Assembly (NCBI GenBank): GCA_020847545.1
Contig: JADLBV010000004.1
Location: 1 to 64,000, forward strand
Reading direction: 5' to 3'
Source: Phycisphaerales bacterium
Lineage (GTDB): Bacteria > Planctomycetota > Phycisphaerae > Tepidisphaerales > Tepidisphaeraceae
Length of the DNA stretch: 64,000 nt
Shown here: positions 1-64,000 of the stretch, piece after piece
How the letters are laid out: every line of letters starts with the position of its first letter
How positions within the stretch are numbered: position 1 is the first letter of the stretch
Program-made: the position numbers and the translations under genes
Notes under the pieces: model-generated
What the model was told of the DNA's origin: nothing
Database searches by the model: none
What the model saw: the letters and a program-made list of their open reading frames with translations, nothing else

Positions 1-118
1 CCTCGATCGCGCCCAGCCAATTCAGACCACCCCCCCAGCGCCATCCGACCATGCTCACAACGAGATCAACCCCCGGATTCCAAACAACAACAGGTGTGCC
101 GAACGGGATTGGCTACGT

Positions 119-148
119 CCCCTTTAGCTCATACCCCTTTAGCTCATA
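119..148. repeat. 15-bp tandem direct repeat, two copies
   Basis: The unit cccctttagctcata occurs twice in a row (119-133 and 134-148). It lies in the gene-free first 210 bases, in which I see nothing else. Confidence 0.7.
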
Positions 149-211
149 TCATGTTCCGATTCCCCAAGATGTCGTGATTGTGAACGGCTTGCGTCAGCTT
201 TATTTTTTCAT

Positions 212-279
212 CTAACCACTGTGTCGCGCTCACCATTCGTGGGGAAGACCACGAATGGTGAGCGCGACGCCGTGGTTAG
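212..279. repeat. Long inverted repeat (hairpin) next to IS3 remnant
   Basis: Perfect 20-bp arms at 223-242 and 249-268 surround a 6-base loop. After a 3-base mismatch the pairing resumes for 8 bp (212-219 with 272-279). It overlaps the stop codon of the transposase remnant. It could be a terminator-like stem behind the old transposase gene or part of an element end; no U-tract settles this. Confidence 0.75.
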
Positions 280-353
280 TTGAGGTTCGTCTCGAACGCT
301 TCGGGACGTTGATAACCAAACGAACTGTGCAACCTTATTCTATTAAAACACCT
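276..353 (-). pseudogene. IS3-family transposase C-terminal remnant
   Basis: The last 25 codons of this minus-strand frame contain RLHSSFGYQRPEAFE, the typical end of IS3-group (OrfB, rve integrase) transposases, usually written as RLHSSLGY.SPxxFE. Upstream the frame continues into sequence with no transposase similarity, so only the terminal scrap survives. The rest of the element and its ends are absent, apart from the hairpin beside it. The call rests on this single diagnostic motif. Confidence 0.6.
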
Positions 354-431
354 CCCTGATAAAGGATAGCATATTGTGAGTATGGGAAGGTGGGTTTGCC
401 GTTCATACTGACCTGTTTTACGATTGCGGGC

Positions 432-1277
432 ATGATGGATCAGCGAGGTGAGCAGCGGGCGCGGCTTTGGCTGCGCGGCGAGCGGGCGATGGGGTTGACC
501 GGCGTTCCCAAATCTCGTCGGCGACAAGCCGTTGCGCAATTATCTGCGGACACACAAGTTAAGCCTGTGCCGGTTGTCGCGGCGGCTCGGCCGGTGGTTA
601 AACAGGCAATCTCTAAAGTGAATGAGCCTCAACTGGTATTGCCGGTGATTGACAAGCCTTTTGATACTGAGGTTTTATCAACCGAGGAGAAACGTCGGCG
701 GTTGAAGGAGATGGATGAACAGGAAGTTCGCATCTGTCAGCGTTGCCGTTTGCATCACGGTCGCACGCAAACCGTGTTTGGTGAAGGAGATGTGGATGCT
801 CGAATCTTTTTCATTGGGGAAGGGCCGGGTGAAACGGAGGATTTGACCGGCCGGCCATTTGTGGGGAGGGCGGGGCAGAAGTTAGATGGGATGATCCAAG
901 GGATGGGGTTGCAGCGCGAACAGGTTTTCATTGCGAACATCGTCAAATGCCGGCCACCGGGAAATCGTGCTCCCGCGCCCGATGAGACGGCCGTCTGCAC
1001 TCCGTTTCTTATCAGGCAATTGGAGATTGTGCGCCCGCAGGTCATCGTGACACTGGGGCTGCCGGCGACTCAATTCATGCTTGCGAGCAAAAAATCAATC
1101 GGGTCGATGCGCGGACAATGGTACATGTGGCGGGGTATCAAATTGATGCCAACCTATCATCCCTCCTACCTATTGCGTAACTACACCCAGGAGACACGAG
1201 CGGCGGTATGGAGCGATCTGCAACAGGTCATGAAGGAGCTGGGCTTGCCGATGCCGGTTCGGAAAAAAGAAAAATAA
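432..1277 (+). CDS. Uracil-DNA glycosylase, family 4 (Fe-S)
   Basis: Removes uracil from DNA to start base-excision repair. The 281-residue protein has an unconserved basic N-terminal stretch of about 95 residues, then the family 4 core. Visible motifs are GEGPGETED (about 129-137), GRPFVGRAG, and HPSYLLR (about 243-249) near the C-terminus. Four cysteines (about 102, 105, 173 and 189) are spaced as expected for the 4Fe-4S cluster of this family. The longer frame opening at 390 adds 14 residues without conserved features, so ATG 432 is preferred. The arrangement (Cys-x2-Cys and two distant Cys) separates it from the cluster-free family 1 (Ung). Confidence 0.92.
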   Translation: MMDQRGEQRARLWLRGERAMGLTGVPKSRRRQAVAQLSADTQVKPVPVVAAARPVVKQAISKVNEPQLVLPVIDKPFDTEVLSTEEKRRRLKEMDEQEVRICQRCRLHHGRTQTVFGEGDVDARIFFIGEGPGETEDLTGRPFVGRAGQKLDGMIQGMGLQREQVFIANIVKCRPPGNRAPAPDETAVCTPFLIRQLEIVRPQVIVTLGLPATQFMLASKKSIGSMRGQWYMWRGIKLMPTYHPSYLLRNYTQETRAAVWSDLQQVMKELGLPMPVRKKEK

Positions 1278-1613
1278 GAAAAAATTTTTGCATTCGACAG
1301 GTGACATTTTGGGGAACTCGACTACATTGTGCATGTCTCACCAGGGAGGGTGAGAAACACTCGATTACGATCAAGGATCGATCGTTACGCCGGCGATTTC
1401 AAGCCGGCGGCCCGGCCACGTGCCGGTGGTGTTTGAGGCCGTGGAAAGGAGTCAAAAAATGTCGCGAAGCGAAGAACATTTTGGGACTCTCAACACGGCA
1501 TGGTTAAGTTATCGTATTCGCCGTACAAGTTTTCGATGGCGCGGGAGAATTGCGGATTCGTGCCATCTCGTTTGCCGTAAAGACCAACGACTCTCTGACA
1601 ATTGAAGATCGCC
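1278..1613. other. Intergenic region upstream of dnaA
   Basis: About 336 bases between the glycosylase and dnaA. A 7-bp GC-rich stem (1388-1394 with 1403-1409) is visible. I found no TTATCCACA-like DnaA boxes, no AT-rich unwinding element and no convincing promoter. Small frames here lack coding features. Confidence 0.5.
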
Positions 1614-2972
1614 ATGACCACGACCCACATGCCTGTTGCGCGAGAGGCACCCGCCCGACGCGCGCCGGAAAATACGCCGTTTGACCCGACGGCCTGGCAG
1701 CAAATCCTCCAGATGGTGCGACAGCAGCATCCGGCGCTCCATCGCGTCTGGTTTGACCAGTTGGTTCCCCGGCAACTGACCAACGGCGTCATTCAGGTGA
1801 AGGTGGGAACGGCCGCGCAGCTCAATTTCTGCCAAGGCCAATGCCAGCAACCCTTTACGGCCGCCGCACAGGCGGTGATCGGCCGGCTGGTGGCGGTCAG
1901 CTTTCATTGCGAAAACCTCCCCCATGGGGGCGTCTACAGCGACTCCGATCAGCCGATGCCGCTGAATCCCGATTATGTCTTTGAAAATTTCGTCACCGGT
2001 CCATGCAATCGATTACCCCACGCGGCCTGTGTGGCGGTGGCCGAGCAGCCGGGCAAGGCGTACAACCCGCTGTTCATCCATGGCGGGGTGGGGCTGGGCA
2101 AGACGCACCTGTTGCAGGCGGTCTGCCAGAAGGTGCTGGAGCGCGAACCTGCGGCACGGATCATGTATCTGTCGTGCGACAGCTTCATCAACCAGTTCAT
2201 GGTGGCGGTTGAGACCGGCGAGATGCACCAGTTTCGCTACCGTTATCGACAGGCGGACATGCTGGTGATCGACGACATCCACTTTCTGGCCAGGCGGGAA
2301 CGGACACAGGAGGAGTTTTTTCACACCTTCAACACGCTGTATCAAAATCACAAACAGATCATCCTGTCGGCCGACTGCCCGCCGAGTGAGATTCCGGAAC
2401 TGGAAGAACGGCTGGTGAGCCGGTTCAACTGGGGATTGGTGGCGCGGATCGAAAAGCCATGTTACGAGACGCGGATGGCGATTTTGCAGAAAAAGGCAAA
2501 ATTGCGCGGCCTGTCGCTGCCGGATGATGTGGTGAGCTACATCGCCGCCAAGGTGGAGAACAACACGCGCGAACTGGAAGGGGCGATCATCAAGGTGCAA
2601 GGGGTGGCCATGTTGCAGGGAGGGAAAATCGACCTGGATCTGGCCAAGTCGGCGCTGGGTGACAGTGTGATCCCGGACCAGAAGCGCATCTCGATCCAGC
2701 AGATTCTGGACGCCGTGACGAAATATTACAACGTGCGTCTGGCCGACCTGCAAAGCGACAAACGGCACAAAAGCATCGCATTTCCCCGGCAGGTGTGCAT
2801 GTATCTGGCACGACAGCACACAAGCTATTCGCTGGGTGAGATTGGCGGATATTTTGGCGGCCGGGATCATACCACCGTGTTATATGCGGTGCGAAAAGTG
2901 ACGGATCGATTGAAGGATAAGCCGGATGTGGCGGGACAGGTGGCATTCATGGAGAACCAATTGACGGGTTGA
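1614..2972 (+). CDS. dnaA: Chromosomal replication initiator protein DnaA
   Basis: AAA+ ATPase that binds DnaA boxes at oriC and opens the origin. The protein (452 residues from ATG 1614; a TTG at 1602 would add four) has a weakly conserved N-terminal domain I with WFDQLVPRQL, a short linker, and the AAA+ domain. Walker A is GGVGLGKTH (about 157-165) and Walker B is MLVIDDIHFL (about 218). The C-terminal DNA-binding domain carries the signature GEIGGYFGGRDHTTVLYA (about residue 405). Size and domain order are normal. dnaN and gyrB are not adjacent and no DnaA-box cluster is visible nearby, so location alone does not mark the origin. Confidence 0.95.
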   Translation: MTTTHMPVAREAPARRAPENTPFDPTAWQQILQMVRQQHPALHRVWFDQLVPRQLTNGVIQVKVGTAAQLNFCQGQCQQPFTAAAQAVIGRLVAVSFHCENLPHGGVYSDSDQPMPLNPDYVFENFVTGPCNRLPHAACVAVAEQPGKAYNPLFIHGGVGLGKTHLLQAVCQKVLEREPAARIMYLSCDSFINQFMVAVETGEMHQFRYRYRQADMLVIDDIHFLARRERTQEEFFHTFNTLYQNHKQIILSADCPPSEIPELEERLVSRFNWGLVARIEKPCYETRMAILQKKAKLRGLSLPDDVVSYIAAKVENNTRELEGAIIKVQGVAMLQGGKIDLDLAKSALGDSVIPDQKRISIQQILDAVTKYYNVRLADLQSDKRHKSIAFPRQVCMYLARQHTSYSLGEIGGYFGGRDHTTVLYAVRKVTDRLKDKPDVAGQVAFMENQLTG

Positions 2973-3057
2973 TACAACGGGTGTTGAAGTCATCGGGGGG
3001 TTGAGGCGTGGCGGGGGATTGGGATGATACGATTCGGGGTCGGTACAGGAGCGCCTC

Positions 3058-4503
3058 ATGATCGGGTCGGTGTTACAGGCTGACATAGAGCAGATCATCC
3101 GCAGCCGCAATTGGGAGGAGCTGCGCGAGGCATTTTCGGAACTAAACTCCACCGACATCGCCGAGGTGCTGATCGACCTGCCGATCGAGGACAAGGGGAT
3201 CATCTTCCGCGTACTTCCTCGCGAGCAGGCGGCTCAGGTTTTCTCCTATCTGCCAATGGACGACCAGGAGGCGTTGGTTGTTTCATTGTCCAGCGCGCAG
3301 GTGCAGTCGCTGCTCAACGAGATGACGCCCGATGACCGCACGCGCCTGCTGGAGGAATTGCCGGCCGAGGTGACGCGGAAATTGCTGGAGACCCTGTCGC
3401 CGGAGGAATTGAAGTCTGCCCGTCAGTTGCTGGGTTATCCGGAGGGGACGGCCGGGCGTTACATGACGCCGGAATATGTGGCGATTCGCCCGCAAATCAC
3501 GGCACAGGAGGCATTGGAACAGATTCGTCGCACCGGCCGGGGCAAAGAGACGCTGGGGGTGATCTACATCGTCGATGAAAACGGGGTGCTTCTGGATGAC
3601 AGCCGATTGGGTTCGATCGTGCTGGCCGATCCACATACGCCGGTGATCGACATCGACGAACGGCCCACGGTGAGCGTCAAGGCGACCGATCCCGTGGAAG
3701 AAGTCGTCTCCACATTTGAAAAATATGACCGCGTGGCCTTGCCGGTGGTTGATTCGGCCGGCCACATGCTGGGAATCATCACGGTTGATGATGTGCTGGA
3801 CATCGCCCAGGAGAAGGCGACGCACGAGATTCAACGCATCGGCGGCATGGAGGCGCTCGATGCGCCGTACATGGAGGTGGGTTTCTGGTCGATGGCGCGT
3901 AAACGCGGCGGATGGTTGGCGGCCTTGTTTCTGGGGGAAATGCTGACCGCGACCGCGATGGGGCATTTTGAGGATGAGATCAAACGGGCGGCCGTGGTGG
4001 CGCTGTTTGTGCCGTTGATCATCAGTTCCGGGGGCAATTCCGGATCGCAGGCGACGACGTTGATCATCCGTTCGCTGGCGCTTCAGGAATTAAAACTGCG
4101 CGACTGGCTCAAGGTCTTTTTGCGTGAATTGGGTTCGGGGTTGGTGCTGGGGTGTTTTCTGGGGGTCATCGGATTCATTCGGATCATGCTCTGGTACGAA
4201 ATGGGATGGCACAATTACGAAGGCCATCCGGTGATGATGGGGCTGACGGTCTGGGCGAGCCTGATCGGGGTTGTGGCATTTGGATCGACAGTGGGGAGCA
4301 TGTTGCCGTTTTTATTAAGAAAACTGGGTTTTGATCCGGCGACCAGCTCCGCGCCATTTGTGGCGACATTGGTCGATGTGACGGGACTGTGCATCTATTT
4401 TTATGTGGCACTTCTGATTTTATCAACGACGATTCTCAAGCCGCATGAAGTACCGCCGACATTGGACCCGCCGCCGCCGGCGAAGGTGACGACGGCGTAT
4501 TGA
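3058..4503 (+). CDS. mgtE: Magnesium transporter MgtE
   Basis: Inner-membrane Mg2+ channel gated by intracellular Mg2+. The 481-residue protein has the superhelical MgtE N domain (about 1-130, rich in LLEELPAEV-type repeats), a CBS pair (about 135-260, with DRVALPVVDSAGHMLGIITVDDV), and a C-terminal five-helix membrane domain (about 285-470). The last contains the conserved pore segment PLIISSGGNSGSQA. Length matches the family (about 450-480). A second Mg2+ channel gene, corA, lies at 18 kb. Confidence 0.95.
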   Translation: MIGSVLQADIEQIIRSRNWEELREAFSELNSTDIAEVLIDLPIEDKGIIFRVLPREQAAQVFSYLPMDDQEALVVSLSSAQVQSLLNEMTPDDRTRLLEELPAEVTRKLLETLSPEELKSARQLLGYPEGTAGRYMTPEYVAIRPQITAQEALEQIRRTGRGKETLGVIYIVDENGVLLDDSRLGSIVLADPHTPVIDIDERPTVSVKATDPVEEVVSTFEKYDRVALPVVDSAGHMLGIITVDDVLDIAQEKATHEIQRIGGMEALDAPYMEVGFWSMARKRGGWLAALFLGEMLTATAMGHFEDEIKRAAVVALFVPLIISSGGNSGSQATTLIIRSLALQELKLRDWLKVFLRELGSGLVLGCFLGVIGFIRIMLWYEMGWHNYEGHPVMMGLTVWASLIGVVAFGSTVGSMLPFLLRKLGFDPATSSAPFVATLVDVTGLCIYFYVALLILSTTILKPHEVPPTLDPPPPAKVTTAY

Positions 4504-4520
4504 GCGATTGATTGAACAGC

Positions 4521-6119
4521 TTATGGTTCGAGCGGGGGCGTCTTGGTTGAGATGGGAACAAGGCGGAAGATTCGGCCGCTGCCCGATTTCACATGGGGCC
4601 AGCCGGTTCGCATGGACAATTCGCCAAAATCAAGAATATACATGCACCCATCCGGGCCAAACTTGACATCGATGGGGCGTTCGAGGGCGACCGGATCATC
4701 CTCCAGCCTGCTGGCAGGCTTGCCCTGCGTGTTGCGGACGAAATCCTTGACCAGATGGGCGTCCACATCAACGCTGACGACCTTGAACCCAACGGGTGAG
4801 AGGAGTTTTTTGCCACTGGTGGCGAAGGGGGCGGTGTCGCCACTGAGGGCGACGATCACATTGCCGTGATAGTCCTTAAATGGGCCTTCCGCGGGTGCGA
4901 AGTCCATCTTCGCGGCCCCCGACAAGGGCAAAAATGTGGCACGCAGCAGTGTATTGCGATTGGGGCGGATCAGGCCGCTGGTTTCATGATCGATCAAAAA
5001 TGAGATGTCGGGATAGCCCGATTTGATGATCATCTCCGCGCCCGGCTGAAAACGGGCATCGCTGATGGGATACAGATCGGTGGAAAAATCGGGCCACCCA
5101 TACCAGGTTCCACTGACGACTTTCAACAGGGCATCGGGGTCATCCTTGATGGGGCGGGTGCCGCGCAATTCCATGCCGTTGTTGGTCATGTACAAATTGC
5201 CATCTTCATTGAAAGCCAACCCGCGCGGCCGGCGGATGCCGTGGGCTTCAACCTTCAGGCCACCGCCGGCGGGATTGACCGAATAGATAGCCCCCGTGGG
5301 TTTTTCATTGGGTGCCCGGCGGATGCGGGTCTGGTTGCTGGTTCCAAAGGGTTGAAAGGGTGCGGTGACGGCGATGTCATCCCCGCCAAAGAGGCCGGCA
5401 CGGGGGTTTCGCGTGTCAAAACGATACCCCAGCAGTTTCAAATCCATCCAGGGCAGATCGCAGAATTTGGGATATCGGTCGACCCACCCCATCGCCCAAT
5501 CATCAAGTCCGACCACGCCGGAATTGGTGGCCGCCCCAACCCCGAAAAAGAGCCTTCCGCTGGGGGCGATGGCGATGTCGGTGACGGAAAATTCACCCTG
5601 CGCCGGCAGATCGGCGACGACGGTGGTGTGCGACCCATCATAACCAAACGCGGTGATGACGCCACGACCTTTGGAATCGCGATGGGAGACATAGATCCGT
5701 CCCTGGTCCACAACCATGCCGCCGATGGGGCCATAAATTTCAAATCCGGATTCGACCAGCGGGATGCGCCGGCCGGTGGGATAGATGTCAATTCGCTTGC
5801 CGTCGGGACGGATGCCGAAAATGCGCGGTGATCCGCCGCCGATCCCCCCTTCGGCGATCAAGAGCGTCCCTTGGGCATCAAACGTCATGGCGGTGGGGGC
5901 GGTCAGGTTGGCGATGTATGGTTTGAGTTCAAACCCACTGGGGTATTCAACGATCCGGCGGTCGATGGTCTGTTGTTCGGAAATGGGCAACACATAGGGT
6001 TGCCGCGCGCACCCGCCGATCGCGGCCGCGATCAACGTCATCACCAAGCCCAAAATTGTCCATCGCCGTGTACGGCCTGCCTGCACGATGTTGCTCCTGT
6101 GGATCGCGTATCGATTCAT
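4521..6119 (-). CDS. Lipoprotein sugar dehydrogenase-like six-bladed propeller (GSDH/sorbosone dehydrogenase type)
   Basis: Predicted membrane-anchored periplasmic oxidoreductase or sugar-binding propeller of the glucose/sorbosone dehydrogenase superfamily. The N-terminus from ATG 6119 shows a hydrophobic segment ending in the lipobox AIGGC, which argues for this start rather than the frame opening at 6179. The rest shows repeated propeller blades. Typical strings are GLAFNEDGNLYMTNNG, PRGLAF and VKFGPDGCMYILDFGE, as in soluble aldose dehydrogenases and planctomycete membrane-bound dehydrogenase-like proteins. Substrate and cofactor (PQQ or none) cannot be read from the sequence. It converges on mgtE with 17 bases between stops. 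Confidence 0.75.
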   Translation of the reverse strand: MNRYAIHRSNIVQAGRTRRWTILGLVMTLIAAAIGGCARQPYVLPISEQQTIDRRIVEYPSGFELKPYIANLTAPTAMTFDAQGTLLIAEGGIGGGSPRIFGIRPDGKRIDIYPTGRRIPLVESGFEIYGPIGGMVVDQGRIYVSHRDSKGRGVITAFGYDGSHTTVVADLPAQGEFSVTDIAIAPSGRLFFGVGAATNSGVVGLDDWAMGWVDRYPKFCDLPWMDLKLLGYRFDTRNPRAGLFGGDDIAVTAPFQPFGTSNQTRIRRAPNEKPTGAIYSVNPAGGGLKVEAHGIRRPRGLAFNEDGNLYMTNNGMELRGTRPIKDDPDALLKVVSGTWYGWPDFSTDLYPISDARFQPGAEMIIKSGYPDISFLIDHETSGLIRPNRNTLLRATFLPLSGAAKMDFAPAEGPFKDYHGNVIVALSGDTAPFATSGKKLLSPVGFKVVSVDVDAHLVKDFVRNTQGKPASRLEDDPVALERPIDVKFGPDGCMYILDFGELSMRTGWPHVKSGSGRIFRLVPISTKTPPLEP

Positions 6120-6227
6120 GCAATCATCCGCCCGCGCGGGGGACGATAGTAGCCTAACCCATGCTTCCGGCAGGAACAAGAAGCGATTCCCATCCGGTTC
6201 CTATCGGCCGGGTTAAAGTATACCATC

Positions 6228-6665
6228 ATGACCATGAATCAATTACCAACCCTTGGCCTTTTGACATGCGTTATGGTGGTGGGGGCGATTTCCTGTCAAC
6301 CAAAAAATTCACCATCAGGACAGGATCAACCCCCCTTGATGCGCGGCAATGGGGGTGTGTATACCGCCGCCGACGCCGGGCGAACGATCTCGGTCGAAGC
6401 GGGTGGGCGGTTTGATCTGGTGCTTAATTCCAATCCTTCCACGGGTTATCACTGGAAACTGGCGCAGGCGCCCGATGGGGATATCGTGCGGCTCTATCAT
6501 AATGACTACACAACCGACTCCCCCGGCACAATCGGCGGCGGTGGGCATGAGACTTGGACGTTTCGTGCGGCCTCGCCCGGTTCCACAACAATACAAATGC
6601 AATATGTCGCCCCCGATGGGCAGCGCATCGCCAGGGAATTGACCTATCAGATCATTGTCCATTGA
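6228..6665 (+). CDS. Chagasin-family (I42) cysteine protease inhibitor, lipoprotein
   Basis: Probable tight-binding inhibitor of papain-type proteases at the cell envelope. The 145-residue product begins with a signal peptide ending in the lipobox AISC. The mature part shows two of the three inhibitory loops of the chagasin family: NPSTGYHW (family NPTTGY) and GGGGHETWTF (family GxGG with a following W or F); the third loop (RPW) is replaced by RAASPG. It stands alone, divergent from the sugar dehydrogenase gene and followed by a strong bidirectional terminator. No papain-like protease is encoded in the window, so the target may be foreign or elsewhere in the genome. Confidence 0.82.
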   Translation: MTMNQLPTLGLLTCVMVVGAISCQPKNSPSGQDQPPLMRGNGGVYTAADAGRTISVEAGGRFDLVLNSNPSTGYHWKLAQAPDGDIVRLYHNDYTTDSPGTIGGGGHETWTFRAASPGSTTIQMQYVAPDGQRIARELTYQIIVH

Positions 6666-6681
6666 AAATGTGAACAATAAA

Positions 6682-6709
6682 AAAAGGGCACGAATCATCG
6701 TGCCCTTTT
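6682..6709. terminator. Bidirectional terminator (first copy of the mdh terminator)
   Basis: A perfect 12-bp stem (6682-6693 with 6698-6709) encloses the loop atca, with A-rich and T-rich flanks that serve both strands. A near copy lies at 8593-8614 behind the intact mdh. Confidence 0.85.
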
Positions 6710-6741
6710 GAAGAACCTCAAATTGGATTGAAATCAGGCCA

Positions 6742-6850
6742 GATTTTGATGTTCTTGACCAGTTCCTTTACATGGTCCACGCTGGCTTGGAACATCTTGC
6801 GTTCGGCCTCATCGAGTTCGATCTCGATCACGCGTCCACGCCTTTAGTCC
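6742..6850 (-). pseudogene. Malate dehydrogenase 3'-end fragment (duplicate)
   Basis: About 108 bases match the last 36 codons of the intact mdh at 8646-9581. I count three substitutions and one single-base deletion. The stop codon TGA is changed to TGG (forward cca 6739-6741). Similarity continues through the terminator (6682-6709) and stops near 6850, where an unrelated Rhs-like sequence begins. It has no start codon and is not functional. Two of the differences change amino acids (His to Arg, Val to Ile), so the fragment may come from a related mdh rather than from a recent copy of this one. Confidence 0.85.
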
Positions 6851-7204
6851 ATCCCTTCCTCCTATTATCCGGCAGTGGACAATCTCAAGATTTACGCGGA
6901 TCGGGATCACAACGGTCGCTACGAGACACTGGAACACGTGGAGAATTTCACCGTGGATGTCAATGGCTATGCCACCGAGACCCTCACCCACGACATGGCC
7001 CGCAATTTGACCTATGACGGCATCGACCAGTACGGGTATGATGCGTGGAACCGGATGGTCAAGGTGACCAAGGCTTATCGAGATTCCAGCGATACATTGC
7101 ACAGCGGATCGGTGATCGACACCATGCGCGACGATGACGATGATCGCCGCATCGGGAAAGTGACAAATACGCCTAATTCGGAAGAACATCATTCAATATC
7201 ATGA
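6848..7204 (+). pseudogene. Rhs/YD-repeat protein fragment
   Basis: An open frame beginning right after a stop at 6845-6847 encodes about 118 residues. They include VDNLKIYADRDHNGRYE and LTHDMARNLTYDGIDQYGYDAWNRMVKV. The G-x-x-x-YDAWNRxxxV string is a YD repeat as in Rhs and wall-associated proteins. Full Rhs proteins exceed 1,000 residues; here one or two repeats survive, and the core-to-toxin junction is missing. A GTG at 6875 is the only plausible start, without a clear ribosome binding site. The upstream edge coincides with the end of the mdh duplicate, so this is inserted or recombined DNA. Confidence 0.7.
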
Positions 7205-7280
7205 AAAACCTTCCTGACCCCTTAGAATTGGCCGACACAACTCGGACTGGAACATACAATGCGAGGCGAAGGCGGTGACC

Positions 7281-7439
7281 ATGGCGCGACGAAACGGAAA
7301 GGGCGATGAAATTGTTAAAGGCGTTAACAGCACTAGCTGCGTCCCCGTCTCATATCCCATTTATGAGAAGTATTTAAATGATAAGGGTATAGGTTGTTGC
7401 CTTCTCTGCCCACCTCCAGTCGGCAGCCCCTTTGATTAA
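7281..7439 (+). CDS. Small unrecognised ORF (52 aa) between Rhs fragment and pseudopilin-like gene
   Basis: The frame is open from 7218 and an ATG at 7281 gives 52 residues ending in GCCLLCPPPVGSPFD. It contains paired cysteines and a SYPIYEKYL stretch. I do not recognise it. It could be the tail of an Rhs C-terminal domain left by the same rearrangement, or not be translated. No strong ribosome binding site precedes ATG 7281. Confidence 0.25.
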   Translation: MARRNGKGDEIVKGVNSTSCVPVSYPIYEKYLNDKGIGCCLLCPPPVGSPFD

Positions 7440-7456
7440 GGAATTGGGGTTAACCA

Positions 7457-7879
7457 TTGAAAATACGAATATTAATAATCTGTTTGACAATAATATTCAT
7501 TACATTGACCGGATTCGTTTCGCTACAATGGTGGATCAATCATAAGCGCGGTCAGTTTCAGAGAGCTAATCTTCAAATTCAGCAGCTTGGCGTTGCTATC
7601 CAAACTGTTACTGATTTGAGTGGTAATATTCCTGGCCCGACATATAAAGATGCGATCATCGCTATTTTGCAATACCCGGATCTCCACAAACGGTTTTTAG
7701 AACCTTATTACGCTGATATTCTAACCGGTACTGATCCTTGGGGGATGCCAATGATTTACATAATTAGCTCAGATCATTGTAGTGCGATTATTCGCAGCTC
7801 AGGTTCAAATAGAAAGGATGAAGGTGGATCGGGGGACGATATTGAATATCGCATTGACAATGACAGAAAGATAAAATAG
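7457..7879 (+). CDS. Pseudopilin (GspG)-like single-pass membrane protein
   Basis: 140 residues from a TTG start behind ggaattgggg. An N-terminal hydrophobic helix (about 4-26) is followed by a helix QLGVAIQTVTDLSGNIP and the C-terminal block TDPWGMPMIYI...SSGSNRKDEGGSGDDI. That block mirrors the DPWGNPY and SxGxDGxxGGxGxDDI ends of type II secretion major pseudopilins (GspG). The classical prepilin cleavage site and GFTLIE motif are missing, so it is pseudopilin-derived rather than a working pilin. It follows an Rhs scrap; a role as an accessory or immunity partner of that locus is possible but unsupported. Base composition is richer in A and T than its neighbours, suggesting separate origin. 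Confidence 0.5.
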   Translation: MKIRILIICLTIIFITLTGFVSLQWWINHKRGQFQRANLQIQQLGVAIQTVTDLSGNIPGPTYKDAIIAILQYPDLHKRFLEPYYADILTGTDPWGMPMIYIISSDHCSAIIRSSGSNRKDEGGSGDDIEYRIDNDRKIK

Positions 7880-8012
7880 AGGAAGTGGACGTCGCTCTTT
7901 CCGCGTGCCCCACCTTGGTCATGGTCAAATTCGACATTTTCAATCTCTCCAGCGACGCCATAACGGCCGGGGAGAAATAAGCGGACGTAGCTCTTTTTAG
8001 ATAGATACGCCA

Positions 8013-8578
8013 ATGGCTCAGGTATATAAGAAACAAGGGATGTTCCAATGGCTTTGGACCATCGCCCTCTGCCTGCTCTGCTCCGTCACCGCTCAAGCCC
8101 AGCTTTCCTGGTCCACCCGCTCACAGGAGCGTCAGTCAAAGCTCACCGATGAGCAGATCGTGGTGGAGTATCCTTTTGTTAATCCCACCGATCACCCCAT
8201 CACCATCACCGCCCTGCACACTTCCTGCGGCTGCACCACCGCTGCTTTGGCCAAGAAAACCTATCAGCCCAAGGAAACAGGCCGCATCACCGCCACTTTC
8301 ACGATCGGAGAAAGAGAAGGCGAGCAGAACAAGAGCATCGTGGTGCAGACGGATGATCCGGCCGAATCGACGGTGATCTTGCGGCTGAAGGTGCGGGTGC
8401 CGGTGCGGTGGGAAATGTCAAGCCGATTCCTCTACTGGAAAGCCAAGGAGCCACGCAACTGTTTATCGTGAGAAAATCGCTCAACAATACCGAGGCGGAA
8501 TGCGAGGCCATATCGAAAGTGAACTCACGAGTATCGCGAAATATCCATAATACGCTGGTTTCCAAGCGAGCACGGTAA
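8013..8578 (+). pseudogene. DUF1573 secreted protein, one-base frameshift
   Basis: The first frame (8013-8471, 152 residues) has a signal peptide ending in AQAQ and a DUF1573 domain. It shows HTSCGCTTA, YQPKETGRITATF and VVQTDDP, typical of envelope proteins in Planctomycetota and Bacteroidota. It ends abruptly at 8471. Reading one base earlier from about 8450 restores GATQLFIVRKSLNNTEAE and continues to a TAA at 8576-8578, as expected for the domain's C-terminal part. One base therefore seems to be missing near 8448-8450. It may be a sequencing error or a real inactivation. It sits inside the segment bounded by the two mdh 3' copies, which favours decay. Confidence 0.7.
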
Positions 8579-8581
8579 ACA

Positions 8582-8618
8582 GTTAAAAAAATAGGGCACG
8601 AATTATCGTGCCCTTTTG
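8582..8618 (-). terminator. Rho-independent terminator of mdh
   Basis: Downstream of mdh on the minus strand, a 9-bp stem (8593-8601 with 8606-8614, loop atta) is followed by a run of T residues in that strand. It is a near copy of the hairpin at 6682-6709. Confidence 0.85.
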
Positions 8619-8645
8619 ATGAACCTGAAATCAATTGAAGGAAGG

Positions 8646-9581
8646 TCAGATTTTGATGTTCTTGACCAGTTCCTTCACATGGTCCACGCTGGCTTGGAAC
8701 ATCTTGTGTTCGGCCTCATCGAGTTCGACCTCGATCACGCGCTCCACGCCCTTGGTCCCCAGCACGCACGGCACACCCACGAAATAACCGCCGATGCCGA
8801 ATTCCTTGTCGCAATAGGCCGCGCAGGGGAGGATGCGCTTCTTGTCGCGGATGATCGACTCCGCCATCTGCACGGTGGCGGCGGCCGGCGCGTAGTAGGC
8901 GCTGCCGGTTTTGAGCAATTTGACGATTTCCGCGCCGCCGTCGCGGGCGCGTTGAATGATCTGTTCCAGCCGGTCGGGTTTGACCAGTTGGGTGATCGGA
9001 ATGCCGCCGGCAAAGGTGTATCGCTTCAGCGGAACCATGTCGTCCCCATGTCCGCCCAGCAGCAGCGCCTGCACATCCTCCACGCTGCAACCGACCTCCT
9101 CGGCCAAAAATGAGCGATATCGGGCCGTGTCCAGCACGCCGGCCTGGCCGACAATGCGCTGGGTGGGGAAGCCCGATGCCTTCCACGCCACATAGACCAT
9201 CGCGTCCAGCGGGTTGCTGACGACGATCATCACCGCGTTGGGTGAATATTTGGCGACATTCTCGGCCACGCTCTTGACGATGCCGGTGTTGATGTTGATC
9301 AGGTCGTCGCGGCTCATTCCCGGCTTGCGGGCGACACCGGCGGTGACGATCACCACATCCGAATCCTTGGTCGCTTCATAATTGGTGGCGCCGATGATTT
9401 TGGAATCGTACCCTTCAATCGGCGAGGCTTCGTAAAGGTCCAGCGCCTTGCCCTGGGGCATTCCATCCACCTGCGGCACATCCACCAGAACGATGTCTCC
9501 CAGTTCCTTGGAAGCGGCCCAGTGGGCGGCGGTTGCGCCGACGTTGCCGGCGCCGATGATCGAAATTTTTGCTCGTCGCAT
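8646..9581 (-). CDS. mdh: Malate dehydrogenase (LDH-like type)
   Basis: NAD-dependent interconversion of malate and oxaloacetate in the citric acid cycle. The 311-residue length and sequence match the lactate-dehydrogenase-like bacterial MDH. The Rossmann motif GAGNVG is near residue 10 and a conserved acidic residue follows in LVDVPQ. Further marks are the mobile-loop arginines in [16 protein letters not shown], the NPLD block, and the catalytic His in [12 protein letters not shown]. The ribosome binding site gaaagga lies just upstream of ATG 9581 on the minus strand. Its 3' end is duplicated at 6.7 kb. Confidence 0.95.
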
Positions 9582-9705
9582 GAATAAATCCTTTCAAAAG
9601 TTCGTCTTGCCCGAACAGTGGGCCTTTCCCGCATGACACAGCGGGGGGGATGATTATCTGCAAACCGTCCGGCGTTGCAATGATCCAGCGAATTCGGATG
9701 ATTCC

Positions 9706-9734
9706 TTGAGAGGGATAACACCCCCCGCTATAGT
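9706..9734 (+). promoter_or_regulatory. Sigma-70-type promoter for the ABC exporter genes
   Basis: TTGAGA (9706-9711) and TATAGT (9729-9734) are separated by 17 bases, each matching consensus at five of six positions. Predicted transcription starts about 18 bases before ATG 9759, which has gaaagga as ribosome binding site. Confidence 0.6.
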
Positions 9735-9758
9735 TCGTCCCTGAGTTGAAAGGATTCA

Positions 9759-10496
9759 ATGGCCCCGTTGATTGTGGAGAATGTCACCAAGCGATTTCGT
9801 CAGGGAGATCGTGATGTGATCGCGCTGGATGGCATCTCGCTGCAAGTCCAGCAGGGACAGTTTCTTGCGATCATGGGGGCCAGTGGTTCGGGCAAAAGCA
9901 CGCTGCTTCATCTGATGGCCGGCCTCTCCAGCCCCGATGGTGGATCGATCCGGATTAACGACATTGACATCGGCCAGATGAGCGATGGGCAATTGACCCT
10001 CTTTCGTCGCCGACAGATCGGGTTGGTGTTTCAATCCTTCAACCTGATTCCAACCCTGACGGCCGAGGAGAACATGGCCCTGCCGCTGATGCTCGAACGC
10101 CACAACGCCTCCCGCATCAAAAGCCGCACGGGGGAGTTGCTGGAGATTCTGGGCCTCACCGCCCGTCGAAACCATCGCCCCGACGCCCTCAGCGGCGGCG
10201 AACAGCAGCGCGTCGCCATCGGCAGGGCGCTGGTGACGGATGCGGCCGTGATTCTGGCCGATGAACCAACCGGCAACCTCGATTCGGTCAACAGCCGTTC
10301 GGTCTGCGAACTGCTTCGCGACCTGTCGGCCGTACACAATAAAACCGTTGTCATGGTCACCCACGAACCGGCGGTGGCCGCCTTTGCCCATGAGGCGGCC
10401 ATTCTGAAAGATGGCCGGCTGATGCAGCGGTTCGCCCTGGACCCACAGGATGCCGGCCAGTCGCTGGCGATGCGATACCAGCAGCTTCACAGTTGA
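9759..10496 (+). CDS. ABC transporter ATP-binding protein (LolD/MacB type)
   Basis: ATPase subunit of an FtsX-type exporter. In 245 residues it shows Walker A GASGSGKSTLL (about 41), the Q-loop LVFQSFNLIPTLTAEEN, the signature LSGGEQQRVAIGRAL, Walker B AVILADEPTGNLDS and the switch histidine in VMVTHEP. The DEPTGNLDS and FNLIPTLTAEEN strings place it in the LolD/MacB/FtsE subfamily. It is followed after 18 bases by its permease gene, so the two form an operon. The substrate (lipoprotein, peptide or mechanotransmission) cannot be told. Confidence 0.92.
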   Translation: MAPLIVENVTKRFRQGDRDVIALDGISLQVQQGQFLAIMGASGSGKSTLLHLMAGLSSPDGGSIRINDIDIGQMSDGQLTLFRRRQIGLVFQSFNLIPTLTAEENMALPLMLERHNASRIKSRTGELLEILGLTARRNHRPDALSGGEQQRVAIGRALVTDAAVILADEPTGNLDSVNSRSVCELLRDLSAVHNKTVVMVTHEPAVAAFAHEAAILKDGRLMQRFALDPQDAGQSLAMRYQQLHS

Positions 10497-10514
10497 CCTG
10501 TCGAGAAAACTGTC

Positions 10515-13166
10515 ATGGCCATCCTCAAACTCGCCGCCGCCAACCTCCGCACCCGCAAAATCCGCATGACATTGGCATTGGCGGCGATCATCTTCGCCGT
10601 CAGCCTGGTCGTTGCGGTGACCAGCGGCTACGCCTCCCTCAACGCCGCCGCCCAGAAATTCATCGCAACCTATATGGGCATCACCGACGCCCAGATCACC
10701 CGATCCGGCGCGATCCACGGAACCGTCCCCCAATCCCTTGTCGATCAGCTCAAACAAGACCCCGAAATCAACAAGGTGATCGTCCGTCTCGAACTGGACA
10801 CCCAGCTCCCCGGCTCTTCGGTTTTGGCACAACTGATCGGCATCCGCCGGCCGGAAGACAAGCAGGTTGAATCACTCCGCATGGTCGAGGGGCATTGGTT
10901 TGAAACCGACCATGCCGATGTCGCCGTCATCGATCAGGTGGCGGCCGAAAAGCTGAATGTAGGCCTGGGTGGAACCATTACCATTCCCGGCGCACGGGAA
11001 AAAGTGACGGTCAAGGTCGTCGGGATCATTCACAAACCATCCATCCTCGCGGCGGCGGTGCAGACGATCTATCTGCCGCTGACCACGATGCAGGAATTGG
11101 CCTTTCCGGGCCAGCCGGCGCAGGTAACGCGAATTCTCGTCACGCTCAAATCCGGCCGCGACTTGAACAAATGGGCCGACCGCTGGCGGACAAAACTCGA
11201 ACAGATCGACCCCTCACTGAGCCTGCGTCTGTCTCGTGAAAATCGCGAGCAGATGGAAGCCAATGTCGAGGTGCTGCACATTCTCAGCTATCTCGGCGGC
11301 GCGGTCTCCATGTTGGCGGCCGGTTTCATCGTTCTCTCCACATTGACGATGGGGGTCGCCGAACGACAACGCACACTGGCGATGTTGCGTGCCATCGGCG
11401 CGTTCAAATGGCAAATCGGCCTGTTGGTCGTCAGCGAAGGGTTGATCCTGGCCCTGATCGGGGCGGTGTTGGGGACGCCGCTGGGTTGGGCATGGATCAA
11501 GCTGCTGTCAATTCAGTTTGATCATCTGTTCGCGGCGGGAGTTCATATTGATATCCCGGGCATCCTGCTGGGCGCGGGCGGGGTGATGGTGGCGGCATTG
11601 TTGGGCAGCTTTTTGCCCGCGTGGTGGGCGATGCGGGTGGATCCATTGGCCGCGATGTCGCCATTGGCCGCGCCGGCCGCCACCAATCGACGCCTTCCGT
11701 GGCGATCGGCCGTCGTCGGCCTGTTTTTTGCCGCTCTCGATCCGATCCTGTTCCACGGCCCGCTCCACTGGCTGGTGCATTGGGCAATGACTGAGAATCC
11801 TGACCGGGTGACCCGAAAAATCCAGTTTTACGGCCACTTTTTGGTCGGTGTGCCGGGGATCATGATCGGGTTTTTCCTGTTGGCGCCTCTGTTGGTCTGG
11901 CTGGCCGAGCGTTTTGTCGGCCCATTGGTCGCGGGATTGTTCGGCATCCGTTTCGCACTTTTACGACAACAACTGACCGGCGGCATCTGGCGGGCCGCCG
12001 CCACCTGCGCAGCGCTGATGGTCGGGCTGGCCATCCTCGTGGTAATGCAGATTCAGAGCAACAGCCTCCTGAACGCATGGAAATTGCCCGACCGTTTTCC
12101 CGACATCTTCATCTTCAGCATCACCGGCCTTAACCCCAGTCAACAAAAGGAGTTGGCGCAAGTACAGGGCTTTCGTCCCAATGAACTGATGCCCATCGCG
12201 ATCGCCTTGCCCGAATTGTGGAAGACGATCTTCTCCATCGGCGGCACCAACGCCATTCCCAACGCCACCATGTTTTTCGGCGTCGATCCCGACAAGGCGC
12301 TGAAAATGATGGAACTGGATTTTCGGGATGGAAACCCAACTGATGCGGTTCGCCTGCTCAAACAAGGCCGACACCTGATCGTCACCGATGAATATCGCCA
12401 GCTCAAAGGTTTGAAAGTGGGCGACACGCTCACCTTGAACACCCCATTGCACGGCCCGGTCGATTACACCATCTGCGGCGTGGTCTGGTCTCCCGGTATC
12501 GACCTGATCGTCAGCCGGTTCGACATGGGCCGGCAATTCGACCAGCGCACCACCGCCGCCGTCTTCGGCACGCTCAAGGATGCCCGCGATGATTTTGGCG
12601 TCACCGATGCCCGACTTTTCGCCGCCAATCTCGAATATCACGTCGAAAAAGAGCAGTTGATCGAGAACATCCAGAAAAAACTGGGCACGATGGGGCTGGT
12701 GGTCGGCGATGTTCGCGAAATCAAATTCAACATCCAGCAGAATTTCAACCGGATCATCCATCTTGCCAGCACAATGGCCTTTTGTGCCATGGCATTGGCG
12801 GCACTGGGGGTCACCAACACCCTCATGGCCGGCATCCGCACCCGACGATGGCAATTTGGCATTCTGCGCAGCATCGGCGTCACCCGCTGGCAACTGCTGA
12901 GGCTGGTGTTGGCCGAAGCGTTCCTCATGGGCATCGTCGCCTGTGGCATGGGATTGGTATGCGGTTTTGAACTGACCTGGGGGGCGCGCAGCATCGGCCG
13001 AAACCTGCTGGGCTTCCTCCCTCCGATCTACATTCCATGGAACATCATCGGCATCGGAGCGGCGGTGGTATTGGGCGTGGCTTTGCTGGCCAGCTTGTGG
13101 CCCGCGTTCAGCGTGGCCCGTGCCAAACCCTTGTCACTGCTTCAATCCGGCCGAGCGGCCGCCTGA
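10515..13166 (+). CDS. ABC transporter permease with two FtsX domains
   Basis: Membrane partner of the preceding ATPase. The 883-residue protein starts with an N-terminal helix (about 17-38) and a large periplasmic MacB-like domain. The first FtsX block follows (about 255-375, MGVAERQRTLAMLRAIGAF), then a central hydrophobic region (about 395-480). A second periplasmic domain leads to the second FtsX block (about 745-875, RTRRWQFGILRSIGVTRWQLL). This duplicated arrangement is about twice the size of LolC or MacB permeases, so a single chain probably supplies both halves of the transporter. No membrane-fusion partner is adjacent. Confidence 0.9.
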   Translation: MAILKLAAANLRTRKIRMTLALAAIIFAVSLVVAVTSGYASLNAAAQKFIATYMGITDAQITRSGAIHGTVPQSLVDQLKQDPEINKVIVRLELDTQLPGSSVLAQLIGIRRPEDKQVESLRMVEGHWFETDHADVAVIDQVAAEKLNVGLGGTITIPGAREKVTVKVVGIIHKPSILAAAVQTIYLPLTTMQELAFPGQPAQVTRILVTLKSGRDLNKWADRWRTKLEQIDPSLSLRLSRENREQMEANVEVLHILSYLGGAVSMLAAGFIVLSTLTMGVAERQRTLAMLRAIGAFKWQIGLLVVSEGLILALIGAVLGTPLGWAWIKLLSIQFDHLFAAGVHIDIPGILLGAGGVMVAALLGSFLPAWWAMRVDPLAAMSPLAAPAATNRRLPWRSAVVGLFFAALDPILFHGPLHWLVHWAMTENPDRVTRKIQFYGHFLVGVPGIMIGFFLLAPLLVWLAERFVGPLVAGLFGIRFALLRQQLTGGIWRAAATCAALMVGLAILVVMQIQSNSLLNAWKLPDRFPDIFIFSITGLNPSQQKELAQVQGFRPNELMPIAIALPELWKTIFSIGGTNAIPNATMFFGVDPDKALKMMELDFRDGNPTDAVRLLKQGRHLIVTDEYRQLKGLKVGDTLTLNTPLHGPVDYTICGVVWSPGIDLIVSRFDMGRQFDQRTTAAVFGTLKDARDDFGVTDARLFAANLEYHVEKEQLIENIQKKLGTMGLVVGDVREIKFNIQQNFNRIIHLASTMAFCAMALAALGVTNTLMAGIRTRRWQFGILRSIGVTRWQLLRLVLAEAFLMGIVACGMGLVCGFELTWGARSIGRNLLGFLPPIYIPWNIIGIGAAVVLGVALLASLWPAFSVARAKPLSLLQSGRAAA

Positions 13167-13211
13167 GTTCGCCGCGTGAATAAAATTCTCACAATTGAAA
13201 ATAATGACCCC

Positions 13212-13242
13212 TTGAACCTTAACCCCACTTTCGGCTTATAAT
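13212..13242 (+). promoter_or_regulatory. Putative sigma-70 promoter of the CAP-domain protein gene
   Basis: TTGAAC (13212-13217) and a perfect TATAAT (13237-13242) are separated by 19 bases. The long spacing lowers confidence. Transcription would begin about 18 bases before ATG 13267. Confidence 0.45.
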
Positions 13243-13266
13243 GACAGACTCTCAAGGATGGAGAAA

Positions 13267-14844
13267 ATGCACAGAAGTAGATGTTCATCGACTCAATTGA
13301 TTGAGTCCCTCGAACCCCGCGTTCTATTGTCCGCCGTCGAGCCAACGCCAAACGAGCAATATCTCATCGAATTGATCAACCGCGCCCGCGCCAATCCCAC
13401 GGCCGAGGCCGCTTCATTCGGCATTGATCTCAACGAAGGCCTTTCACCCGGCACAATCTCCGCTGACCCCAAACAACCCTTGGCGGTCAATCCCTATATC
13501 ACCGACGCCGCTCGCAATCACAGCCTGCATATGCTCGATGTCGATCAGTTCGACCACGACGGCATCGGCGACGGCACCCCTTTCAGCCGGATGAGCGATG
13601 CGGGATATACCTTTGTCGCGCCGGCCGCATCGGCTGAGAATATCGCATGGTCCGGCTCCACACCCAGCGTGCCCGACACCCTGCAAACCATCGACGAAAT
13701 CCACCATGACCTCTTTGTGGACACCCCCATCCCCGACCGCGGCCATCGACTGAACCTGATGGACCCCAACCTCCGCGAAGTCGGCACCGGCATCGTCACC
13801 GGCGAATACACCAGCGGCTTCACCACCTACAACTCCGTGATGGTCACGCAGGATTTTGCCGACTCCACCGGCAATCCATTCCTCACCGGCGTCGTCTATC
13901 GCGACACCACCGTCAACGACAATTTTTATACCCCCGGCGAAGGGATCGGCGGCGTCACCATCACCGCCACCGATCTCAATACCCAAACCCAATACGCCAC
14001 GACTTCTCTCGACGCCGGCGGCTATAGCCTGGCGCTGCCGCCGGGAACCTATCGCGTTGTCGCATCGGATGTCGCCATTCATAAGATCTTCCGCGTCGTC
14101 ACAATCGGCGCTGAAAACCACAAGCTCGATTTCACCACGGATTCATTCGACGTCGGCCTCTATCGCGGGTCGGCCGCCCACTTTTTCTTCGACCGCAATT
14201 CCAACCACGAATGGGACAGCGGCGACCAGCATTTCGCATTCGGCCTGCCCAACGACCAGCCCATCGTCGGCGATTGGAACGGCGATGGAACCCTCAAGGC
14301 CGGCGTCTATCGCAACGGCCTGGTCTTCCTCGACACCAACGGCAATGCCGTATGGGATGCCGGCGACACCTTCTTCGCCTTCGGCCAAAGCGGCGACAAG
14401 GCCGTCGTCGGCGACTGGAATCGCGACGGCATCGACGACATCGGCGTCCATCGCGCCGGATATTTCTCGCTGGACATCAACGGCAACCACGTCTGGGACA
14501 ACGGAACCGATGTCGCCTTCGCCTTTGGCCTGCCCACCGACACCCCGCTGGTGGGCGATTGGAACGCCGACGGCTTTTATGATGTGGGCGTCTATCGCAA
14601 CGGCCTGTTTTTCCTGGATGCCAACGGCAACCGCGTCTGGAATACGGGAGATCGCTTTTTTGCCTTCGGCCTGCCCACCGACAAACCGGTGATCGGCGAC
14701 TGGAACCACGATGGCCATTCCAAGATGGGCGTCTTCCGCGACGGCCGATTCTTCCTCGACACCAATGGCAACGACCAGTGGGATCCAACCGATGACACCT
14801 TCATTTTCGGCCTCCCCACCGACCTGCCGCTGGCCGGTTTATAG
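13267..14844 (+). CDS. Secreted CAP/SCP-domain protein with LEPRVLLSA leader and repeat domain
   Basis: Predicted surface or extracellular protein. The N-terminus carries SLEPRVLLSA, the leader motif of many planctomycete surface proteins. Next is a CAP (SCP/PR-1) domain (about 30-190) with NEQYLIELINRARANP, the His-containing ARNHSLHM, AENIAWSG and RGHRLNLMDP. A short carboxypeptidase-regulatory-like segment follows (about 215-280). The C-terminal third has five repeats of about 45 residues built on FGLPTDxPxVGDWNxDG, GVYRNGLFFLD, NGNxVWDxGD. They are rich in acidic residues, FG-GAP-like and possibly calcium-binding. ATG 13267 has aagg nine bases upstream; ATG 13258 would add three residues. 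The role is unknown; adhesion or hydrolysis are options. Confidence 0.8.
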   Translation: MHRSRCSSTQLIESLEPRVLLSAVEPTPNEQYLIELINRARANPTAEAASFGIDLNEGLSPGTISADPKQPLAVNPYITDAARNHSLHMLDVDQFDHDGIGDGTPFSRMSDAGYTFVAPAASAENIAWSGSTPSVPDTLQTIDEIHHDLFVDTPIPDRGHRLNLMDPNLREVGTGIVTGEYTSGFTTYNSVMVTQDFADSTGNPFLTGVVYRDTTVNDNFYTPGEGIGGVTITATDLNTQTQYATTSLDAGGYSLALPPGTYRVVASDVAIHKIFRVVTIGAENHKLDFTTDSFDVGLYRGSAAHFFFDRNSNHEWDSGDQHFAFGLPNDQPIVGDWNGDGTLKAGVYRNGLVFLDTNGNAVWDAGDTFFAFGQSGDKAVVGDWNRDGIDDIGVHRAGYFSLDINGNHVWDNGTDVAFAFGLPTDTPLVGDWNADGFYDVGVYRNGLFFLDANGNRVWNTGDRFFAFGLPTDKPVIGDWNHDGHSKMGVFRDGRFFLDTNGNDQWDPTDDTFIFGLPTDLPLAGL

Positions 14845-14881
14845 CGGAAAAATCCATCGAAAAATTTTTCTGAATTTTTAT

Positions 14882-14910
14882 TTGCATTCGGTCGATGTTA
14901 GGGATATAGT
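14882..14910 (+). promoter_or_regulatory. Putative recA promoter
   Basis: TTGCAT (14882-14887), 17 bases, TATAGT (14905-14910). The -10 is good and the -35 weak. The same TATAGT occurs at the ABC promoter. The transcript leader to GTG 15055 would be about 140 bases. I see no clear LexA box. Confidence 0.35.
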
Positions 14911-15054
14911 TAATCCGAACAAACCCTGAACAGGGACGGCGTTGGTGACGGCCGTCGAGTTCAGGAGCGGGGTGTGCGGTTGTCGCGCTCGCCCGCCTTT
15001 CGTCACCGTCATAGCGCCGGCTGAACAACATACCCGGCGGAAAAGGAGTGTCCC

Positions 15055-16164
15055 GTGGCCAAGTCCATCGATAAGGCGGACGCGAAGAAGGATTCCGCGC
15101 CCCTGAAGGCAACCGTGTCGGTCGACCCCGCAAGAGAGTCGGCCCTGTCGCGAGCGGTTCAACAGATCGAAAAACAGTTCGGCAAAGGCGCCGTCATGAA
15201 AATGGATGGCGACCAGCGCGCCACCGTGGATGGCATCCCCACCGGCAGCCTCAGCCTCGACATCGCGCTCGGTGGCGTCGGCGTGCCGCGCGGCCGGGTG
15301 TTGGAGGTCTTCGGTCCTGAATCCAGCGGCAAAACCACCCTGACGCTGCACATCATCGCCAATGCCCAGAAAATGGGTGGCGTGGCGGCCTTCATCGACG
15401 CCGAACATGCGCTGGACCCCTCCTGGGCCAAGCGGTTGGGCGTGCAGTTGGATGACCTGCTGGTCAGCCAGCCCGACACCGGCGAACAAGCACTGGAAAT
15501 CTGCGAATTGCTCGTCCGTTCCAACGCCGTGGACGTCATTGTGATCGATTCGGTCGCCGCGTTGATTCCCCGCGCTGAAATCGAAGGTGAAATGGGTGAC
15601 AGCCATGTTGGCCTGCAGGCCCGGCTGATGAGCCAGGCGCTGCGCAAACTGACCGCCGCCATCGCCCGAAGCCGAACCACCGTCATTTTCATCAACCAGA
15701 TTCGCGAAAAGATCGGCGTCATGTTCGGCAACCCCGAAACCACCCCCGGCGGGCGGGCGCTGAAGTTTTATTCCTCGGTCCGCATCGACGTTCGCCGCAC
15801 CCAGACCATCAAGGAAGGGGATGTCTCCATCGGCAGCCGCACCCGCGCCCGCGTGGTCAAAAACAAGATTGCCCCGCCGTTCCGCGATGCCGAGTTCGAC
15901 ATCATGTTCGACCGCGGCATCAGCTACGAAGGTGATCTGCTGGATTTGGCCGCCTTGACCAACATCGTTGAAAAAAGCGGCGCGTGGTACAACTACAAAA
16001 CCACCCGTTTGGGACAGGGGCGTGAGAATTCCAAACAATATTTGGCCGACAACCGCGATTTGGCCGATGAAATTCGACAGGCCGTGCTTGAAAGCAAGGG
16101 CCTGGCCAGCGCCAAGCGGGCACAGGAATCCGCCGAGGCACAGGCCGTTGGGGCCGGAGCATAA
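15055..16164 (+). CDS. recA: Recombinase RecA
   Basis: DNA strand-exchange protein for homologous recombination and SOS induction. 369 residues, from a GTG start with the ribosome binding site aaaggagtg. Visible are [15 protein letters not shown], the Walker [11 protein letters not shown] (about 86), [34 protein letters not shown], the L2-loop region [21 protein letters not shown], and [14 protein letters not shown]. The lysine- and alanine-rich N-terminal extension ([16 protein letters not shown]) is about 20 residues longer than in E. coli. The acidic C-terminal tail is replaced by an Ala/Gln-rich one. Confidence 0.97.
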
Positions 16165-16176
16165 CTCACAGTCCGG

Positions 16177-16216
16177 TCGCCGCCGCGTCCGATGACATTC
16201 GTTGGCGCGGCGGCGA
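16177..16216. other. GC-rich hairpin between recA and protease gene
   Basis: Perfect 11-bp arms (16177-16187 and 16206-16216) with an 18-base loop. There is no T-run, so it is a possible but unproven terminator for recA. Confidence 0.4.
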
Positions 16217-16253
16217 TTCGGATTCAGGTGGCCTGAATCGATCGGGGTTGTGA

Positions 16254-17693
16254 ATGGGACTGTTTGGCGCCGCCAGAGGCGGCCAATGTGCCTGCGCATT
16301 TGTTCTGGCGCTCCTTTGGGGTTTGACCAGCGTACACGCCGAGCAACCCGCCGATCCGGTCGTCGGCCCACCCGATACGCTGGAACTGACCGGCTTGCAG
16401 CAACAATTTGAAGCCATCGGACAAAAATGTTCCCCCGCCGTCGTCGCCATCAGTGTTATCAACGACCAGGTTGACGGGGATGATCTGATCCGTGGCGAAC
16501 AGATGAATGGCGAAAAACTCGCCTCACTGCTGGAACATTCCACCCGTTTTGTCGGCACCGGATTTATCATCGATCCCGATGGTTACATCCTGACCAATGA
16601 GCATGTGGTGGGGGAGGCCGAACAGGTGTGGGTCACCACCGATTCAAGCCGGGTGTATCAGGCGATGGTTGTCGGCTCGGACCCTCGCTCTGATCTGGCG
16701 GTGTTGAAAATCCCCGCCGATCATTTGCCCTCTTTTTCGCTCACACCCATCCCCGCGCAGCGCGGCCAATGGGCCATCGCACTGGGCAATCCATATGGGT
16801 TTGCAACTTCGGGCCGGATGTGTCTCAGCGTCGGCGTCGTCAGCGCGATCGGCCGATCATTGCCCGATCTGGCCAGCCGTGAAAACCGCCTCTACAACAA
16901 CCTCATTCAGACCACCGCCGAAATCAACCCCGGCAATTCGGGCGGCCCATTGCTCGATTTGCAGGGTCGGGTGATCGGCATCAACACCGCCGTCGTCATG
17001 CCGCGAAAATTTGTCAACGGAATCGGGTTTGCCATGCCCATCACCGATTCGCTGCTGAAAATCGTCCGGCAACTGCGACAGGGGCAGGAAGTTCAATACG
17101 GGGACATTGGCCTGCGGACCACCACGCCAACCGCGCAGGAACGTCGTCAGGCGGGCGTCGTTGGCGACATCGGCGCACGGATCGAACTGGTCGCGGCCGA
17201 CTCGCCCGCCGATGACCACCTCAGAAATGGCGACATCCTCACCGAATTCAACGGGTCGAAAATTCAGAACAGCGATGATTTTGTTCATCAGGTGGATGGC
17301 GCGCCCATCGGCCAGTTGTCGCGCATCGTGTTTTATCGCGATGGCCGTCGATTGGATGTCCAACTCCCCATCGCCCAGCGTCCGATGCCATCGGTGGCCA
17401 TCACCCGTGAAAACCGTCGGTTGCATTGGCGCGGCATGGTCTTGGGCAACATTCCACCGCACTGGCGAAACCCCGGCGGCAAACAATCATCCCATGGCGT
17501 GATGGTCGTCGCTCTTCAATCCAACCATACAAATACTGATCCTGATGCCCGCCAGGGTCGCATCCTCACCGCCGTCGCCGGTCGGCCGGTTGGCGATGTC
17601 ATTGAACTTCAGCGCATCCTCAACGACACCCCCGATGCGCAATGTCACATCAATTGGCTCGACGAAGGCGCAATCGTCTCCGCCGGGGAATGA
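16254..17693 (+). CDS. HtrA/DegP-like secreted serine protease
   Basis: Envelope quality-control protease. The 479-residue protein has a signal peptide ending near SVHAE and a trypsin-like domain with the triad His (LTNEHVV, about 115), Asp (RSDLAVLK, about 146) and Ser (NPGNSGGPL, about 229). A PDZ domain (about 280-375, ADDHLRNGDILTEFNGSKI) follows. The last 100 residues resemble a second, divergent PDZ (GRILTAVAGRPVGDVIELQRIL). An internal string GFATSGRMCLSVGVVSAIGR is typical of HtrA. It lies 90 bases after recA in the same direction; whether they are co-transcribed is unclear. Confidence 0.88.
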   Translation: MGLFGAARGGQCACAFVLALLWGLTSVHAEQPADPVVGPPDTLELTGLQQQFEAIGQKCSPAVVAISVINDQVDGDDLIRGEQMNGEKLASLLEHSTRFVGTGFIIDPDGYILTNEHVVGEAEQVWVTTDSSRVYQAMVVGSDPRSDLAVLKIPADHLPSFSLTPIPAQRGQWAIALGNPYGFATSGRMCLSVGVVSAIGRSLPDLASRENRLYNNLIQTTAEINPGNSGGPLLDLQGRVIGINTAVVMPRKFVNGIGFAMPITDSLLKIVRQLRQGQEVQYGDIGLRTTTPTAQERRQAGVVGDIGARIELVAADSPADDHLRNGDILTEFNGSKIQNSDDFVHQVDGAPIGQLSRIVFYRDGRRLDVQLPIAQRPMPSVAITRENRRLHWRGMVLGNIPPHWRNPGGKQSSHGVMVVALQSNHTNTDPDARQGRILTAVAGRPVGDVIELQRILNDTPDAQCHINWLDEGAIVSAGE

Positions 17694-17718
17694 GTCAACA
17701 ACAGTGTGTAAAAAATGT

Positions 17719-17743
17719 AGGCGACCCGAAATTCGGATCGCCT
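17719..17743 (-). terminator. Rho-independent terminator of tRNA-Leu
   Basis: On the minus strand just beyond the tRNA, a stem of 6 bp plus 4 bp with one mismatch is followed by acatttttt. It may also stop transcripts of the protease gene from the other side. Confidence 0.7.
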
Positions 17744-17745
17744 GA

Positions 17746-17828
17746 TGCGGCCGAGAGGAGTCGAACCTCCACGTCTTTTGGACACTAGAACCTGAATCTA
17801 GCGCGTCTGCCAATTCCGCCACGGCCGC
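17746..17828 (-). tRNA. tRNA-Leu (CAG)
   Basis: 83 bases with a 7-bp acceptor stem (GCGGCCG with CGGCCGC), long variable arm, GGTTCGACTCC T arm and discriminator A. The anticodon loop TTCAGGT gives CAG. CCA is not encoded. Confidence 0.95.
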
Positions 17829-17842
17829 GAAATCGAGGCCAC

Positions 17843-17870
17843 ATCTTATTGAGCCTCCGCCCCCAGTCAA
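17843..17870 (-). promoter_or_regulatory. Promoter of tRNA-Leu
   Basis: Read on the minus strand, TTGACT and TAAGAT are separated by 16 bases and end 14 bases before the tRNA 5' end. Confidence 0.6.
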
Positions 17871-17878
17871 GCGCAACC

Positions 17879-17906
17879 TTGCGGACCCATCGAACGGCCC
17901 TATAAT
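17879..17906 (+). promoter_or_regulatory. Promoter of tRNA-Cys
   Basis: TTGCGG, a 16-base spacer and a perfect TATAAT end 22 bases before the tRNA 5' end. It lies back to back with the tRNA-Leu promoter. Confidence 0.5.
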
Positions 17907-17928
17907 CGCTCCGCCGACACTCGAACGC

Positions 17929-18002
17929 GGCCGGATACCCAAGCGGACTAAGGGGACGGATTGCAAATCCGTTATTCGTGGGTTCGAATCCCACTCCGGC
18001 CT
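17929..18002 (+). tRNA. tRNA-Cys (GCA)
   Basis: 74 bases: acceptor GGCCGGA pairs with TCCGGCC, the discriminator is T as usual for tRNA-Cys, the anticodon loop TTGCAAA gives GCA, and the T arm is GTGGGTTCGAATCCCAC. CCA is not encoded. Confidence 0.95.
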
Positions 18003-18041
18003 TTGATCCTTCGCCAATCTTGCCAACCACTTCCCGCTTGC

Positions 18042-19037
18042 TCAAAACCATCGCTTTTTGCGGAACAAATAGAGCATGATCGTCATCGCGATGATCATCA
18101 CGACCACCACCGCCCAAAACGCCAGCGGCGAATGCAATCCGGGAATCGACTCGAAATTCATTCCAAAAAAGCTCGTCACCACCGTAATGGGCAGCGCCAC
18201 CACGCTGATGATCGTCAGCGTCTTCATGATCTGGTTCAGGTGGTTGCTGATGCTCGACAGGTAAATGTCGCGCGCCCCCATGATCAGATCGCGGTACAGC
18301 TCCACCATTTCCACCACGCGGATCAGGTGATCCTGCACATCCCGCAGATACATCCGCGTTGATTCGCGGATGAACGGAACCTCGCCGCGCGTCAGTTGGG
18401 CGATCACCTCGCGCTGCGGGCCGACGATCCGCCGAAGGTTCAACAGCTCCCGTTTCTTGCTGGAGATCGCATGAAGCACCTGCGTCGTCGGGTTGGCCAT
18501 CGCCTCCTCTTCCAAATCGTCAATCGACTCCTGCAAATACTCCAGAATCGGCTCGTAATAATCGACCAGGTGGTCCAGAATGTTGTACAGCAACATGTCG
18601 ATGCCGGCGTCCAGCACTACCCGCGCGTCGGCCGATGCCTTCTGGGCCAGTTCATCGAGATTTTTCATCTCATCATCATGGATCGTCACCAGGTATCGGC
18701 CTGACATGAACAGGTCCATCTCGATCGTCTGGATGCGCTTGCGATGCTCCTTCACATCCGGCCCATGCACCACCATGTAAAAATAACCCTGATGGTTGGC
18801 ATCCCCCAGGTGGTCGTAGCTTTCAATCTTGGGGCGCTGGCTGTATTTGATGCTGTCTTCGATCGCCAGCGGGTGAAAGTTGAACACCCCGTCCAGCAGC
18901 GAATATTCCTGTTCGGTGGGGTGTTGCATGTCCAGCCACAACAGCGCATTGGGATCGCGCAACGCGGCCCGCAAATTCTCCGCCGATGCGTCCGTGGAAG
19001 TCCTGCCGTCGCCGAATTTGATGAACGCCCGAACCAT
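18042..19037 (-). CDS. corA: Magnesium/cobalt transporter CorA
   Basis: Pentameric inner-membrane Mg2+/Co2+ channel. The 331-residue protein has a large cytoplasmic N-terminal domain with a long helix (about 150-260). Two C-terminal helices are joined by the selectivity motif GMN (FFGMNFESIP, about 290). The end FRKKRWF is typical. The region between helices carries the acidic HSPLAF instead of the usual MPE-containing loop, which is a common variant. It follows the tRNA-Cys gene in the opposite direction. Confidence 0.93.
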   Translation of the reverse strand: MVRAFIKFGDGRTSTDASAENLRAALRDPNALLWLDMQHPTEQEYSLLDGVFNFHPLAIEDSIKYSQRPKIESYDHLGDANHQGYFYMVVHGPDVKEHRKRIQTIEMDLFMSGRYLVTIHDDEMKNLDELAQKASADARVVLDAGIDMLLYNILDHLVDYYEPILEYLQESIDDLEEEAMANPTTQVLHAISSKKRELLNLRRIVGPQREVIAQLTRGEVPFIRESTRMYLRDVQDHLIRVVEMVELYRDLIMGARDIYLSSISNHLNQIMKTLTIISVVALPITVVTSFFGMNFESIPGLHSPLAFWAVVVVMIIAMTIMLYLFRKKRWF

Positions 19038-19108
19038 GTTGTGTTACTTTATCAGCGGGTCGCCGATCACAACAGGACTCGGCAGATGTCGGATGCTATG
19101 ATCGATCC

Positions 19109-20491
19109 ATGCTCGACAAACTCCTCCAAACCATTGATCAAGGCCAAAACCAATCCATCGAGGGATTGAAGCAGTTTTTGCGCCTCCCCAGCGTCAGCAC
19201 GGATGCCCGATATGCGGCCGACGTTGTTGGTTGCGCCAATTGGCTGGCCGACACGATCCGCAAGATGGGTTTGGATGCGCAAGTCCACCCCTCCGCCGGC
19301 CACCCCGTCGTGGTCGCCTGCAATGACCACAAACCCGGCCGACCCACCATCCTGTTTTATGGCCATTACGATGTGCAACCGCCCGATCCGCTCGATCAAT
19401 GGATCACGCCGCCGTTTGAACCGACGATCCGCGACGGCGCGATCTACGCCCGCGGCGCTGCCGACGACAAGGGACAGGTCTGGGCGCATCTTCAGGCGAT
19501 CCGCACCTGGCAGGAAAATGGCGGCCTGCCGGTCAATCTCACCATGTTGATCGAAGGTGAGGAGGAGATCGGCAGCGCCAGTCTTCCGGCCTTCATCAAA
19601 TCTCACCGCGAATTGCTCGCCGCCGATGTGGCCCTCGCCAGCGACACCCACCAATACGCCCGCGGTCTGCCGGCCATTTCGTATGCCCTGCGCGGCATCG
19701 TCTTTATGGAAATCACCCTCACCGGCCCATCCCATGACCTGCACAGCGGCATCTATGGTGGGTCGGTTCCCAATGTCGCCAATGTGATGACCGAACTGTT
19801 GTCCACATTGCATGATGAGCATGGCCGGGTCGCCATCGACGGGTTTTATGACGATGTGCTTCCATTGACCGATACCGAACGACAAATGTGGAAGAAGCTG
19901 CCGTTTGATGAGTCCCATTTCGCGGCCGGGCTGGGTTTGTCACCCGCCCAACTCACCGGCGAAACCGGCTTCACCGCCCTCGAACGCCAATGGGCCAGGC
20001 CCACCTGCGATATCAATGGAATAACCAGCGGCTATCAAGGCCCCGGCGCCAAGACCATCATCCCCGCCACCGCCACCGCCAAAATCTCCATGCGGCTGGT
20101 TCCAAACCAGGACCCCGCGAAAATCGCCCAACTGGCGGAACAAACCTTGCGCAAACGCTGCCCCGACACCGTCAAAATACAAATTAGTGGAGTGACCCAT
20201 TCCCCGCCGATTCTGGTCCCCCATGAAGGCGCTCCCATCCGTGCGGCCATCGATGCGATGAAAACCGGATTCAAAGCCACCCCAACCCTGATCCGTTGCG
20301 GCGGCACCTTGCATGTCGTCCCCATGATCAAATCCCTGCTGGGCATTGATACACTGCTGGTTGGTTTTGGTCTGCCGGATGATCGGGTTCATTCACCCAA
20401 TGAAAAATTTGATCTTGAAGCACTCCATTGCGGCACACGAACGGCGACGGCGCTGTATCAGAATCTTGCCGGGGTCGATTCATTCAAGTGA
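19109..20491 (+). CDS. M20-family metallopeptidase (dipeptidase)
   Basis: Zinc-dependent di- or aminoacyl-peptidase, probably cytoplasmic. The 460-residue protein carries the M20 metal ligands in ILFYGHYDVQPPDP (His, Asp), the bridging Asp in GAADDKGQ, the general-base EGEEEIGS, an Asp in ASDTHQ, and the last His in DDRVHSPNEKFDLE. The dimerisation domain (about 195-370) is inserted between them. The closest family type is the dipeptidase group of carnosinase-like and DapE-related enzymes. The start is ATG 19109. The 3' end overlaps the convergent SDR gene by 8 bases. Confidence 0.9.
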   Translation: MLDKLLQTIDQGQNQSIEGLKQFLRLPSVSTDARYAADVVGCANWLADTIRKMGLDAQVHPSAGHPVVVACNDHKPGRPTILFYGHYDVQPPDPLDQWITPPFEPTIRDGAIYARGAADDKGQVWAHLQAIRTWQENGGLPVNLTMLIEGEEEIGSASLPAFIKSHRELLAADVALASDTHQYARGLPAISYALRGIVFMEITLTGPSHDLHSGIYGGSVPNVANVMTELLSTLHDEHGRVAIDGFYDDVLPLTDTERQMWKKLPFDESHFAAGLGLSPAQLTGETGFTALERQWARPTCDINGITSGYQGPGAKTIIPATATAKISMRLVPNQDPAKIAQLAEQTLRKRCPDTVKIQISGVTHSPPILVPHEGAPIRAAIDAMKTGFKATPTLIRCGGTLHVVPMIKSLLGIDTLLVGFGLPDDRVHSPNEKFDLEALHCGTRTATALYQNLAGVDSFK

Positions 20492-21218
20492 TCGACCTGC
20501 CCCCATCCAGCCGGATGATCTGGCCGGTGATGTATGAGCCGCCAGTCACCAGAAAATGAACCAATTCCGCGACATCCTCCGGCGTGCCGGGGCGTGCCAG
20601 CGGGACACGCTGTAGATATTTTTCACGTTCTTGCTGGGGATAATCATCAGGCCATTGAACCACACCGGGCGCGATCCCATTGACGGTCACTTGTGGCGCC
20701 AGTTCCCGCGCCAAACCGAGGGTTAAATTCCCCAAGGCCGCCTTTGAAGCGCAATAGGCCAGAAATTGCGGCCAGGGACGCTCGGCCAGCAGGTCGATCA
20801 TGTTCACCACATGGCCATGACTTTTTCGCAGCAATTTTTCAAATGTCTGACAGAGCAGCAGGGGCGTCTGAACATGAACCCGCATGAGTTGTTCTACCAA
20901 TTCCACACGGGTTTCGCTCAGTCGGGCGGGTTTGTAGATCGAGGCGTTGTTCACCAGCACATCCAGCCGTCCGAAGTGTTGGCGGATCGATTTGGAGAGG
21001 GTTTGGGCCGCCTGTTGGGGGGCGTTGAAATCAACCTGAATCGCCAAAGCCGTGCGACCAATACGGGATATTTTTTTTTGCAGCGACGTGGCCTCTTTGC
21101 GGCTGTGCATGTAAGTGAAGGCCACATCATAACCTGCGCTCGCAAGCCGCCAGGTGATGGCACGGCCCACGCGGATCGCGCCACCGGTGATTAAAGCAAC
21201 GGGTTGGGTTTTTGCCAT
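20484..21218 (-). CDS. Short-chain dehydrogenase, pteridine reductase-like
   Basis: NADP(H)-dependent oxidoreductase of 244 residues. Cofactor motif is TGGAIRVGRAI at the N-terminus, NNAS at about 90, and catalytic YCASK (Tyr-x3-Lys). The N-terminal TGGAxRxGRAI and the NNASIYKPARL string resemble FolM/PTR1-type pteridine reductases more than FabG, so a role in tetrahydropterin or folate metabolism is possible. The open frame extends 94 codons upstream, but conserved sequence begins at ATG 21218, so that start is chosen. Confidence 0.8.
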   Translation of the reverse strand: MAKTQPVALITGGAIRVGRAITWRLASAGYDVAFTYMHSRKEATSLQKKISRIGRTALAIQVDFNAPQQAAQTLSKSIRQHFGRLDVLVNNASIYKPARLSETRVELVEQLMRVHVQTPLLLCQTFEKLLRKSHGHVVNMIDLLAERPWPQFLAYCASKAALGNLTLGLARELAPQVTVNGIAPGVVQWPDDYPQQEREKYLQRVPLARPGTPEDVAELVHFLVTGGSYITGQIIRLDGGRSIT

Positions 21219-21248
21219 GTGGGGAGCATAACATGATATGATCGATTT

Positions 21249-21629
21249 GTGCCGTATCCGGTGAGTCAGGAACGTTTTGGGGAGTTGGTCGAGGAGGCGT
21301 TGGCCGAACTGCCGGAGGAATTTGCGCGATTTCTTGAGGAGGTTCCCATCGAGGTGCGTGATCGCCCATCGGCTGGTCAGCTTCGACAGTTGGGGATGGG
21401 TCGAAATGAATTGCTGCTGGGTTTGTATCAAGGTCGGCCGCGAACCAAACGAAGCGTCGAGGATTCGGGTCAGATGCCGGATGTCATCTATCTCTATCAA
21501 AAACCCATAGAATCGGTCAGCCGTTCAGAAAAGGAGTTGATCGACCAGGTTCGCACAACCGTTTTGCACGAGATCGGGCATCATTTTGGAATGGATGAGG
21601 AGGATTTGGACAAACTGGGCTACGGCTGA
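21249..21629 (+). CDS. Minimal zincin-like metallopeptidase (DUF1025 family)
   Basis: 126-residue putative zinc protease of the small zincin-like family (PF06262 type). It shows the active-site HEIGHHFGMDEEDL (HExxH plus downstream acidic residues) near the C-terminus and the conserved N-terminal FGELVEEALAELPEEF. The start is GTG 21249. It lies just before the membrane-fusion gene cluster, in the same direction but 145 bases away, so it may or may not belong to that transcription unit. Substrate unknown. Confidence 0.8.
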   Translation: MPYPVSQERFGELVEEALAELPEEFARFLEEVPIEVRDRPSAGQLRQLGMGRNELLLGLYQGRPRTKRSVEDSGQMPDVIYLYQKPIESVSRSEKELIDQVRTTVLHEIGHHFGMDEEDLDKLGYG

Positions 21630-21774
21630 GCCCGCTGGTAAAGATTTTGGCCTTGAGGTGACGATTTTCTTTAATTGGACGATCCTCAGGCTTGACCGGG
21701 CGTATGTCCGATTGATACTTCGGGGGTTAGAATGCGTAAGCGCCGGGGGCGGGCGGATGTCTGGAGATTCTGGA

Positions 21775-22641
21775 ATGATTCCTTGGAAGAGACAGTTGGG
21801 TTGTGTGGTGTTGTCGGCGGGTTTGCTGGCTGGCGGTTTGGCGTGGGGTGAAGATGCTCCATCAGCATCCGACCAGACTGTTCCGGCCGTGAGCAAGCCG
21901 TCGCAGAAGCGGGAATTGACGCTGACAATCCGCGGGACCATCAGCCAAGTGCCTGTCAAAGAAGGAGATACGGTCAAACAGGGGCAGCTTTTGCTGGCCG
22001 AGGATGATCGGGTGGAGCAAAAGGAATTGGAGCGATTGCAATTGGAGGCGCAGTCGCAGATTGCGATCAAGGCGGCCGAGGCCGAATTGAAGGTGAAGCA
22101 GGCGGAATTGGCCAATTACGAGGAGATGTTCAAGAATCACGCTTCCAACGAGATCGAGTTGCGCAAGGCGCAGGCGGAGGCGGAAGTGGCGTTGTTGCAG
22201 GTGGAGAAGGCCAAGCAGGACTCGGAAATCAGGACAAAAGAGGCCGAGAAACAGGCGGCGGTGTTGGAACTGATGCGTCGAACCAGCCCGATTGATGGGG
22301 TGATCGCCAAGCTGGATGTGGGTGTGGGTGAGGTGGTGGACCCGACCAAGCCGGTCTGCACGGTGGTGCAGAACAATCCATTGTGGGTGGAGGCGTATGT
22401 GCCGGTTGGCGTGGCGGCGCAGTTGAAGGTGGGGCAGAAGATGCAGGTGAGGTATCCGGAACAGGAGCAATGGCAGGCGGGAGAGGTGAACTTTCTCTCG
22501 CCGGTGGCGGATGAACGAAGCGGGATGCGACTGATTCGGTTGCAATTGCCCAATCCGGAGCTGCGCGAATCCGGTTTGAACATGCTGTTGAAATTGCCGG
22601 AGCAGCGGGTGGCACAGGCTGGGGATGCTGCTTCGCATTAA
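21775..22641 (+). CDS. HlyD-type periplasmic membrane-fusion protein
   Basis: Secreted adaptor of an efflux or export system. From ATG 21775 (ribosome binding site ggag eight bases upstream) the 288-residue protein has a signal peptide ending near AWGED. A first lipoyl half follows (VPVKEGDTVKQGQLLLAEDD), then a coiled-coil hairpin (about 75-165, rich in Glu, Ala, Gln and Lys), the second lipoyl half (RTSPIDGVIAKLDVGVGEVVDP) and a beta-barrel. Upstream in-frame codons to 21586 overlap the zincin gene and lack conservation. It is 29 bases before the GAF-HlyD gene, so the two are co-transcribed. No RND pump or outer-membrane channel is present in the window. Confidence 0.85.
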   Translation: MIPWKRQLGCVVLSAGLLAGGLAWGEDAPSASDQTVPAVSKPSQKRELTLTIRGTISQVPVKEGDTVKQGQLLLAEDDRVEQKELERLQLEAQSQIAIKAAEAELKVKQAELANYEEMFKNHASNEIELRKAQAEAEVALLQVEKAKQDSEIRTKEAEKQAAVLELMRRTSPIDGVIAKLDVGVGEVVDPTKPVCTVVQNNPLWVEAYVPVGVAAQLKVGQKMQVRYPEQEQWQAGEVNFLSPVADERSGMRLIRLQLPNPELRESGLNMLLKLPEQRVAQAGDAASH

Positions 22642-22670
22642 GTTTTGTCGGATTTGAAAAGGTAAAAGCG

Positions 22671-24584
22671 ATGTCATCAGGAATCGTTGAATCATCACAG
22701 GGATCGGGGGCGGATACGCCGGCGGCGTCCGGGCCGGCGCGATCGAAGCTGGTGCAGCGGCTGCTGGCGGCGTCGGAAAATCTGCCATCGTTCATGAACG
22801 ATCTGCTGACGACGCAGGCGGTCTCTGTGGCGGGGACGGAGGCGGCGGCGTTTTTGATCGAACGTCAGCAGGAGGCGGCGGCGGAGTTTAATTTGAGGCC
22901 GATCGCGCATATTCGGCCGGACAATTCGAGTCAGGAGGCCCGGCAGGCGGCGATCAATGCGTTTGTGGACATCATCCGGCCGTGCGTGATTCAAGGGAAA
23001 GATGGGGCGATTGAAGTCGGCCCGACACCCGATGCCGGGGAAATTCAGTATTGTCTGGTGACGCTGTTGCGCAGCGAGGGGCAGATCGTGGCGGTGTCGG
23101 CGGTGATCACGCGCTGCCGGGACTTGGAGCGGGCCAAGCAGCGGTTGATGTCGATGCAGTTGGTGGCGGGGTATTTTGAGCTGTATTCGCTTCGGCGCAG
23201 CAGCGAGCAGTCGCGGTTTATCGCACAAAGCCATCAGCAGGTGTTGCAACTGGCCGGCGCGGTGGCGACGGCGGAGGGGTTTGAGGGGGCGTCGATGAAC
23301 CTGTGCAACGAGCTGGCCCAGCGCAGCGGCGCGGCACGGGTGGCGATTGGATGGATTAACGGGACGCGGATCAGGCTCAAGGCGCTGTCTCATACGGAAA
23401 AGTTCGACAAAAAGCAGGAACTGGTGGTGGCTCTGGAACGCGCGATGGAGGAGTGCGTGGATCAGGAGCAGCCGGTGCAGTTTGATCCCAAGGGAGAGAC
23501 TTCATCCCCCAATGTGTCGCGCGCGGCCCGCGAATTGTCGCAATCGCAGGGTGGGAACATCGTGCTGACGCTGCCATTGCGGCGGCGGGCGGAGGTGGTG
23601 GGGGCGGTGACGCTGGAATTTTCATCGGAACGGCAACTGAGCGAACACGCGGCCGGCGGGCTGGCGGTGGCGGCGGATCTGCTCGCTCCCCAGTTGTATG
23701 ACCGGTTTCAAAATGACCGCTGGCTGATCACCAAGACGGGGGTGAGCATCCGGGAGACCGCCAAGCTGGCGGTGGGCCCCAAGCACATGCTGGCGAAGTT
23801 GATCATCGTGCTGGTGATCGCGGCGGGGTTGTTCGTGACGTTTTATCGCCCGATGTATCGCGTGGATGCGGCGTTCAAGTTTGTGCCGGTGCAGCGGCAG
23901 TCGATCTCGGCGCCGTTTGAGGGGAGGGTGCAGGAGGCGTATGTCCGGCCGGGGCAGGCGGTGAAGGCGGGCGAGTTGATGCTGAAGATGGACACCTCCG
24001 ACCTGGAGATAAAGCTTTCGGAGGCGATGAGCAAGGGGCAGCAACTGGCCAAGGAGGCGGATAAATATCGGGGCGAGGACAAGATCGCCGAAATGCGCAT
24101 CGCGATGGAGGAGAAGGCGCAGGTTGAGGCGCAGGTGCGGTTGATTCAGCTTCAGATTCAGCGGGCGAGCATCGTGGCGCCGATTGACGGTGAGGTGATC
24201 GCGGGGGATTGGCAGCATAAAAAGGGCGCGCCGTTGAAGCAGGGGGATGAGGTTTTTCAGGTGGCCGATCCGCATCATCTGCGGGCGGAATTGACGGTGT
24301 CGGACCGTGATATTCAGGAGATGGGGGAGCATTTTGTCGGCAAACTGGCGACAACCGGCCAGCCGCAGGAAAAGTATGAGTTTGAGGTGTCGCGGATCGT
24401 GCCGCTGGGGCGGGCGGATGAGGGGAGCAATGTGTTTACGGTTTATGCGGACATGAAACAGACATCACCGACGTGGCTGCCGGGGATGGTGGGACAGGCG
24501 CGGATTGACATTGCCAAGCGGCCGTTGGTTTGGATTTGGACGCATCGGGTGGTGGAGTTTGTGCGGTTGAAATTCTGGGTGTAA
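22671..24584 (+). CDS. GAF-domain membrane protein fused to HlyD-type adaptor
   Basis: 637 residues in an uncommon order. A cytoplasmic N-terminal region (1-190) precedes a GAF domain (about 205-345: LCNELAQRSGAARVAIGWINGTRIRLKA split by loops, ending VVGAVTLEFSSERQLS). One transmembrane helix follows (about 370-392, LAKLIIVLVIAAGLFVTF). The periplasmic part has lipoyl and hairpin segments of a membrane-fusion protein (about 400-620: SAPFEGRVQEAYVRPGQAV, IVAPIDGEVIAGDW). The GAF domain implies ligand or redox sensing coupled to the export adaptor. It follows the stand-alone adaptor and precedes the PqqD-M50 gene, separated by a repeat-filled 236-base gap. Confidence 0.85.
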   Translation: MSSGIVESSQGSGADTPAASGPARSKLVQRLLAASENLPSFMNDLLTTQAVSVAGTEAAAFLIERQQEAAAEFNLRPIAHIRPDNSSQEARQAAINAFVDIIRPCVIQGKDGAIEVGPTPDAGEIQYCLVTLLRSEGQIVAVSAVITRCRDLERAKQRLMSMQLVAGYFELYSLRRSSEQSRFIAQSHQQVLQLAGAVATAEGFEGASMNLCNELAQRSGAARVAIGWINGTRIRLKALSHTEKFDKKQELVVALERAMEECVDQEQPVQFDPKGETSSPNVSRAARELSQSQGGNIVLTLPLRRRAEVVGAVTLEFSSERQLSEHAAGGLAVAADLLAPQLYDRFQNDRWLITKTGVSIRETAKLAVGPKHMLAKLIIVLVIAAGLFVTFYRPMYRVDAAFKFVPVQRQSISAPFEGRVQEAYVRPGQAVKAGELMLKMDTSDLEIKLSEAMSKGQQLAKEADKYRGEDKIAEMRIAMEEKAQVEAQVRLIQLQIQRASIVAPIDGEVIAGDWQHKKGAPLKQGDEVFQVADPHHLRAELTVSDRDIQEMGEHFVGKLATTGQPQEKYEFEVSRIVPLGRADEGSNVFTVYADMKQTSPTWLPGMVGQARIDIAKRPLVWIWTHRVVEFVRLKFWV

Positions 24585-24637
24585 CGGAGTGAATTCATGA
24601 TCCTGTTTATTTCCACCATGATTGGCGGTGTGAAATG

Positions 24638-24722
24638 CGGTGGGGATGAACCCCACCCTACAAAGACCGTACTTGGGTGATGGTTCGTGATGGATGTTGT
24701 AGGGTGGGGTTCATCCCCACCG
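24638..24722. repeat. Palindromic repeat with perfect 26-bp arms
   Basis: Arms at 24638-24663 and 24697-24722 (core gtagggtggggttcatcccc) are perfect inverted copies around a 33-base centre. It lies between the GAF-HlyD and M50 genes, looks like a dispersed REP-like element, and could act as a terminator or mRNA stabiliser. Confidence 0.8.
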
Positions 24723-24762
24723 ATTTTTGGGGGTTCGAAATACGGGGGATGAAAGAATCGAA

Positions 24763-24808
24763 GAACCCTCTCCCCTGCCCCTCTCCCTGAGTACATGGAG
24801 AGGGAGAA
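24763..24808 (+). repeat. 46-bp hairpin repeat, copy 1, at the ribosome binding site of the M50 gene
   Basis: Contains the inverted pair ctctcc and ggagag. Its right arm ggagagggagaa lies 12 bases before GTG 24821 and supplies the only Shine-Dalgarno-like sequence. It differs at one base from copy 2 at 27106-27151. Confidence 0.75.
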
Positions 24809-24820
24809 GAGAAATAGAAC

Positions 24821-27004
24821 GTGACGTTGCAGCTTCGACCTACATTTTCGGAATCCTGGTATCGGGTGGCGGAACTGCGCGCCAAATTGCGGAGCAGCGC
24901 GCATATATTTCGCCAGTTTTATCGCGGCGAACGATGGTATGTCGTCCGCGACCCGGCGGGGAATCAGTTTCATCGGCTCAGCGACGCGGCCTATCGGTTT
25001 GTGGGGTTGCTGGATGGCAAGCGGACGGTGGCCGAGGCGTGGGAGCTGGTCGGCGGACAGTTGGCGGATGATGCGCCGACGCAACCGGAGGTGATTCAGA
25101 TCCTCTCGCAGCTTTATTCGGCCAATCTGCTGGAGGCGGACATCTCTCCCGATGCCACCGTCTTGTTGCGGCGACACAAGCAACTGCAAAAAAAACAGAT
25201 GCAGGGCCGGCTGATGAACGTGCTGTTCCCACGCATTCCGCTGTGGGATCCGGACAAGTTTCTGAAGCGCTGGATGCCGGTGATGCGGCTTCTGCTCAGC
25301 AAGTTCGGCGCGATTTTATGGCTGGTGGTGGTGGCGGCCGGGTTGTTCATCCTGACCAGCAGGGGGTGGGACAAACTGTTCGCGGCCACCAGCGCGGCGA
25401 CCAATCCGAGCAACTGGTTTTTCCTGTGGGTCACGTTTGTCCTGATCAAGTTCATCCACGAATGCGGCCACGCCTTCGCCTGCCGGAGATTCGGCGGCGA
25501 GGTGCATGAGATGGGGATCATGTTCCTGGTCTTCGTCCCCACACCCTATGTGGACGCTTCCACCGCGTGGGCATTCGCCAGCAGGTGGCAGCGAATGTTT
25601 GTCGGGGCGGCCGGCATGATCTTTGAATTGTTCGTCGCCTCCATCATGGCGTTCGTCTGGGCGAACACCAACGAAACATCAATGTGGAATCAACTGGCCT
25701 TCAACGCCATGCTGATCGCCAGCGTCACCACGATCATCTTCAACGCCAACCCATTGCTGCGTTACGATGGTTATTACATGCTCTCGGACTGGCTGGAGAT
25801 TCCCAATCTTCAGCAGCGCAGCACCGAATACGCGATGGGTCTGATCAAACGCCACATCTTCCGCGTGAAAATGCAGCAGCCGCTGCCGCCGTTGGGGCAG
25901 CGGGCATGGATGCTGGTTTATGCGATCTGTTCGTCGATTTATCGTGTGTTTGTCGGGATCGCGATCATCCTGTTTGTGGCCTTCAAGGTTCCGGTGCTGG
26001 GGGTGCTGATGGCCATCGGCGGGGTCATCACCTGGCTGGTGATGCCAGTGGTGAAACTGGGGCGATATCTGATGCTGGAGCCGGAATTGCACCGCAAACG
26101 CGGGCGGGCGATCGCGTTCAGCAGCGCGGTGGCGGCGGCGATTGTGATTCTGATCGGGCTGATCCGCTTCCCGGTGCATTTCCGGACAGAAGGAGTGGCC
26201 GAGCCGCTGCGGCAGGAACGGCTGTATGCGATGACATCGGGGTTTGTCAGTCAGATCCCGGCACACGATGGGCAACTGGTTCACAAGGGTGATCCGATTC
26301 TGATCTGCCGAAATGATGAACTGTCGACCGAGGTCAAACAGCTTCAGCATGTGTTGTCGGCACTGGAGATTCGGCGGCAATCCAATGTGTCCGATCCGGC
26401 ACAACGGCAGATTGATGAGATTGAAATCGCGGCCAATCGCACAAAACTGGCCGATGCGCAGCGAAGGTTGGATGACCTGACAATTCGCGCTCCCATTGAC
26501 GGTCGGCTGGTGGCGCCGGGGTTGGAGGATTTGTCAGGGCGGTTTTTGCCCGAACGAACCGAAGTGGCGATGGTGGCGGCGATGGACCAGTTGGTGGTGC
26601 GGTCGGTGTTGCAGCAGGCCGATGCGGAACTGGCGACGATGGTTCCCAAGGATCAGTTGCGACCGGAGGTGCGGCTGGCCGGCGCCAGCGATCAGGTGCT
26701 ACATGCGGTCAAGGTGGAGCTGATTCAGGGGGCGCAACAGGAGGTGGCCCACCCATCGGCGACATGGGCGGGGGGTGGAGAGGTGGCGGCCGATCCGCGC
26801 GATGAACGGCAGATGCGCACGCTGGTGCCGCAGTTTGAAGTGAGGGTGACGTTGGACAATGCGGGTGAGGTTTTTCATCCTGGACAGATGGCGGTGATTC
26901 GGTTCCGGCCATTCAGTCGGCCGTTGATTTGGCAGTGGACGAATAGTTTTTTGCGGTTGATTCAGACGGAGAGTATGCGGCAGCCGACGGGAATGACCCC
27001 GTGA
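24821..27004 (+). CDS. PqqD-like/M50 zinc protease/HlyD fusion membrane protein
   Basis: 727 residues in three parts. Residues 25-115 resemble PqqD (RiPP recognition element fold): WYVVRDPAGNQFHRLSDAA followed by LDGKRTVAEAWELV and ILSQLYSANLL. Next is a multi-helix M50 (site-2-protease-like) domain with HECGH (zinc ligands His213 and His217, Glu214 catalytic) and the third-ligand motif NPLLRYDGYYML near 310. A final helix (about 425-445) leads to a periplasmic HlyD-type part (VSQIPAHDGQLVHKGDPIL, coiled coil, DDLTIRAPIDGRLVAPGL). The architecture recalls YydH-type peptide zinc metalloproteases. I infer it binds, cuts or exports a peptide; no precursor is obvious. Confidence 0.85.
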   Translation: MTLQLRPTFSESWYRVAELRAKLRSSAHIFRQFYRGERWYVVRDPAGNQFHRLSDAAYRFVGLLDGKRTVAEAWELVGGQLADDAPTQPEVIQILSQLYSANLLEADISPDATVLLRRHKQLQKKQMQGRLMNVLFPRIPLWDPDKFLKRWMPVMRLLLSKFGAILWLVVVAAGLFILTSRGWDKLFAATSAATNPSNWFFLWVTFVLIKFIHECGHAFACRRFGGEVHEMGIMFLVFVPTPYVDASTAWAFASRWQRMFVGAAGMIFELFVASIMAFVWANTNETSMWNQLAFNAMLIASVTTIIFNANPLLRYDGYYMLSDWLEIPNLQQRSTEYAMGLIKRHIFRVKMQQPLPPLGQRAWMLVYAICSSIYRVFVGIAIILFVAFKVPVLGVLMAIGGVITWLVMPVVKLGRYLMLEPELHRKRGRAIAFSSAVAAAIVILIGLIRFPVHFRTEGVAEPLRQERLYAMTSGFVSQIPAHDGQLVHKGDPILICRNDELSTEVKQLQHVLSALEIRRQSNVSDPAQRQIDEIEIAANRTKLADAQRRLDDLTIRAPIDGRLVAPGLEDLSGRFLPERTEVAMVAAMDQLVVRSVLQQADAELATMVPKDQLRPEVRLAGASDQVLHAVKVELIQGAQQEVAHPSATWAGGGEVAADPRDERQMRTLVPQFEVRVTLDNAGEVFHPGQMAVIRFRPFSRPLIWQWTNSFLRLIQTESMRQPTGMTP

Positions 27005-27007
27005 GGT

Positions 27008-27097
27008 TGATTTTTGATTTTTGATTTGCGATTTTCGAATGAAAGACAAATTTCCCGCCTCATCAATCAAAAATCGGCAATCAAAAATCAAAAATTA
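27008..27097. repeat. AT-rich imperfect inverted repeat
   Basis: Left arm 27008-27035 and right arm 27069-27097, built from tttttgat and atcaaaaa units, pair with few mismatches. It sits between the M50 and SecA-like genes. A dispersed-repeat or terminator role is possible. Confidence 0.6.
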
Positions 27098-27105
27098 ACA
27101 ATACA

Positions 27106-27151
27106 GAACCCTCTCCCCTGCCCCTCTCCCTGAGTACAGGGAGAGGGAGAA
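27106..27151 (+). repeat. 46-bp hairpin repeat, copy 2, at the ribosome binding site of the SecA-like gene
   Basis: A perfect 10-bp stem (ccctctccct and agggagaggg) surrounds the loop gagtac. Its right arm ends 7 bases before ATG 27159 and contains the Shine-Dalgarno. One base differs from copy 1. Confidence 0.75.
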
Positions 27152-27158
27152 AAAGTGA

Positions 27159-29093
27159 ATGTCACAAGTCCTGCACAACGAGGTTTATGAGGTCTTTGAC
27201 GCCCGTAGGGTCAAGGCGCCGGAGCTGCGCGGGTTGGATCAGTTCGTGAATGGGATGGTGGGGTGGGCGAAGAATCGTCGGCCGATGCTCAAACGGCTCA
27301 AGGCGATGGCCGATCAGGTTGAAAAACTGGAGCCGGAAATTCATGATTTGGGGGCGACGCGGTTTCGCGAGAAGGTGGCCGAGTCACGGGATATGGCGCG
27401 GCTGGGCCGGCTGGAGGGGGAGGCATTCATTCGCGGCGTGGCGATGGCACGGGAGGCGGCCTGGCGGGCGCTGGGTTTGCGGCCATTTGCGGTGCAGTTG
27501 ATGGGGGCGATGGCGATGTGCCGGGGGGCGATTGCCGAGATGGCGACCGGCGAAGGCAAGACACTGACGGCATCCTTGGCCGCGTCGATCTGGGCGTGGG
27601 GTGGCCGGCCGGTGCATGTCATTACGGTCAACGATTATCTGGTGACGCGCGATGCCCACGAAATGGGGCCGGTCTATCAGTTGATGGGGTTGTCGGTGGG
27701 TTCGGTGGTGCATGAATCGACGCCACAGGAACGTTATGAACATTACCGGCGGGATGTGGTCTATTGCACCAGCAAGGAGTTGCTGGCCGACTTTTTGCGA
27801 GACCAGATCGCGCTGGGGAATGTGCGCACATCAACACAGATGGCGCTGGGGATGATGATCGCACCCGAATCGCGGGCGATGATGGTGCCGGGGTTGTTCC
27901 GCGTGATCGTGGACGAGGCCGACAGCCTGTTGATTGATGAGGCGGTGACGCCGTTGATCATTTCCAATTCGCCGCAGGAGGATGCCAACGCGGTGCTGTA
28001 TCGGGCGGCCGATGAGTTGGCGACGAAATTGAAATCCGGGCGAGATTTTCTGATCGATTGGACAACCCGCACGGTGGAATTGACCGCGCGCGGGCAGGAT
28101 CGGCTGGACCTGCTGGCCGATGGTTCGGGTTTTTGGCGCGGCCAGCGCCGCCGTGAGGAACTGGTGACGCAGGCGCTGGTGGCGCGGCATTGTTTCATCC
28201 GCGATGAGCAGTATCTGATCGCCGAGGATGGCAGCGTGCAGATCATTGATGAATTCACCGGCCGGGTGATGGCCGACCGAAGCTGGCGGCACGGCCTGCA
28301 TCAGGCGATTGAGGTCAAGGAGAACGTCAAGGTCACCGCCGACAAGGAAAATCTGGCACGGCTGAGTTTTCAGCGGTTTTTCCGCCAATATCCCACGATG
28401 GCCGGCATGACCGGCACGGCATGGGAATCATCGGGTGAATTGTGGCAGATTTATCAGCGGCCGGTAATCCGTATCCCCACCAACCGGCCGTGCATCCGCG
28501 TGCAACTGCCGGTGCGCATGTTCGACACGATGGAACAGAAATGGGAGGCGGTGGTGGGGCGGGTGTGTGAATTAAACGATCAGGGGCTGCCGGTGCTGGT
28601 GGGGACGCGCAGCGTGCTGGCATCGGAGGAGGTCAGCAAACGGCTTGGCGCCATGAGTCGGGCGCATCGCGTCCTGAACGCCAACCAGACCGCGCAGGAG
28701 GCATCCATCGTGGCCGAAGCGGGGCAGGTGGGGCGTATTACCGTCGCCACCAACATGGCCGGCCGGGGAACCGACATTAAATTGGGCAAAGGGGTCGCCG
28801 AACTGGGCGGGCTTCAGGTGATCGCCACCGAACCGCATGGTTCGAGCCGGGTTGATCGCCAGCTTTTCGGCCGCGCTGCACGTCAGGGCGATCCCGGGTC
28901 GGCACAACTGTTCAGCTGCGCGGAGGATGACCTGTTCATCCGGCACACACCCGTCGCCCGCAAGGCCTGGCGAACAATCGGACCCGCCCGGCTCATCCGC
29001 ATCGCCCAGGCCCGCGCCGAACGGCTGGCGCGGTTCAATCGCAAACAGGTCCTCAAGTCGGATGAATGGATGGACCAGTCGTTGCCGTTTTGA
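27159..29093 (+). CDS. SecA-like ATPase, shortened paralogue
   Basis: 644 residues against about 800-900 for housekeeping SecA. Present are the DEAD-motor motifs: Walker A MATGEGKT (about 127), VITVNDYLVTRDA, Walker B VIVDEADSLLIDEA, EFTGRVMADRSWRHGLHQAIE, MAGMTGTA, TNMAGRGTDIKLG, and GRAARQGDPGSAQLF. The protein ends about 60 residues after that last motif. The helical wing, most of the scaffold domain and the C-terminal zinc-binding tail are therefore missing. The N-terminal 95 residues differ from typical SecA. Linkage to the M50/HlyD genes suggests a dedicated accessory ATPase rather than the general translocase, but a direct interaction is inference. Confidence 0.85.
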   Translation: MSQVLHNEVYEVFDARRVKAPELRGLDQFVNGMVGWAKNRRPMLKRLKAMADQVEKLEPEIHDLGATRFREKVAESRDMARLGRLEGEAFIRGVAMAREAAWRALGLRPFAVQLMGAMAMCRGAIAEMATGEGKTLTASLAASIWAWGGRPVHVITVNDYLVTRDAHEMGPVYQLMGLSVGSVVHESTPQERYEHYRRDVVYCTSKELLADFLRDQIALGNVRTSTQMALGMMIAPESRAMMVPGLFRVIVDEADSLLIDEAVTPLIISNSPQEDANAVLYRAADELATKLKSGRDFLIDWTTRTVELTARGQDRLDLLADGSGFWRGQRRREELVTQALVARHCFIRDEQYLIAEDGSVQIIDEFTGRVMADRSWRHGLHQAIEVKENVKVTADKENLARLSFQRFFRQYPTMAGMTGTAWESSGELWQIYQRPVIRIPTNRPCIRVQLPVRMFDTMEQKWEAVVGRVCELNDQGLPVLVGTRSVLASEEVSKRLGAMSRAHRVLNANQTAQEASIVAEAGQVGRITVATNMAGRGTDIKLGKGVAELGGLQVIATEPHGSSRVDRQLFGRAARQGDPGSAQLFSCAEDDLFIRHTPVARKAWRTIGPARLIRIAQARAERLARFNRKQVLKSDEWMDQSLPF

Positions 29094-29106
29094 AAATCAA
29101 ATCAGG

Positions 29107-29188
29107 TGTGCCACGGAGGCACAGAGGACACAGAGGAATACAAAACAAAATTCTTTTTTCTCTGTGATCTCTATGTCTCTGTGGCACA
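29107..29188. repeat. Imperfect palindrome between SecA-like gene and lysA
   Basis: tgtgccac at 29107 pairs with gtggcaca ending at 29188, with partial pairing inward (acagagg units). It fills the 103-base gap between the convergent genes and may act as a bidirectional terminator. Confidence 0.6.
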
Positions 29189-29196
29189 TCGTCTTT

Positions 29197-30486
29197 TTAC
29201 TTCACAACTCGTTCCGGCCCGACGAGATCCTCGAAAGTTTCGCGGCGGCGAATGATCGTGTAGTTGTCCCCATCAACCAGAATTTCCGGCGGGCGGGGGC
29301 GGTTGTTGTAGTTGCTGCTCATGGCGAATCCGTACGCGCCGGCCGTGAAAACCGCCAGCAGGTCGCCCCGTTTTGTCACCGGCAGCGGGCGGTTTTGCGC
29401 CAGATAGTCGCCCGATTCGCACACCGGACCCACCACATCCACGATTTCGCCGTTGCGCGGTTCAAATGCCTTGTCGCGCTGCGGCGGCACATTGGCCGCA
29501 TCGGGTGAAACCGGCCAGATGTGATGATAAGACTCGTACAGCGTCGGCCGGATCAGGTCGTTCATGCCGGCGTCGATGATGACGAACTTTTTCTGTCCGC
29601 CCATCTTTCGATACAACACCCGCGTCAACAGAATCCCGGAATTTCCGGAGATGTATCGTCCCGGCTCCAGCGCGATGCGATACGGTTTGTCCTTCAGCAT
29701 CGGCACCAGCGCCTTGGCGTGTTCCGTGACCGGATGGGCCTGGCCCGGGCGTTCGTAATTGACCGCGAATCCGCCGCCCAAATCCAGCCATTCGATCTTG
29801 TGGCCACGGGCCGTCAGCCGGTCGATCAGGTCGGTCGCCTTTTTCACCGCGTCGATGTACGGCTGGATTTCATACACCGGAGAGCCGATGTGCAGATGAA
29901 TCCCGCCGATGCGAAGGTTTTTCAGCGAGCGATACTGCTCAAAAACGCGCTCAGCCCGCTCGATGTCCACACCAAATTTGGTCTCCTTCTTGCCGGTGGT
30001 CGTCTTGATGTGCGTCTTGGGATCGACATCCGGGTTGACGCGGATCGCGCCCACGGCCGTTTTGCCCATCTGCCCGGCGATGCGGTCGATGTTTTCGATT
30101 TCGGCTTCCGATTCGATGTTGAACGCCGCGATTCCCACCTCGATCGCATGGCGAATCTCCTCATCGGTCTTGCCCATCCCCGCATAGATGATTTTTTGCG
30201 CCTCGCCACCCGCCTGCAGGGCGCGATACAGTTCGCCCCCGCTGGTGACATCAAATCCGCACCCTTCGGCCGCGAGAACCTTCAATAAATTGATGTTCCC
30301 GTTGCTCTTGATCGAATAGCAGATCGTGGCGTGGATCGGCGCGAATGCTTCGGCCACCTGCCGATAATGGTGTAACAGAGTCGCCTTGGAATAGACATAC
30401 GCCGGCGTCCCCACCTCGGCGGCGATCCGCTCGGCCGGCACACCCTCACAATACAACTGCCCGTTTTGATATCGAAAATAGTCCAT
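29197..30486 (-). CDS. lysA: Diaminopimelate decarboxylase
   Basis: PLP enzyme making L-lysine from meso-diaminopimelate. The 429-residue protein has the alanine-racemase-like barrel with the PLP-lysine in YSIKSNGN, HIGSPV (about 200), LGGGFAVNY, EPGRYISGNSGILLTRVLY and the catalytic Cys region GPVCESGDYLA near 345. The C-terminal AGAYGFAMSSNYNNRPRPPEIL is diagnostic. The start at 30486 lies 6 bases downstream of the next minus-strand gene, so the two form an operon. Confidence 0.96.
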   Translation of the reverse strand: MDYFRYQNGQLYCEGVPAERIAAEVGTPAYVYSKATLLHHYRQVAEAFAPIHATICYSIKSNGNINLLKVLAAEGCGFDVTSGGELYRALQAGGEAQKIIYAGMGKTDEEIRHAIEVGIAAFNIESEAEIENIDRIAGQMGKTAVGAIRVNPDVDPKTHIKTTTGKKETKFGVDIERAERVFEQYRSLKNLRIGGIHLHIGSPVYEIQPYIDAVKKATDLIDRLTARGHKIEWLDLGGGFAVNYERPGQAHPVTEHAKALVPMLKDKPYRIALEPGRYISGNSGILLTRVLYRKMGGQKKFVIIDAGMNDLIRPTLYESYHHIWPVSPDAANVPPQRDKAFEPRNGEIVDVVGPVCESGDYLAQNRPLPVTKRGDLLAVFTAGAYGFAMSSNYNNRPRPPEILVDGDNYTIIRRRETFEDLVGPERVVK

Positions 30487-30492
30487 ATTATT

Positions 30493-31326
30493 TTAATGAA
30501 TTTTGCCCAAATGATCATACGCCCGCCGGGCCACACCCGCGGCGGAAGTTTCATACGGATACAACTCAACCGTCATCCATCCGTCATACCGGATATCACG
30601 CAACGCCGCAAAAATGGCTGAAAAATCGATCACTCCCCGCCCCGGCGTCAGGTGCTGGTGGACGCGATTGTCGCCGATGTCCTCCAGATGAACATGGATC
30701 ACATCGTCGGCCAGTTCGCGGATCACCTGTGCCGGGTCTTCGCCGACACAAAACAGGTGTCCCACATCACAATTCATCCGAACGGCCGGTTCATCGCGAA
30801 AATACCGCCTTTTGAACGCCGCATATTCTCCGGCCGACTGGATCATCAACCCCGGCTCCGGCTCGATCCCCAGCGTGATGTTCAATTTCTTCGCCAGCGA
30901 CAGCACCTGATGTAAACCTTCCGCATATCGCTCGGCCGCAATATCGGGCGACAGTCCCGTGGCGATCAATGGCCCTCCCGGTTGCAAGCTGACCGTCCGA
31001 CAACCCATCTCGGCCGCCAGTTCAATCGCCGCCAGTGTATGTTCGACGCGAAGCTGTCTTTTGTCAGAATCATGCTCAATCCATGTCGGGTGATAGGTGT
31101 CCCCACAGGCAAACAGCGTAAAGGCGTTGATGTTGCTGACGACCAGCCCGCGATCGGCGATCCGCGACCGTAGTTTTGAGCGATTTTCGGGCCCAAATGT
31201 CTTCGGATACGCATGGGGAACATCCGCCATGATCTCCACCGCCCCATATCCGATGCGCGCAATCTCATCAACCGCCTCATCGACGCTGTTTTGCTTGAAC
31301 GCATTGGTTGAAAACGCCAGCTTCAT
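30493..31326 (-). CDS. Sugar phosphate isomerase/epimerase-like TIM barrel
   Basis: 277-residue protein of the xylose-isomerase-like AP endonuclease 2 superfamily. The N-terminus MKLAFSTNAFKQNSVDEA is the typical first strand. Metal-ligand motifs include GIEPEPGLMI (Glu), NCDVGHLFCVG (Asp, His), VHLEDIGDNRVHQH and a terminal VELYPYE. ATG 31326 is used because upstream codons of the longer frame add a Gly/Pro-rich stretch without similarity. The gene precedes lysA by 6 bases, so they are likely co-transcribed. The substrate cannot be assigned. Confidence 0.82.
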   Translation of the reverse strand: MKLAFSTNAFKQNSVDEAVDEIARIGYGAVEIMADVPHAYPKTFGPENRSKLRSRIADRGLVVSNINAFTLFACGDTYHPTWIEHDSDKRQLRVEHTLAAIELAAEMGCRTVSLQPGGPLIATGLSPDIAAERYAEGLHQVLSLAKKLNITLGIEPEPGLMIQSAGEYAAFKRRYFRDEPAVRMNCDVGHLFCVGEDPAQVIRELADDVIHVHLEDIGDNRVHQHLTPGRGVIDFSAIFAALRDIRYDGWMTVELYPYETSAAGVARRAYDHLGKIH

Positions 31327-31416
31327 CCCGGCCGCATTGTAGGGACCAAACCCCCAAGGAACCATATCCGGCCGCGATGCGGTTCCAGTTGACCGCCGCC
31401 GGTTGCCATCCTACAA

Positions 31417-32529
31417 ATGCCGCAGATGAGCAGCCTCACCTACGAGCAAAGCGGCGTGGATTACGGCCCACTGGACGCCTTCAAACGCGCCTGCCAGCGT
31501 CAGGCCGCCGCCACCGCCTCCGCACTGGCCTCTCATAACATCACCGAGCCCGCCGGCACACGCGGCGAAAGCGCCTACCTGATCGAAACTCCCGATGCCT
31601 TCTGGGCACATGTTGAAGAGGGCCTTGGCACCAAAAACCTCGTCGCCGACGCCATGGCCAAACTGACCGGCCAAACCCATTACCACTCCATCGGCATCGA
31701 CACGGTCGCCACCATCGTCAACGACCTGATCACCTGTGGCGCATTGCCCATTTCGGTGGCGATGCACGCCGCCGTCGGCGATTCCAACTGGTTTGCCGAC
31801 ACCGCCCGTGCCGATGAACTGGCCCGCGGTTTTGCCGATGGATGCCGACAGGCCAACGCCGTCTGGGGCGGCGGCGAAACCCCCGCCTTAAAGGGTATGG
31901 TAACTCCCGATTCCATCATCCTTGCCGGCTCGGCGTTTGGCCGAATCGCACCCAAATCACACCGCATCACCGGCGACATCCGCGATGGCGACCAGATCAT
32001 CCTGCTGGCAAGCTCCGGCGTGCAAACCAACGGCCTGACCTTGTGCCGTGCATTGGCTGAACGCCTTCCACAGGGTTATCTCACCCCCATCTCCGATGGC
32101 CGAACCTATGGCCAGGCCCTATTGGACCCCTCCGCGATCTACGTCAATTTCATCGCCGCCTGCCAAAAAGCGAACCTGCGATTGCATTACGCCGCCCACC
32201 TGACCGGCCACGGCTGGCGCAAGCTGATGCGCCTCAACGAACCCTTCGTCTACCGCATGACCCACCTCGGCCACCCGCAACCGATCTTCGACACCATCCG
32301 CCAAGCCGCCCAAATGGATTTGCGTGAAGCATACGCCACATTCAACATGGGCGCCGGATTCGCCGTCTGGGTCTCCGCAGCAGACGCCCAAACCGCCCTC
32401 CAACTGGCCACCCAATCCGGCCACACCGCCTGGATCGGCGGCACCACCCACAAACAATCCACCCGCAAAGCGGTGGAACTGGTCCCGCTCGATATCGCTT
32501 ATGAATCCGATACATTGCAGGTGCGATAA
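31417..32529 (+). CDS. purM: Phosphoribosylformylglycinamidine cyclo-ligase (AIR synthetase)
   Basis: Fifth step of purine synthesis (FGAM to AIR, ATP-dependent). The 370-residue protein has PurM core features: SLTYEQSGVDYGPLDAFKR at the N-terminus, the nucleotide-site region HYHSIGIDTVATIVNDLITCGALPI, the AVWGGGETPALKGMVTPD block, and ASSGVQTNGLTLCR. The C-terminal part (HLTGHGWRKLMRL, TFNMGAGFAVWV) is conserved. It is divergent from the isomerase/lysA pair. Confidence 0.92.
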   Translation: MPQMSSLTYEQSGVDYGPLDAFKRACQRQAAATASALASHNITEPAGTRGESAYLIETPDAFWAHVEEGLGTKNLVADAMAKLTGQTHYHSIGIDTVATIVNDLITCGALPISVAMHAAVGDSNWFADTARADELARGFADGCRQANAVWGGGETPALKGMVTPDSIILAGSAFGRIAPKSHRITGDIRDGDQIILLASSGVQTNGLTLCRALAERLPQGYLTPISDGRTYGQALLDPSAIYVNFIAACQKANLRLHYAAHLTGHGWRKLMRLNEPFVYRMTHLGHPQPIFDTIRQAAQMDLREAYATFNMGAGFAVWVSAADAQTALQLATQSGHTAWIGGTTHKQSTRKAVELVPLDIAYESDTLQVR

Positions 32530-32575
32530 GCATTTTATTCGTGTCCCCCATCAGATGAATTGGAATGATTTGAAT

Positions 32576-32649
32576 TACCCGCGACAGGATTCGAACCTGT
32601 GACCTTCGGTTTAGGAAACCAACGCTCTATCCAACTGAGCTACGCGGGC
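32576..32649 (-). tRNA. tRNA-Arg (CCT)
   Basis: 74 bases on the minus strand. Acceptor GCCCGCG pairs with CGCGGGT (one G-U), discriminator A, anticodon loop TTCCTAA gives CCT, T arm ACAGGTTCGAATCCTGT. Confidence 0.95.
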
Positions 32650-32733
32650 CGCTGGGGGAGAGTTTATCATATTTGCCGCCCAATACCGCAACCCGGCAAT
32701 GGTCGCCTTGGGAAATTCACCCTTGTGCCAACC

Positions 32734-32761
32734 TTGCCATTTCTCCGCCGGCCGATAAGAT
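32734..32761 (+). promoter_or_regulatory. Promoter of tRNA-Val
   Basis: TTGCCA and TAAGAT separated by 16 bases, ending 18 bases before the tRNA 5' end. The -10 matches that of the tRNA-Leu gene. Confidence 0.45.
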
Positions 32762-32779
32762 GATTTTCTACTCCCTTAC

Positions 32780-32853
32780 GGGCGATTAGTTCAGTTGGCT
32801 AGAACGCTGGTATCACACACCAGAGGTCACAGGTTCGAGTCCTGTATCGCCCA
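32780..32853 (+). tRNA. tRNA-Val (CAC)
   Basis: 74 bases. Acceptor GGGCGAT pairs with ATCGCCC, discriminator A, anticodon loop ATCACAC gives CAC, T arm ACAGGTTCGAGTCCTGT. Confidence 0.95.
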
Positions 32854-33166
32854 CTTTCCCTAATAAACCCCTACTTGGCGGCATAGGCCAACAATCACTT
32901 AAATCGTTATCCAGTAGTGGTTTATCGTCATCCCGCACAATCATTGCCATTTTCCGCCGGCGCTGTTTTCGGGTGCCTGCTGCGCCGCTTTTTGCGCCGT
33001 TTTTTCATCATGGAATGGAGAAAATTGGCGTATGTATCGATACTCCTTGCCTATAGTTTGGTCTCAACAATTGGGGGTTGATAATGGCAGGTCATAGCCG
33101 TTGGATCAGGCTGGCCGGATGAGGTCCAGCATATTACAACCGTTCCAATCGCGGAGTGATAACGTG
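32854..33166. other. Intergenic region before the NAGPA-domain gene
   Basis: About 313 bases with no convincing gene, terminator or promoter. A 23-codon frame at 33010-33081 encodes a hydrophobic peptide but has no ribosome binding site. A TATAGT at 33052-33057 lacks a fitting -35. Confidence 0.4.
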
Positions 33167-34036
33167 ATGAGGATTCCAAAATATCTGTTGACCCCATTGA
33201 TTGGTGCCATTTCCGTCGCGGCCGCGCATGCGGATGTGGCGACAACCATGCCATTTGCACAGGCTACGTTCGTGTGTGAACGTACAGTCGATCCTGTTCC
33301 CCAGGAAATTTATATCGCGATGATCGACCTGAGCGATCCCGCCGTTGTGGTGCGGGTCGCTCGCGGCGGGCCTGATCCGGATGGTGAGGGCAAATGGGAA
33401 ACGATTCTGAAACGTCCCACGGCCATCGCCGATATCGAACACTTTGATGTCGTCATCAATGGCGATTTTTTTGAGCATCTGAAGCAAAAGGATTCAACAG
33501 ACGCCTCGAAATCATTTGTCTCCGGAAGTCCCGCTTCGGTCATCGGTCCGGCCGTCAGTGATGGGGTATTCTGGGGATCGAACAAGGCCGAGCGGCCGGT
33601 CTTCATGATCGACGACACTGGCAAGGCGAGCATTACGACAATGAAAGTGCCACCATCCAATGCCAGGCAGGTGGTTGCCGGTGATCAGTTGCTTGTGATG
33701 GAGGGGAAGAATGTCGCTCCGCCGGATTTGCCGGGTGAGCAAAATGAGATCGCCCCGCGCACGGCCGTGGGATTGAAAAATGAGGGCCAAACGCTTGTGC
33801 TGATGGTGATCGACGGCCGACATCCCACACGCGCGGTTGGTATGACCTACCATCAGGAAGCACAGATCATGCTGAAACTCGGATGCACCTCCGCGCTGAA
33901 CCTCGACGGCGGCGGCAGCAGTGTTCTGGCCATCCGCGACAGCAAGACCGGCAAAATCCAGATCATGAACCACCCCAGCGGCGGCGAAGAACGACCCGTC
34001 GCCAATGTGCTGGGCGTATCGATCAAATCACAATAA
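33167..34036 (+). CDS. Secreted phosphodiester glycosidase (NAGPA domain) family protein
   Basis: 289-residue protein with a signal peptide ending in AAAHA and a NAGPA/DUF2233 domain. Diagnostic strings are VINGDFFEH, the RTAVGLKNEGQTLVLMVIDGRHP block, and LNLDGGGSSVLAI near the C-terminus. Relatives remove N-acetylglucosamine linked through phosphodiester bonds, or act on cell-wall glycans; the bacterial substrate is unknown. The start ATG 33167 is favoured by the signal peptide; the frame extends 22 codons upstream without features. Confidence 0.85.
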   Translation: MRIPKYLLTPLIGAISVAAAHADVATTMPFAQATFVCERTVDPVPQEIYIAMIDLSDPAVVVRVARGGPDPDGEGKWETILKRPTAIADIEHFDVVINGDFFEHLKQKDSTDASKSFVSGSPASVIGPAVSDGVFWGSNKAERPVFMIDDTGKASITTMKVPPSNARQVVAGDQLLVMEGKNVAPPDLPGEQNEIAPRTAVGLKNEGQTLVLMVIDGRHPTRAVGMTYHQEAQIMLKLGCTSALNLDGGGSSVLAIRDSKTGKIQIMNHPSGGEERPVANVLGVSIKSQ

Positions 34037-34114
34037 ATCCCACCACATCATCAAGGGCTGCCAACCGCCAAGTGATTGCCAGAGCAATGGTTATGTGATG
34101 CAGAAGACTTGAAA

Positions 34115-34203
34115 CGGAGAGGGAGGGATTCGAACCCTCGATGGGGTTTAAGCCCCATACAGCATTTCCAGTGCTGCTCCTTCGGCCACTCGGACACCTC
34201 TCC
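34115..34203 (-). tRNA. tRNA-Ser (GGA)
   Basis: 89 bases on the minus strand with a long variable arm (ATGGGGCTTAAACCCCAT). Acceptor GGAGAGG pairs with CCTCTCC, discriminator G, anticodon loop CTGGAAA gives GGA. CCA is not encoded. Confidence 0.95.
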
Positions 34204-34359
34204 AAACATTCCCGTCATCCGGGAAATGAAGGTGGGAATTGGTAACAAATTCGCAGAGAAATATCCAGCAAAGTGCGCAGGGGATCATTCCAGTTTCGTC
34301 ACAACCAAGCCATGACGATTGTGATTGCGATTTTGATCCTCCCCCCTTACTGTCAGGCC

Positions 34360-34845
34360 ATGAGCGGCGAATCACCGGACTTTGAACCACGGGATGTTCC
34401 TCCACAGGCAAAGATCGCAATCGTGGCGGCACGGTTTAATGCTTCGTTGGTGGAGAAACTGCTGGCCGGCTGTCTGGATCGGCTCAAGGAACTGGGTTTG
34501 GATGATCACCGAGTGCGGGTGCATCGGGTTCCGGGGGCGTTTGAGTTGCCTTTGGCGGCCAAAGCACTTGCCCAAACCAAGCAGTACGCCGCCGTCATCT
34601 GCCTGGGGGCGGTGGTGCGCGGCCAGACGGCCCATTTTGAGTATGTGGCCGGTGAATGCGCCCGAGGCATCGCGCAAGTGTCGTTGGAGACTAAACTTCC
34701 GATCATTTTTGGTGTTCTGACAACCGATACGGTCGAACAGGCAATGGATCGTCTGGGTGGCGCACACGGCCACGCCGGCATCCGGGCGGCCGAAGCGGCT
34801 TTGGAAATGATCGTGTTACTGGATCAAATCCAACCCATTCGCTGA
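34360..34845 (+). CDS. ribH: 6,7-dimethyl-8-ribityllumazine synthase
   Basis: Penultimate riboflavin step: condenses 5-amino-6-ribitylamino-uracil with dihydroxybutanone phosphate. The 161-residue protein starts at ATG 34360. Motifs are IVAARFNASLVEKLL, RVPGAFELPLAAKALA, VICLGAVVRGQTAHFEYVA (catalytic His within GQTAHFEYV) and PIIFGVLTTDTVEQA. Length fits the family (about 155). The upstream extension of the open frame to 34273 is hydrophobic but not conserved. No other rib gene is in the window. Confidence 0.95.
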   Translation: MSGESPDFEPRDVPPQAKIAIVAARFNASLVEKLLAGCLDRLKELGLDDHRVRVHRVPGAFELPLAAKALAQTKQYAAVICLGAVVRGQTAHFEYVAGECARGIAQVSLETKLPIIFGVLTTDTVEQAMDRLGGAHGHAGIRAAEAALEMIVLLDQIQPIR

Positions 34846-34979
34846 GGAATGATCTCCAACCCCTACCGTTTACCCAAAGGCCCATTCACATCTAAAACAG
34901 ATTCATATAGTCACTATTGGGGCTGAATCAGGGACGTTCACCGGTCGATAGATGAAATAGGAGACTCCATCATCGGAGG

Positions 34980-35828
34980 GTGAATATCGTGTTGTACATT
35001 GGATGGGTGGTTGCCATCGTGGTGGTGGGGGCGGTTTGCTTTGTGATGCTGAGGGTTTGGTATCGCAAAGCCCTTTATTGGACCTGGTCGGAGCGTCGGC
35101 TGCGGGTGATATTGCCCAAGGTGCGGGCCGGGGAGATGCCGATTGAGGAATTGTCACGGGTGGGTGGGCCGTTGAATGCGTTGGTTCCGTTGATACAGGA
35201 TTTGTGCCGGGATTTGCGACAACAGCAGGCGGTGATCGCCGGCCTCGATCAGGAATTGAGCCGCAAGGTGGCTTATCGGACCGGTGCGCTGGAGCGGACG
35301 ATTCAATCATTAAGGCAGCAGGCGAGCAGCGATGTGTTGACGGGGTTGTACAACCGCCGGGCGCTGGAGACGATGTTGCCGGAGATGATGCAAAAGTGCC
35401 GTCAGCAGGGTAAGGATTTGACGCTGCTGATGATGGATGTGGATAACTTCAAGCTACTCAATGACTTGCGCGGGCATGGGGCGGGCGATGAATTTTTGAA
35501 ATCATTGGGACAACTAATCAAATCATCGATCCGCGCCAGCGACGCGGCGTTTCGTTATGGGGGCGATGAGTTTGTGATTGTGTTGCCCAACTGCAGTCCG
35601 GGGCCGGCCGAACAGATTGGGCAACGGCTGGTGGGGATGGTGGAGCAACTCGTCAAGCCGATGAAACTGGCTCGGCCGCCGGGGTTGAGCCTGGGGCTGA
35701 ATGCGTTGTCGAAGTGTGATGTGGATGCGGATGCGAACGCGCTATTGGATGGCGCGGATTGCTCGCTGTATGCGCAAAAGGGTCAGCGCAAACGGCAAAT
35801 GAAATCCGCACAACCAACAGCGGCCTGA
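34980..35828 (+). CDS. Membrane-anchored diguanylate cyclase (GGDEF)
   Basis: 282-residue c-di-GMP synthase. An N-terminal transmembrane helix (about 4-25) is followed by a helical stretch (about 45-110) and the GGDEF domain. This starts at DVLTGLYNRRALE and contains LLMMDVDNFKLLND and the intact active site YGGDEFVIVLP (about 195). RASD lies five residues before GGDEF, which is the product-inhibition I-site RxxD. The start is GTG 34980 behind atcggaggg. The domain lacks an EAL partner. Signal input probably comes through the short N-terminal region. Confidence 0.92.
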   Translation: MNIVLYIGWVVAIVVVGAVCFVMLRVWYRKALYWTWSERRLRVILPKVRAGEMPIEELSRVGGPLNALVPLIQDLCRDLRQQQAVIAGLDQELSRKVAYRTGALERTIQSLRQQASSDVLTGLYNRRALETMLPEMMQKCRQQGKDLTLLMMDVDNFKLLNDLRGHGAGDEFLKSLGQLIKSSIRASDAAFRYGGDEFVIVLPNCSPGPAEQIGQRLVGMVEQLVKPMKLARPPGLSLGLNALSKCDVDADANALLDGADCSLYAQKGQRKRQMKSAQPTAA

Positions 35829-35838
35829 GAATGCCACA

Positions 35839-37413
35839 TCACGGTTCCAGAAGCGATCGGCCGGTCATTTCCGTGGGTTTGGATAGATTCAACAGGTCCA
35901 AAATGGTGGGGGCGATGTCGGCCAGCCGTCCACCTTCGCGGAGTTTTTTGCCGCGCAGACGGTCATCGACGACGATCAGGTCCACATCATAGGTGGTATG
36001 GGCGGTGTGCGGGCCGCCGGTTTCGGGGTCGATCATCTGTTCGCAGTTGCCGTGATCGGCGGTGATGATCGCGATGCCATTGTGTTTACGCAGGGCTTCG
36101 AGGACTTTGCCGACGCAAATATCGACATGTTCCACGGCCTTGACGGCGGCATTGAGGACGCCTGTGTGACCCACCATGTCCCCATTGGCGAAATTGACGA
36201 TGATCACATCATACTGTTCGGAATTGATCCGCTTGACGACTTCATCCGCGATGCCGTAGGCGCTCATCTCCGGCTGCTGGTCGTAGGTGCTGACCTTGGG
36301 GGAGGGGATGATCTGGCGGTCTTCGCCGGGGAAGGGGTCTTCGCGGTAGTCGTTGAAGAAGAAAGTGACGTGGGGGAATTTTTCGGTTTCGGCGCAGCGG
36401 AACTGTCTCAAGTGGTGCTTGGCAAGGTAGTCGCCAAGGATGTTGTCCATCTTGGGGGGCTTGGGATAGGCGACATGGACCGGCAGGCCCTGCTCGTAGG
36501 CGGACATGGTGCAATAAAACAGCGAGAGTTTCTGGCCCCGGTCGAATCCGGTGAAATCATCGAGGACAAAGGCTTTGGTCAGTTCGCGCGGGCGGTCGCC
36601 ACGATAGTTGTAGAAGATGACTGAATCGCCGTTGCGAATGGTGGCGCGGGGGGATTCATCGGAGTTGCAGATGACCGATGGGGTGACAAACTCATCACCC
36701 GACATGTTGGTTTCGGTGGGGTGGTCGTAATAGTGGGCGATGGCCGCCTCGGCTGATTGGAACTTTGGGCCTTCGCCATTGGCGATGGCGCGATACGCTT
36801 TTTCAACGCGCGGCCATCGGTTGTCCCGGTCCATGGCATAATACCGCCCGCTGACGGTGGCGATTTGCCCCACGCCGAGCTGTTTCATCCTCCCCTCAAC
36901 TTCGCGGATGTATTTGAGGCCATAAGAGGGTGGAGAATCTCGCCCATCGGTAAAAGCGTGCAGAAAAACACGGGTTAATCCCCGGCGGCGGCACAATTCC
37001 AGACACCCATACAGATGTTCGAGCAGTCCATGAACGCCGGCATCGGAGACGATGCCGAACAGGTGGAGATTGGAGCGATTTTCCAAGGCGTTGGTGACGG
37101 CGGCATTGAGCTGCGGGTTGTCGAAGAACTCACCCGAACGAATGGCCTTGGTGATGCGGACGGATTCCTGATCGACGATCCGGCCGGCGCCGATGTTCTG
37201 GTGGCCCACTTCGCTGTTGCCCATGGTTCCTTCGGGCAGGCCGACATCAAAGCCGCTGGTGTGAATCTGAACGTGGGGGTAATCGGCCAGTAGTTTGTCA
37301 TCCACGGGGTGTTTGCCGAGATGGACGGCGTTGGCGTTGTCCCATTTGGGGTAGGGGTTGTGGCCCCAGCCATCGCGGATGATCAGCACGAGCGGATGTT
37401 TGACGGTGGACAT
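35839..37413 (-). CDS. gpmI: 2,3-bisphosphoglycerate-independent phosphoglycerate mutase
   Basis: Glycolytic interconversion of 3- and 2-phosphoglycerate, Mn2+-dependent alkaline-phosphatase superfamily. From ATG 37413 (aaagga upstream) 524 residues. Motifs: LVLIIRDGWG at the N-terminus, the catalytic-Ser region GTMGNSEVGHQNIGAGR (about 62-78), LFGIVSDAGVHGL, FTDGRDSPP, and metal ligands in NFANGDMVGHTG and ITADHGNCEQM. The longer frame to 37545 adds non-conserved residues. Confidence 0.96.
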   Translation of the reverse strand: MSTVKHPLVLIIRDGWGHNPYPKWDNANAVHLGKHPVDDKLLADYPHVQIHTSGFDVGLPEGTMGNSEVGHQNIGAGRIVDQESVRITKAIRSGEFFDNPQLNAAVTNALENRSNLHLFGIVSDAGVHGLLEHLYGCLELCRRRGLTRVFLHAFTDGRDSPPSYGLKYIREVEGRMKQLGVGQIATVSGRYYAMDRDNRWPRVEKAYRAIANGEGPKFQSAEAAIAHYYDHPTETNMSGDEFVTPSVICNSDESPRATIRNGDSVIFYNYRGDRPRELTKAFVLDDFTGFDRGQKLSLFYCTMSAYEQGLPVHVAYPKPPKMDNILGDYLAKHHLRQFRCAETEKFPHVTFFFNDYREDPFPGEDRQIIPSPKVSTYDQQPEMSAYGIADEVVKRINSEQYDVIIVNFANGDMVGHTGVLNAAVKAVEHVDICVGKVLEALRKHNGIAIITADHGNCEQMIDPETGGPHTAHTTYDVDLIVVDDRLRGKKLREGGRLADIAPTILDLLNLSKPTEMTGRSLLEP

Positions 37414-37582
37414 TGATTTCCTTTCATCGAGATCGACATGAGTCATCTTACGCGGCCGCACCCTCGCCTCAAGCACACTCGGCCGTGAGATTGAAGGCGC
37501 GCGGCATCGCAAAAATGGATTTTGGATGGCCGGCGCATCAACCACCCGTCAAGAAAAAAATGTTGCGAAACATAAAAAATCA

Positions 37583-37611
37583 TTGACTCTAATTTTAATC
37601 GGCCTTAAATT
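37583..37611 (+). promoter_or_regulatory. Promoter of the 23-residue lysine-rich peptide
   Basis: TTGACT (37583-37588), a 17-base spacer, TAAATT (37606-37611). It sits about 28 bases before the start codon in an AT-rich stretch within otherwise GC-rich DNA. Confidence 0.55.
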
Positions 37612-37638
37612 TGCGCGCAGAAAGGAGGTGACAGCGCC

Positions 37639-37710
37639 ATGGCAGCTAAGAAGAAAGCCGCTAAGAAGTCGTCCAAGAAGACGACAAAGAAGACGACCAA
37701 GAAGCGGTAA
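37639..37710 (+). CDS. Lysine-rich 23-residue peptide
   Basis: A 24-codon frame begins MAAKKKAAKKSSKKTT and ends in KKR; 12 of 23 residues are lysine and the rest almost only Ala, Ser and Thr. It is preceded by aaaggaggtga, a near-perfect complement of the 16S rRNA 3' end, 7 bases from ATG, and by a promoter-like pair. A terminator lies 120 bases downstream. The KKAAKK/KKTTKK repetition resembles the tails of histone H1-like bacterial proteins and SPKK-type nucleic-acid binders. A role in binding DNA or RNA is therefore plausible but unproven. It lies below the length limit of most gene callers. Confidence 0.65.
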   Translation: MAAKKKAAKKSSKKTTKKTTKKR

Positions 37711-37830
37711 GTCGATCGAATGATCGCTTGCGGCCGGAGACGTGGCTTCAAACTCCGGCGAACTTCAGGTCAGGATTCAAATTGTCACCGATCGTTTTGG
37801 GCCTGGCTCCAACCAAAGGCCACGAAACAC

Positions 37831-37870
37831 AAAGAAACCTTCCCAGCCACGGCGGAAGGTTTCTTTTTTT
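37831..37870 (+). terminator. Rho-independent terminator
   Basis: A perfect 13-bp stem (37831-37843 with 37854-37866) with a 10-base loop and a T-run. It ends the peptide transcript before the GYF-TM2 gene. Confidence 0.85.
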
Positions 37871-37919
37871 GCGCCTGTTGCATGGTTTTACGGTAGAATT
37901 TCCCCACGGGAGCAGGACC

Positions 37920-38381
37920 ATGGGTTATTTCCTGGGCGATGGCGGAGTTCAACGCGGGCCGTTTGAGATCAACGAACTGGCCGCGCAGGGTCTTCGCTCC
38001 GACACGCTGGTCTGGAAACAGGGAATGCCGCAATGGCAGCAGGCGGGAATGATTCCGGAACTGCAATCGCTGTTGCAGACCTATCATCAGCCGGCGCAGG
38101 CGGCCGCATCCGTCCCCATCGCCTATTCCAACATGCCCACCTACCAGCCCGCGCAAAGCAAGAAGGTTTTGGCGGGATTGATGGGAATCCTGTTTGGCGG
38201 ATGGGGGATTCACAAGTTTATTCTGGGAATGCCGCTGGCCGGTTTTTTACAGATTCTGATTACAATTGCCACCTGCGGGCTGGGTGGTTTGATCGGGTTC
38301 ATCGAGGGAATCATCTACCTGACCAAGTCCGATGAGCAGTTTTATTATCAATACATGGTGCAGAAGCGCCAGTGGTTTTAA
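37920..38381 (+). CDS. GYF-TM2 membrane protein
   Basis: 153 residues. The N-terminal GYF_2 domain (about 1-50, YFLGDGGVQRGPFEINEL, LVWKQGMPQWQQA) is joined by a Pro/Gln/Tyr-rich linker to a C-terminal TM2 domain (about 85-145) with two helices: GLMGILFGGWGIHKFILGM and LITIATCGLGGLIGFIEGI. ATG 37920 starts the GYF domain exactly, so the upstream extension to 37728 is rejected. GYF domains bind proline-rich peptides; the partner is unknown. Confidence 0.88.
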   Translation: MGYFLGDGGVQRGPFEINELAAQGLRSDTLVWKQGMPQWQQAGMIPELQSLLQTYHQPAQAAASVPIAYSNMPTYQPAQSKKVLAGLMGILFGGWGIHKFILGMPLAGFLQILITIATCGLGGLIGFIEGIIYLTKSDEQFYYQYMVQKRQWF

Positions 38382-38397
38382 CCGCGGTTGAATTTTC

Positions 38398-39522
38398 ATG
38401 TCTTCGGATCCTTTGAATCGCTCACAACACATGTCGGCCGTCCGCAGCGTGGTGATCAAGCTGGGGACGCAGTCACTGGCCGACAAGACCGGCCAGTTGG
38501 ACGGTGCGTTTCTATCCCGCATCGCCTCACAGGTGGCGCAGCTGCGCCAAAAAGGGTTGGGCGTGACAATCGTCAGCTCCGGCGCGATCGGCTCGGGCAT
38601 GCGCGAGCTGAAACTCACCAAACGTCCCACCGACCTGGCAATCCTGCAGGCCGTGGCGGCGGTGGGGCAGCGGCGATTGATGGATGCGTGGGCGGCGGCT
38701 TTCGCGCCCCATTCGATGTGCGTGGCCCAAATCCTCCTCACGCGCGATGACATTGAGGAACGCACCCGTTTCCTGAACCTTCGCAATACGATCCATGCCG
38801 TACACGAACTGGGTGGTGTGCCGATCATCAACGAAAACGACACCGTCAGCACCGATGAACTGGTGAAAATCACCTTCGGTGACAACGACATTCTGGCCGC
38901 CATGGTGACCCATGCTCTGCGGGCCAACCTGCTGGTGCTATTGAGCGTGGTCGATGGGCTATTGGATGCCGCCGGCAAATCGGTTCGGCTGGTCCGGTCG
39001 ATTGATGAGGCCCGCCGGCTGGTTAGGACCGAAAAATCATCCCTTGGCAAAGGTGGGATGGACTCCAAACTGACAGCCGCCAAGATGGTCACCGAGGCCG
39101 GCGAGACGATGGTCGTGGCCGATGGCCGGATGGAGGATGTGCTGATCCGGATCATCAATGGCGAGGAGGTGGGTACGCTCTTTTCACCGGCGGCCCGGCG
39201 ACTCTCCTCGCGCATCCGCTGGATCGGTTCGGTTCGACCGGCCGGCGCGGTGATCGTGGACGAGGGAGCGGTGCGGGCGTTGGTCGAAAAGCACAAAAGC
39301 CTGCTGCCGGCGGGGGTCAAGTCGGTGGAGGGTGAATTTGAACGGGGGGAAATCATCGCCGTCAAAGGCCCTGATGGCCGGGTGGTGGCGCGCGGATTGA
39401 GCAATTATGGCTCAAAGGACATCGCCCGCATTCAGGGTCAAAAAACCGCCGCCGTACGATCAACTCTGGGGGATGCGGCCTACGAAGAGGTCATTCATCG
39501 CAACAATCTGGTGGTGGGATAA
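38398..39522 (+). CDS. proB: Glutamate 5-kinase
   Basis: First step of proline synthesis (glutamate to gamma-glutamyl phosphate). The 374-residue protein has an amino-acid-kinase domain (about 15-260) and a C-terminal PUA domain (about 285-372). Motifs: VVIKLGTQSLADKTG, VSSGAIGSGMREL, PIINENDTVSTDEL, GDNDILAAMV, LGKGGMDSKLTAAKM. It lies 17 bases after the GYF-TM2 gene. proA is not next to it. Confidence 0.95.
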   Translation: MSSDPLNRSQHMSAVRSVVIKLGTQSLADKTGQLDGAFLSRIASQVAQLRQKGLGVTIVSSGAIGSGMRELKLTKRPTDLAILQAVAAVGQRRLMDAWAAAFAPHSMCVAQILLTRDDIEERTRFLNLRNTIHAVHELGGVPIINENDTVSTDELVKITFGDNDILAAMVTHALRANLLVLLSVVDGLLDAAGKSVRLVRSIDEARRLVRTEKSSLGKGGMDSKLTAAKMVTEAGETMVVADGRMEDVLIRIINGEEVGTLFSPAARRLSSRIRWIGSVRPAGAVIVDEGAVRALVEKHKSLLPAGVKSVEGEFERGEIIAVKGPDGRVVARGLSNYGSKDIARIQGQKTAAVRSTLGDAAYEEVIHRNNLVVG

Positions 39523-39966
39523 AAAGCGCAATATTTGCGCCCCATTGAGCAGCAACTCCAATCCAACCCGTTTCTGGAGCGCCAAAAGCGGTATTATTGG
39601 GCGTTGCGGGGGCGCAATGTTTGCCGGGGAAATGGTTCAAGTTTGCGCGGTTGATCTTCCGAACAATAAAGCCAGACAAGCAAACCGTCGGTGATGCCGG
39701 CGGCGAAGCGGTGGTCGAACGGATTCGGCCGCATGGTTTTTGGAACAAGGAGGTTCACTCCCACCCATCTCATCACATCCGCCGGACGCGGAGCGCCGGT
39801 TATTTCGTTTTTTATTGTGTGTCGTGAACCTGTGTTGGCATTTGGTCGCGGTGGATCCGCTTCACAAATGTCCGGCCGGGTTGAATTCAGTTGTACGCCG
39901 CGGATACGGATATCCACGGCCAAAAATAACCGGCCCTAACCGGCCAAGAGTATCACGGAGGATACC
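39523..39966. other. Intergenic region between proB and flagellin gene
   Basis: 444 bases without a convincing gene. A 6-bp stem gcgcaa/ttgcgc (39526-39540) follows proB without a T-run. Near the flagellin start taaccggcc is repeated directly. The flagellin ribosome binding site acggagga is clear. Sigma-28- and sigma-54-like candidates are too weak to call. A long 5' leader is possible. Confidence 0.4.
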
Positions 39967-41370
39967 ATGAGTCGTATCAATACCAACATCTCGTCATTGC
40001 AGGCCATTCATCGATTGAGCAAAAACCAGAGCGATCTGTCGATGCGGCTGCAACGTCTCAGCAGCGGACTTAAAATCAACACCGGCAAGGACGCCCCGGC
40101 GGGTCTGATCGCCAGCGAAACCCTGCGCAGTGAAATCAACGGCATCAACCAGGCGATCGACAATTCATCCCGCGCCGGCAACGTGATCAACACGGCCGAA
40201 GGGGCGCTGGGCGAAGTGTCGGCGTTGCTGCTTGAGGTACAAACCCTCACCAACCAGGCCGCCAACAGCGGGGCGTTGTCGCCCGAGGAAATCAGCGCCA
40301 ACCAGTTGCAGGTGGACGCGATCCTCAATTCGGTCAACCGCATCGCCAACACCACCCAGTTCAACGGCGTCAAGCTGCTGAACGGGTCGTTGGATTACAC
40401 CACCAGCGGTCTGGATGCGACCAAGATCGACACGGCCCAGATCAACGCCGCCAAACTCCCCGACAACGGCACGGTCAACATCGCCGTGCAGGTGACGGGC
40501 AGTGCCCAGTTGGGGTCGATTGGCTACAGCGCATCGGGCATCGGCGGCACACCGACGACCATCGAAGTCGCCGGAAACCTGGGAACCGAGCAGTTGTCGT
40601 TCGCCGCCAGCGCCCACAACAGCGCCATCATGGTGGCGGTCAACCAGTTGAAAAATTCCACCGGCGTCAGCGCTGCGATGAGCGGCGCGGCCCTGAAACT
40701 GACCAGCACGGCCTACGGGTCCAGTCAGTTCGTCAGCGTCAAAACGATCACCGGTACGTTTGCCAACGGCAAGGACTTCGGCGCCGATGCCCAGGTCAAT
40801 GTCAACGGCAGCTCGGCCGAGGTCTCCGGACTGGTGGCATCCGTGCGAACCGGCGATTTGGACCTGTCACTGACGCTCGACAGCGCCTTTGGCACTCAGA
40901 CGGCCACCACGACCACTTTCAACATCACCGGTGGCGGAGCGAAGTTCCAGCTTGGTTCCGAAGTCAACCGCCAGGGACAGGTGCAGATCGGCATCGGCGC
41001 GGTGGCCACCACCAAGCTGGGCGATCAGGTCTCCGGGTTCCTGTCGAGCATCGGCAGCGGCGGGGGCAACTCGCTGGTGTCGGGCAACTCGATCCAGGCG
41101 CAAAAGATACTCAGCACCGCCATCCGTCAGGTGGCGACCCTCCGTGGGCGGTTGGGCGCGTTCCAGAAAGACATTCTGGAAACCAACGTCAACAGCCTGT
41201 CGGTGGCGCTGGAGAACGTGACCGCGAGCGAAAGCGCGATCCGCGACGCTGACTTCGCGTCGGAAACCGCCGCCATGACAAGAGCGCAGATTCTTGTCCA
41301 GGCGACCACATCCGTCCTGGCGCAGGCCAACGCCTCGCCTCAGAACGTGTTGTCGCTGCTAGGCCGGTAA
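39967..41370 (+). CDS. fliC: Flagellin
   Basis: Filament subunit of 467 residues. The conserved N-terminal D0/D1 (about 1-140) shows MSRINTNISSLQAIHRLSKNQ, LQRLSSGLKINTGKDAPAGL, and VNRIANTTQFNGVKLLNGS. The variable middle (about 150-350) is Thr/Ser/Ala-rich. The C-terminal D1/D0 shows RLGAFQKDILETNVNSL, ENVTASESAIRDADFASE, and VLAQANASPQNVLSLLGR. It is a monocistronic unit with its own terminator. No other flagellar gene is in the window. Confidence 0.97.
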   Translation: MSRINTNISSLQAIHRLSKNQSDLSMRLQRLSSGLKINTGKDAPAGLIASETLRSEINGINQAIDNSSRAGNVINTAEGALGEVSALLLEVQTLTNQAANSGALSPEEISANQLQVDAILNSVNRIANTTQFNGVKLLNGSLDYTTSGLDATKIDTAQINAAKLPDNGTVNIAVQVTGSAQLGSIGYSASGIGGTPTTIEVAGNLGTEQLSFAASAHNSAIMVAVNQLKNSTGVSAAMSGAALKLTSTAYGSSQFVSVKTITGTFANGKDFGADAQVNVNGSSAEVSGLVASVRTGDLDLSLTLDSAFGTQTATTTTFNITGGGAKFQLGSEVNRQGQVQIGIGAVATTKLGDQVSGFLSSIGSGGGNSLVSGNSIQAQKILSTAIRQVATLRGRLGAFQKDILETNVNSLSVALENVTASESAIRDADFASETAAMTRAQILVQATTSVLAQANASPQNVLSLLGR

Positions 41371-41395
41371 CCTGCGACAGCGGAGTAAACACGGG

Positions 41396-41427
41396 AAAGG
41401 CGGCTCGGAAACGGGCCGCCTTTTCTT
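41396..41427 (+). terminator. Rho-independent terminator of flagellin
   Basis: A 9-bp stem (41396-41404 with 41415-41423), 10-base loop and the tail ttttctt. Confidence 0.9.
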
Positions 41428-41493
41428 AATTTAATCAGGGCGAACGCATTTATATTTTGAGTGGCGTTCATGATAACTGTGGAGCCTCCTCAT

Positions 41494-41598
41494 TCCCTCC
41501 ACCGGTACGCCGGGGGAGGGTTAGGGTGGGGGTTTTCCTCGAATATAGCGCGAAACGAACCCCCTCCCCAACCCTCCCCCGGCGTACCGGTGGAGGGA
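41494..41598. repeat. Large palindromic repeat, 41-bp arms
   Basis: Arms 41494-41534 and 41558-41598 are inverted copies with two mismatches around a 23-base centre. It resembles a dispersed REP-like or MITE-like unit, between the flagellin terminator and the fmdB-like gene. Confidence 0.8.
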
Positions 41599-41654
41599 GA
41601 AATATAAATGCGTTTGCAATGTTGATTGAATGAGATCGCAATGCCGGGGATGAA

Positions 41655-41882
41655 TCAATCCATCGCGCACGGCCCCGGTCCGCCGCATCGCCCGCACATG
41701 CCGGGCGCAGCGCCCGGTGCGCTCCTGGCCGATTCCGCACCAACCGCAAAGACACTGAGTGTGCGGGCGGTCTTGGCCGACCCACATTTGGGGCATTTGA
41801 CCTTCGCGTCATCGTTCATGGTGCGCTGCAACTGTTCAAAGGAATGGTTGCAAGACTTGCAGGCGTATTCATAAATGGGCAC
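41655..41882 (-). CDS. FmdB-family zinc-ribbon protein
   Basis: 75 residues with the typical start MPIYEYACKSCNHSFEQLQ and a second CPKCGSAKTAR pair, making a zinc ribbon of four cysteines. A Gly/Cys-rich C-terminus (MCGRCGGPGPC) follows. Family members are small predicted regulatory or metal-binding proteins; the specific role is unknown. It lies 38 bases beyond the birA-type gene's stop on the same strand and is probably last in the pyc-birA-fmdB unit. Confidence 0.88.
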   Translation of the reverse strand: MPIYEYACKSCNHSFEQLQRTMNDDAKVKCPKCGSAKTARTLSVFAVGAESARSAPGAAPGMCGRCGGPGPCAMD

Positions 41883-41920
41883 GACATTGCTCCTTGTCTT
41901 TTAACATTATAGCCGTGGAA

Positions 41921-42700
41921 TTAAGCCTCGGCGATGACCGAACCGGCCAAAATGCGGTGCAGCACCTGTCCACGGCGGATCAGCAATCGGCCGATGTCGT
42001 CAATTCCCTCGCAGGAACCCGCCAGCGGGGGTTCATTTGGGGTGGACTGCACCTGAATCCGCCGGCCGGTCAGTGCGTGGTGCTGGTTGTATTCCTCCAA
42101 CAACTTGGCGTAAGGATGTTCGCTACGCCGTCCGAGGGTTCGATGCAGGGTGTGGGCGAGGGTGATGAGCACATCATTAAGATCAAACCGCCGACCGGCG
42201 ATGCAACAAAGGCTGGTTACCTGTCGGCGAAGCTTATATGGCGCATCGGCGGGATCGAGATTCACATTCAACCCCACGCCGATCAGATCGGCGTTGTGAA
42301 CCCGTTCGCAGAGCAACCCGGCCAGTTTTCGCCCCTCGTGCAGCACATCATTGGGCCATTTGAGTTCGATCTGATGATTTTCGCTCAATTTGGCGGCCGC
42401 ATTCCGCACCGCCAACCCGGCCACCAGCGGCAATTGAATGGGGGAAAGATGCTCCTCCACCGGCATGACAAAGGTGACCGTCAAATTGCCGCCGGCGCTG
42501 AACCAACGATTGGAACCCCGTCCGCGCCCGGCGATCTGGTGGGGGGTCAATACAATTGCCGGGGCAAACAGTTCGCGCCGTTTACGCAACGCGGCCGCGT
42601 GGTCGTTGGTGGAACGCAAACGGGGGAAAAAGTGCAGGCGAAAGGGTTTGAGTTCCCCGCGCAGTCGGGACAGACAAAAGTGGTCGCCACCCTTGCTCAA
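41921..42700 (-). CDS. birA: Biotin--[biotin carboxyl carrier protein] ligase (BirA type without HTH)
   Basis: Attaches biotin to carrier lysines. The 259-residue protein lacks the N-terminal helix-turn-helix of E. coli BirA and starts directly with the catalytic domain: FFPRLRSTNDHA, the ATP/biotin loop GRGRGSNRWFS, IELKWPNDVLHEGRKLAGLL and IGVGLNVN, with a C-terminal SH3-like cap. It directly follows the biotin-carrier part of pyruvate carboxylase with a 1-base gap, a sensible pairing of enzyme and modifier. Confidence 0.93.
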   Translation of the reverse strand: MSKGGDHFCLSRLRGELKPFRLHFFPRLRSTNDHAAALRKRRELFAPAIVLTPHQIAGRGRGSNRWFSAGGNLTVTFVMPVEEHLSPIQLPLVAGLAVRNAAAKLSENHQIELKWPNDVLHEGRKLAGLLCERVHNADLIGVGLNVNLDPADAPYKLRRQVTSLCCIAGRRFDLNDVLITLAHTLHRTLGRRSEHPYAKLLEEYNQHHALTGRRIQVQSTPNEPPLAGSCEGIDDIGRLLIRRGQVLHRILAGSVIAEA

Positions 42701-42701
42701 G

Positions 42702-43115
42702 TTACTCCAGAACGATCAACAAATCCCCCGCGACGACCGTTGAACCGGCCTTGACCAGCACATCCGCCACCGTTGCCTCACGGGGGGAATAGACGGCGGT
42801 TTCCATTTTCATCGCTTCAATACTCAGCAGCCGCTCGCCCCCTTTGACCTTCTGCCCTTTTTTCGCGACAACCGAGCTGATTTTGCCCGGCATGGGGGCG
42901 GCCACATCGTTGGGGTCGTCGGGATTGGCCTTGGGATGTTTGTGGAGATTGCCTTCCAATGAGCGATCCGGTACAACCACCTCGCGCGGCTGGCCGTTGA
43001 GTTCAAAGAAGATGGTGCGCATCCCATCTTCGCGCGGCTCGCCGGTGGTCAGGTATTTGATGATCAGCGTCTTGCCCGGCTCGATTTCGATGTTCACTTC
43101 CTCCCCCGGCAGCAC
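42702..43115 (-). CDS. pyc: Pyruvate carboxylase C-terminal part: biotin carrier domain (separated by in-frame TAG)
   Basis: 137 residues from GTG 43115, containing the C-terminal allosteric/linker segment LPGEEVNIEIEPGKTLIIKYL and the biotinyl domain with the acceptor lysine in IEAMKMET. It is in the same reading frame as the large upstream part. Only the codon TAG (43158-43160) and 14 intervening codons separate them. Those codons (SDTSVIPTPNFFYGV) also match the family. It would need readthrough, an internal start, or a sequencing error at the TAG to give a working enzyme. Confidence 0.85.
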   Translation of the reverse strand: MLPGEEVNIEIEPGKTLIIKYLTTGEPREDGMRTIFFELNGQPREVVVPDRSLEGNLHKHPKANPDDPNDVAAPMPGKISSVVAKKGQKVKGGERLLSIEAMKMETAVYSPREATVADVLVKAGSTVVAGDLLIVLE

Positions 43116-43157
43116 ACCATAAAAGAAATTCGGCGTGGGGATGACGCTGGTGTCGGA

Positions 43158-46151
43158 CTATTGCTGGCGGAATTTCTCCAAATCCAGAAAAACCTGCGGA
43201 TACAGGACATAACTGAGCACATCCACATCCCTTGGCTCGCGATGGATTTTGCCGGTGAGTTCCTTTTTGGTCGCCTCGAAATCCACCTTGGGCAGTTTCG
43301 CCCCGGCGCGCCCTCGAATCGGCTCAACGCCGGCCGAGTTCAGGATGATTTTCTGCAACACCTTCGGCCAGCCACCATCAGGCACGCCGATCGCCCCCTG
43401 CATCATCTCCACAACGCTTTTGGGGAAGCTCAATTTCCGGTCCGGCGACAGCACATCCATGGCCGTCAGGTTGTTGGTCACCATGAACAGCGCCATGTCA
43501 CCCACCACCTTGCTCGACGGCGTCACCTTGACGATGTCGCCGAACAGTTGGTTGACGGTCGCATACGCATCGGCCACCTCATGCCACCGGTCGGCCAGAT
43601 GCAGACTCTTGGCCTGTTGACGCAGATTGGTGTATTGCCCGCCGGGCATTTCATGCTCATACACCTCGGCGGTCCCCGATTTCAGCCCCTCTTCAAACGG
43701 ATAATAATAATCCCGCACCGCCTGCCAATAATCGCTCAGGGCGTTGAGTGACCTCAAATCCAAACCAGAATCCCTTGGCGTGTTTTTCAAGGCCGCAGCC
43801 AGCGAATTGAGATTCGGCTGGCTGGTGGTTCCGCTCATGGATGACAACGCCGCATCGGCGATGTCCACCCCCGCATCGCACGCCCGCAGCACCGAACTTG
43901 CATTGATGCCGCTGGTGTCGTGAGTATGGAAATGGATCGGCACATCCACCTCCTGCCGCAGCGCCTTGACCAGCGCATAGGCCGCGTAAGGCTTGCACAA
44001 CCCGGCCATGTCCTTGATGCCCAGGATGTGCGCCCCTCGCTTCACCAGCTCTTTGGCCATTTTGACGTAATAATCGAGCGTGAACTTGGTGCGCTGCGGA
44101 TCGAGAATGTCGCCGCTGTAACAGATGGCCGCCTCGCACAGCGACGAGGTCTTTTCCAACACCGCATCCATCGCGACCGTCATGTTGTCCACGACATTCA
44201 GCGAGTCAAAAATGCGGAAAACATCGATCCCGTGACTTGCGCTGTCGATGATGAACTGCCGAACGGCGTTGTCGGGATAATTGGTGTACCCCACCGCGTT
44301 GCTCGCCCGCAGCAGCATCTGGAAGGGGATGTTGGGGATTTTCGCCCGCAACTGATCCAGCCGGTCCCACGGGTCTTCCTGCAAAAACCGCATGGAGGCG
44401 TCAAACGTCGCCCCGCCCCACATCTCAAGGCTGAACAGCCCCGATTCCATCCGCGAAACCGCATCGGCGATCTTCACCAGATCAAAAGTCCGCACCCGCG
44501 TCGCCAGCAACGACTGGTGGGCATCGCGCATCGTGGTGTCGGTAAAGAGCATGCGCTTTTGTTTACGCACCCACTGGGCGAATTTTTCCGGCCCCATCTC
44601 CAGCAGCTTGTTGCGCAAACCGGCCGGCACATCACCGCGCGGCGCGTTGGGCATTGGCGGATCGACAAATTCCCGACCCGAAACGGCCTTCCCTTTGACA
44701 TCCGGCCGGCTGTTGACGATCACATCTCCCAGATAACTGAGAATTTTCGTCGCCCGATCCCGCTTGGGTTGGAAATGGAACAGCTCCGGTGTGGTGTCGA
44801 TGAAGGTTGTGGTCGCATTTCCGCTTTGAAAGACCGGGTTGAGGATCAGGTTTTCCAGAAACGGGATGTTGCTCTTGACCCCGCGCACGCGAAATTCGCG
44901 CAACGCCCGGTCCATCCGTCGAATCGCCTCGGCAAAGGTCGTCCCCCACGCCGTCAGTTTCACCAGCAGCGAGTCGAAATAGGGTGTGATGACCGCGCCA
45001 CTGAAGGCCGTCCCACCATCGAGTCGAATGCCGAATCCCGCCGCCGACCGGTACGTCGCCAAACGGCCGTAATCGGGAATAAAGTGGTTTTCCGGATCCT
45101 CCGTGGTGATTCGGCACTGCACCGCGTATCCGCGCGTCTCGATCTTATCCTGTTTTGGCACATTCAACGGCGCTTCGTGCAGCTTGTGCCCCTGGCAGAT
45201 TAGAATCTGGCTTTTCACAAGGTCCACGCCGGTCACCACCTCGGTGACGGTGTGTTCCACCTGGATGCGCGGATTGACCTCGATGAAAAAGAATTCCTGA
45301 TGATCCATATCCACCAGAAATTCCACCGTGCCGGCCGCCTGATAGTTCACCGGCTTGCACAGCCGAACGGCCGCATCGCAGATGCGTTGCCGCATCTCCT
45401 GCGACAAATTCACGCTGGGTGCGATCTCCACCACCTTCTGGTGACGTCGCTGCACCGAACAGTCCCGTTCCCACAGGTGAACCAGATTTCCGTGCGAATC
45501 CCCCAGAATCTGCACTTCAATGTGCTTGGCGCGGGCGATGTACCGCTCAATGAACACCTCCGCCCGACCAAACGCCGCACCGGCCTCGCGCTGGGCCTCT
45601 TCCAGCTTGCCCGCCAGTTCGGATTCATTGCGCACCACGCGCATTCCGCGCCCGCCGCCGCCGAAACTGGCCTTGATGATGATCGGATATCCCACCTCTT
45701 TGGCGGCCGATTTCACCTGCGCCAAATCCTTCAACGCGCGATCCGTCCCCGGCACGGTGGGCACTTTCGCCTGAACCGCCAGCCGTTTGGCGGCGGTCTT
45801 GTCCCCGAACATTTCCAACATCCGCGGCGTCGGGCCGATGAAGGTGATGCCGTTCTTCTCGCACGCCCGCGCCAAATCCGCGTTTTCCGCCAGAAACCCA
45901 TACCCCGGATGAATCGCATCCACCCCATGTTCCAACGCCACCGCGATGATCGCGTCGATGTTCAAATATCCCTTGACCGGCTCGCCCCCTTCTTCTGGGC
46001 CGATCAGATACGCTTCATCCGCCTTAAATCGATGTAGTGCAAAACGATCTTCATAGGTATAAATCGCCACCGTCTCCAGCCCCAGCTCCGTGGCGGCGCG
46101 AAAGACTCGTATGGCGATCTCACTTCGATTGGCTACCAGTAACTTGCGCAT
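43158..46151 (-). CDS. pyc: Pyruvate carboxylase, biotin carboxylase and carboxyltransferase domains (stop codon in mid-gene)
   Basis: Makes oxaloacetate from pyruvate. 997 residues: biotin carboxylase domain (about 1-450; KLLVANRSEIAIRVFRA, GGGGRGMR, EVNPRIQVEHTVTE), carboxyltransferase barrel (about 530-800; FTDTTMRDAHQSLLATR, MWGGATFDASMRFL, HTHDTSG) and the following PYC/OADA domain. It ends FRQQ at TAG 43158-43160, where homologues read Tyr and continue (FRKEYGD...). The start is ATG 46151 (ggatgaag eight bases upstream); ATG 46160 is an alternative. The full family length is about 1,150 residues, which matches this part plus the C-terminal part. Confidence 0.92.
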   Translation of the reverse strand: MRKLLVANRSEIAIRVFRAATELGLETVAIYTYEDRFALHRFKADEAYLIGPEEGGEPVKGYLNIDAIIAVALEHGVDAIHPGYGFLAENADLARACEKNGITFIGPTPRMLEMFGDKTAAKRLAVQAKVPTVPGTDRALKDLAQVKSAAKEVGYPIIIKASFGGGGRGMRVVRNESELAGKLEEAQREAGAAFGRAEVFIERYIARAKHIEVQILGDSHGNLVHLWERDCSVQRRHQKVVEIAPSVNLSQEMRQRICDAAVRLCKPVNYQAAGTVEFLVDMDHQEFFFIEVNPRIQVEHTVTEVVTGVDLVKSQILICQGHKLHEAPLNVPKQDKIETRGYAVQCRITTEDPENHFIPDYGRLATYRSAAGFGIRLDGGTAFSGAVITPYFDSLLVKLTAWGTTFAEAIRRMDRALREFRVRGVKSNIPFLENLILNPVFQSGNATTTFIDTTPELFHFQPKRDRATKILSYLGDVIVNSRPDVKGKAVSGREFVDPPMPNAPRGDVPAGLRNKLLEMGPEKFAQWVRKQKRMLFTDTTMRDAHQSLLATRVRTFDLVKIADAVSRMESGLFSLEMWGGATFDASMRFLQEDPWDRLDQLRAKIPNIPFQMLLRASNAVGYTNYPDNAVRQFIIDSASHGIDVFRIFDSLNVVDNMTVAMDAVLEKTSSLCEAAICYSGDILDPQRTKFTLDYYVKMAKELVKRGAHILGIKDMAGLCKPYAAYALVKALRQEVDVPIHFHTHDTSGINASSVLRACDAGVDIADAALSSMSGTTSQPNLNSLAAALKNTPRDSGLDLRSLNALSDYWQAVRDYYYPFEEGLKSGTAEVYEHEMPGGQYTNLRQQAKSLHLADRWHEVADAYATVNQLFGDIVKVTPSSKVVGDMALFMVTNNLTAMDVLSPDRKLSFPKSVVEMMQGAIGVPDGGWPKVLQKIILNSAGVEPIRGRAGAKLPKVDFEATKKELTGKIHREPRDVDVLSYVLYPQVFLDLEKFRQQ

Positions 46152-46320
46152 GTACTTCATCCAGGCGGGCGAGCAATAAAATGACAAAATGACACCCATC
46201 GGCCCCGTCGGGCCTCATCGGCCGCGTTATTGTGGGCCACCGGCCATATTTTTCAAGCAACCGGCGATTTTTCATCCCCTTCGTGCCAAATTCCCCGCTT
46301 TCCTTTACATTGTTCACGCT

Positions 46321-48324
46321 ATGAAAACCAGCATGGAATGGCTCTTTGAATATCTCCCCGGCGAACTGCCCGCAACCACCGCCGCCGACGCCCTCACCAA
46401 CGGCGGCCTGCCGGTGGAAGTGATCGAACGCCACGGGGACGACACCGTCATCGACGTGGAAGTGACCAGCAACCGGGGCGACTGTTTGTCGCACCTGGGG
46501 ATCGCCCGTGAATTGTCCGCCTTGTTGAACCGACCGTTTAAGCCGCTGGAACCATCCGCCAAAGAATCCGCGCCGGCCGCCGACACCCTGACAAGCGTGA
46601 CCATCGAATCACCACTTTGTCCTCATTATCAGGCCAGGATCATCCGCAATGTCAAAGTCGGTCCCACCCCGCAATGGATGGTTCGTCGGTTGGAGGCGGT
46701 GGGGTTGCGATCGATCAATAACATTGTTGATGTGACGAACTATGTCATGCTGGAGATGGGGCAGCCTTTGCATGCCTTTGATTTTGACAAACTGGTCGGC
46801 CGGCGGATTGTGGTTCGCGAGGCTCGCGCGGGTGAAAAAATCACCAGCATCGACGGGCATGAGCGTATTTTGCAGCCGGGGATGCTGGTAATCGCGGATG
46901 CCGATCGGCCGGTGGCGCTGGCGGGGGTGATGGGTGGATTGGAGAGCGAGGTTTCCGCCGGCACGGCCAATATTTTGCTGGAATCGGCGCGGTTCGACCC
47001 CCTGTCGGTGCGCAACACCGCGCGCACGCTGGCGATGAAAAGCGATAGTTCCTATCGATTTGAGCGTGGGATTGATCCGACATTGCCGGGGCGTGCCGGG
47101 CTTCGCGCGGCGCAGCTTATATTACAAATAGCAGGTGGCGAATTGTCGGCTGGCGTGGTCGAGGCGGGACAAAGTGGATCCAAGCCCCAAAAACTGACCC
47201 TTCGGTTGGCCAAACTCAAGCAGGTCTTGGGGATCGAATTGCCTGTTGATGCGGTGTCGGACGCGCTGAATCGTCTGCAATTGAAGCCCACCCGCGCGGG
47301 GGAGGCTTTTGAGGTTTGTATCCCCAGTTGGCGGCTGGACTTAAACATCGAGGTCGATCTGGTGGAGGAAGTGGCCCGCGTGGTGGGTTATGACAAGGTT
47401 CCGGTGCGGGATGAAATTTCGATTCGCCTGACGCCGCCCGAACCGGAGCGGGTGACGATGGATTTGATCCGGTCGGTGCTGGTGGCGGGGGGATATAACG
47501 AGGCGGTGACGTTCAGTTGGGTGAGTGATTTGCTGGCGCGCGATTTTGTGCCGCCCGAGGCGCACGATCTGCTGCGGGCCGAACATGCGGTGCGAAAGGC
47601 GGATGGGCAGTTGCGGCCCAGTTTGATCCCAGGCTTGTTGGAGGCGTTAGTTCGCAATGAGTCGGCCGGGAATCAAGGTGTTCGGTTGTATGAGATTGGC
47701 GGTTCATTCTGGAGCGATTCGGTCGGCGCGGTGGTGGAACGCCGACACATTGGCCTGACGGGTGGGGATGTTCGCCATCTTCGCGGCACGATTGAGGAAT
47801 TGCTTTCTCGTCTGAACGCCAGTCGGAAGGTCAAAATATCTCCCGATCAACGGCCGGGTTATGCCCCCGGCGCGTGCGGGCGGATTGAATGGGAAGGTAA
47901 AGTGATCGGGCATCTGGGACAACTTGATCCCGCCATTGAAAACAAACTGGGATTGCGGCAGACCCCGGCGATCGCGGAGTTGGATTGCGATGCGCTGATC
48001 GCGGGGGCGCAGCATGTGCCGCAGTTGAGGGCGCTGCCGAAATACCCCGCGATTCGGCGTGACTTGTCGCTGGTGGTGGATGAACAGATGCGTTATGAGC
48101 AGGTGGAACAGCTAGTCCATGGCGTGCGACCGGAGCTATTGGAAGAACTGGAATATGTCACCACCTATAAAGGCAAGCCGCTGGAAAAAGGGACCAAGAG
48201 CATCACCATCACGCTGGTCTTCCGTTCATCCCAGGGAACACTGACCGGCGAACAGGTGGAACAGTCAGTGCAGAAGGTGATCGACGCCGCCAGGGATAAG
48301 TTGAAGGCGACGTTGCGCGCGTAG
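46321..48324 (+). CDS. pheT: Phenylalanine--tRNA ligase beta subunit, short form
   Basis: Editing and tRNA-binding subunit of PheRS. From ATG 46321, 667 residues against about 795 in E. coli. After the first 40 residues (MKTSMEWLFEYLPGELPATT) it goes straight to DVEVTSNRGDCLSHLGIAREL. The EMAP/OB tRNA-binding domain (about 105 residues) present in most bacteria is therefore missing. The B3/B4 editing domain, B5 domains, the class II-like core (SSYRFERGIDPTLPG, YEIGGSFW) and the C-terminal FDX-ACB domain (ALPKYPAIRRDLSLVV) are present. pheS is not adjacent. Confidence 0.93.
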   Translation: MKTSMEWLFEYLPGELPATTAADALTNGGLPVEVIERHGDDTVIDVEVTSNRGDCLSHLGIARELSALLNRPFKPLEPSAKESAPAADTLTSVTIESPLCPHYQARIIRNVKVGPTPQWMVRRLEAVGLRSINNIVDVTNYVMLEMGQPLHAFDFDKLVGRRIVVREARAGEKITSIDGHERILQPGMLVIADADRPVALAGVMGGLESEVSAGTANILLESARFDPLSVRNTARTLAMKSDSSYRFERGIDPTLPGRAGLRAAQLILQIAGGELSAGVVEAGQSGSKPQKLTLRLAKLKQVLGIELPVDAVSDALNRLQLKPTRAGEAFEVCIPSWRLDLNIEVDLVEEVARVVGYDKVPVRDEISIRLTPPEPERVTMDLIRSVLVAGGYNEAVTFSWVSDLLARDFVPPEAHDLLRAEHAVRKADGQLRPSLIPGLLEALVRNESAGNQGVRLYEIGGSFWSDSVGAVVERRHIGLTGGDVRHLRGTIEELLSRLNASRKVKISPDQRPGYAPGACGRIEWEGKVIGHLGQLDPAIENKLGLRQTPAIAELDCDALIAGAQHVPQLRALPKYPAIRRDLSLVVDEQMRYEQVEQLVHGVRPELLEELEYVTTYKGKPLEKGTKSITITLVFRSSQGTLTGEQVEQSVQKVIDAARDKLKATLRA

Positions 48325-48376
48325 GGAGGGATTCATCCTGCCACGATGCGGAATTTTATGTTGTTGAAGGGATGCA

Positions 48377-48712
48377 TCATGCCCACTTGTGGAACATGAA
48401 AAACCCGGCCAGCGCGATCAGCACAAATCCCACGGCATAGTTCCACTGAAATTTTTCGTTCAGGTATGTCACCGAGAAAACCGCGAAGACGACCAGTGTG
48501 ATGATCTCCTGGATGGTCTTGAGCTGCGCAGCGCTGAATCCCTGGTTGTGGCCGATCCGATTGGCGGGGACCTGAAAGCAATATTCCAGAAATGCGATCA
48601 GCCAACTGACGAGTATGACCACCCACAATGCCCGATCCTTGTGCTTGAGATGCCCATACCATGCGAAGGTCATAAAGATGTTGGAGATCGTCAGCAGCAA
48701 AATGGTTTTCAT
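48377..48712 (-). CDS. DMT-family membrane protein (DUF486)
   Basis: 111-residue integral protein with four predicted helices (ILLLTISNIFMTFAWYGHLK; ALWVVILVSWLIAFLEYCF; EIITLVVFAVFSVTYL; VGFVLIALAGFFMFHKWA). VPANRIG and QLKTIQEIITL are typical of DUF486, a small relative of the drug/metabolite transporter superfamily. The function is not known. Confidence 0.88.
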   Translation of the reverse strand: MKTILLLTISNIFMTFAWYGHLKHKDRALWVVILVSWLIAFLEYCFQVPANRIGHNQGFSAAQLKTIQEIITLVVFAVFSVTYLNEKFQWNYAVGFVLIALAGFFMFHKWA

Positions 48713-48840
48713 GGGGCGGTATGGTAGCGAATCGCAGCCAAGGGCGAAGAATTGATGGCCGAGCGGGCGGCTAACCTTAACATAACCCGAACTTGCGACC
48801 GCTTTGGCCTATCGCGTACTCAAAACGGGCAAAAATTTTC

Positions 48841-48868
48841 TTGTAAACCCTAATTCTTGGTGTACAAT
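48841..48868 (+). promoter_or_regulatory. Promoter of the putative glycosidase locus
   Basis: TTGTAA (48841-48846), 16-base spacer, TACAAT (48863-48868). A LacI-type operator follows eight bases after the -10. The 5' leader to ATG 48962 would be about 87 bases. Confidence 0.6.
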
Positions 48869-48876
48869 TCGTCTCA

Positions 48877-48890
48877 TGCAACCGCTTGCA
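48877..48890. promoter_or_regulatory. Putative LacI-family operator
   Basis: TGCAACCGCTTGCA fits the LacI/GalR-type consensus TGNAANCGNTTNCA at all fixed positions. It overlaps the predicted transcription start of the promoter at 48841-48868. A LacI-family regulator gene lies 3.8 kb downstream (52700-53743). Confidence 0.6.
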
Positions 48891-48961
48891 GAAGGTGTTG
48901 CCATTTGCAGGCGGGGCGTGATTGCGGAACAGGTGAGTTGCGATTGATCAAGGATCGATTC

Positions 48962-51463
48962 ATGGGATTGAAACGGATGAATCAATGGGTCGGTGGTTTT
49001 GTCGGCTTGGTCTTACTGGTCGGCCTGACAGTGGCCCGGCCGGCAAGGGCACAGCAGCAGAACATCGCCCTGGGTCGGCCGTATGTCATGGAGAATGCTC
49101 CCAATTATCCCGCCACGACTGAGCCGGGGGATGCAACACAACTTACCGATGGGCAGTATGCGAATCCCAAGGAGACCCTGTGGGTGCAGAATTGCATTGT
49201 GGGTTGGCGGAATATCATTCCGATCGTCGTCACGATAGATCTGGGTTCGGTTCAGCCGATTTCCGGGGCATCGTTCAGCACGGCCGCCTGGTCGCCGGCG
49301 GGGGCCGATTGGCCCAAGGCCATTTTTGTGCTGGTGAGTGAGAACGAGAAAGTCTGGCGGGAGGCGGGCGATCTGGTCAAACTCTCGTTGCAGGCGGGGC
49401 GTGTACCGGCGCCGGCCGTTGAAGGGGGCAATTTCCGTTACACCACGGATCAGATGAAGGGGCGGGGGCGATATGTCCGTTTTGTCATGGTCCCCAGCAT
49501 GTCTTTCTTGTTTTGCGATGAGATTGAGGTGTATCGAGGGCCGGATGCTTTGTTGAACGCGCCGGTGCAGGGGAAGGTAGTCACGGATATGACCCGGCTG
49601 GTACGGGTGGCCGCCACCAATGCGGGTGTTCGCAATCGGTTAAATGCGGATTTGGCCGCTGTTCGCGCACGGCTTGATGCGTCGAACATCCCGGCCGGTC
49701 AAAAAGCAGCGTTGTCGGCACGATTGGATGAGGCGCGTGACGCGGTTTTGAATGTGCCGGATGCCGATCCGGAAACGTTCCGCACGATCTTTCCGATGAA
49801 CGACGCGCAGGGCAATATTTTAAGGATCAACGGGGCGATTTCGCATGAGATGGGTTTGCCGGCCTTGTCGATTCGCAAGGTGGATCGATATGAGCTTTTT
49901 TCGGCGTTTGAGGCCGGCAAACCCGCCGTCAGGCCGCCGACGATCTCCATCGCGATGATGGGCAATGAGACCCGCGCGGATGCGTTTTTGCTGAGCAATG
50001 CAACCGAGAAACCCATTGATGCGAAGATTCAGTTGTTGTCGTTGCCGGGTGGACCGACGCCGCCATGGCTGAGCCTTTCGGTCATTCCCTGGACAGATAC
50101 CTATAATGGAACACCCGTGGCGGCCGCCTTGCCGATCACAAAGGGTGTTGACGGCGCCTATCCGGTGACACTGCCGGTGGGGTTGACGAGCAAAATCTGG
50201 ATTTCGGTCGATTCATCGAAGCTTGATGCGGGTGAATACAAAGGCCAACTCCTGATCAACAGCGACTCACAGGCGCTGAGCGTGCCGTTGACGTTGACGG
50301 TCTCCCCGATCCGGATGGGAACTCCCCGGTTGTCGTTGGGTATGTGGGACAGCGCGAATGATGGGCGGTTCAAGAAGACCACGAAGGCGGCCATCGACAT
50401 GATGCGATCGCATTTTGTGGACAGCCCATGGGCCAATCGCGATGTGCTGCCCTGGCCGGCCGCCGGTGATTTTGATGCCGCGGGCAAACTCATCAAGCCG
50501 CTGGAGACGCGGGAATTGGATGCGTGGGTCAAGTTGTGGCCGGGGGCGCGGCGATATCTGGTCTTTGCCAATGTACTGGCTTACGGCGATCTCAACAGTT
50601 CGTTTGCGGGTACGAAGGAGGGTTCGCCTGAATTTGATGCGCGGGTGGGGTCATGGGCCAAGGCGCTGGCGGAGCATCTGCAAAAGCTGAAGCTCGATCC
50701 ATCGCAGCTTGGTTTGCTGCTGCTGGATGAGCCGCTCAATGAAGAACAGGAACAGCGTGTGATCGCATGGTCCAAGGCGATTCACGCGGTGACGCCCACG
50801 ATCAAAGTCTTTCAGGATAGGGCATTTATGCCGGAGTGGTCCAAGCCTGAATATGCCAAACTTCAGGAGCAATCCATCGCCTTGAGCGACATGATTTGTC
50901 CGAATTTCATGTATTACCATGCGGATGGGGCAAAGTCGGTGGAGTTTTTTGAGAATTTCCGCAAGTCGGGCCATCAGTTGTGGTTTTATCAGTGTATGGG
51001 GCCGGTCAAAACCTTCTCGCCGCAGGTTTATTATCGTGAGTTGGCGTGGCATGCCTTTGCGCACCAGATGGAGGGGATCGGATTCTGGGCGTTTTATGAC
51101 AAGGGGAACACGACCAGTTCGTGGAACGAGTACGAGACATCGCAAATCCCGTATACACCAGTCTTTCTGGATCCCAACGGCATTGTCAGCGCCCTGCACT
51201 GGGAGGCGACACGGGAGGGGATTGAGGATTACGAGTATCTGGCCATGTTGCGGGATGCCGCGGGCCGAAGTGGCAATGCGGATTTGAAGTTGCAGGCCGA
51301 CTCGCTGTTGAATGCGTCGGCCGGCGCGTTGAACCGATCCACGCCGGCCAACGACGACTATAAGACCAATTATGCCTGGGTGGCACAGGCGAAGGATGCG
51401 TTCGAGCCGGATGTTTACCGATTGAGGGTGCTGCAACTCTTGGAGAAAATCCAGGGCAACTGA
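48962..51463 (+). CDS. Secreted DUF4091 glycoside hydrolase-like protein
   Basis: 833 residues from ATG 48962 with a signal peptide ending near ARPARA. The N-terminal part (about 30-180) resembles a discoidin-like (F5/8C) carbohydrate-binding fold: NIALGRPY, VTIDLGSVQPISGASFS, GRYVRFVMV. The C-terminal half carries a DUF4091-type module: LLLDEPLNEEQEQRVIAW, YRELAWHAFAHQMEGIGFWAFY, and WEATREGIEDYEYLAML. Such proteins are viewed as TIM-barrel glycosidases acting outside the cytoplasm; the substrate is unknown. It is the first gene of the LacI-linked locus. Confidence 0.82.
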   Translation: MGLKRMNQWVGGFVGLVLLVGLTVARPARAQQQNIALGRPYVMENAPNYPATTEPGDATQLTDGQYANPKETLWVQNCIVGWRNIIPIVVTIDLGSVQPISGASFSTAAWSPAGADWPKAIFVLVSENEKVWREAGDLVKLSLQAGRVPAPAVEGGNFRYTTDQMKGRGRYVRFVMVPSMSFLFCDEIEVYRGPDALLNAPVQGKVVTDMTRLVRVAATNAGVRNRLNADLAAVRARLDASNIPAGQKAALSARLDEARDAVLNVPDADPETFRTIFPMNDAQGNILRINGAISHEMGLPALSIRKVDRYELFSAFEAGKPAVRPPTISIAMMGNETRADAFLLSNATEKPIDAKIQLLSLPGGPTPPWLSLSVIPWTDTYNGTPVAAALPITKGVDGAYPVTLPVGLTSKIWISVDSSKLDAGEYKGQLLINSDSQALSVPLTLTVSPIRMGTPRLSLGMWDSANDGRFKKTTKAAIDMMRSHFVDSPWANRDVLPWPAAGDFDAAGKLIKPLETRELDAWVKLWPGARRYLVFANVLAYGDLNSSFAGTKEGSPEFDARVGSWAKALAEHLQKLKLDPSQLGLLLLDEPLNEEQEQRVIAWSKAIHAVTPTIKVFQDRAFMPEWSKPEYAKLQEQSIALSDMICPNFMYYHADGAKSVEFFENFRKSGHQLWFYQCMGPVKTFSPQVYYRELAWHAFAHQMEGIGFWAFYDKGNTTSSWNEYETSQIPYTPVFLDPNGIVSALHWEATREGIEDYEYLAMLRDAAGRSGNADLKLQADSLLNASAGALNRSTPANDDYKTNYAWVAQAKDAFEPDVYRLRVLQLLEKIQGN

Positions 51464-51493
51464 TCGCTGGCGAATAACGGATTACAGGATTTT

Positions 51494-52684
51494 ATGCAGT
51501 CAAAATCAGCGTCCAACCCGAACGGTTCGATCATTCTTTCCACACCGGTCACGCACAGCGACTGGCTGTGGCGGGACATGGATCGGATCGGCCATGGCGT
51601 CCAAAGCGTGCGCTACATTCTCGACCGGTGCAAACAGGTCGGGTGGAAGCGCATCTACTGGCGATGCTTCGACGGCGGGCAGAGCCTCTACGCCAGCAAA
51701 TTGATGGAGAGCGTCGCCAAGGGGTACAACGCGGACAATTATCATGTGTGGAACGGATCGTGGGATCCAAAGCGGGTCCGGCGGATATTCGACACGTATG
51801 AGAACTTTGACTCGCTGGCCGAGGCGGTGCGGTATGGGCATCAAATCGGGCTGGAGATTCACGCCTGGCTGACGGTCAATGAGGATGATCATGCGTGGGG
51901 GCTGCAGAGCCGGTTTTCGCGGGAGCATCCGCAATATCGCTGGGTGAAGCGTTCGGGACAGCCTTACATCTCGCAGATGAGCTTCGCATTCGAGGAAGTG
52001 CGACAATACAAGTTGGGGCTGATCAAGGAGATTCTCACCTACGACATCGACGGTTTCTTTTTTGACTGGATGCGCACCGGAGATGTTCGCAGCGATCCGC
52101 AGACCACGCCCGATGGAACCGCCGACTTTGGATATGAAAAACCGCTGGTGGAGGCGTTTGAGGCAAAATATGGACTCAAACCGACGCAGGTTCGCAATTA
52201 TGATCCGCGGTGGGTGCAAATGCGGGCCGAGCCGCAATCACAGTTCGTGCGGGCCGCCCATGATCTGATCAAGGGCAAAAGCCGCTCACTGGTGATCTCG
52301 TTCATGGGTCATCACCCCTGGAGCATCCGGGGGACCAATACAACCCCCAACGGCAATTTGAATGGTTTGCTGCTGGATGTTCGCACCTGGGCGCAAAACG
52401 GATGGATCGATGAGGCGGTGGCGGCCGGTTATTATGGTGAAGGATCGACACCGGAGATGGCCTATGCCTATATGAAGGATCTCGTGGGCGATTATTGCCC
52501 GGTCTGGTCGTATGGCTGGGTTCCGGTGGATAGTCAGCAGTTCCAGCAGAGCGTCAAACTGGCCGACAAACTGGGCGCGCCGCAGATTTTGTATTGGGAG
52601 TCGGATTATATCGATTTGCCGGATCGGATTGATGACCACAAATTGGCCGCCGACATGGGAAATTATGCGGCCGGAAAAGTATAA
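51494..52684 (+). CDS. Glycoside-hydrolase-like TIM barrel (family 10/GHL10-like)
   Basis: 396-residue cytoplasmic-looking protein without a signal peptide, 30 bases after the DUF4091 gene. It has barrel strings GWKRIYWRCFDGGQSLYA, YGHQIGLEIHAWLTVNE, EILTYDIDGFFFDWMRTGD (Asp/Glu-rich strand end) and ILYWESDYIDLPDR. These resemble family-10-glycosylhydrolase-like proteins (GHL10/DUF187 type). The presumed acids cannot be fixed by eye. It probably works on products of the secreted partner. Confidence 0.7.
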   Translation: MQSKSASNPNGSIILSTPVTHSDWLWRDMDRIGHGVQSVRYILDRCKQVGWKRIYWRCFDGGQSLYASKLMESVAKGYNADNYHVWNGSWDPKRVRRIFDTYENFDSLAEAVRYGHQIGLEIHAWLTVNEDDHAWGLQSRFSREHPQYRWVKRSGQPYISQMSFAFEEVRQYKLGLIKEILTYDIDGFFFDWMRTGDVRSDPQTTPDGTADFGYEKPLVEAFEAKYGLKPTQVRNYDPRWVQMRAEPQSQFVRAAHDLIKGKSRSLVISFMGHHPWSIRGTNTTPNGNLNGLLLDVRTWAQNGWIDEAVAAGYYGEGSTPEMAYAYMKDLVGDYCPVWSYGWVPVDSQQFQQSVKLADKLGAPQILYWESDYIDLPDRIDDHKLAADMGNYAAGKV

Positions 52685-52699
52685 GGATGCGGAATTAAC

Positions 52700-53743
52700 A
52701 TGAGCCCGACCATACAGGACATTGCCGACCACGCGGGAGTCTCCAGCTCCACGGTTTCGCGCGTCCTGAGCGTCAAGCACCGTTCGCTGATCTCCAAGGC
52801 CAGCAGCGACCGGGTGATGAAGGCGGTCAGGGAATTGCGGTATCGGCCCAATTACGCGGCCCGCGCGCTGGCGACCGGGCGGACGAACATGGTCGCCTTC
52901 TGGTCTCCTGATTTTCGTGCCCCCTTCGCCAACAAAGTCGCCCATCAGATGCACCGGCTGCTCAAGGACCATGGGTATGAAACCATCATGAGCGAGTTGA
53001 GCGCCTTAAAGGACAAACCCTTTGGCGATGCGGGGCTGGCTCAATGGAAAGTGGATGGGATCATTATCAACTCCGGCGGTTCGTGGCTGAACACCTATCC
53101 CCAGGCCTCCGCATCGCGGGAGACGCCTATCATCCGCATCAGCACCGAAGATGATGCGGCCACTGATCTGGTGTTGATTGATTTGCTCACGCCCTCGCTC
53201 CAGGCGGTTCGGTCCCTGGTGGATCAGGGCCGACAGCGTATCGCCCACATGCTGACCGGTTCCACGGAATATCCTTCAGGTCGATACAAGGCGTATCTGG
53301 ATGCGATGGCCGAGGCGTCGCGCCGGCCGGAATTGATCCGAATCACCCTGGGTACGCGGCCGGAATCGCGCGAGGCGGTCAAAGAGCATGTAAAGGAACA
53401 TGGATGCCCTGATGCCATTTTTTGCGCCAATGATGAAATCGCGATCGGGGCCTATCGTGGCCTGCGTGACATGGGGATTCGGATTCCCGACGATGTGGCG
53501 CTGGTGGGGTGTGACGGGATTGAAGAGACGGAATATCTGGACACCCCCATCTCCACCATCGTCCAGCCGGTCCAACGGATGTGCGAGGAGGCCTGGCGGC
53601 TGCTGCACGACCGCCTTGAACGGCCGGAGGAACCGCTGCAAAAGGTGCGGCTGGAAGCGGTGTGGACCAGAAGGGACTCCTCGGAAATGGGGGCTTTTGG
53701 AAATCCACAATCAAACACCAAAGGAGGTGGAGGGACGAAATGA
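52700..53743 (+). CDS. LacI-family transcriptional regulator
   Basis: 347 residues. N-terminal helix-turn-helix TIQDIADHAGVSSSTVSRVLS (about 4-24) and hinge helix YAARALATG, then a periplasmic-binding-protein-like effector domain (about 60-335) with AIFCANDEIAIGAYRGLRDMGIRIPDDVALVGCDGIE, the usual GalR/LacI string. It starts 16 bases after the preceding gene, so it is in the same operon and likely autoregulated through the operator at 48877-48890. The effector is probably a breakdown product of the glycan processed by its neighbours. Confidence 0.93.
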   Translation: MSPTIQDIADHAGVSSSTVSRVLSVKHRSLISKASSDRVMKAVRELRYRPNYAARALATGRTNMVAFWSPDFRAPFANKVAHQMHRLLKDHGYETIMSELSALKDKPFGDAGLAQWKVDGIIINSGGSWLNTYPQASASRETPIIRISTEDDAATDLVLIDLLTPSLQAVRSLVDQGRQRIAHMLTGSTEYPSGRYKAYLDAMAEASRRPELIRITLGTRPESREAVKEHVKEHGCPDAIFCANDEIAIGAYRGLRDMGIRIPDDVALVGCDGIEETEYLDTPISTIVQPVQRMCEEAWRLLHDRLERPEEPLQKVRLEAVWTRRDSSEMGAFGNPQSNTKGGGGTK

Positions 53744-53852
53744 ATTGTGATCAAGAATTGTTTGTCCCGCCGGTGTCGGCGGGCGAGTTGGTTGGAAGTT
53801 TTGGTTTTTTGCCCTGGGCCGCATGTCGCGGCACACGGCGAAGGGAGATGCA

Positions 53853-54449
53853 ATGAAAGCGATCAAGAAAATGGTTGTGGCGGGCGTTCTGGGCGCATTT
53901 GCCATGGTGGCGAGCAATGCCAGCGCGGTGGTTTTAGGTCCGAATCTGATCGCCAATGGCGGCGACTTTGAATCGGGCACAACATCGGGCTGGAATGCTG
54001 ATGCGGCAATCACTCTTTCCGTCAGCAACGATACGCCGGATGCTTCGTCATATAGCCTTAAAGGCACCATGACGCCACAAGGAGGCGTCAATTATGGGAT
54101 GTCGCATCTTGTTGATAGCCATACGTTTGGCGGCAACTACTACTTGGATTTTGACTTTAAGCTTATCGGGGGTGGTTCCTTCTATGCCAATGTGGTTCCG
54201 AATTCGGGGTCGGCATTTGCGGATTTTGTCAGTGGATCAGCTGGTGCCTGGCATCACTACTCGTATGGCCCAATAGCAGCGCCCCTTGGAGCGACGTCAT
54301 GGGCTTATGTCGGCATCTACCCACTCAATACCGGTGAGTTCTATATAGACAACTACTCCCTTCGGCAGGAGGTAGTCCCTGAACCGGCGTCGATGGCGTT
54401 GTTTGGATTGCCGGCGCTGGCCATGTGCCTGCGTCGTCGCCGAAAGTAA
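53853..54449 (+). CDS. PEP-CTERM surface protein
   Basis: 198 residues with a signal peptide ending in SNASA and a beta-sandwich-like middle (NLIANGGDFESG, TSGWN, FYIDNYSLRQE) as in carbohydrate-binding-module-like PEP-CTERM proteins. The C-terminus VPEPASMALFGLPALAMCLRRRRK is split into PEP, hydrophobic helix and Arg-rich tail, the exosortase sorting signal. Ribosome binding site aagggag lies before ATG 53853. No exosortase gene is in the window. Placement within the glycosidase locus suggests it binds the same polysaccharide or anchors the system. Confidence 0.88.
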   Translation: MKAIKKMVVAGVLGAFAMVASNASAVVLGPNLIANGGDFESGTTSGWNADAAITLSVSNDTPDASSYSLKGTMTPQGGVNYGMSHLVDSHTFGGNYYLDFDFKLIGGGSFYANVVPNSGSAFADFVSGSAGAWHHYSYGPIAAPLGATSWAYVGIYPLNTGEFYIDNYSLRQEVVPEPASMALFGLPALAMCLRRRRK

Positions 54450-54475
54450 TCGCGGTGTTGTTTGATGTAATCCTG

Positions 54476-54502
54476 ACCTTCCCCACCCAAAATGGGGAAG
54501 GT
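54476..54502 (+). terminator. Terminator after the PEP-CTERM gene
   Basis: Perfect 10-bp stem (54476-54485 with 54493-54502) followed by tatttt. Confidence 0.8.
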
Positions 54503-54515
54503 TATTTTGTAGTTT

Positions 54516-54555
54516 CCGCCCCGCGGACCAATTGACGAAATGGTCCGCGGGGCGG
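54516..54555. repeat. 15-bp GC-rich perfect palindrome
   Basis: Arms 54516-54530 and 54541-54555 around a 10-base centre, just after the terminator and 12 bases before the next gene. It could be an operator, an mRNA hairpin or a second terminator. Confidence 0.65.
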
Positions 54556-54566
54556 ACCCTGCGTGC

Positions 54567-56666
54567 ATGGAGATGAACGTGAACGATTCATTCAAACCTG
54601 TTTCTCGACCGGCCGCTTGGTATGCCCTTCGCCGCACGCTGCCTCTTTGGTCGTTTGAGGAAAATCTTCGGGAACTGATCGACTATCTGCCCCGATATGG
54701 TGTGGATGAATTGATCGTCAAGGTGGATACGGAGGAATTCAGCCACGGCCAGGTGCCGCTGAAATGGTTGGAGGCATATGTACCCCACCTGCATCGCATC
54801 CGTGAGGAGATGAACAAGCTGGGGATCGTCTATTCCCTCAACCCGTGGATCACATTCGGACATGCCGATCGGGGGCGCGATGGGTCGGCCGTCATTCCCG
54901 GTCTCCAGACCTGCGTCGGCCATGATGGAGCGGAATGCACCTGCTGCGCCTGTCCGCTTTGCCCGCAATGGCGGGATCACACCGCGCGGCTCTGGACACT
55001 CTACGCACAGACCAAACCCCATGTGCTGTGGGTGGAGGATGACATTCGCACCTTCAACCACGCGCCGGTTCTGCTGGGGTGTTTTTGTCCCAAGCACCTG
55101 CAACATTTTGGCCGACTGGTGAACGCCGAGGTGTCGCGGGAGGAGTTGGTGAAGGCGATTTATCGGCCGGGCGAGCCGCATCCTTGGCGCAAGGCCTTTC
55201 TGGACATGCAGGGACGGATCATGGTCGATGTCGTTGCCCAGCTTGCCAGGACGGTTCACAAAACCTCGCCAGCAACGTGCATGGGCCTGATGAGCAGCGG
55301 CCCGCGCACGCATTGCATGGAAGGAAGGCGCTGGAACGAATTCGCCACGGCATTGGCCGATGGGCAGCCCCTTTATAGCCGCCCACCCATGGGCAATTAC
55401 AACGAGGATTCGCCGCGTGGATTTTATTATTCCCATGACTCGATCAAACTGACGCGCCATTGTCTGCCCAAGGGGGCCATTGACCAGACCGAAGTCGAAA
55501 GCTGGCCTTTCACCCTCTATTCCAAGAGCATCAAGTTCACCTTCGTGGAGATGGCGATTTCATTCGCCTTCGGCAGCGCCGGGCTGACGATGAACCTGTT
55601 CGACCACGCCGGCACGCCAATGGAGATGGAACCGCAAATGGGCCAGATGCTCGGCCGGGTCAAGCCCTATCTGAACGCGCTGGCCGGGCGATCACAACTG
55701 CCGGGAACCTATCGCGGTGTGCGGATGCTTTATGATTCGCGCGAAAGTTATTTCAAGCGGATGATCCCCAATGCCTGGTACGAGGATTTGGCCGCCGATG
55801 GGCATGGCATGATGTGCGCGTTGGAAAGTCACGGCATCCCGACCACCTATGATGAGTCGGCCGTGACTTGCGCCACCGGACAAACCATTCGGGCGCTCGA
55901 TGATTCGGCCATCCGACAACTGTTAAGCGGCGGCAAGGGGTTGTTTCTGGATGGCATGGCGGCGGCCGTGCTGGCCGAGCGTGGATTTTCCGACCTGATC
56001 GGCCTCAAACAGATTGATCCGCCCCGATCCATGGATCTGTGGCCGGATAAACCCTTCAGCGCCGAGGAATTTTTCAATCCCGATTTCGGCGGCGCGGACA
56101 AGATGTTTTTGACCCTCACGCTTCCTTCCCTTGGCGTTCATCGCGTGGCGGCCCGTCTGCGGCCGCGCGATGAGGCGCAAATTGTCAGCAAGATCGTGGA
56201 CCCGGATGGGCGGCGTCATGATGTCTTTTCATATGCCTATGAAAATCAACTTGGAGGACGGGTTTTTGTTCATGCCCTGGACATGAAGGCTTCCTATGGC
56301 ATTTCATATCATCATCCGTTTCGCGCAACACAACTGCACCATGCCGTCAACTGGCTGGCGCGGGGAGAGGCCCCGTTTCTGGTGCGGGGGGATGGTGTCT
56401 ACCCGCTGGCGTTCCGAAAAGATTGCCAGGAGGGTGTGCTTCTGGGACTGTTCAACCTGAGTTTGGACCCATGGCCGGCGGTGGAATTCTCCGTTGGGGA
56501 TGTCCGCCCCATCGGTCAATTTGAACGGCTGACACCACAGGGCGAATGGATTCACGATCCGGCCATCAAAATCACAACCGGCAAAACCGGCGCTGTAACC
56601 GTCCAAGTGAATCAGGCAATCCCATTTGAGCAGCCGCTGTTTCTGTGGGGAAAATGGCAGGCATAA
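54567..56666 (+). CDS. Putative glycoside hydrolase, large two-part protein
   Basis: 699 residues without a signal peptide. The N-terminal half looks like a TIM-barrel glycosidase: LPLWSFEENLRELIDYLPRYGVDEL, SLNPWITFGHADRG, VLWVEDDIRTFNH, and FVEMAISFAFGSAGLTMNLFDH. A cysteine-rich insert follows LQTC (CTCCACPLCPQW), perhaps metal-binding. The second half (about 380-530) has a GATase-like fold as in beta-galactosidase trimerisation domains (DDSAIRQLLSGGKGLFLDGMAA), then a beta-rich tail. I do not recognise the exact family. ATG 54567 is a guess; GTG 54579 has the better-spaced ggag. It is probably co-regulated with the glycan genes. Confidence 0.6.
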   Translation: MEMNVNDSFKPVSRPAAWYALRRTLPLWSFEENLRELIDYLPRYGVDELIVKVDTEEFSHGQVPLKWLEAYVPHLHRIREEMNKLGIVYSLNPWITFGHADRGRDGSAVIPGLQTCVGHDGAECTCCACPLCPQWRDHTARLWTLYAQTKPHVLWVEDDIRTFNHAPVLLGCFCPKHLQHFGRLVNAEVSREELVKAIYRPGEPHPWRKAFLDMQGRIMVDVVAQLARTVHKTSPATCMGLMSSGPRTHCMEGRRWNEFATALADGQPLYSRPPMGNYNEDSPRGFYYSHDSIKLTRHCLPKGAIDQTEVESWPFTLYSKSIKFTFVEMAISFAFGSAGLTMNLFDHAGTPMEMEPQMGQMLGRVKPYLNALAGRSQLPGTYRGVRMLYDSRESYFKRMIPNAWYEDLAADGHGMMCALESHGIPTTYDESAVTCATGQTIRALDDSAIRQLLSGGKGLFLDGMAAAVLAERGFSDLIGLKQIDPPRSMDLWPDKPFSAEEFFNPDFGGADKMFLTLTLPSLGVHRVAARLRPRDEAQIVSKIVDPDGRRHDVFSYAYENQLGGRVFVHALDMKASYGISYHHPFRATQLHHAVNWLARGEAPFLVRGDGVYPLAFRKDCQEGVLLGLFNLSLDPWPAVEFSVGDVRPIGQFERLTPQGEWIHDPAIKITTGKTGAVTVQVNQAIPFEQPLFLWGKWQA

Positions 56667-56740
56667 GCCGTTACCATGATGCGCCCACTTTCTGACCAGA
56701 AGCTCTATTCGTATATTGCTGGCGATACAAGGAGCAATAT

Positions 56741-58048
56741 ATGACGGATCAGGTTGCGTTGACGACGTTCAAGGTGGATGTCACCCCGCCGGTGGGGGGA
56801 TATTTGTGCGGGGGGTTGCATGTGCAGTCGGTGGCGGTGGGGGTGGAAACACCATTGTATCTGAGGGGAGTGGTGGTGTCGGCGAATGGGAGCCGGTACA
56901 TCCTGGCGGGGATCGATTATTGCTATCTGGTGGGACGGTCGCAGCGTCGGTTGGTTGAGGCGCTGGCGGCGGGGGCCAAGGTGTCGGCCGATCAGGTGTC
57001 GTTGCACAGCAACCATGTGCATGATGCGCCCTTGATTGATGAAGAGGCGCACGAGCGGATCGAACGGCTGGTCGGTGAGCGGATTCACGATGAGGATTAT
57101 TTTTCAGACGTGCTGAAACGGACAACCGAGGCGGTTGAGAATGCCTTGAAAAGCAGGCCGCGCGAGGTGGGGGGGATCGGTTTTGCCTCCCATGCGGTCA
57201 GCCAATTCGCCGGCACCCGGCGGGTATTGGAGCCGGATGGAAGCTGCAAGATTCGCTGGAGCGTCTGTCAGGATGCGGCAATCCGCGACCGACCCGAAGG
57301 GTTGATCGACCCGATGTTGAATCAGATCGTTTTTTATGATCATCAGCAGGTGCCGATGGTCTGCTTGAATTTTTATGCCTCCCATCCGCAGGTGTCCGAT
57401 AGACGGCGGATGATTTCGGCCGATACGATAGGGGTGGCGATGGATTTGTTTGAGAAGTCGCACCCGGAGATTTTCCCGATCTATTTCACGGGGTGCGCGG
57501 GAGATATCACGGCCGGAAAATACACCACTCTGGACCGCCCCCGCAACCGGCTGGTGTTTGGGGTTCGGCTGTATGATGCGATGCAGGAGGCGCTGGCCAA
57601 GGCTCGGCCGGGGCCGGTGGGGCGGGTGCGATGGGATCAGCGGGTGTTTGAGGTTCCGCTGAGCCAAATCGAACAGAACGAGGCGCATTTTCAGGCGATC
57701 ATCCGCGGCGAGGGACCATTTGGCCCCAGATACCTCGCGGCGATGAAATTGCAGCGGTTGGAAGAGAATTTGATGCGTTATCCGTATCGAATCGACCTGA
57801 TGCGGTTTGGCGAGATCGGGATTTTATTGCTCCCCTCCGAGATGGTGGTGGAATATCAACTGTACGCCAAATCCCATTTTCGCGGCCGACTGGCGGTGGC
57901 GGCATATGGTGACAGCTTCTTGAAATATATCGCCACGGATGAAGCATTCGATCAGGGTGGATACGAAGTTGATCCGAGGTGGACGGAAGTCAGCAAGGGA
58001 ATCGAGGCGATCATCAAGCCGGAGTTGGACCGGGTGTTGAACGGGTAG
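56741..58048 (+). CDS. Neutral/alkaline ceramidase-like hydrolase
   Basis: 435-residue protein related to the neutral ceramidase N-terminal domain, common in Planctomycetota. Marks: FKVDVTPPVGGYLCGG (family VDITP), LHSNHVHDAP (His zinc-ligand region), NFYASHPQVS (second His), and IYFTGCAGDITAGKY (family GxxGDxxP). No signal peptide is seen, so it may be cytoplasmic, unlike real ceramidases. Good ribosome binding site aaggagc before ATG 56741. The substrate is unknown; within this locus it may cleave an amide on a glycoconjugate. Confidence 0.78.
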   Translation: MTDQVALTTFKVDVTPPVGGYLCGGLHVQSVAVGVETPLYLRGVVVSANGSRYILAGIDYCYLVGRSQRRLVEALAAGAKVSADQVSLHSNHVHDAPLIDEEAHERIERLVGERIHDEDYFSDVLKRTTEAVENALKSRPREVGGIGFASHAVSQFAGTRRVLEPDGSCKIRWSVCQDAAIRDRPEGLIDPMLNQIVFYDHQQVPMVCLNFYASHPQVSDRRRMISADTIGVAMDLFEKSHPEIFPIYFTGCAGDITAGKYTTLDRPRNRLVFGVRLYDAMQEALAKARPGPVGRVRWDQRVFEVPLSQIEQNEAHFQAIIRGEGPFGPRYLAAMKLQRLEENLMRYPYRIDLMRFGEIGILLLPSEMVVEYQLYAKSHFRGRLAVAAYGDSFLKYIATDEAFDQGGYEVDPRWTEVSKGIEAIIKPELDRVLNG

Positions 58049-58053
58049 TTGAT

Positions 58054-58869
58054 TTACAGTTCCAACGGCCTTGGTTTCCATTTGGGGCATTGCCCAAAAA
58101 ACCGGCAGGGGTTGTTGTAAAAGACGTCGAGGGTTTGTCGTTCATCGTGGCCGCGACGGCGGTATTCCAGCGCGGTGTCGATCAGCATGGAAGGGGATGA
58201 TTCTCCCCAGTCGCTGGCTGAGTTCACGCAGATCATCTCATCGCCGTATTGTTCAAGCAGGTCCACCGCGCGCTGCGGGGTGACTTTGGTGACCGGATAA
58301 ACCGTCAGCCCGCACCAGAAGCCCGCCTCTTTGGCCATTTTGATCGTGTGTTCCTCGCAATGGTCGATCAGCACGCGCCCTGGCCGGATGCGCGGGTCGT
58401 TTTTCAGGATGCTGGTGATGATGGCGGTCCCCTTGTGTTTGTCGTGCAGGTGGGGGGTGTGGATCAGGATCAGTTGATCGTGCCGTGCGGCCAGGTCCAC
58501 CTGTTCCTCAAAAATCGTGATCTCATTGCGGGTGTTCTTGTTCAGGCCGATCTCGCCGATGCCCAATACGCGGGGATGATCAAGCAATGGTGGAATCAGG
58601 TTGATGACCTCGCGCGACAACTCGACATTCTCGGCCTCCTTGGCGTTGATGCAGAGCCACGAAAAATGCTCGATCCCATATCTGGCCGCCCGCAGCGGCT
58701 CCACTTCCAACAGGTGTCGAAAATAATCGGAAAAACTGTCGGCGCTGCTTCGGTCATAGCCGGCCCAGAAGGCGGGTTCGGAGACCGCCACCACCCCCGC
58801 GCGGGCCATGAACTGATAGTCTTCCGTGGTCCGGCTGACACAATGAATGTGTGGGTCGATGTATTTCAT
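58054..58869 (-). CDS. TatD-related metal-dependent hydrolase
   Basis: 271-residue amidohydrolase-fold protein. Metal motifs: DPHIHC at the N-terminus, GIGEIGLNKNT (Glu), ILIHTPHL (His), VLIDHCEE (His), and SASDWGES (Asp) near 220. Family members include DNases and other phosphoesterases. The similarity to EboB-type TatD proteins is noted, but no other ebo genes are here. It overlaps pabB by 4 bases (58866-58869) and is thus translationally coupled to it. Confidence 0.82.
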   Translation of the reverse strand: MKYIDPHIHCVSRTTEDYQFMARAGVVAVSEPAFWAGYDRSSADSFSDYFRHLLEVEPLRAARYGIEHFSWLCINAKEAENVELSREVINLIPPLLDHPRVLGIGEIGLNKNTRNEITIFEEQVDLAARHDQLILIHTPHLHDKHKGTAIITSILKNDPRIRPGRVLIDHCEEHTIKMAKEAGFWCGLTVYPVTKVTPQRAVDLLEQYGDEMICVNSASDWGESSPSMLIDTALEYRRRGHDERQTLDVFYNNPCRFFGQCPKWKPRPLEL

Positions 58870-60062
58870 CTTACGGTCAATCCCAGCGCCTCGAACATCG
58901 CCGCCGCCTTGGTGAGGGTCTCCTGATATTCCTCGGCCGGGTCTGAATCGGCCACGATGCCGCCGCCAACCGGAATGTACACCTTATCATCTTTAACGAT
59001 CATTGTGCGGATGGCGACATTGAGCTGGATCGAACCATCATGGCAAAGACAGCCGATCGCCCCACAATACGCACCCCGTCGAATCCCTTCCAGCTCCTCG
59101 ATGATCTGCATGGCGCGAATCTTGGGCGCGCCGGTGATCGACCCACCGGGGAATGTGGCCGCCAGCAGGTCCACGAAATTGATCTCCGGCCGTAAAATCC
59201 CGCTGATTCCGGCCACACCATGAAAAACGGTGGGGTGGGTTTCAACCCTTCGCGGCTCGCTGACTCGAACAGAACCCGTTTCACACACCCGCCCCAGATC
59301 GTTGCGTTCCAGATCAACGATCATGTTCAATTCGGCCTGATCCTTGATGGACCGCAGCAACGCCTCATCCTCACCAGGCAGTCGCGGCCGGGTTCCTTTG
59401 ATGGGGCGGGTCAGGATGCTCCTTCGGCCATCGGCAGTTGGTTCAACCCGCAAAAACAATTCGGGTGAATTGCACAACAAGGACCAATCATCCGCCAGAA
59501 TGGTTGCGCCATAGCGTGCCGGGAAATGTTTCCGCAATGATTCATCAATCGCCCACACCGATGCGGGCAGAGGCAGCTCAAATCGCTGCGAGAGATTGAC
59601 CTGAAAGACATCCCCCGCGCGGATATACTCCAGGCATCGTTCCACCGCCTGTAAATATCGCCGTCGGTCGAAGGTGCTGTTTAATTCGCCGGAATTGAAC
59701 GTCTGTTTCTCCTGTGGCGCTTGCGGTGTGGATTGGTCCAGATCATCAACCAATCCGAAGGCGAACAACGGCATTTGCAGGTCATCTCGCGCCGATTGGG
59801 GAAGATTTTCAAACAGCCGCCCCAGATCATAGCTCAGATATCCAATCCAACGTCGGTGGGGGCCGGCTTCGGATAGTGCATGTTGTTCCATCCATGCCAG
59901 CGCGGCGAGGGGATCATCCCATTTTCGCACCACACCATTCTTATTTTCCAGCCGCGCCCCATGCCCGCCGCCATAGCCGATCAACACCAACGAAGGCCGA
60001 CCGCCCCCCGACCAAGGCTTAGCCGCATCCCCGTGCAATCGCATGAACCACCCATCAACCAT
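58866..60062 (-). CDS. pabB: Aminodeoxychorismate synthase component I
   Basis: Makes 4-amino-4-deoxychorismate from chorismate for folate. The 398-residue protein has the chorismate-binding core: RAGDVFQVNLSQRFELPL, the PabB signature PIKGTRPR with its catalytic-type lysine (TrpE usually has PIAGTRPR), DLERNDLGRV, HPTVFHGVAGI, TFPGGSITGAPKIRAM and the C-terminal PVGGGIVADSDPAEEYQETLTKA. The N-terminal domain is short. The amidotransferase PabA is not adjacent. Confidence 0.9.
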   Translation of the reverse strand: MVDGWFMRLHGDAAKPWSGGGRPSLVLIGYGGGHGARLENKNGVVRKWDDPLAALAWMEQHALSEAGPHRRWIGYLSYDLGRLFENLPQSARDDLQMPLFAFGLVDDLDQSTPQAPQEKQTFNSGELNSTFDRRRYLQAVERCLEYIRAGDVFQVNLSQRFELPLPASVWAIDESLRKHFPARYGATILADDWSLLCNSPELFLRVEPTADGRRSILTRPIKGTRPRLPGEDEALLRSIKDQAELNMIVDLERNDLGRVCETGSVRVSEPRRVETHPTVFHGVAGISGILRPEINFVDLLAATFPGGSITGAPKIRAMQIIEELEGIRRGAYCGAIGCLCHDGSIQLNVAIRTMIVKDDKVYIPVGGGIVADSDPAEEYQETLTKAAAMFEALGLTVR

Positions 60063-60187
60063 GCAATAAATTGTAATTCAACGCGGCCAATCGTCGATGG
60101 GGCGATGATTCGTTCTTTTCCCATCGGGCACCTTCTGACAGAATGCCAAAAACCGCGTAAGATCACACCGATGGTTCAATTTAGGAA

Positions 60188-61450
60188 ATGGCCTTGCACA
60201 TCCTGCTGATCACCCTCGGCAGCGCCGGCGATGTCCACCCATTCGTGGGGCTGGGGCTGGAACTGCGCCGACGCGGCCATTTTGTGACGCTGGCGACCAA
60301 CGCCCACTTTCAATCCCTGATCGAAAACGCCGGCCTTGCCTTTGCCGAACTGGGGACCGATGAGCAGTTTCACCAATTGATCTCCAATTCGGACCTGTGG
60401 CATCCCATCAAGGGGCTTCGCACCGTCTTTGAAGGGGCGCTGCTGCCGATGATTCGTCCGGTCTTTGACCTGATCGCGCGCGAACGCGCCCGCGAGCCGG
60501 TGCTGGTGGTCTCGCATGGCATCGCCTTTGGGGCGCGTTTTGCCGAAGAGACTTTGCACATCCCCAATATCACCGTGCATCTGGCCCCGTTGGTCTTTCG
60601 CAGTCTGTATCAGCATCCGGTCTATCAGGGGATGCCGATGGCAGATTGGATGCCGCACTGGCTGAAACGCGCCATGTTTCGGCTCTCCGACATGCTGGTG
60701 ATCGAACGGGTGATGCGGCCTCCGGTCAACGCCATCCGCCGAGAGATGAACCTCCCACCTCTCCGGTCGGTGCAGGGGTGGTGGAATTCACCAGGTCGGA
60801 TCATCGGCATGTTCCCCGATTGGTTCGCCCCCATCCAACCCGACTGGCCCGCCCAATTGCGATTGTCAGGATTTCCATTGTTCGACCAGGGGGACCGGCT
60901 TCAACTTCCGGCCGATCTGGAGCAATTTCTCGCCGGAGGCACACCGCCGATTGTCTTTACGGCCGGTTCGGCCATGCGCCACGCCGCCGATTTCTTCCAT
61001 CAATCGGCCATTGCCTGTCAGCGACTGGGCCAACGGGGTTTGCTGATGAGCCGATTTCCTGAACAGATTCCAGCAGACCTTCCGCCGCAAATCCGGCCGG
61101 TGATTTACGCCCCATTCAGCCTGCTGCTCCCCCGATGTGCCGCCTTCGTCCACCACGGCGGCATCGGCACCAGCGCCCAGGGGCTGTCAGCGGGTTTGCC
61201 GACGCTGGTTGTCCCATTAAGCCACGACCAGTTTGACAACGCCGCCCGGTTGGTTCGGCTGGGAACCACCCAAACCCTCCCCCGCAATCGCTATCGCGCC
61301 CCAAAAGTGGCCGCGATGCTGCGACAATTGATAACCGATCCCCATTACACCCAAAGTGCCAGCGCAGCGGCCGGTCGAATGGCCAAAACGAATGGATTGC
61401 ATCTCGCCGCCGATCTGGTGGAACAAAGCATCCCGGCCGTCGATTCGTAG
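60188..61450 (+). CDS. UGT-like glycosyltransferase (GT1)
   Basis: 420-residue GT-B enzyme. The N-terminal ILLITLGSAGDVHPFVGLGLELRRRGH is the macrolide- and sterol-glycosyltransferase start. The nucleotide-sugar site is CAAFVHHGGIGTSAQGLSAGLPTLVVP followed by LSHDQFDNAARL (PSPG-like). The family transfers sugar from a nucleotide donor to lipids or small molecules, as in rhamnolipid RhlB or sterol glucosides; the acceptor is unknown. The ribosome binding site taggaa is weak. Confidence 0.88.
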   Translation: MALHILLITLGSAGDVHPFVGLGLELRRRGHFVTLATNAHFQSLIENAGLAFAELGTDEQFHQLISNSDLWHPIKGLRTVFEGALLPMIRPVFDLIARERAREPVLVVSHGIAFGARFAEETLHIPNITVHLAPLVFRSLYQHPVYQGMPMADWMPHWLKRAMFRLSDMLVIERVMRPPVNAIRREMNLPPLRSVQGWWNSPGRIIGMFPDWFAPIQPDWPAQLRLSGFPLFDQGDRLQLPADLEQFLAGGTPPIVFTAGSAMRHAADFFHQSAIACQRLGQRGLLMSRFPEQIPADLPPQIRPVIYAPFSLLLPRCAAFVHHGGIGTSAQGLSAGLPTLVVPLSHDQFDNAARLVRLGTTQTLPRNRYRAPKVAAMLRQLITDPHYTQSASAAAGRMAKTNGLHLAADLVEQSIPAVDS

Positions 61451-61491
61451 GTACTTGCGGCCAATCCCTTGCACTTTATACTCACCCCACC

Positions 61492-61911
61492 TTGAACCGC
61501 TCACCATTTTATAAGCTGGCGGCCATCCTTTTACCCGCGTTGCTGCTGGCCGGGTGCGTGCGCCGAACACTCTCCATCCAATCCAACCCATCGGGCGCGC
61601 TGGTTCATCTCAATGGCCGCGAGGCCGGTCGAACTCCCATGACCATCGATTTTACCTGGTATGGCGACTACGACGTGCAGGTCCGCAAGGAAGGGTACGA
61701 AACCCTCAAAACCCACGAGTATCTGGTCGCACCGATCTGGCAGTGGGTTCCATTCGATTTCATCTTTGTGATCCTGCCCATTCCCATGCACGATGACCGG
61801 CATCTGACCTACACCCTGGCCCCCAGCACCCAGCCATCCGACCCGGCCGGTCTTCTCGACCGCGCCAGCCAGTTACAAAGCCACCTCGAAGGCCCCGACC
61901 AGTCGCCATAA
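61492..61911 (+). CDS. PEGA-domain lipoprotein
   Basis: 139 residues from a TTG start. Signal peptide with lipobox LLAGC at about residue 22, then a PEGA domain (VRRTLSIQSNPSGALVHLNGREAGRTPMTIDFTWYGDYDVQVRKEGYE) given here in part only: core SNPSGALVHLNG and GRTPMTI. The remaining half contains a hydrophobic WQWVPFDFIFVILPIPM. It is likely an envelope protein of unknown function, 41 bases after the glycosyltransferase gene. Confidence 0.8.
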   Translation: MNRSPFYKLAAILLPALLLAGCVRRTLSIQSNPSGALVHLNGREAGRTPMTIDFTWYGDYDVQVRKEGYETLKTHEYLVAPIWQWVPFDFIFVILPIPMHDDRHLTYTLAPSTQPSDPAGLLDRASQLQSHLEGPDQSP

Positions 61912-61935
61912 CACCCCTCCCCTGCCACCTATCCC

Positions 61936-63114
61936 CTATCTGAGCCTCGTATCGCTGTTGGTGATTCCGCGCAACGCCAGATTCAACGCATCGACGTTGG
62001 TTGCCAGCCGTTTGGCCTCGTTGACATCGATGATCTGCTTGGTGAACAGCTCGGTCAGATGCTGGTCGAAACTTTGGCTGCCCGCCTCGCGGTTGCCGAC
62101 CGCACCCTTGAGCTTCTCAAATTCACCTTCAAGAATGTATTTGCGCACAATCGGCGTTGCCATCATGATCTCAACCACCGGCACCCGCCCCTTGCCATCG
62201 CGTCGTTTGGCCAGTCGTTGGCAGCAGACCGCGATCAGGTTCATCCCCAACTGCGTCTGCTGCAAATCCTTCTGCACCGGATCAAACAGTGACACCATGC
62301 GTTCGATCGTCATCGAGGCATTGGTGGCGTGAACGGTGGTGAAGACCAGGTGCCCGGTATCGGCCGCCCGCAGCGCGGTGGAGAGCGAATAGGTGTCACG
62401 GATTTCGCCGATCAGAATCGTGTCCGGATCCTGTCGCATCATTTCGCGCAGGCCGTACTCATAGCTTTCGGAATCGGTCCCCACCTCAACCTGGCTGACC
62501 AGCGACTTGGCATTGTCATGTTGATATTCGATCGGGTCTTCAATGGTGATGATGCGCTCGGATCGGGTCCGGTTGATTTTGCCGATGATGGCGGCCAGTG
62601 TGGTTGATTTGCCGCTGCCTGTGGTCCCCGAAACAATCACAATCCCACGGTGATGATTGGCCAGTTCTTCCACCTGCGGCGGGAGATTCAGTTCCTCGAA
62701 ATTGGGAATCTTGGTGATGATTCGACGCATCACGATGGCATATTTTTGCCGGCTGTGAAAGATGTTGACGCGGAACCGGGCCGATCCATCCGGCATGGCA
62801 TAGGAGACGTCCACGGCACCGCGATGATCGAGAATCTTATGATGCTCCTCATCCTTGACCAGAATCTTGATGAATTCGCCAAGCTGCTCATTGGTCGGCG
62901 GCAGGCAATCCATGAACCGTGCCCGCCCATCCACGCGGACCATCGGAACCGAATCGGCCTGAAGATGCAGGTCAGACCCGCCCGACTTGATGACGGTCTT
63001 GAGAAAGTCATGCAGCGTCAGCCGACGCTCCTCAACATGAATCTCCGGCTGGGGGGTATCCCGGTCGATGTCCGCATTCTCGATGATCTGGCCGGCTTTG
63101 ATGTTGCTGCTCAT
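61936..63114 (-). CDS. pilT: Type IV pilus retraction ATPase PilT
   Basis: Hexameric ATPase that disassembles pili for twitching. From ATG 63114, 392 residues (344 in E. coli), with an N-terminal extension of about 40. Motifs: LTLHDFLKTVIKSGGSDLHLQ, Walker A GTTGSGKSTTLA (about 177), ITIEDPIEYQH, the Walker B region LREMMRQDPDTILIGEIRD and the His-box TVHATNASMTIERMV. The Asp and His boxes are intact. No other pilus genes are in view. Confidence 0.94.
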   Translation of the reverse strand: MSSNIKAGQIIENADIDRDTPQPEIHVEERRLTLHDFLKTVIKSGGSDLHLQADSVPMVRVDGRARFMDCLPPTNEQLGEFIKILVKDEEHHKILDHRGAVDVSYAMPDGSARFRVNIFHSRQKYAIVMRRIITKIPNFEELNLPPQVEELANHHRGIVIVSGTTGSGKSTTLAAIIGKINRTRSERIITIEDPIEYQHDNAKSLVSQVEVGTDSESYEYGLREMMRQDPDTILIGEIRDTYSLSTALRAADTGHLVFTTVHATNASMTIERMVSLFDPVQKDLQQTQLGMNLIAVCCQRLAKRRDGKGRVPVVEIMMATPIVRKYILEGEFEKLKGAVGNREAGSQSFDQHLTELFTKQIIDVNEAKRLATNVDALNLALRGITNSDTRLR

Positions 63115-63269
63115 AAAAAACAACCTGTGTTGGGGGACATGATTATTATTCACCCACGGCGGCCATAAGGCAACGCCGCGAATGAGGAATTTCGGCCACA
63201 GTTTCCAGATCGAGCCATATCCGGTAAGTTGGTTTCAATCGGTTTCGCACCAGATTTTCGAGGGAAAGA

Positions 63270-64000
63270 GTGGCCAAAAAGACCGAACCATCCAACACCC
63301 AGGGTGTTGCAATATCTTCTCGTCCGGTTTCGGGCGATGGACATGTCGTGCATGGGCCGGGCCATCGGATGGAGATTGTGCCCATCGCCGCCACATCGAA
63401 GCGGGGGTTTGGGTGGCTGTGGCTGGTTTGCCTCGCGACGCTGGTGGTGCTGCTGCCGGGGCTGACGCTTGGAATTTTGAATCATTACGACAGCGCCGAA
63501 GTGGCGTGGGTGGATGCCCTCTATTCCCGCAAGGAGGTCATCGCCTCCCGCAAAGCCGCAGGCGATCATGCCCGGCTGGTGATCATCGGCGGGTCGGGCG
63601 CGTTGTTCGGGGTGGATGGGGAATTGATCGAAAAAAAACTCGGCTGGCCCACGATCAATTTCGCCTCGCACGGCGGGTTGGGGACGGAATATCTGCTGGA
63701 TCGACCCAAGCGAATCCTGCGCCGGGGGGATGTCGCCCTGCTCTGCATGGAATACGGCCTGTGGCCGCAGCCGGGTGGCGCGATCAATCAGGTGGCGTGG
63801 CCCTATTTTATCACCTATGACAAATCCTATTTCCGGCAATTGGGTCCAAAACAATCGCTGCGAGCGCTCTATTCCGTGCCGTTGGGCGAATATTGGGATT
63901 CATTTCACGGCTGGCTGACCTGGGCGCGCGATCGCGAACATCAGTTGAAAGACATCGCCACCTATTACACCGCCAACATGAGCCTCAACGGCGATATACG
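63270..64000 (+). CDS. Single-pass membrane protein with SGNH-like segment, partial at the window end
   Basis: An open frame from GTG 63270 (aggg five bases upstream) runs to the end of the window, giving at least 243 residues. An N-terminal cytoplasmic stretch (1-50) is followed by a transmembrane helix (about 50-72, WLWLVCLATLVVLLPGL). Extracytoplasmic sequence then includes LVIIGGSGALFGVDGELIEKKL and TINFASHGGLGTEYLLD, which recall the start of SGNH/GDSL-type and AlgJ/DltD-like proteins. Alternative frames in the region are shadows. The real C-terminus is outside the window. It is divergent from pilT. Confidence 0.7.
   Translation, partial: MAKKTEPSNTQGVAISSRPVSGDGHVVHGPGHRMEIVPIAATSKRGFGWLWLVCLATLVVLLPGLTLGILNHYDSAEVAWVDALYSRKEVIASRKAAGDHARLVIIGGSGALFGVDGELIEKKLGWPTINFASHGGLGTEYLLDRPKRILRRGDVALLCMEYGLWPQPGGAINQVAWPYFITYDKSYFRQLGPKQSLRALYSVPLGEYWDSFHGWLTWARDREHQLKDIATYYTANMSLNGDI

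Follow-up and report, generated by a model that had tools for sequence, protein, structure and literature searches.

We describe a block of four genes, A to D, that we interpret as one planctomycete copy of a widespread and apparently undescribed bacterial export machine. Genes B, C and D are linked, by position and by co-occurrence, to genes for LEPR-XLL proteins. We consider it likely that A-B-C-D is dedicated to exporting proteins marked by an N-terminal LEPR-XLL tag, and the putative cargo consists of large proteins of hundreds to ∼18,000 residues. Planctomycetes are known for giant proteins. To our knowledge, no export route has been established for bacterial proteins of 5,000–18,000 residues devoid of an ordinary signal peptide, and the machine proposed here would probably account for the release of proteins of up to ∼18,000 residues.

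The gene block

The block lies on the plus strand of the window, by which we mean the whole 64,000-nt stretch of DNA analyzed; all coordinates are positions in the window (Table 1). A preliminary description of this DNA had assigned the four co-directional genes to their families, and Pfam searches agree with it, with the start of gene A moved from 21775, which is the next in-frame ATG, to the ATG at 21757. The product of gene A matches HlyD_3 (1.1e-20) and RND_mfp TIGR01730 (104.6 bits, cut-off 94.9), and has a signal-peptide-like stretch at the N-terminus and no further membrane helix. The B protein combines a GAF match (3.3e-5) with HlyD_3 (3.8e-19) around a single transmembrane helix at residues 366–396; the GAF match is stronger in proteobacterial B proteins (GAF_3, 2e-12). 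Gene C starts with GTG. The B-C and C-D gaps measure 236 and 154 bp in this genome and both bear repeats: an identical 28-bp C-rich repeat, of which no instance is expected by chance, occurs at 24767–24794 and 27110–27137 on the plus strand. The two copies probably belong to a dispersed repeat that has inserted into both gaps.

Table 1. Coordinates of the block genes, the putative substrate and its tag in the window
Feature	Position	Strand	Basis
Gene A: periplasmic membrane-fusion (HlyD/RND-type) adaptor, 294 aa	21757-22641	+	HlyD_3, RND_mfp TIGR01730
Gene B: cytoplasmic GAF region, one TM helix, periplasmic HlyD adaptor, 637 aa	22671-24584	+	Pfam, TM prediction
Gene C: PqqD-like N-domain, polytopic M50 (HExxH) protease, HlyD adaptor, 727 aa	24821-27004	+	Pfam, model
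Gene D: SecA paralogue, 644 aa: NBD1, preprotein-crosslinking domain, NBD2, first scaffold helix	27159-29093	+	Pfam, alignment, model
Putative substrate: LEPR-XLL protein, CAP and CarboxypepD_reg domains, 528 aa	13258-14844	+	NF012209, 21.5 bits
LEPR-XLL tag of the putative substrate: IESLEPRVLLSA	13300-13335	+	NF012209; fits consensus of 67 proteins

A protease-adaptor fusion and a cut-down SecA

In the C protein, Pfam recognizes Peptidase_M50 (4e-9) and HlyD_D23 (1e-5). The PqqD match is weak (2.8e-4; 21.6 bits, slightly below the cut-off of 23.4), and a profile of the C family matches the PqqD structure 3g2b with an E-value of 7e-4. The M50 zinc-binding and catalytic residues H213, E214, H217 and D316, that is, the HExxH motif and the distal aspartate, are invariant in 69 sequences. 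The predicted model of C (pLDDT 91.5) resembles the MacA, AcrA and MexA adaptors at residues 448–710 (Z 14–17); its matches in structure libraries are chiefly to adaptors, with none to M50 listed, although this comparison barely probes the M50 and PqqD parts.

Gene D encodes a SecA paralogue, with Pfam matches to SecA_DEAD (1e-92), P-loop_SecA (7e-48) and SecA_PP_bind (6e-26). The same search detects no SecA wing or scaffold model and nothing past NBD2, and the alignment with Bacillus subtilis SecA stops at residue 551 of the latter. The model of D (pLDDT 89.9; TM 0.81 against SecA-SecY structures in Foldseek) ends in one long helix, residues 609–641. The protein had been described as a shortened SecA paralogue, and it does end after the first scaffold helix, while a separate full-length SecA is encoded on contig 149 of the same genome. 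D shares with SecA and SecA2 proteins NBD1, the preprotein-crosslinking domain, NBD2 and all motor motifs, and is 36% identical to the full-length SecA of its genome over these parts, but is missing the helical wing, the rest of the scaffold with the two-helix finger, and the C-terminal linker. The D proteins of other phyla are 43–52% identical to that of the window, and are thus nearer to it than the SecA of its own genome. In all NCBIfam SecA and SecA2 models D scores well under the cut-off (for example, 534 against 800 in TIGR00963, 489 against 930 in TIGR03714 and 449 against 725 in TIGR04221). All 66 sequences compared share the Walker A motif (TGEGK, residues 130–134), the DEAD-box and the motif VI arginines of D without variation. 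The invariance of these motor motifs and of the HExxH and aspartate residues of C suggests that both proteins are probably active.

Conservation of the block across phyla

Comparison of 40 planctomycete loci reveals that the order A-B-C-D is the rule in the family of the window, where nearly all members compared have it, and B-C-D is the rule in the class. Bacterial genome contigs encode at least 591 relatives of C; the best 80 of these belong to Alpha-, Beta- and Gammaproteobacteria, Desulfobacterota, Nitrospira, Omnitrophota and Rokubacteria. B-C-D forms a tight operon in the three proteobacterial classes, Desulfobacterota, Nitrospira and Rokubacteria, often joined by A, a DUF3467 gene and, at some loci, tolC. 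Among the loci of other phyla, which are those of the best 80 C relatives together with plasmid loci, B immediately precedes C in all 79 testable cases, and D comes right after C in 74 of 78. A is near the block in 50 of 66 loci of other phyla, and the median gaps there are operon-like (9 bp between B and C, –8 bp between C and D). The preservation of gene order across phyla and the overlap of genes indicate that the grouping is not due to chance. The four genes had been proposed to form one machine unless the linkage were absent from relatives; it is conserved in them, both within the family and beyond the phylum.

No ABC transporter is part of the block: an ABC-like ATPase, searched for by motif, occurs on the strand of C nearby in 2 of 88 loci, and the annotated plasmid operons contain no ABC transporter save an unrelated peptide-uptake set in L107. 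The lack of a cognate ABC or RND pump, noted earlier for the window, is a property of the system and not a gap of the window. TolC is encoded within 10 kb of the block in only 7 of 62 loci, and six OEP proteins are encoded elsewhere in the window's genome. The sole small gene that recurs beside the block in other phyla encodes a DUF3467 protein of ∼100 aa and lies upstream in 29 of 77 loci. B, C and D have no PADLOC match that would point to a role in defence.

LEPR-XLL proteins adjoin the block

The LEPR-XLL domain is defined by the NCBIfam profile NF012209, with a cut-off of 17 bits. The window itself encodes such a protein 7 kb upstream of the block (CAP 3.5e-8, CarboxypepD_reg 5.5e-8), although no substrate had been recognized there in the preliminary description. 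In two planctomycete loci, large proteins with golvesin-C, amidase, fn3 and weak dockerin matches adjoin B-C-D, and their N-termini contain LEDRVLLSG or LEPRQLLSS, both of them forms of the LEPR-XLL motif.

In Proteobacteria, the gene next to the block typically encodes a LEPR-XLL giant of 4,000–14,400 residues. Annotated alphaproteobacterial plasmids have the giant gene first, followed in the same direction by B, C, D and A; a DUF3467 gene often stands between the giant and B, and tolC sometimes closes the series. The giant is annotated as LEPR-XLL in Pseudosulfitobacter, Pontibrevibacter and Thalassospira, where its gene spans 12.1–38.8 kb (D and DUF3467 are not present at all three); in Methylosinus and Alisedimentitalea the giant goes under another name, and the record has a LEPR-XLL match at its start. 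Every plasmid record contains a LEPR match. Overall, LEPR-XLL matches pass the cut-off in 46 of the 51 genomes or records that carry C, most frames being 4,000–14,400 residues long. With contigs paired by position only, the distance from the end of a LEPR-XLL frame to the start of C equals the length of a B gene in 22 of 43 genomes, and in up to 7 further genomes of the 43 such a frame starts just downstream of C. Some of the giants contain RTX repeats.

One LEPR-XLL frame, of 17,824 codons, ends just upstream of C on the plus strand (genome G212, contig C4, 103221) and encodes a protein that is remarkably large for bacteria. Several planctomycetes, among them G010, G069, G002 and G008, have ∼40–49 LEPR-XLL matches at a loose E-value limit and a single C. 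Many LEPR-XLL matches for one C per genome suggest that one machine would serve many cargos.

Co-occurrence of C and LEPR-XLL

The association was quantified in three samples from different phyla or classes. The planctomycete class sample comprised 101 genomes, of which 72 matched C; two weak adaptor-only matches were reckoned as C-less, leaving 70 with C. At E≤0.0125, LEPR-XLL was found in 62 of these 70 and in 1 of the 31 others (p=3e-17, a value that, like the other p-values, ignores shared ancestry). Within-family permutation and the independent samples serve as the safeguard: outside the window's family, C and LEPR-XLL agree in 66 of 75 class genomes, and the observed agreement was reached in 3 of 20,000 within-family permutations. 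In an alphaproteobacterial family (149 genomes), LEPR-XLL accompanies C in 16 of 16 genomes, against 2 of 133 without C; C was required to exceed 250 bits, LEPR-XLL had E≤2.2e-5 in all 16, and a limit of 1e-4 was used for the C-less genomes. One of the two C-less genomes, G232, has a more distant C. The Vibrio family (197 genomes) yields 8 of 9 with C against 0 of 188 without at E≤0.001 for the latter comparison, the C-bearing matches comprising seven at E≤1.1e-5 and one at E 0.003.

The only C-less planctomycete genome in which a LEPR-XLL match is clearly genuine and over the cut-off is G079 (89% complete), which counts against strict pairing. Matches above E∼0.03 in C-less genomes are mostly due to chance, falling in tiny frames and covering the C-terminal half of the profile, whereas the window's own genome has genuine-looking matches with E-values as high as 2.2. 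The per-genome LEPR counts are therefore rough.

The N-terminal tag

Alignment of 67 N-termini gives the tag consensus [FLM]-E-x-L-E-P-R-x-L-L-S-[AG], common to both phyla; because the N-termini were chosen by the LEPR profile, the core letters are partly so by construction. An aspartate (D) follows the consensus in 40 of 40 proteobacterial N-termini, and ∼30–50 residues rich in lysine and arginine precede the tag. The median peak hydropathy of the LEPR-XLL N-termini is 1.2, compared with 2.16 for the signal peptides of the A proteins. Such low hydropathy, lacking the hydrophobic core of a signal peptide, sets the tag region apart from ordinary Sec signal peptides. Five proteins of the window's genome have the tag pattern; two of them pass the profile cut-off, one being the protein listed in Table 1.

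A proposed export mechanism

In the proposed mechanism, the basic N-terminus and tag of the unfolded cargo would be bound in the cytoplasm by the PqqD-like domain of C, aided by the GAF part of B, and the M50 site of C would cut at the tag or close to it. D would act as a SecA motor, devoid of the regions with which ordinary SecA acts on SecYEG, and thread the chain at the expense of ATP. Tag binding, cleavage and pushing of the chain are proposed by analogy with these protein families. Since D lacks the parts acting on SecY, passage through the inner membrane could be provided by C and B themselves or by SecYEG used in another way. The HlyD adaptors of A, B and C may form a periplasmic tube that docks on a TolC-type outer-membrane channel, from which the cargo would emerge as a surface adhesin or an extracellular enzyme. 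Three adaptors, the tolC genes of some operons and the six OEP proteins of the genome are most naturally read as an envelope-spanning conduit; its outer-membrane partner would be TolC, whose gene belongs to the operon in some Proteobacteria and lies away from the block in the window's genome. Against the scheme stand the weak PqqD match, the small share of loci with TolC nearby, the blocks in which D is not next to C, and the C-less LEPR-XLL genome G079.

The block could instead be a maturation or surface-retention module, with the cargo leaving by SecYEG or by an unlinked type I ABC exporter and the block trimming its N-terminus and anchoring or releasing the protein. In favor of this, some giants bear RTX repeats, a usual mark of type I cargo; adaptors together with a membrane protease could also work after transport, and a few blocks have no D. 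Intact ATPase motifs throughout the SecA-like protein, TolC in some operons and the lack of a linked ABC transporter point to transport, however, and the LEPR N-terminus has no signal-peptide core; we regard such a module as unlikely. That the genes are unrelated chance neighbors, as the repeat-bearing gaps of the window's genome might hint, has next to no probability given an order kept across phyla and overlapping genes.

It is also highly improbable that C matures a small leader peptide, as in daptide and epipeptide clusters, with the adaptors and the SecA-like protein exporting the product. C does have a PqqD-like domain, and its best NCBIfam match is the daptide intramembrane protease NF041824, but the score of 164.4 bits is far under the 300-bit cut-off. 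The search for RiPP maturases and small open reading frames suggested with the preliminary description retrieved no maturase or precursor that recurs beside the block in planctomycete loci, and we rejected the RiPP reading of the block on this ground; the recurring partners are huge LEPR-XLL proteins, the small DUF3467 gene being confined to a minority of loci. Recognition, cleavage and export, which that description had proposed as the joint function, very probably hold as judged from the sequences, with large LEPR-XLL proteins in place of a small RiPP-like peptide as cargo.

Relation to known systems

The proposed export system resembles type I secretion (ABC exporter, HlyD adaptor and TolC, including the RTX adhesin exporters) in its HlyD-type adaptors, the TolC-type channel of some operons, very large RTX- or adhesin-like cargo and an apparent single-step crossing of both membranes. 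It differs in having a SecA-like ATPase and an M50-adaptor fusion and no ABC transporter, in a putative cargo tag that is N-terminal where the type I signal is C-terminal, and in adaptors fused to GAF and protease domains. In contrast to accessory SecA2, D is linked to adaptors and TolC and not to SecY2 or Asp proteins. The M50 proteases of daptides and epipeptides (YydH-LiaK) share with C the polytopic M50 fold and HExxH, and the daptide model also spans the PqqD-like N-domain, but C is fused to a HlyD adaptor, is associated with giant cargo and scores far under the family cut-offs. Thus, the block fails as type I secretion on the ABC pump, as SecA2 on domain content and score, and as a RiPP protease on score and cargo. 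The best explanation is that the SecA-like ATPase and the M50/adaptor fusion stand in place of the type I ABC pump.

Exosortase/PEP-CTERM sorting likewise pairs a short motif, carried by many proteins of a genome, with a single processing enzyme in the membrane. The likeness ends with the tag being N-terminal here, the protease an M50, and a motor and adaptors standing alongside.

We see an even chance that the block represents a new class of secretion system, in which a PqqD/M50/adaptor fusion reads the tag and a SecY-independent, SecA-derived motor drives giant proteins through an adaptor-TolC conduit in many phyla. In planctomycetes, such a system would handle an entire secretome, which could number up to tens of proteins in one genome. 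The match of one machine to one tag would allow the secretome of many uncultured bacteria to be predicted from a 12-residue motif, and the finding suggests that evolution has recruited SecA to power a type I-like architecture.

The LEPR-XLL proteins (NF012209), the putative cargo family itself, were already named in annotation; their link to B-C-D is added here and is apparently new in the open-access literature. In searches of open-access full texts we found no description of such a block, and the papers on giant proteins or giant genes examined there do not mention LEPR. A LEPR-XLL protein of ∼8000 aa from Vibrio is in print, in a passage that names no export or processing machine (PMC10868602). 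Tripartite systems have been reviewed as driven by ABC, RND or MFS transporters, with no SecA-type member in the relevant parts of that review (PMC8277102).

Variant blocks and neighboring genes

D does not adjoin C in four loci (L109, L129, L151 and L187). A second planctomycete block type consists of B and C without D, often with a PilZ-domain gene just upstream of B (L046, L047, L049, L052 and others). These exceptions indicate that D may be replaceable or work outside the core of the system, and the PilZ gene suggests c-di-GMP control of the D-less blocks.

A DUF3467 gene stands beside the block in planctomycetes (L036:13189-13593) as it does in Proteobacteria; its product is perhaps a chaperone of the cargo. 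In the Pseudosulfitobacter operon, a SapC family gene is located between C and D (L105:22245-23066). Directly upstream of A in the window is a gene for a Zincin_1 (PF06262) metallopeptidase (21249–21629, plus strand), which also precedes A in seven relatives from the window's family, often with genes for an SppA-like signal peptide peptidase and a further conserved protein on its outer side.

Three genomes of the alphaproteobacterial family above (G206, G227 and G232) encode distant relatives of C, scoring 120–180 bits, directly downstream of giant frames in which the LEPR match reaches only ∼16 bits. They may represent a sister system whose tag has diverged.
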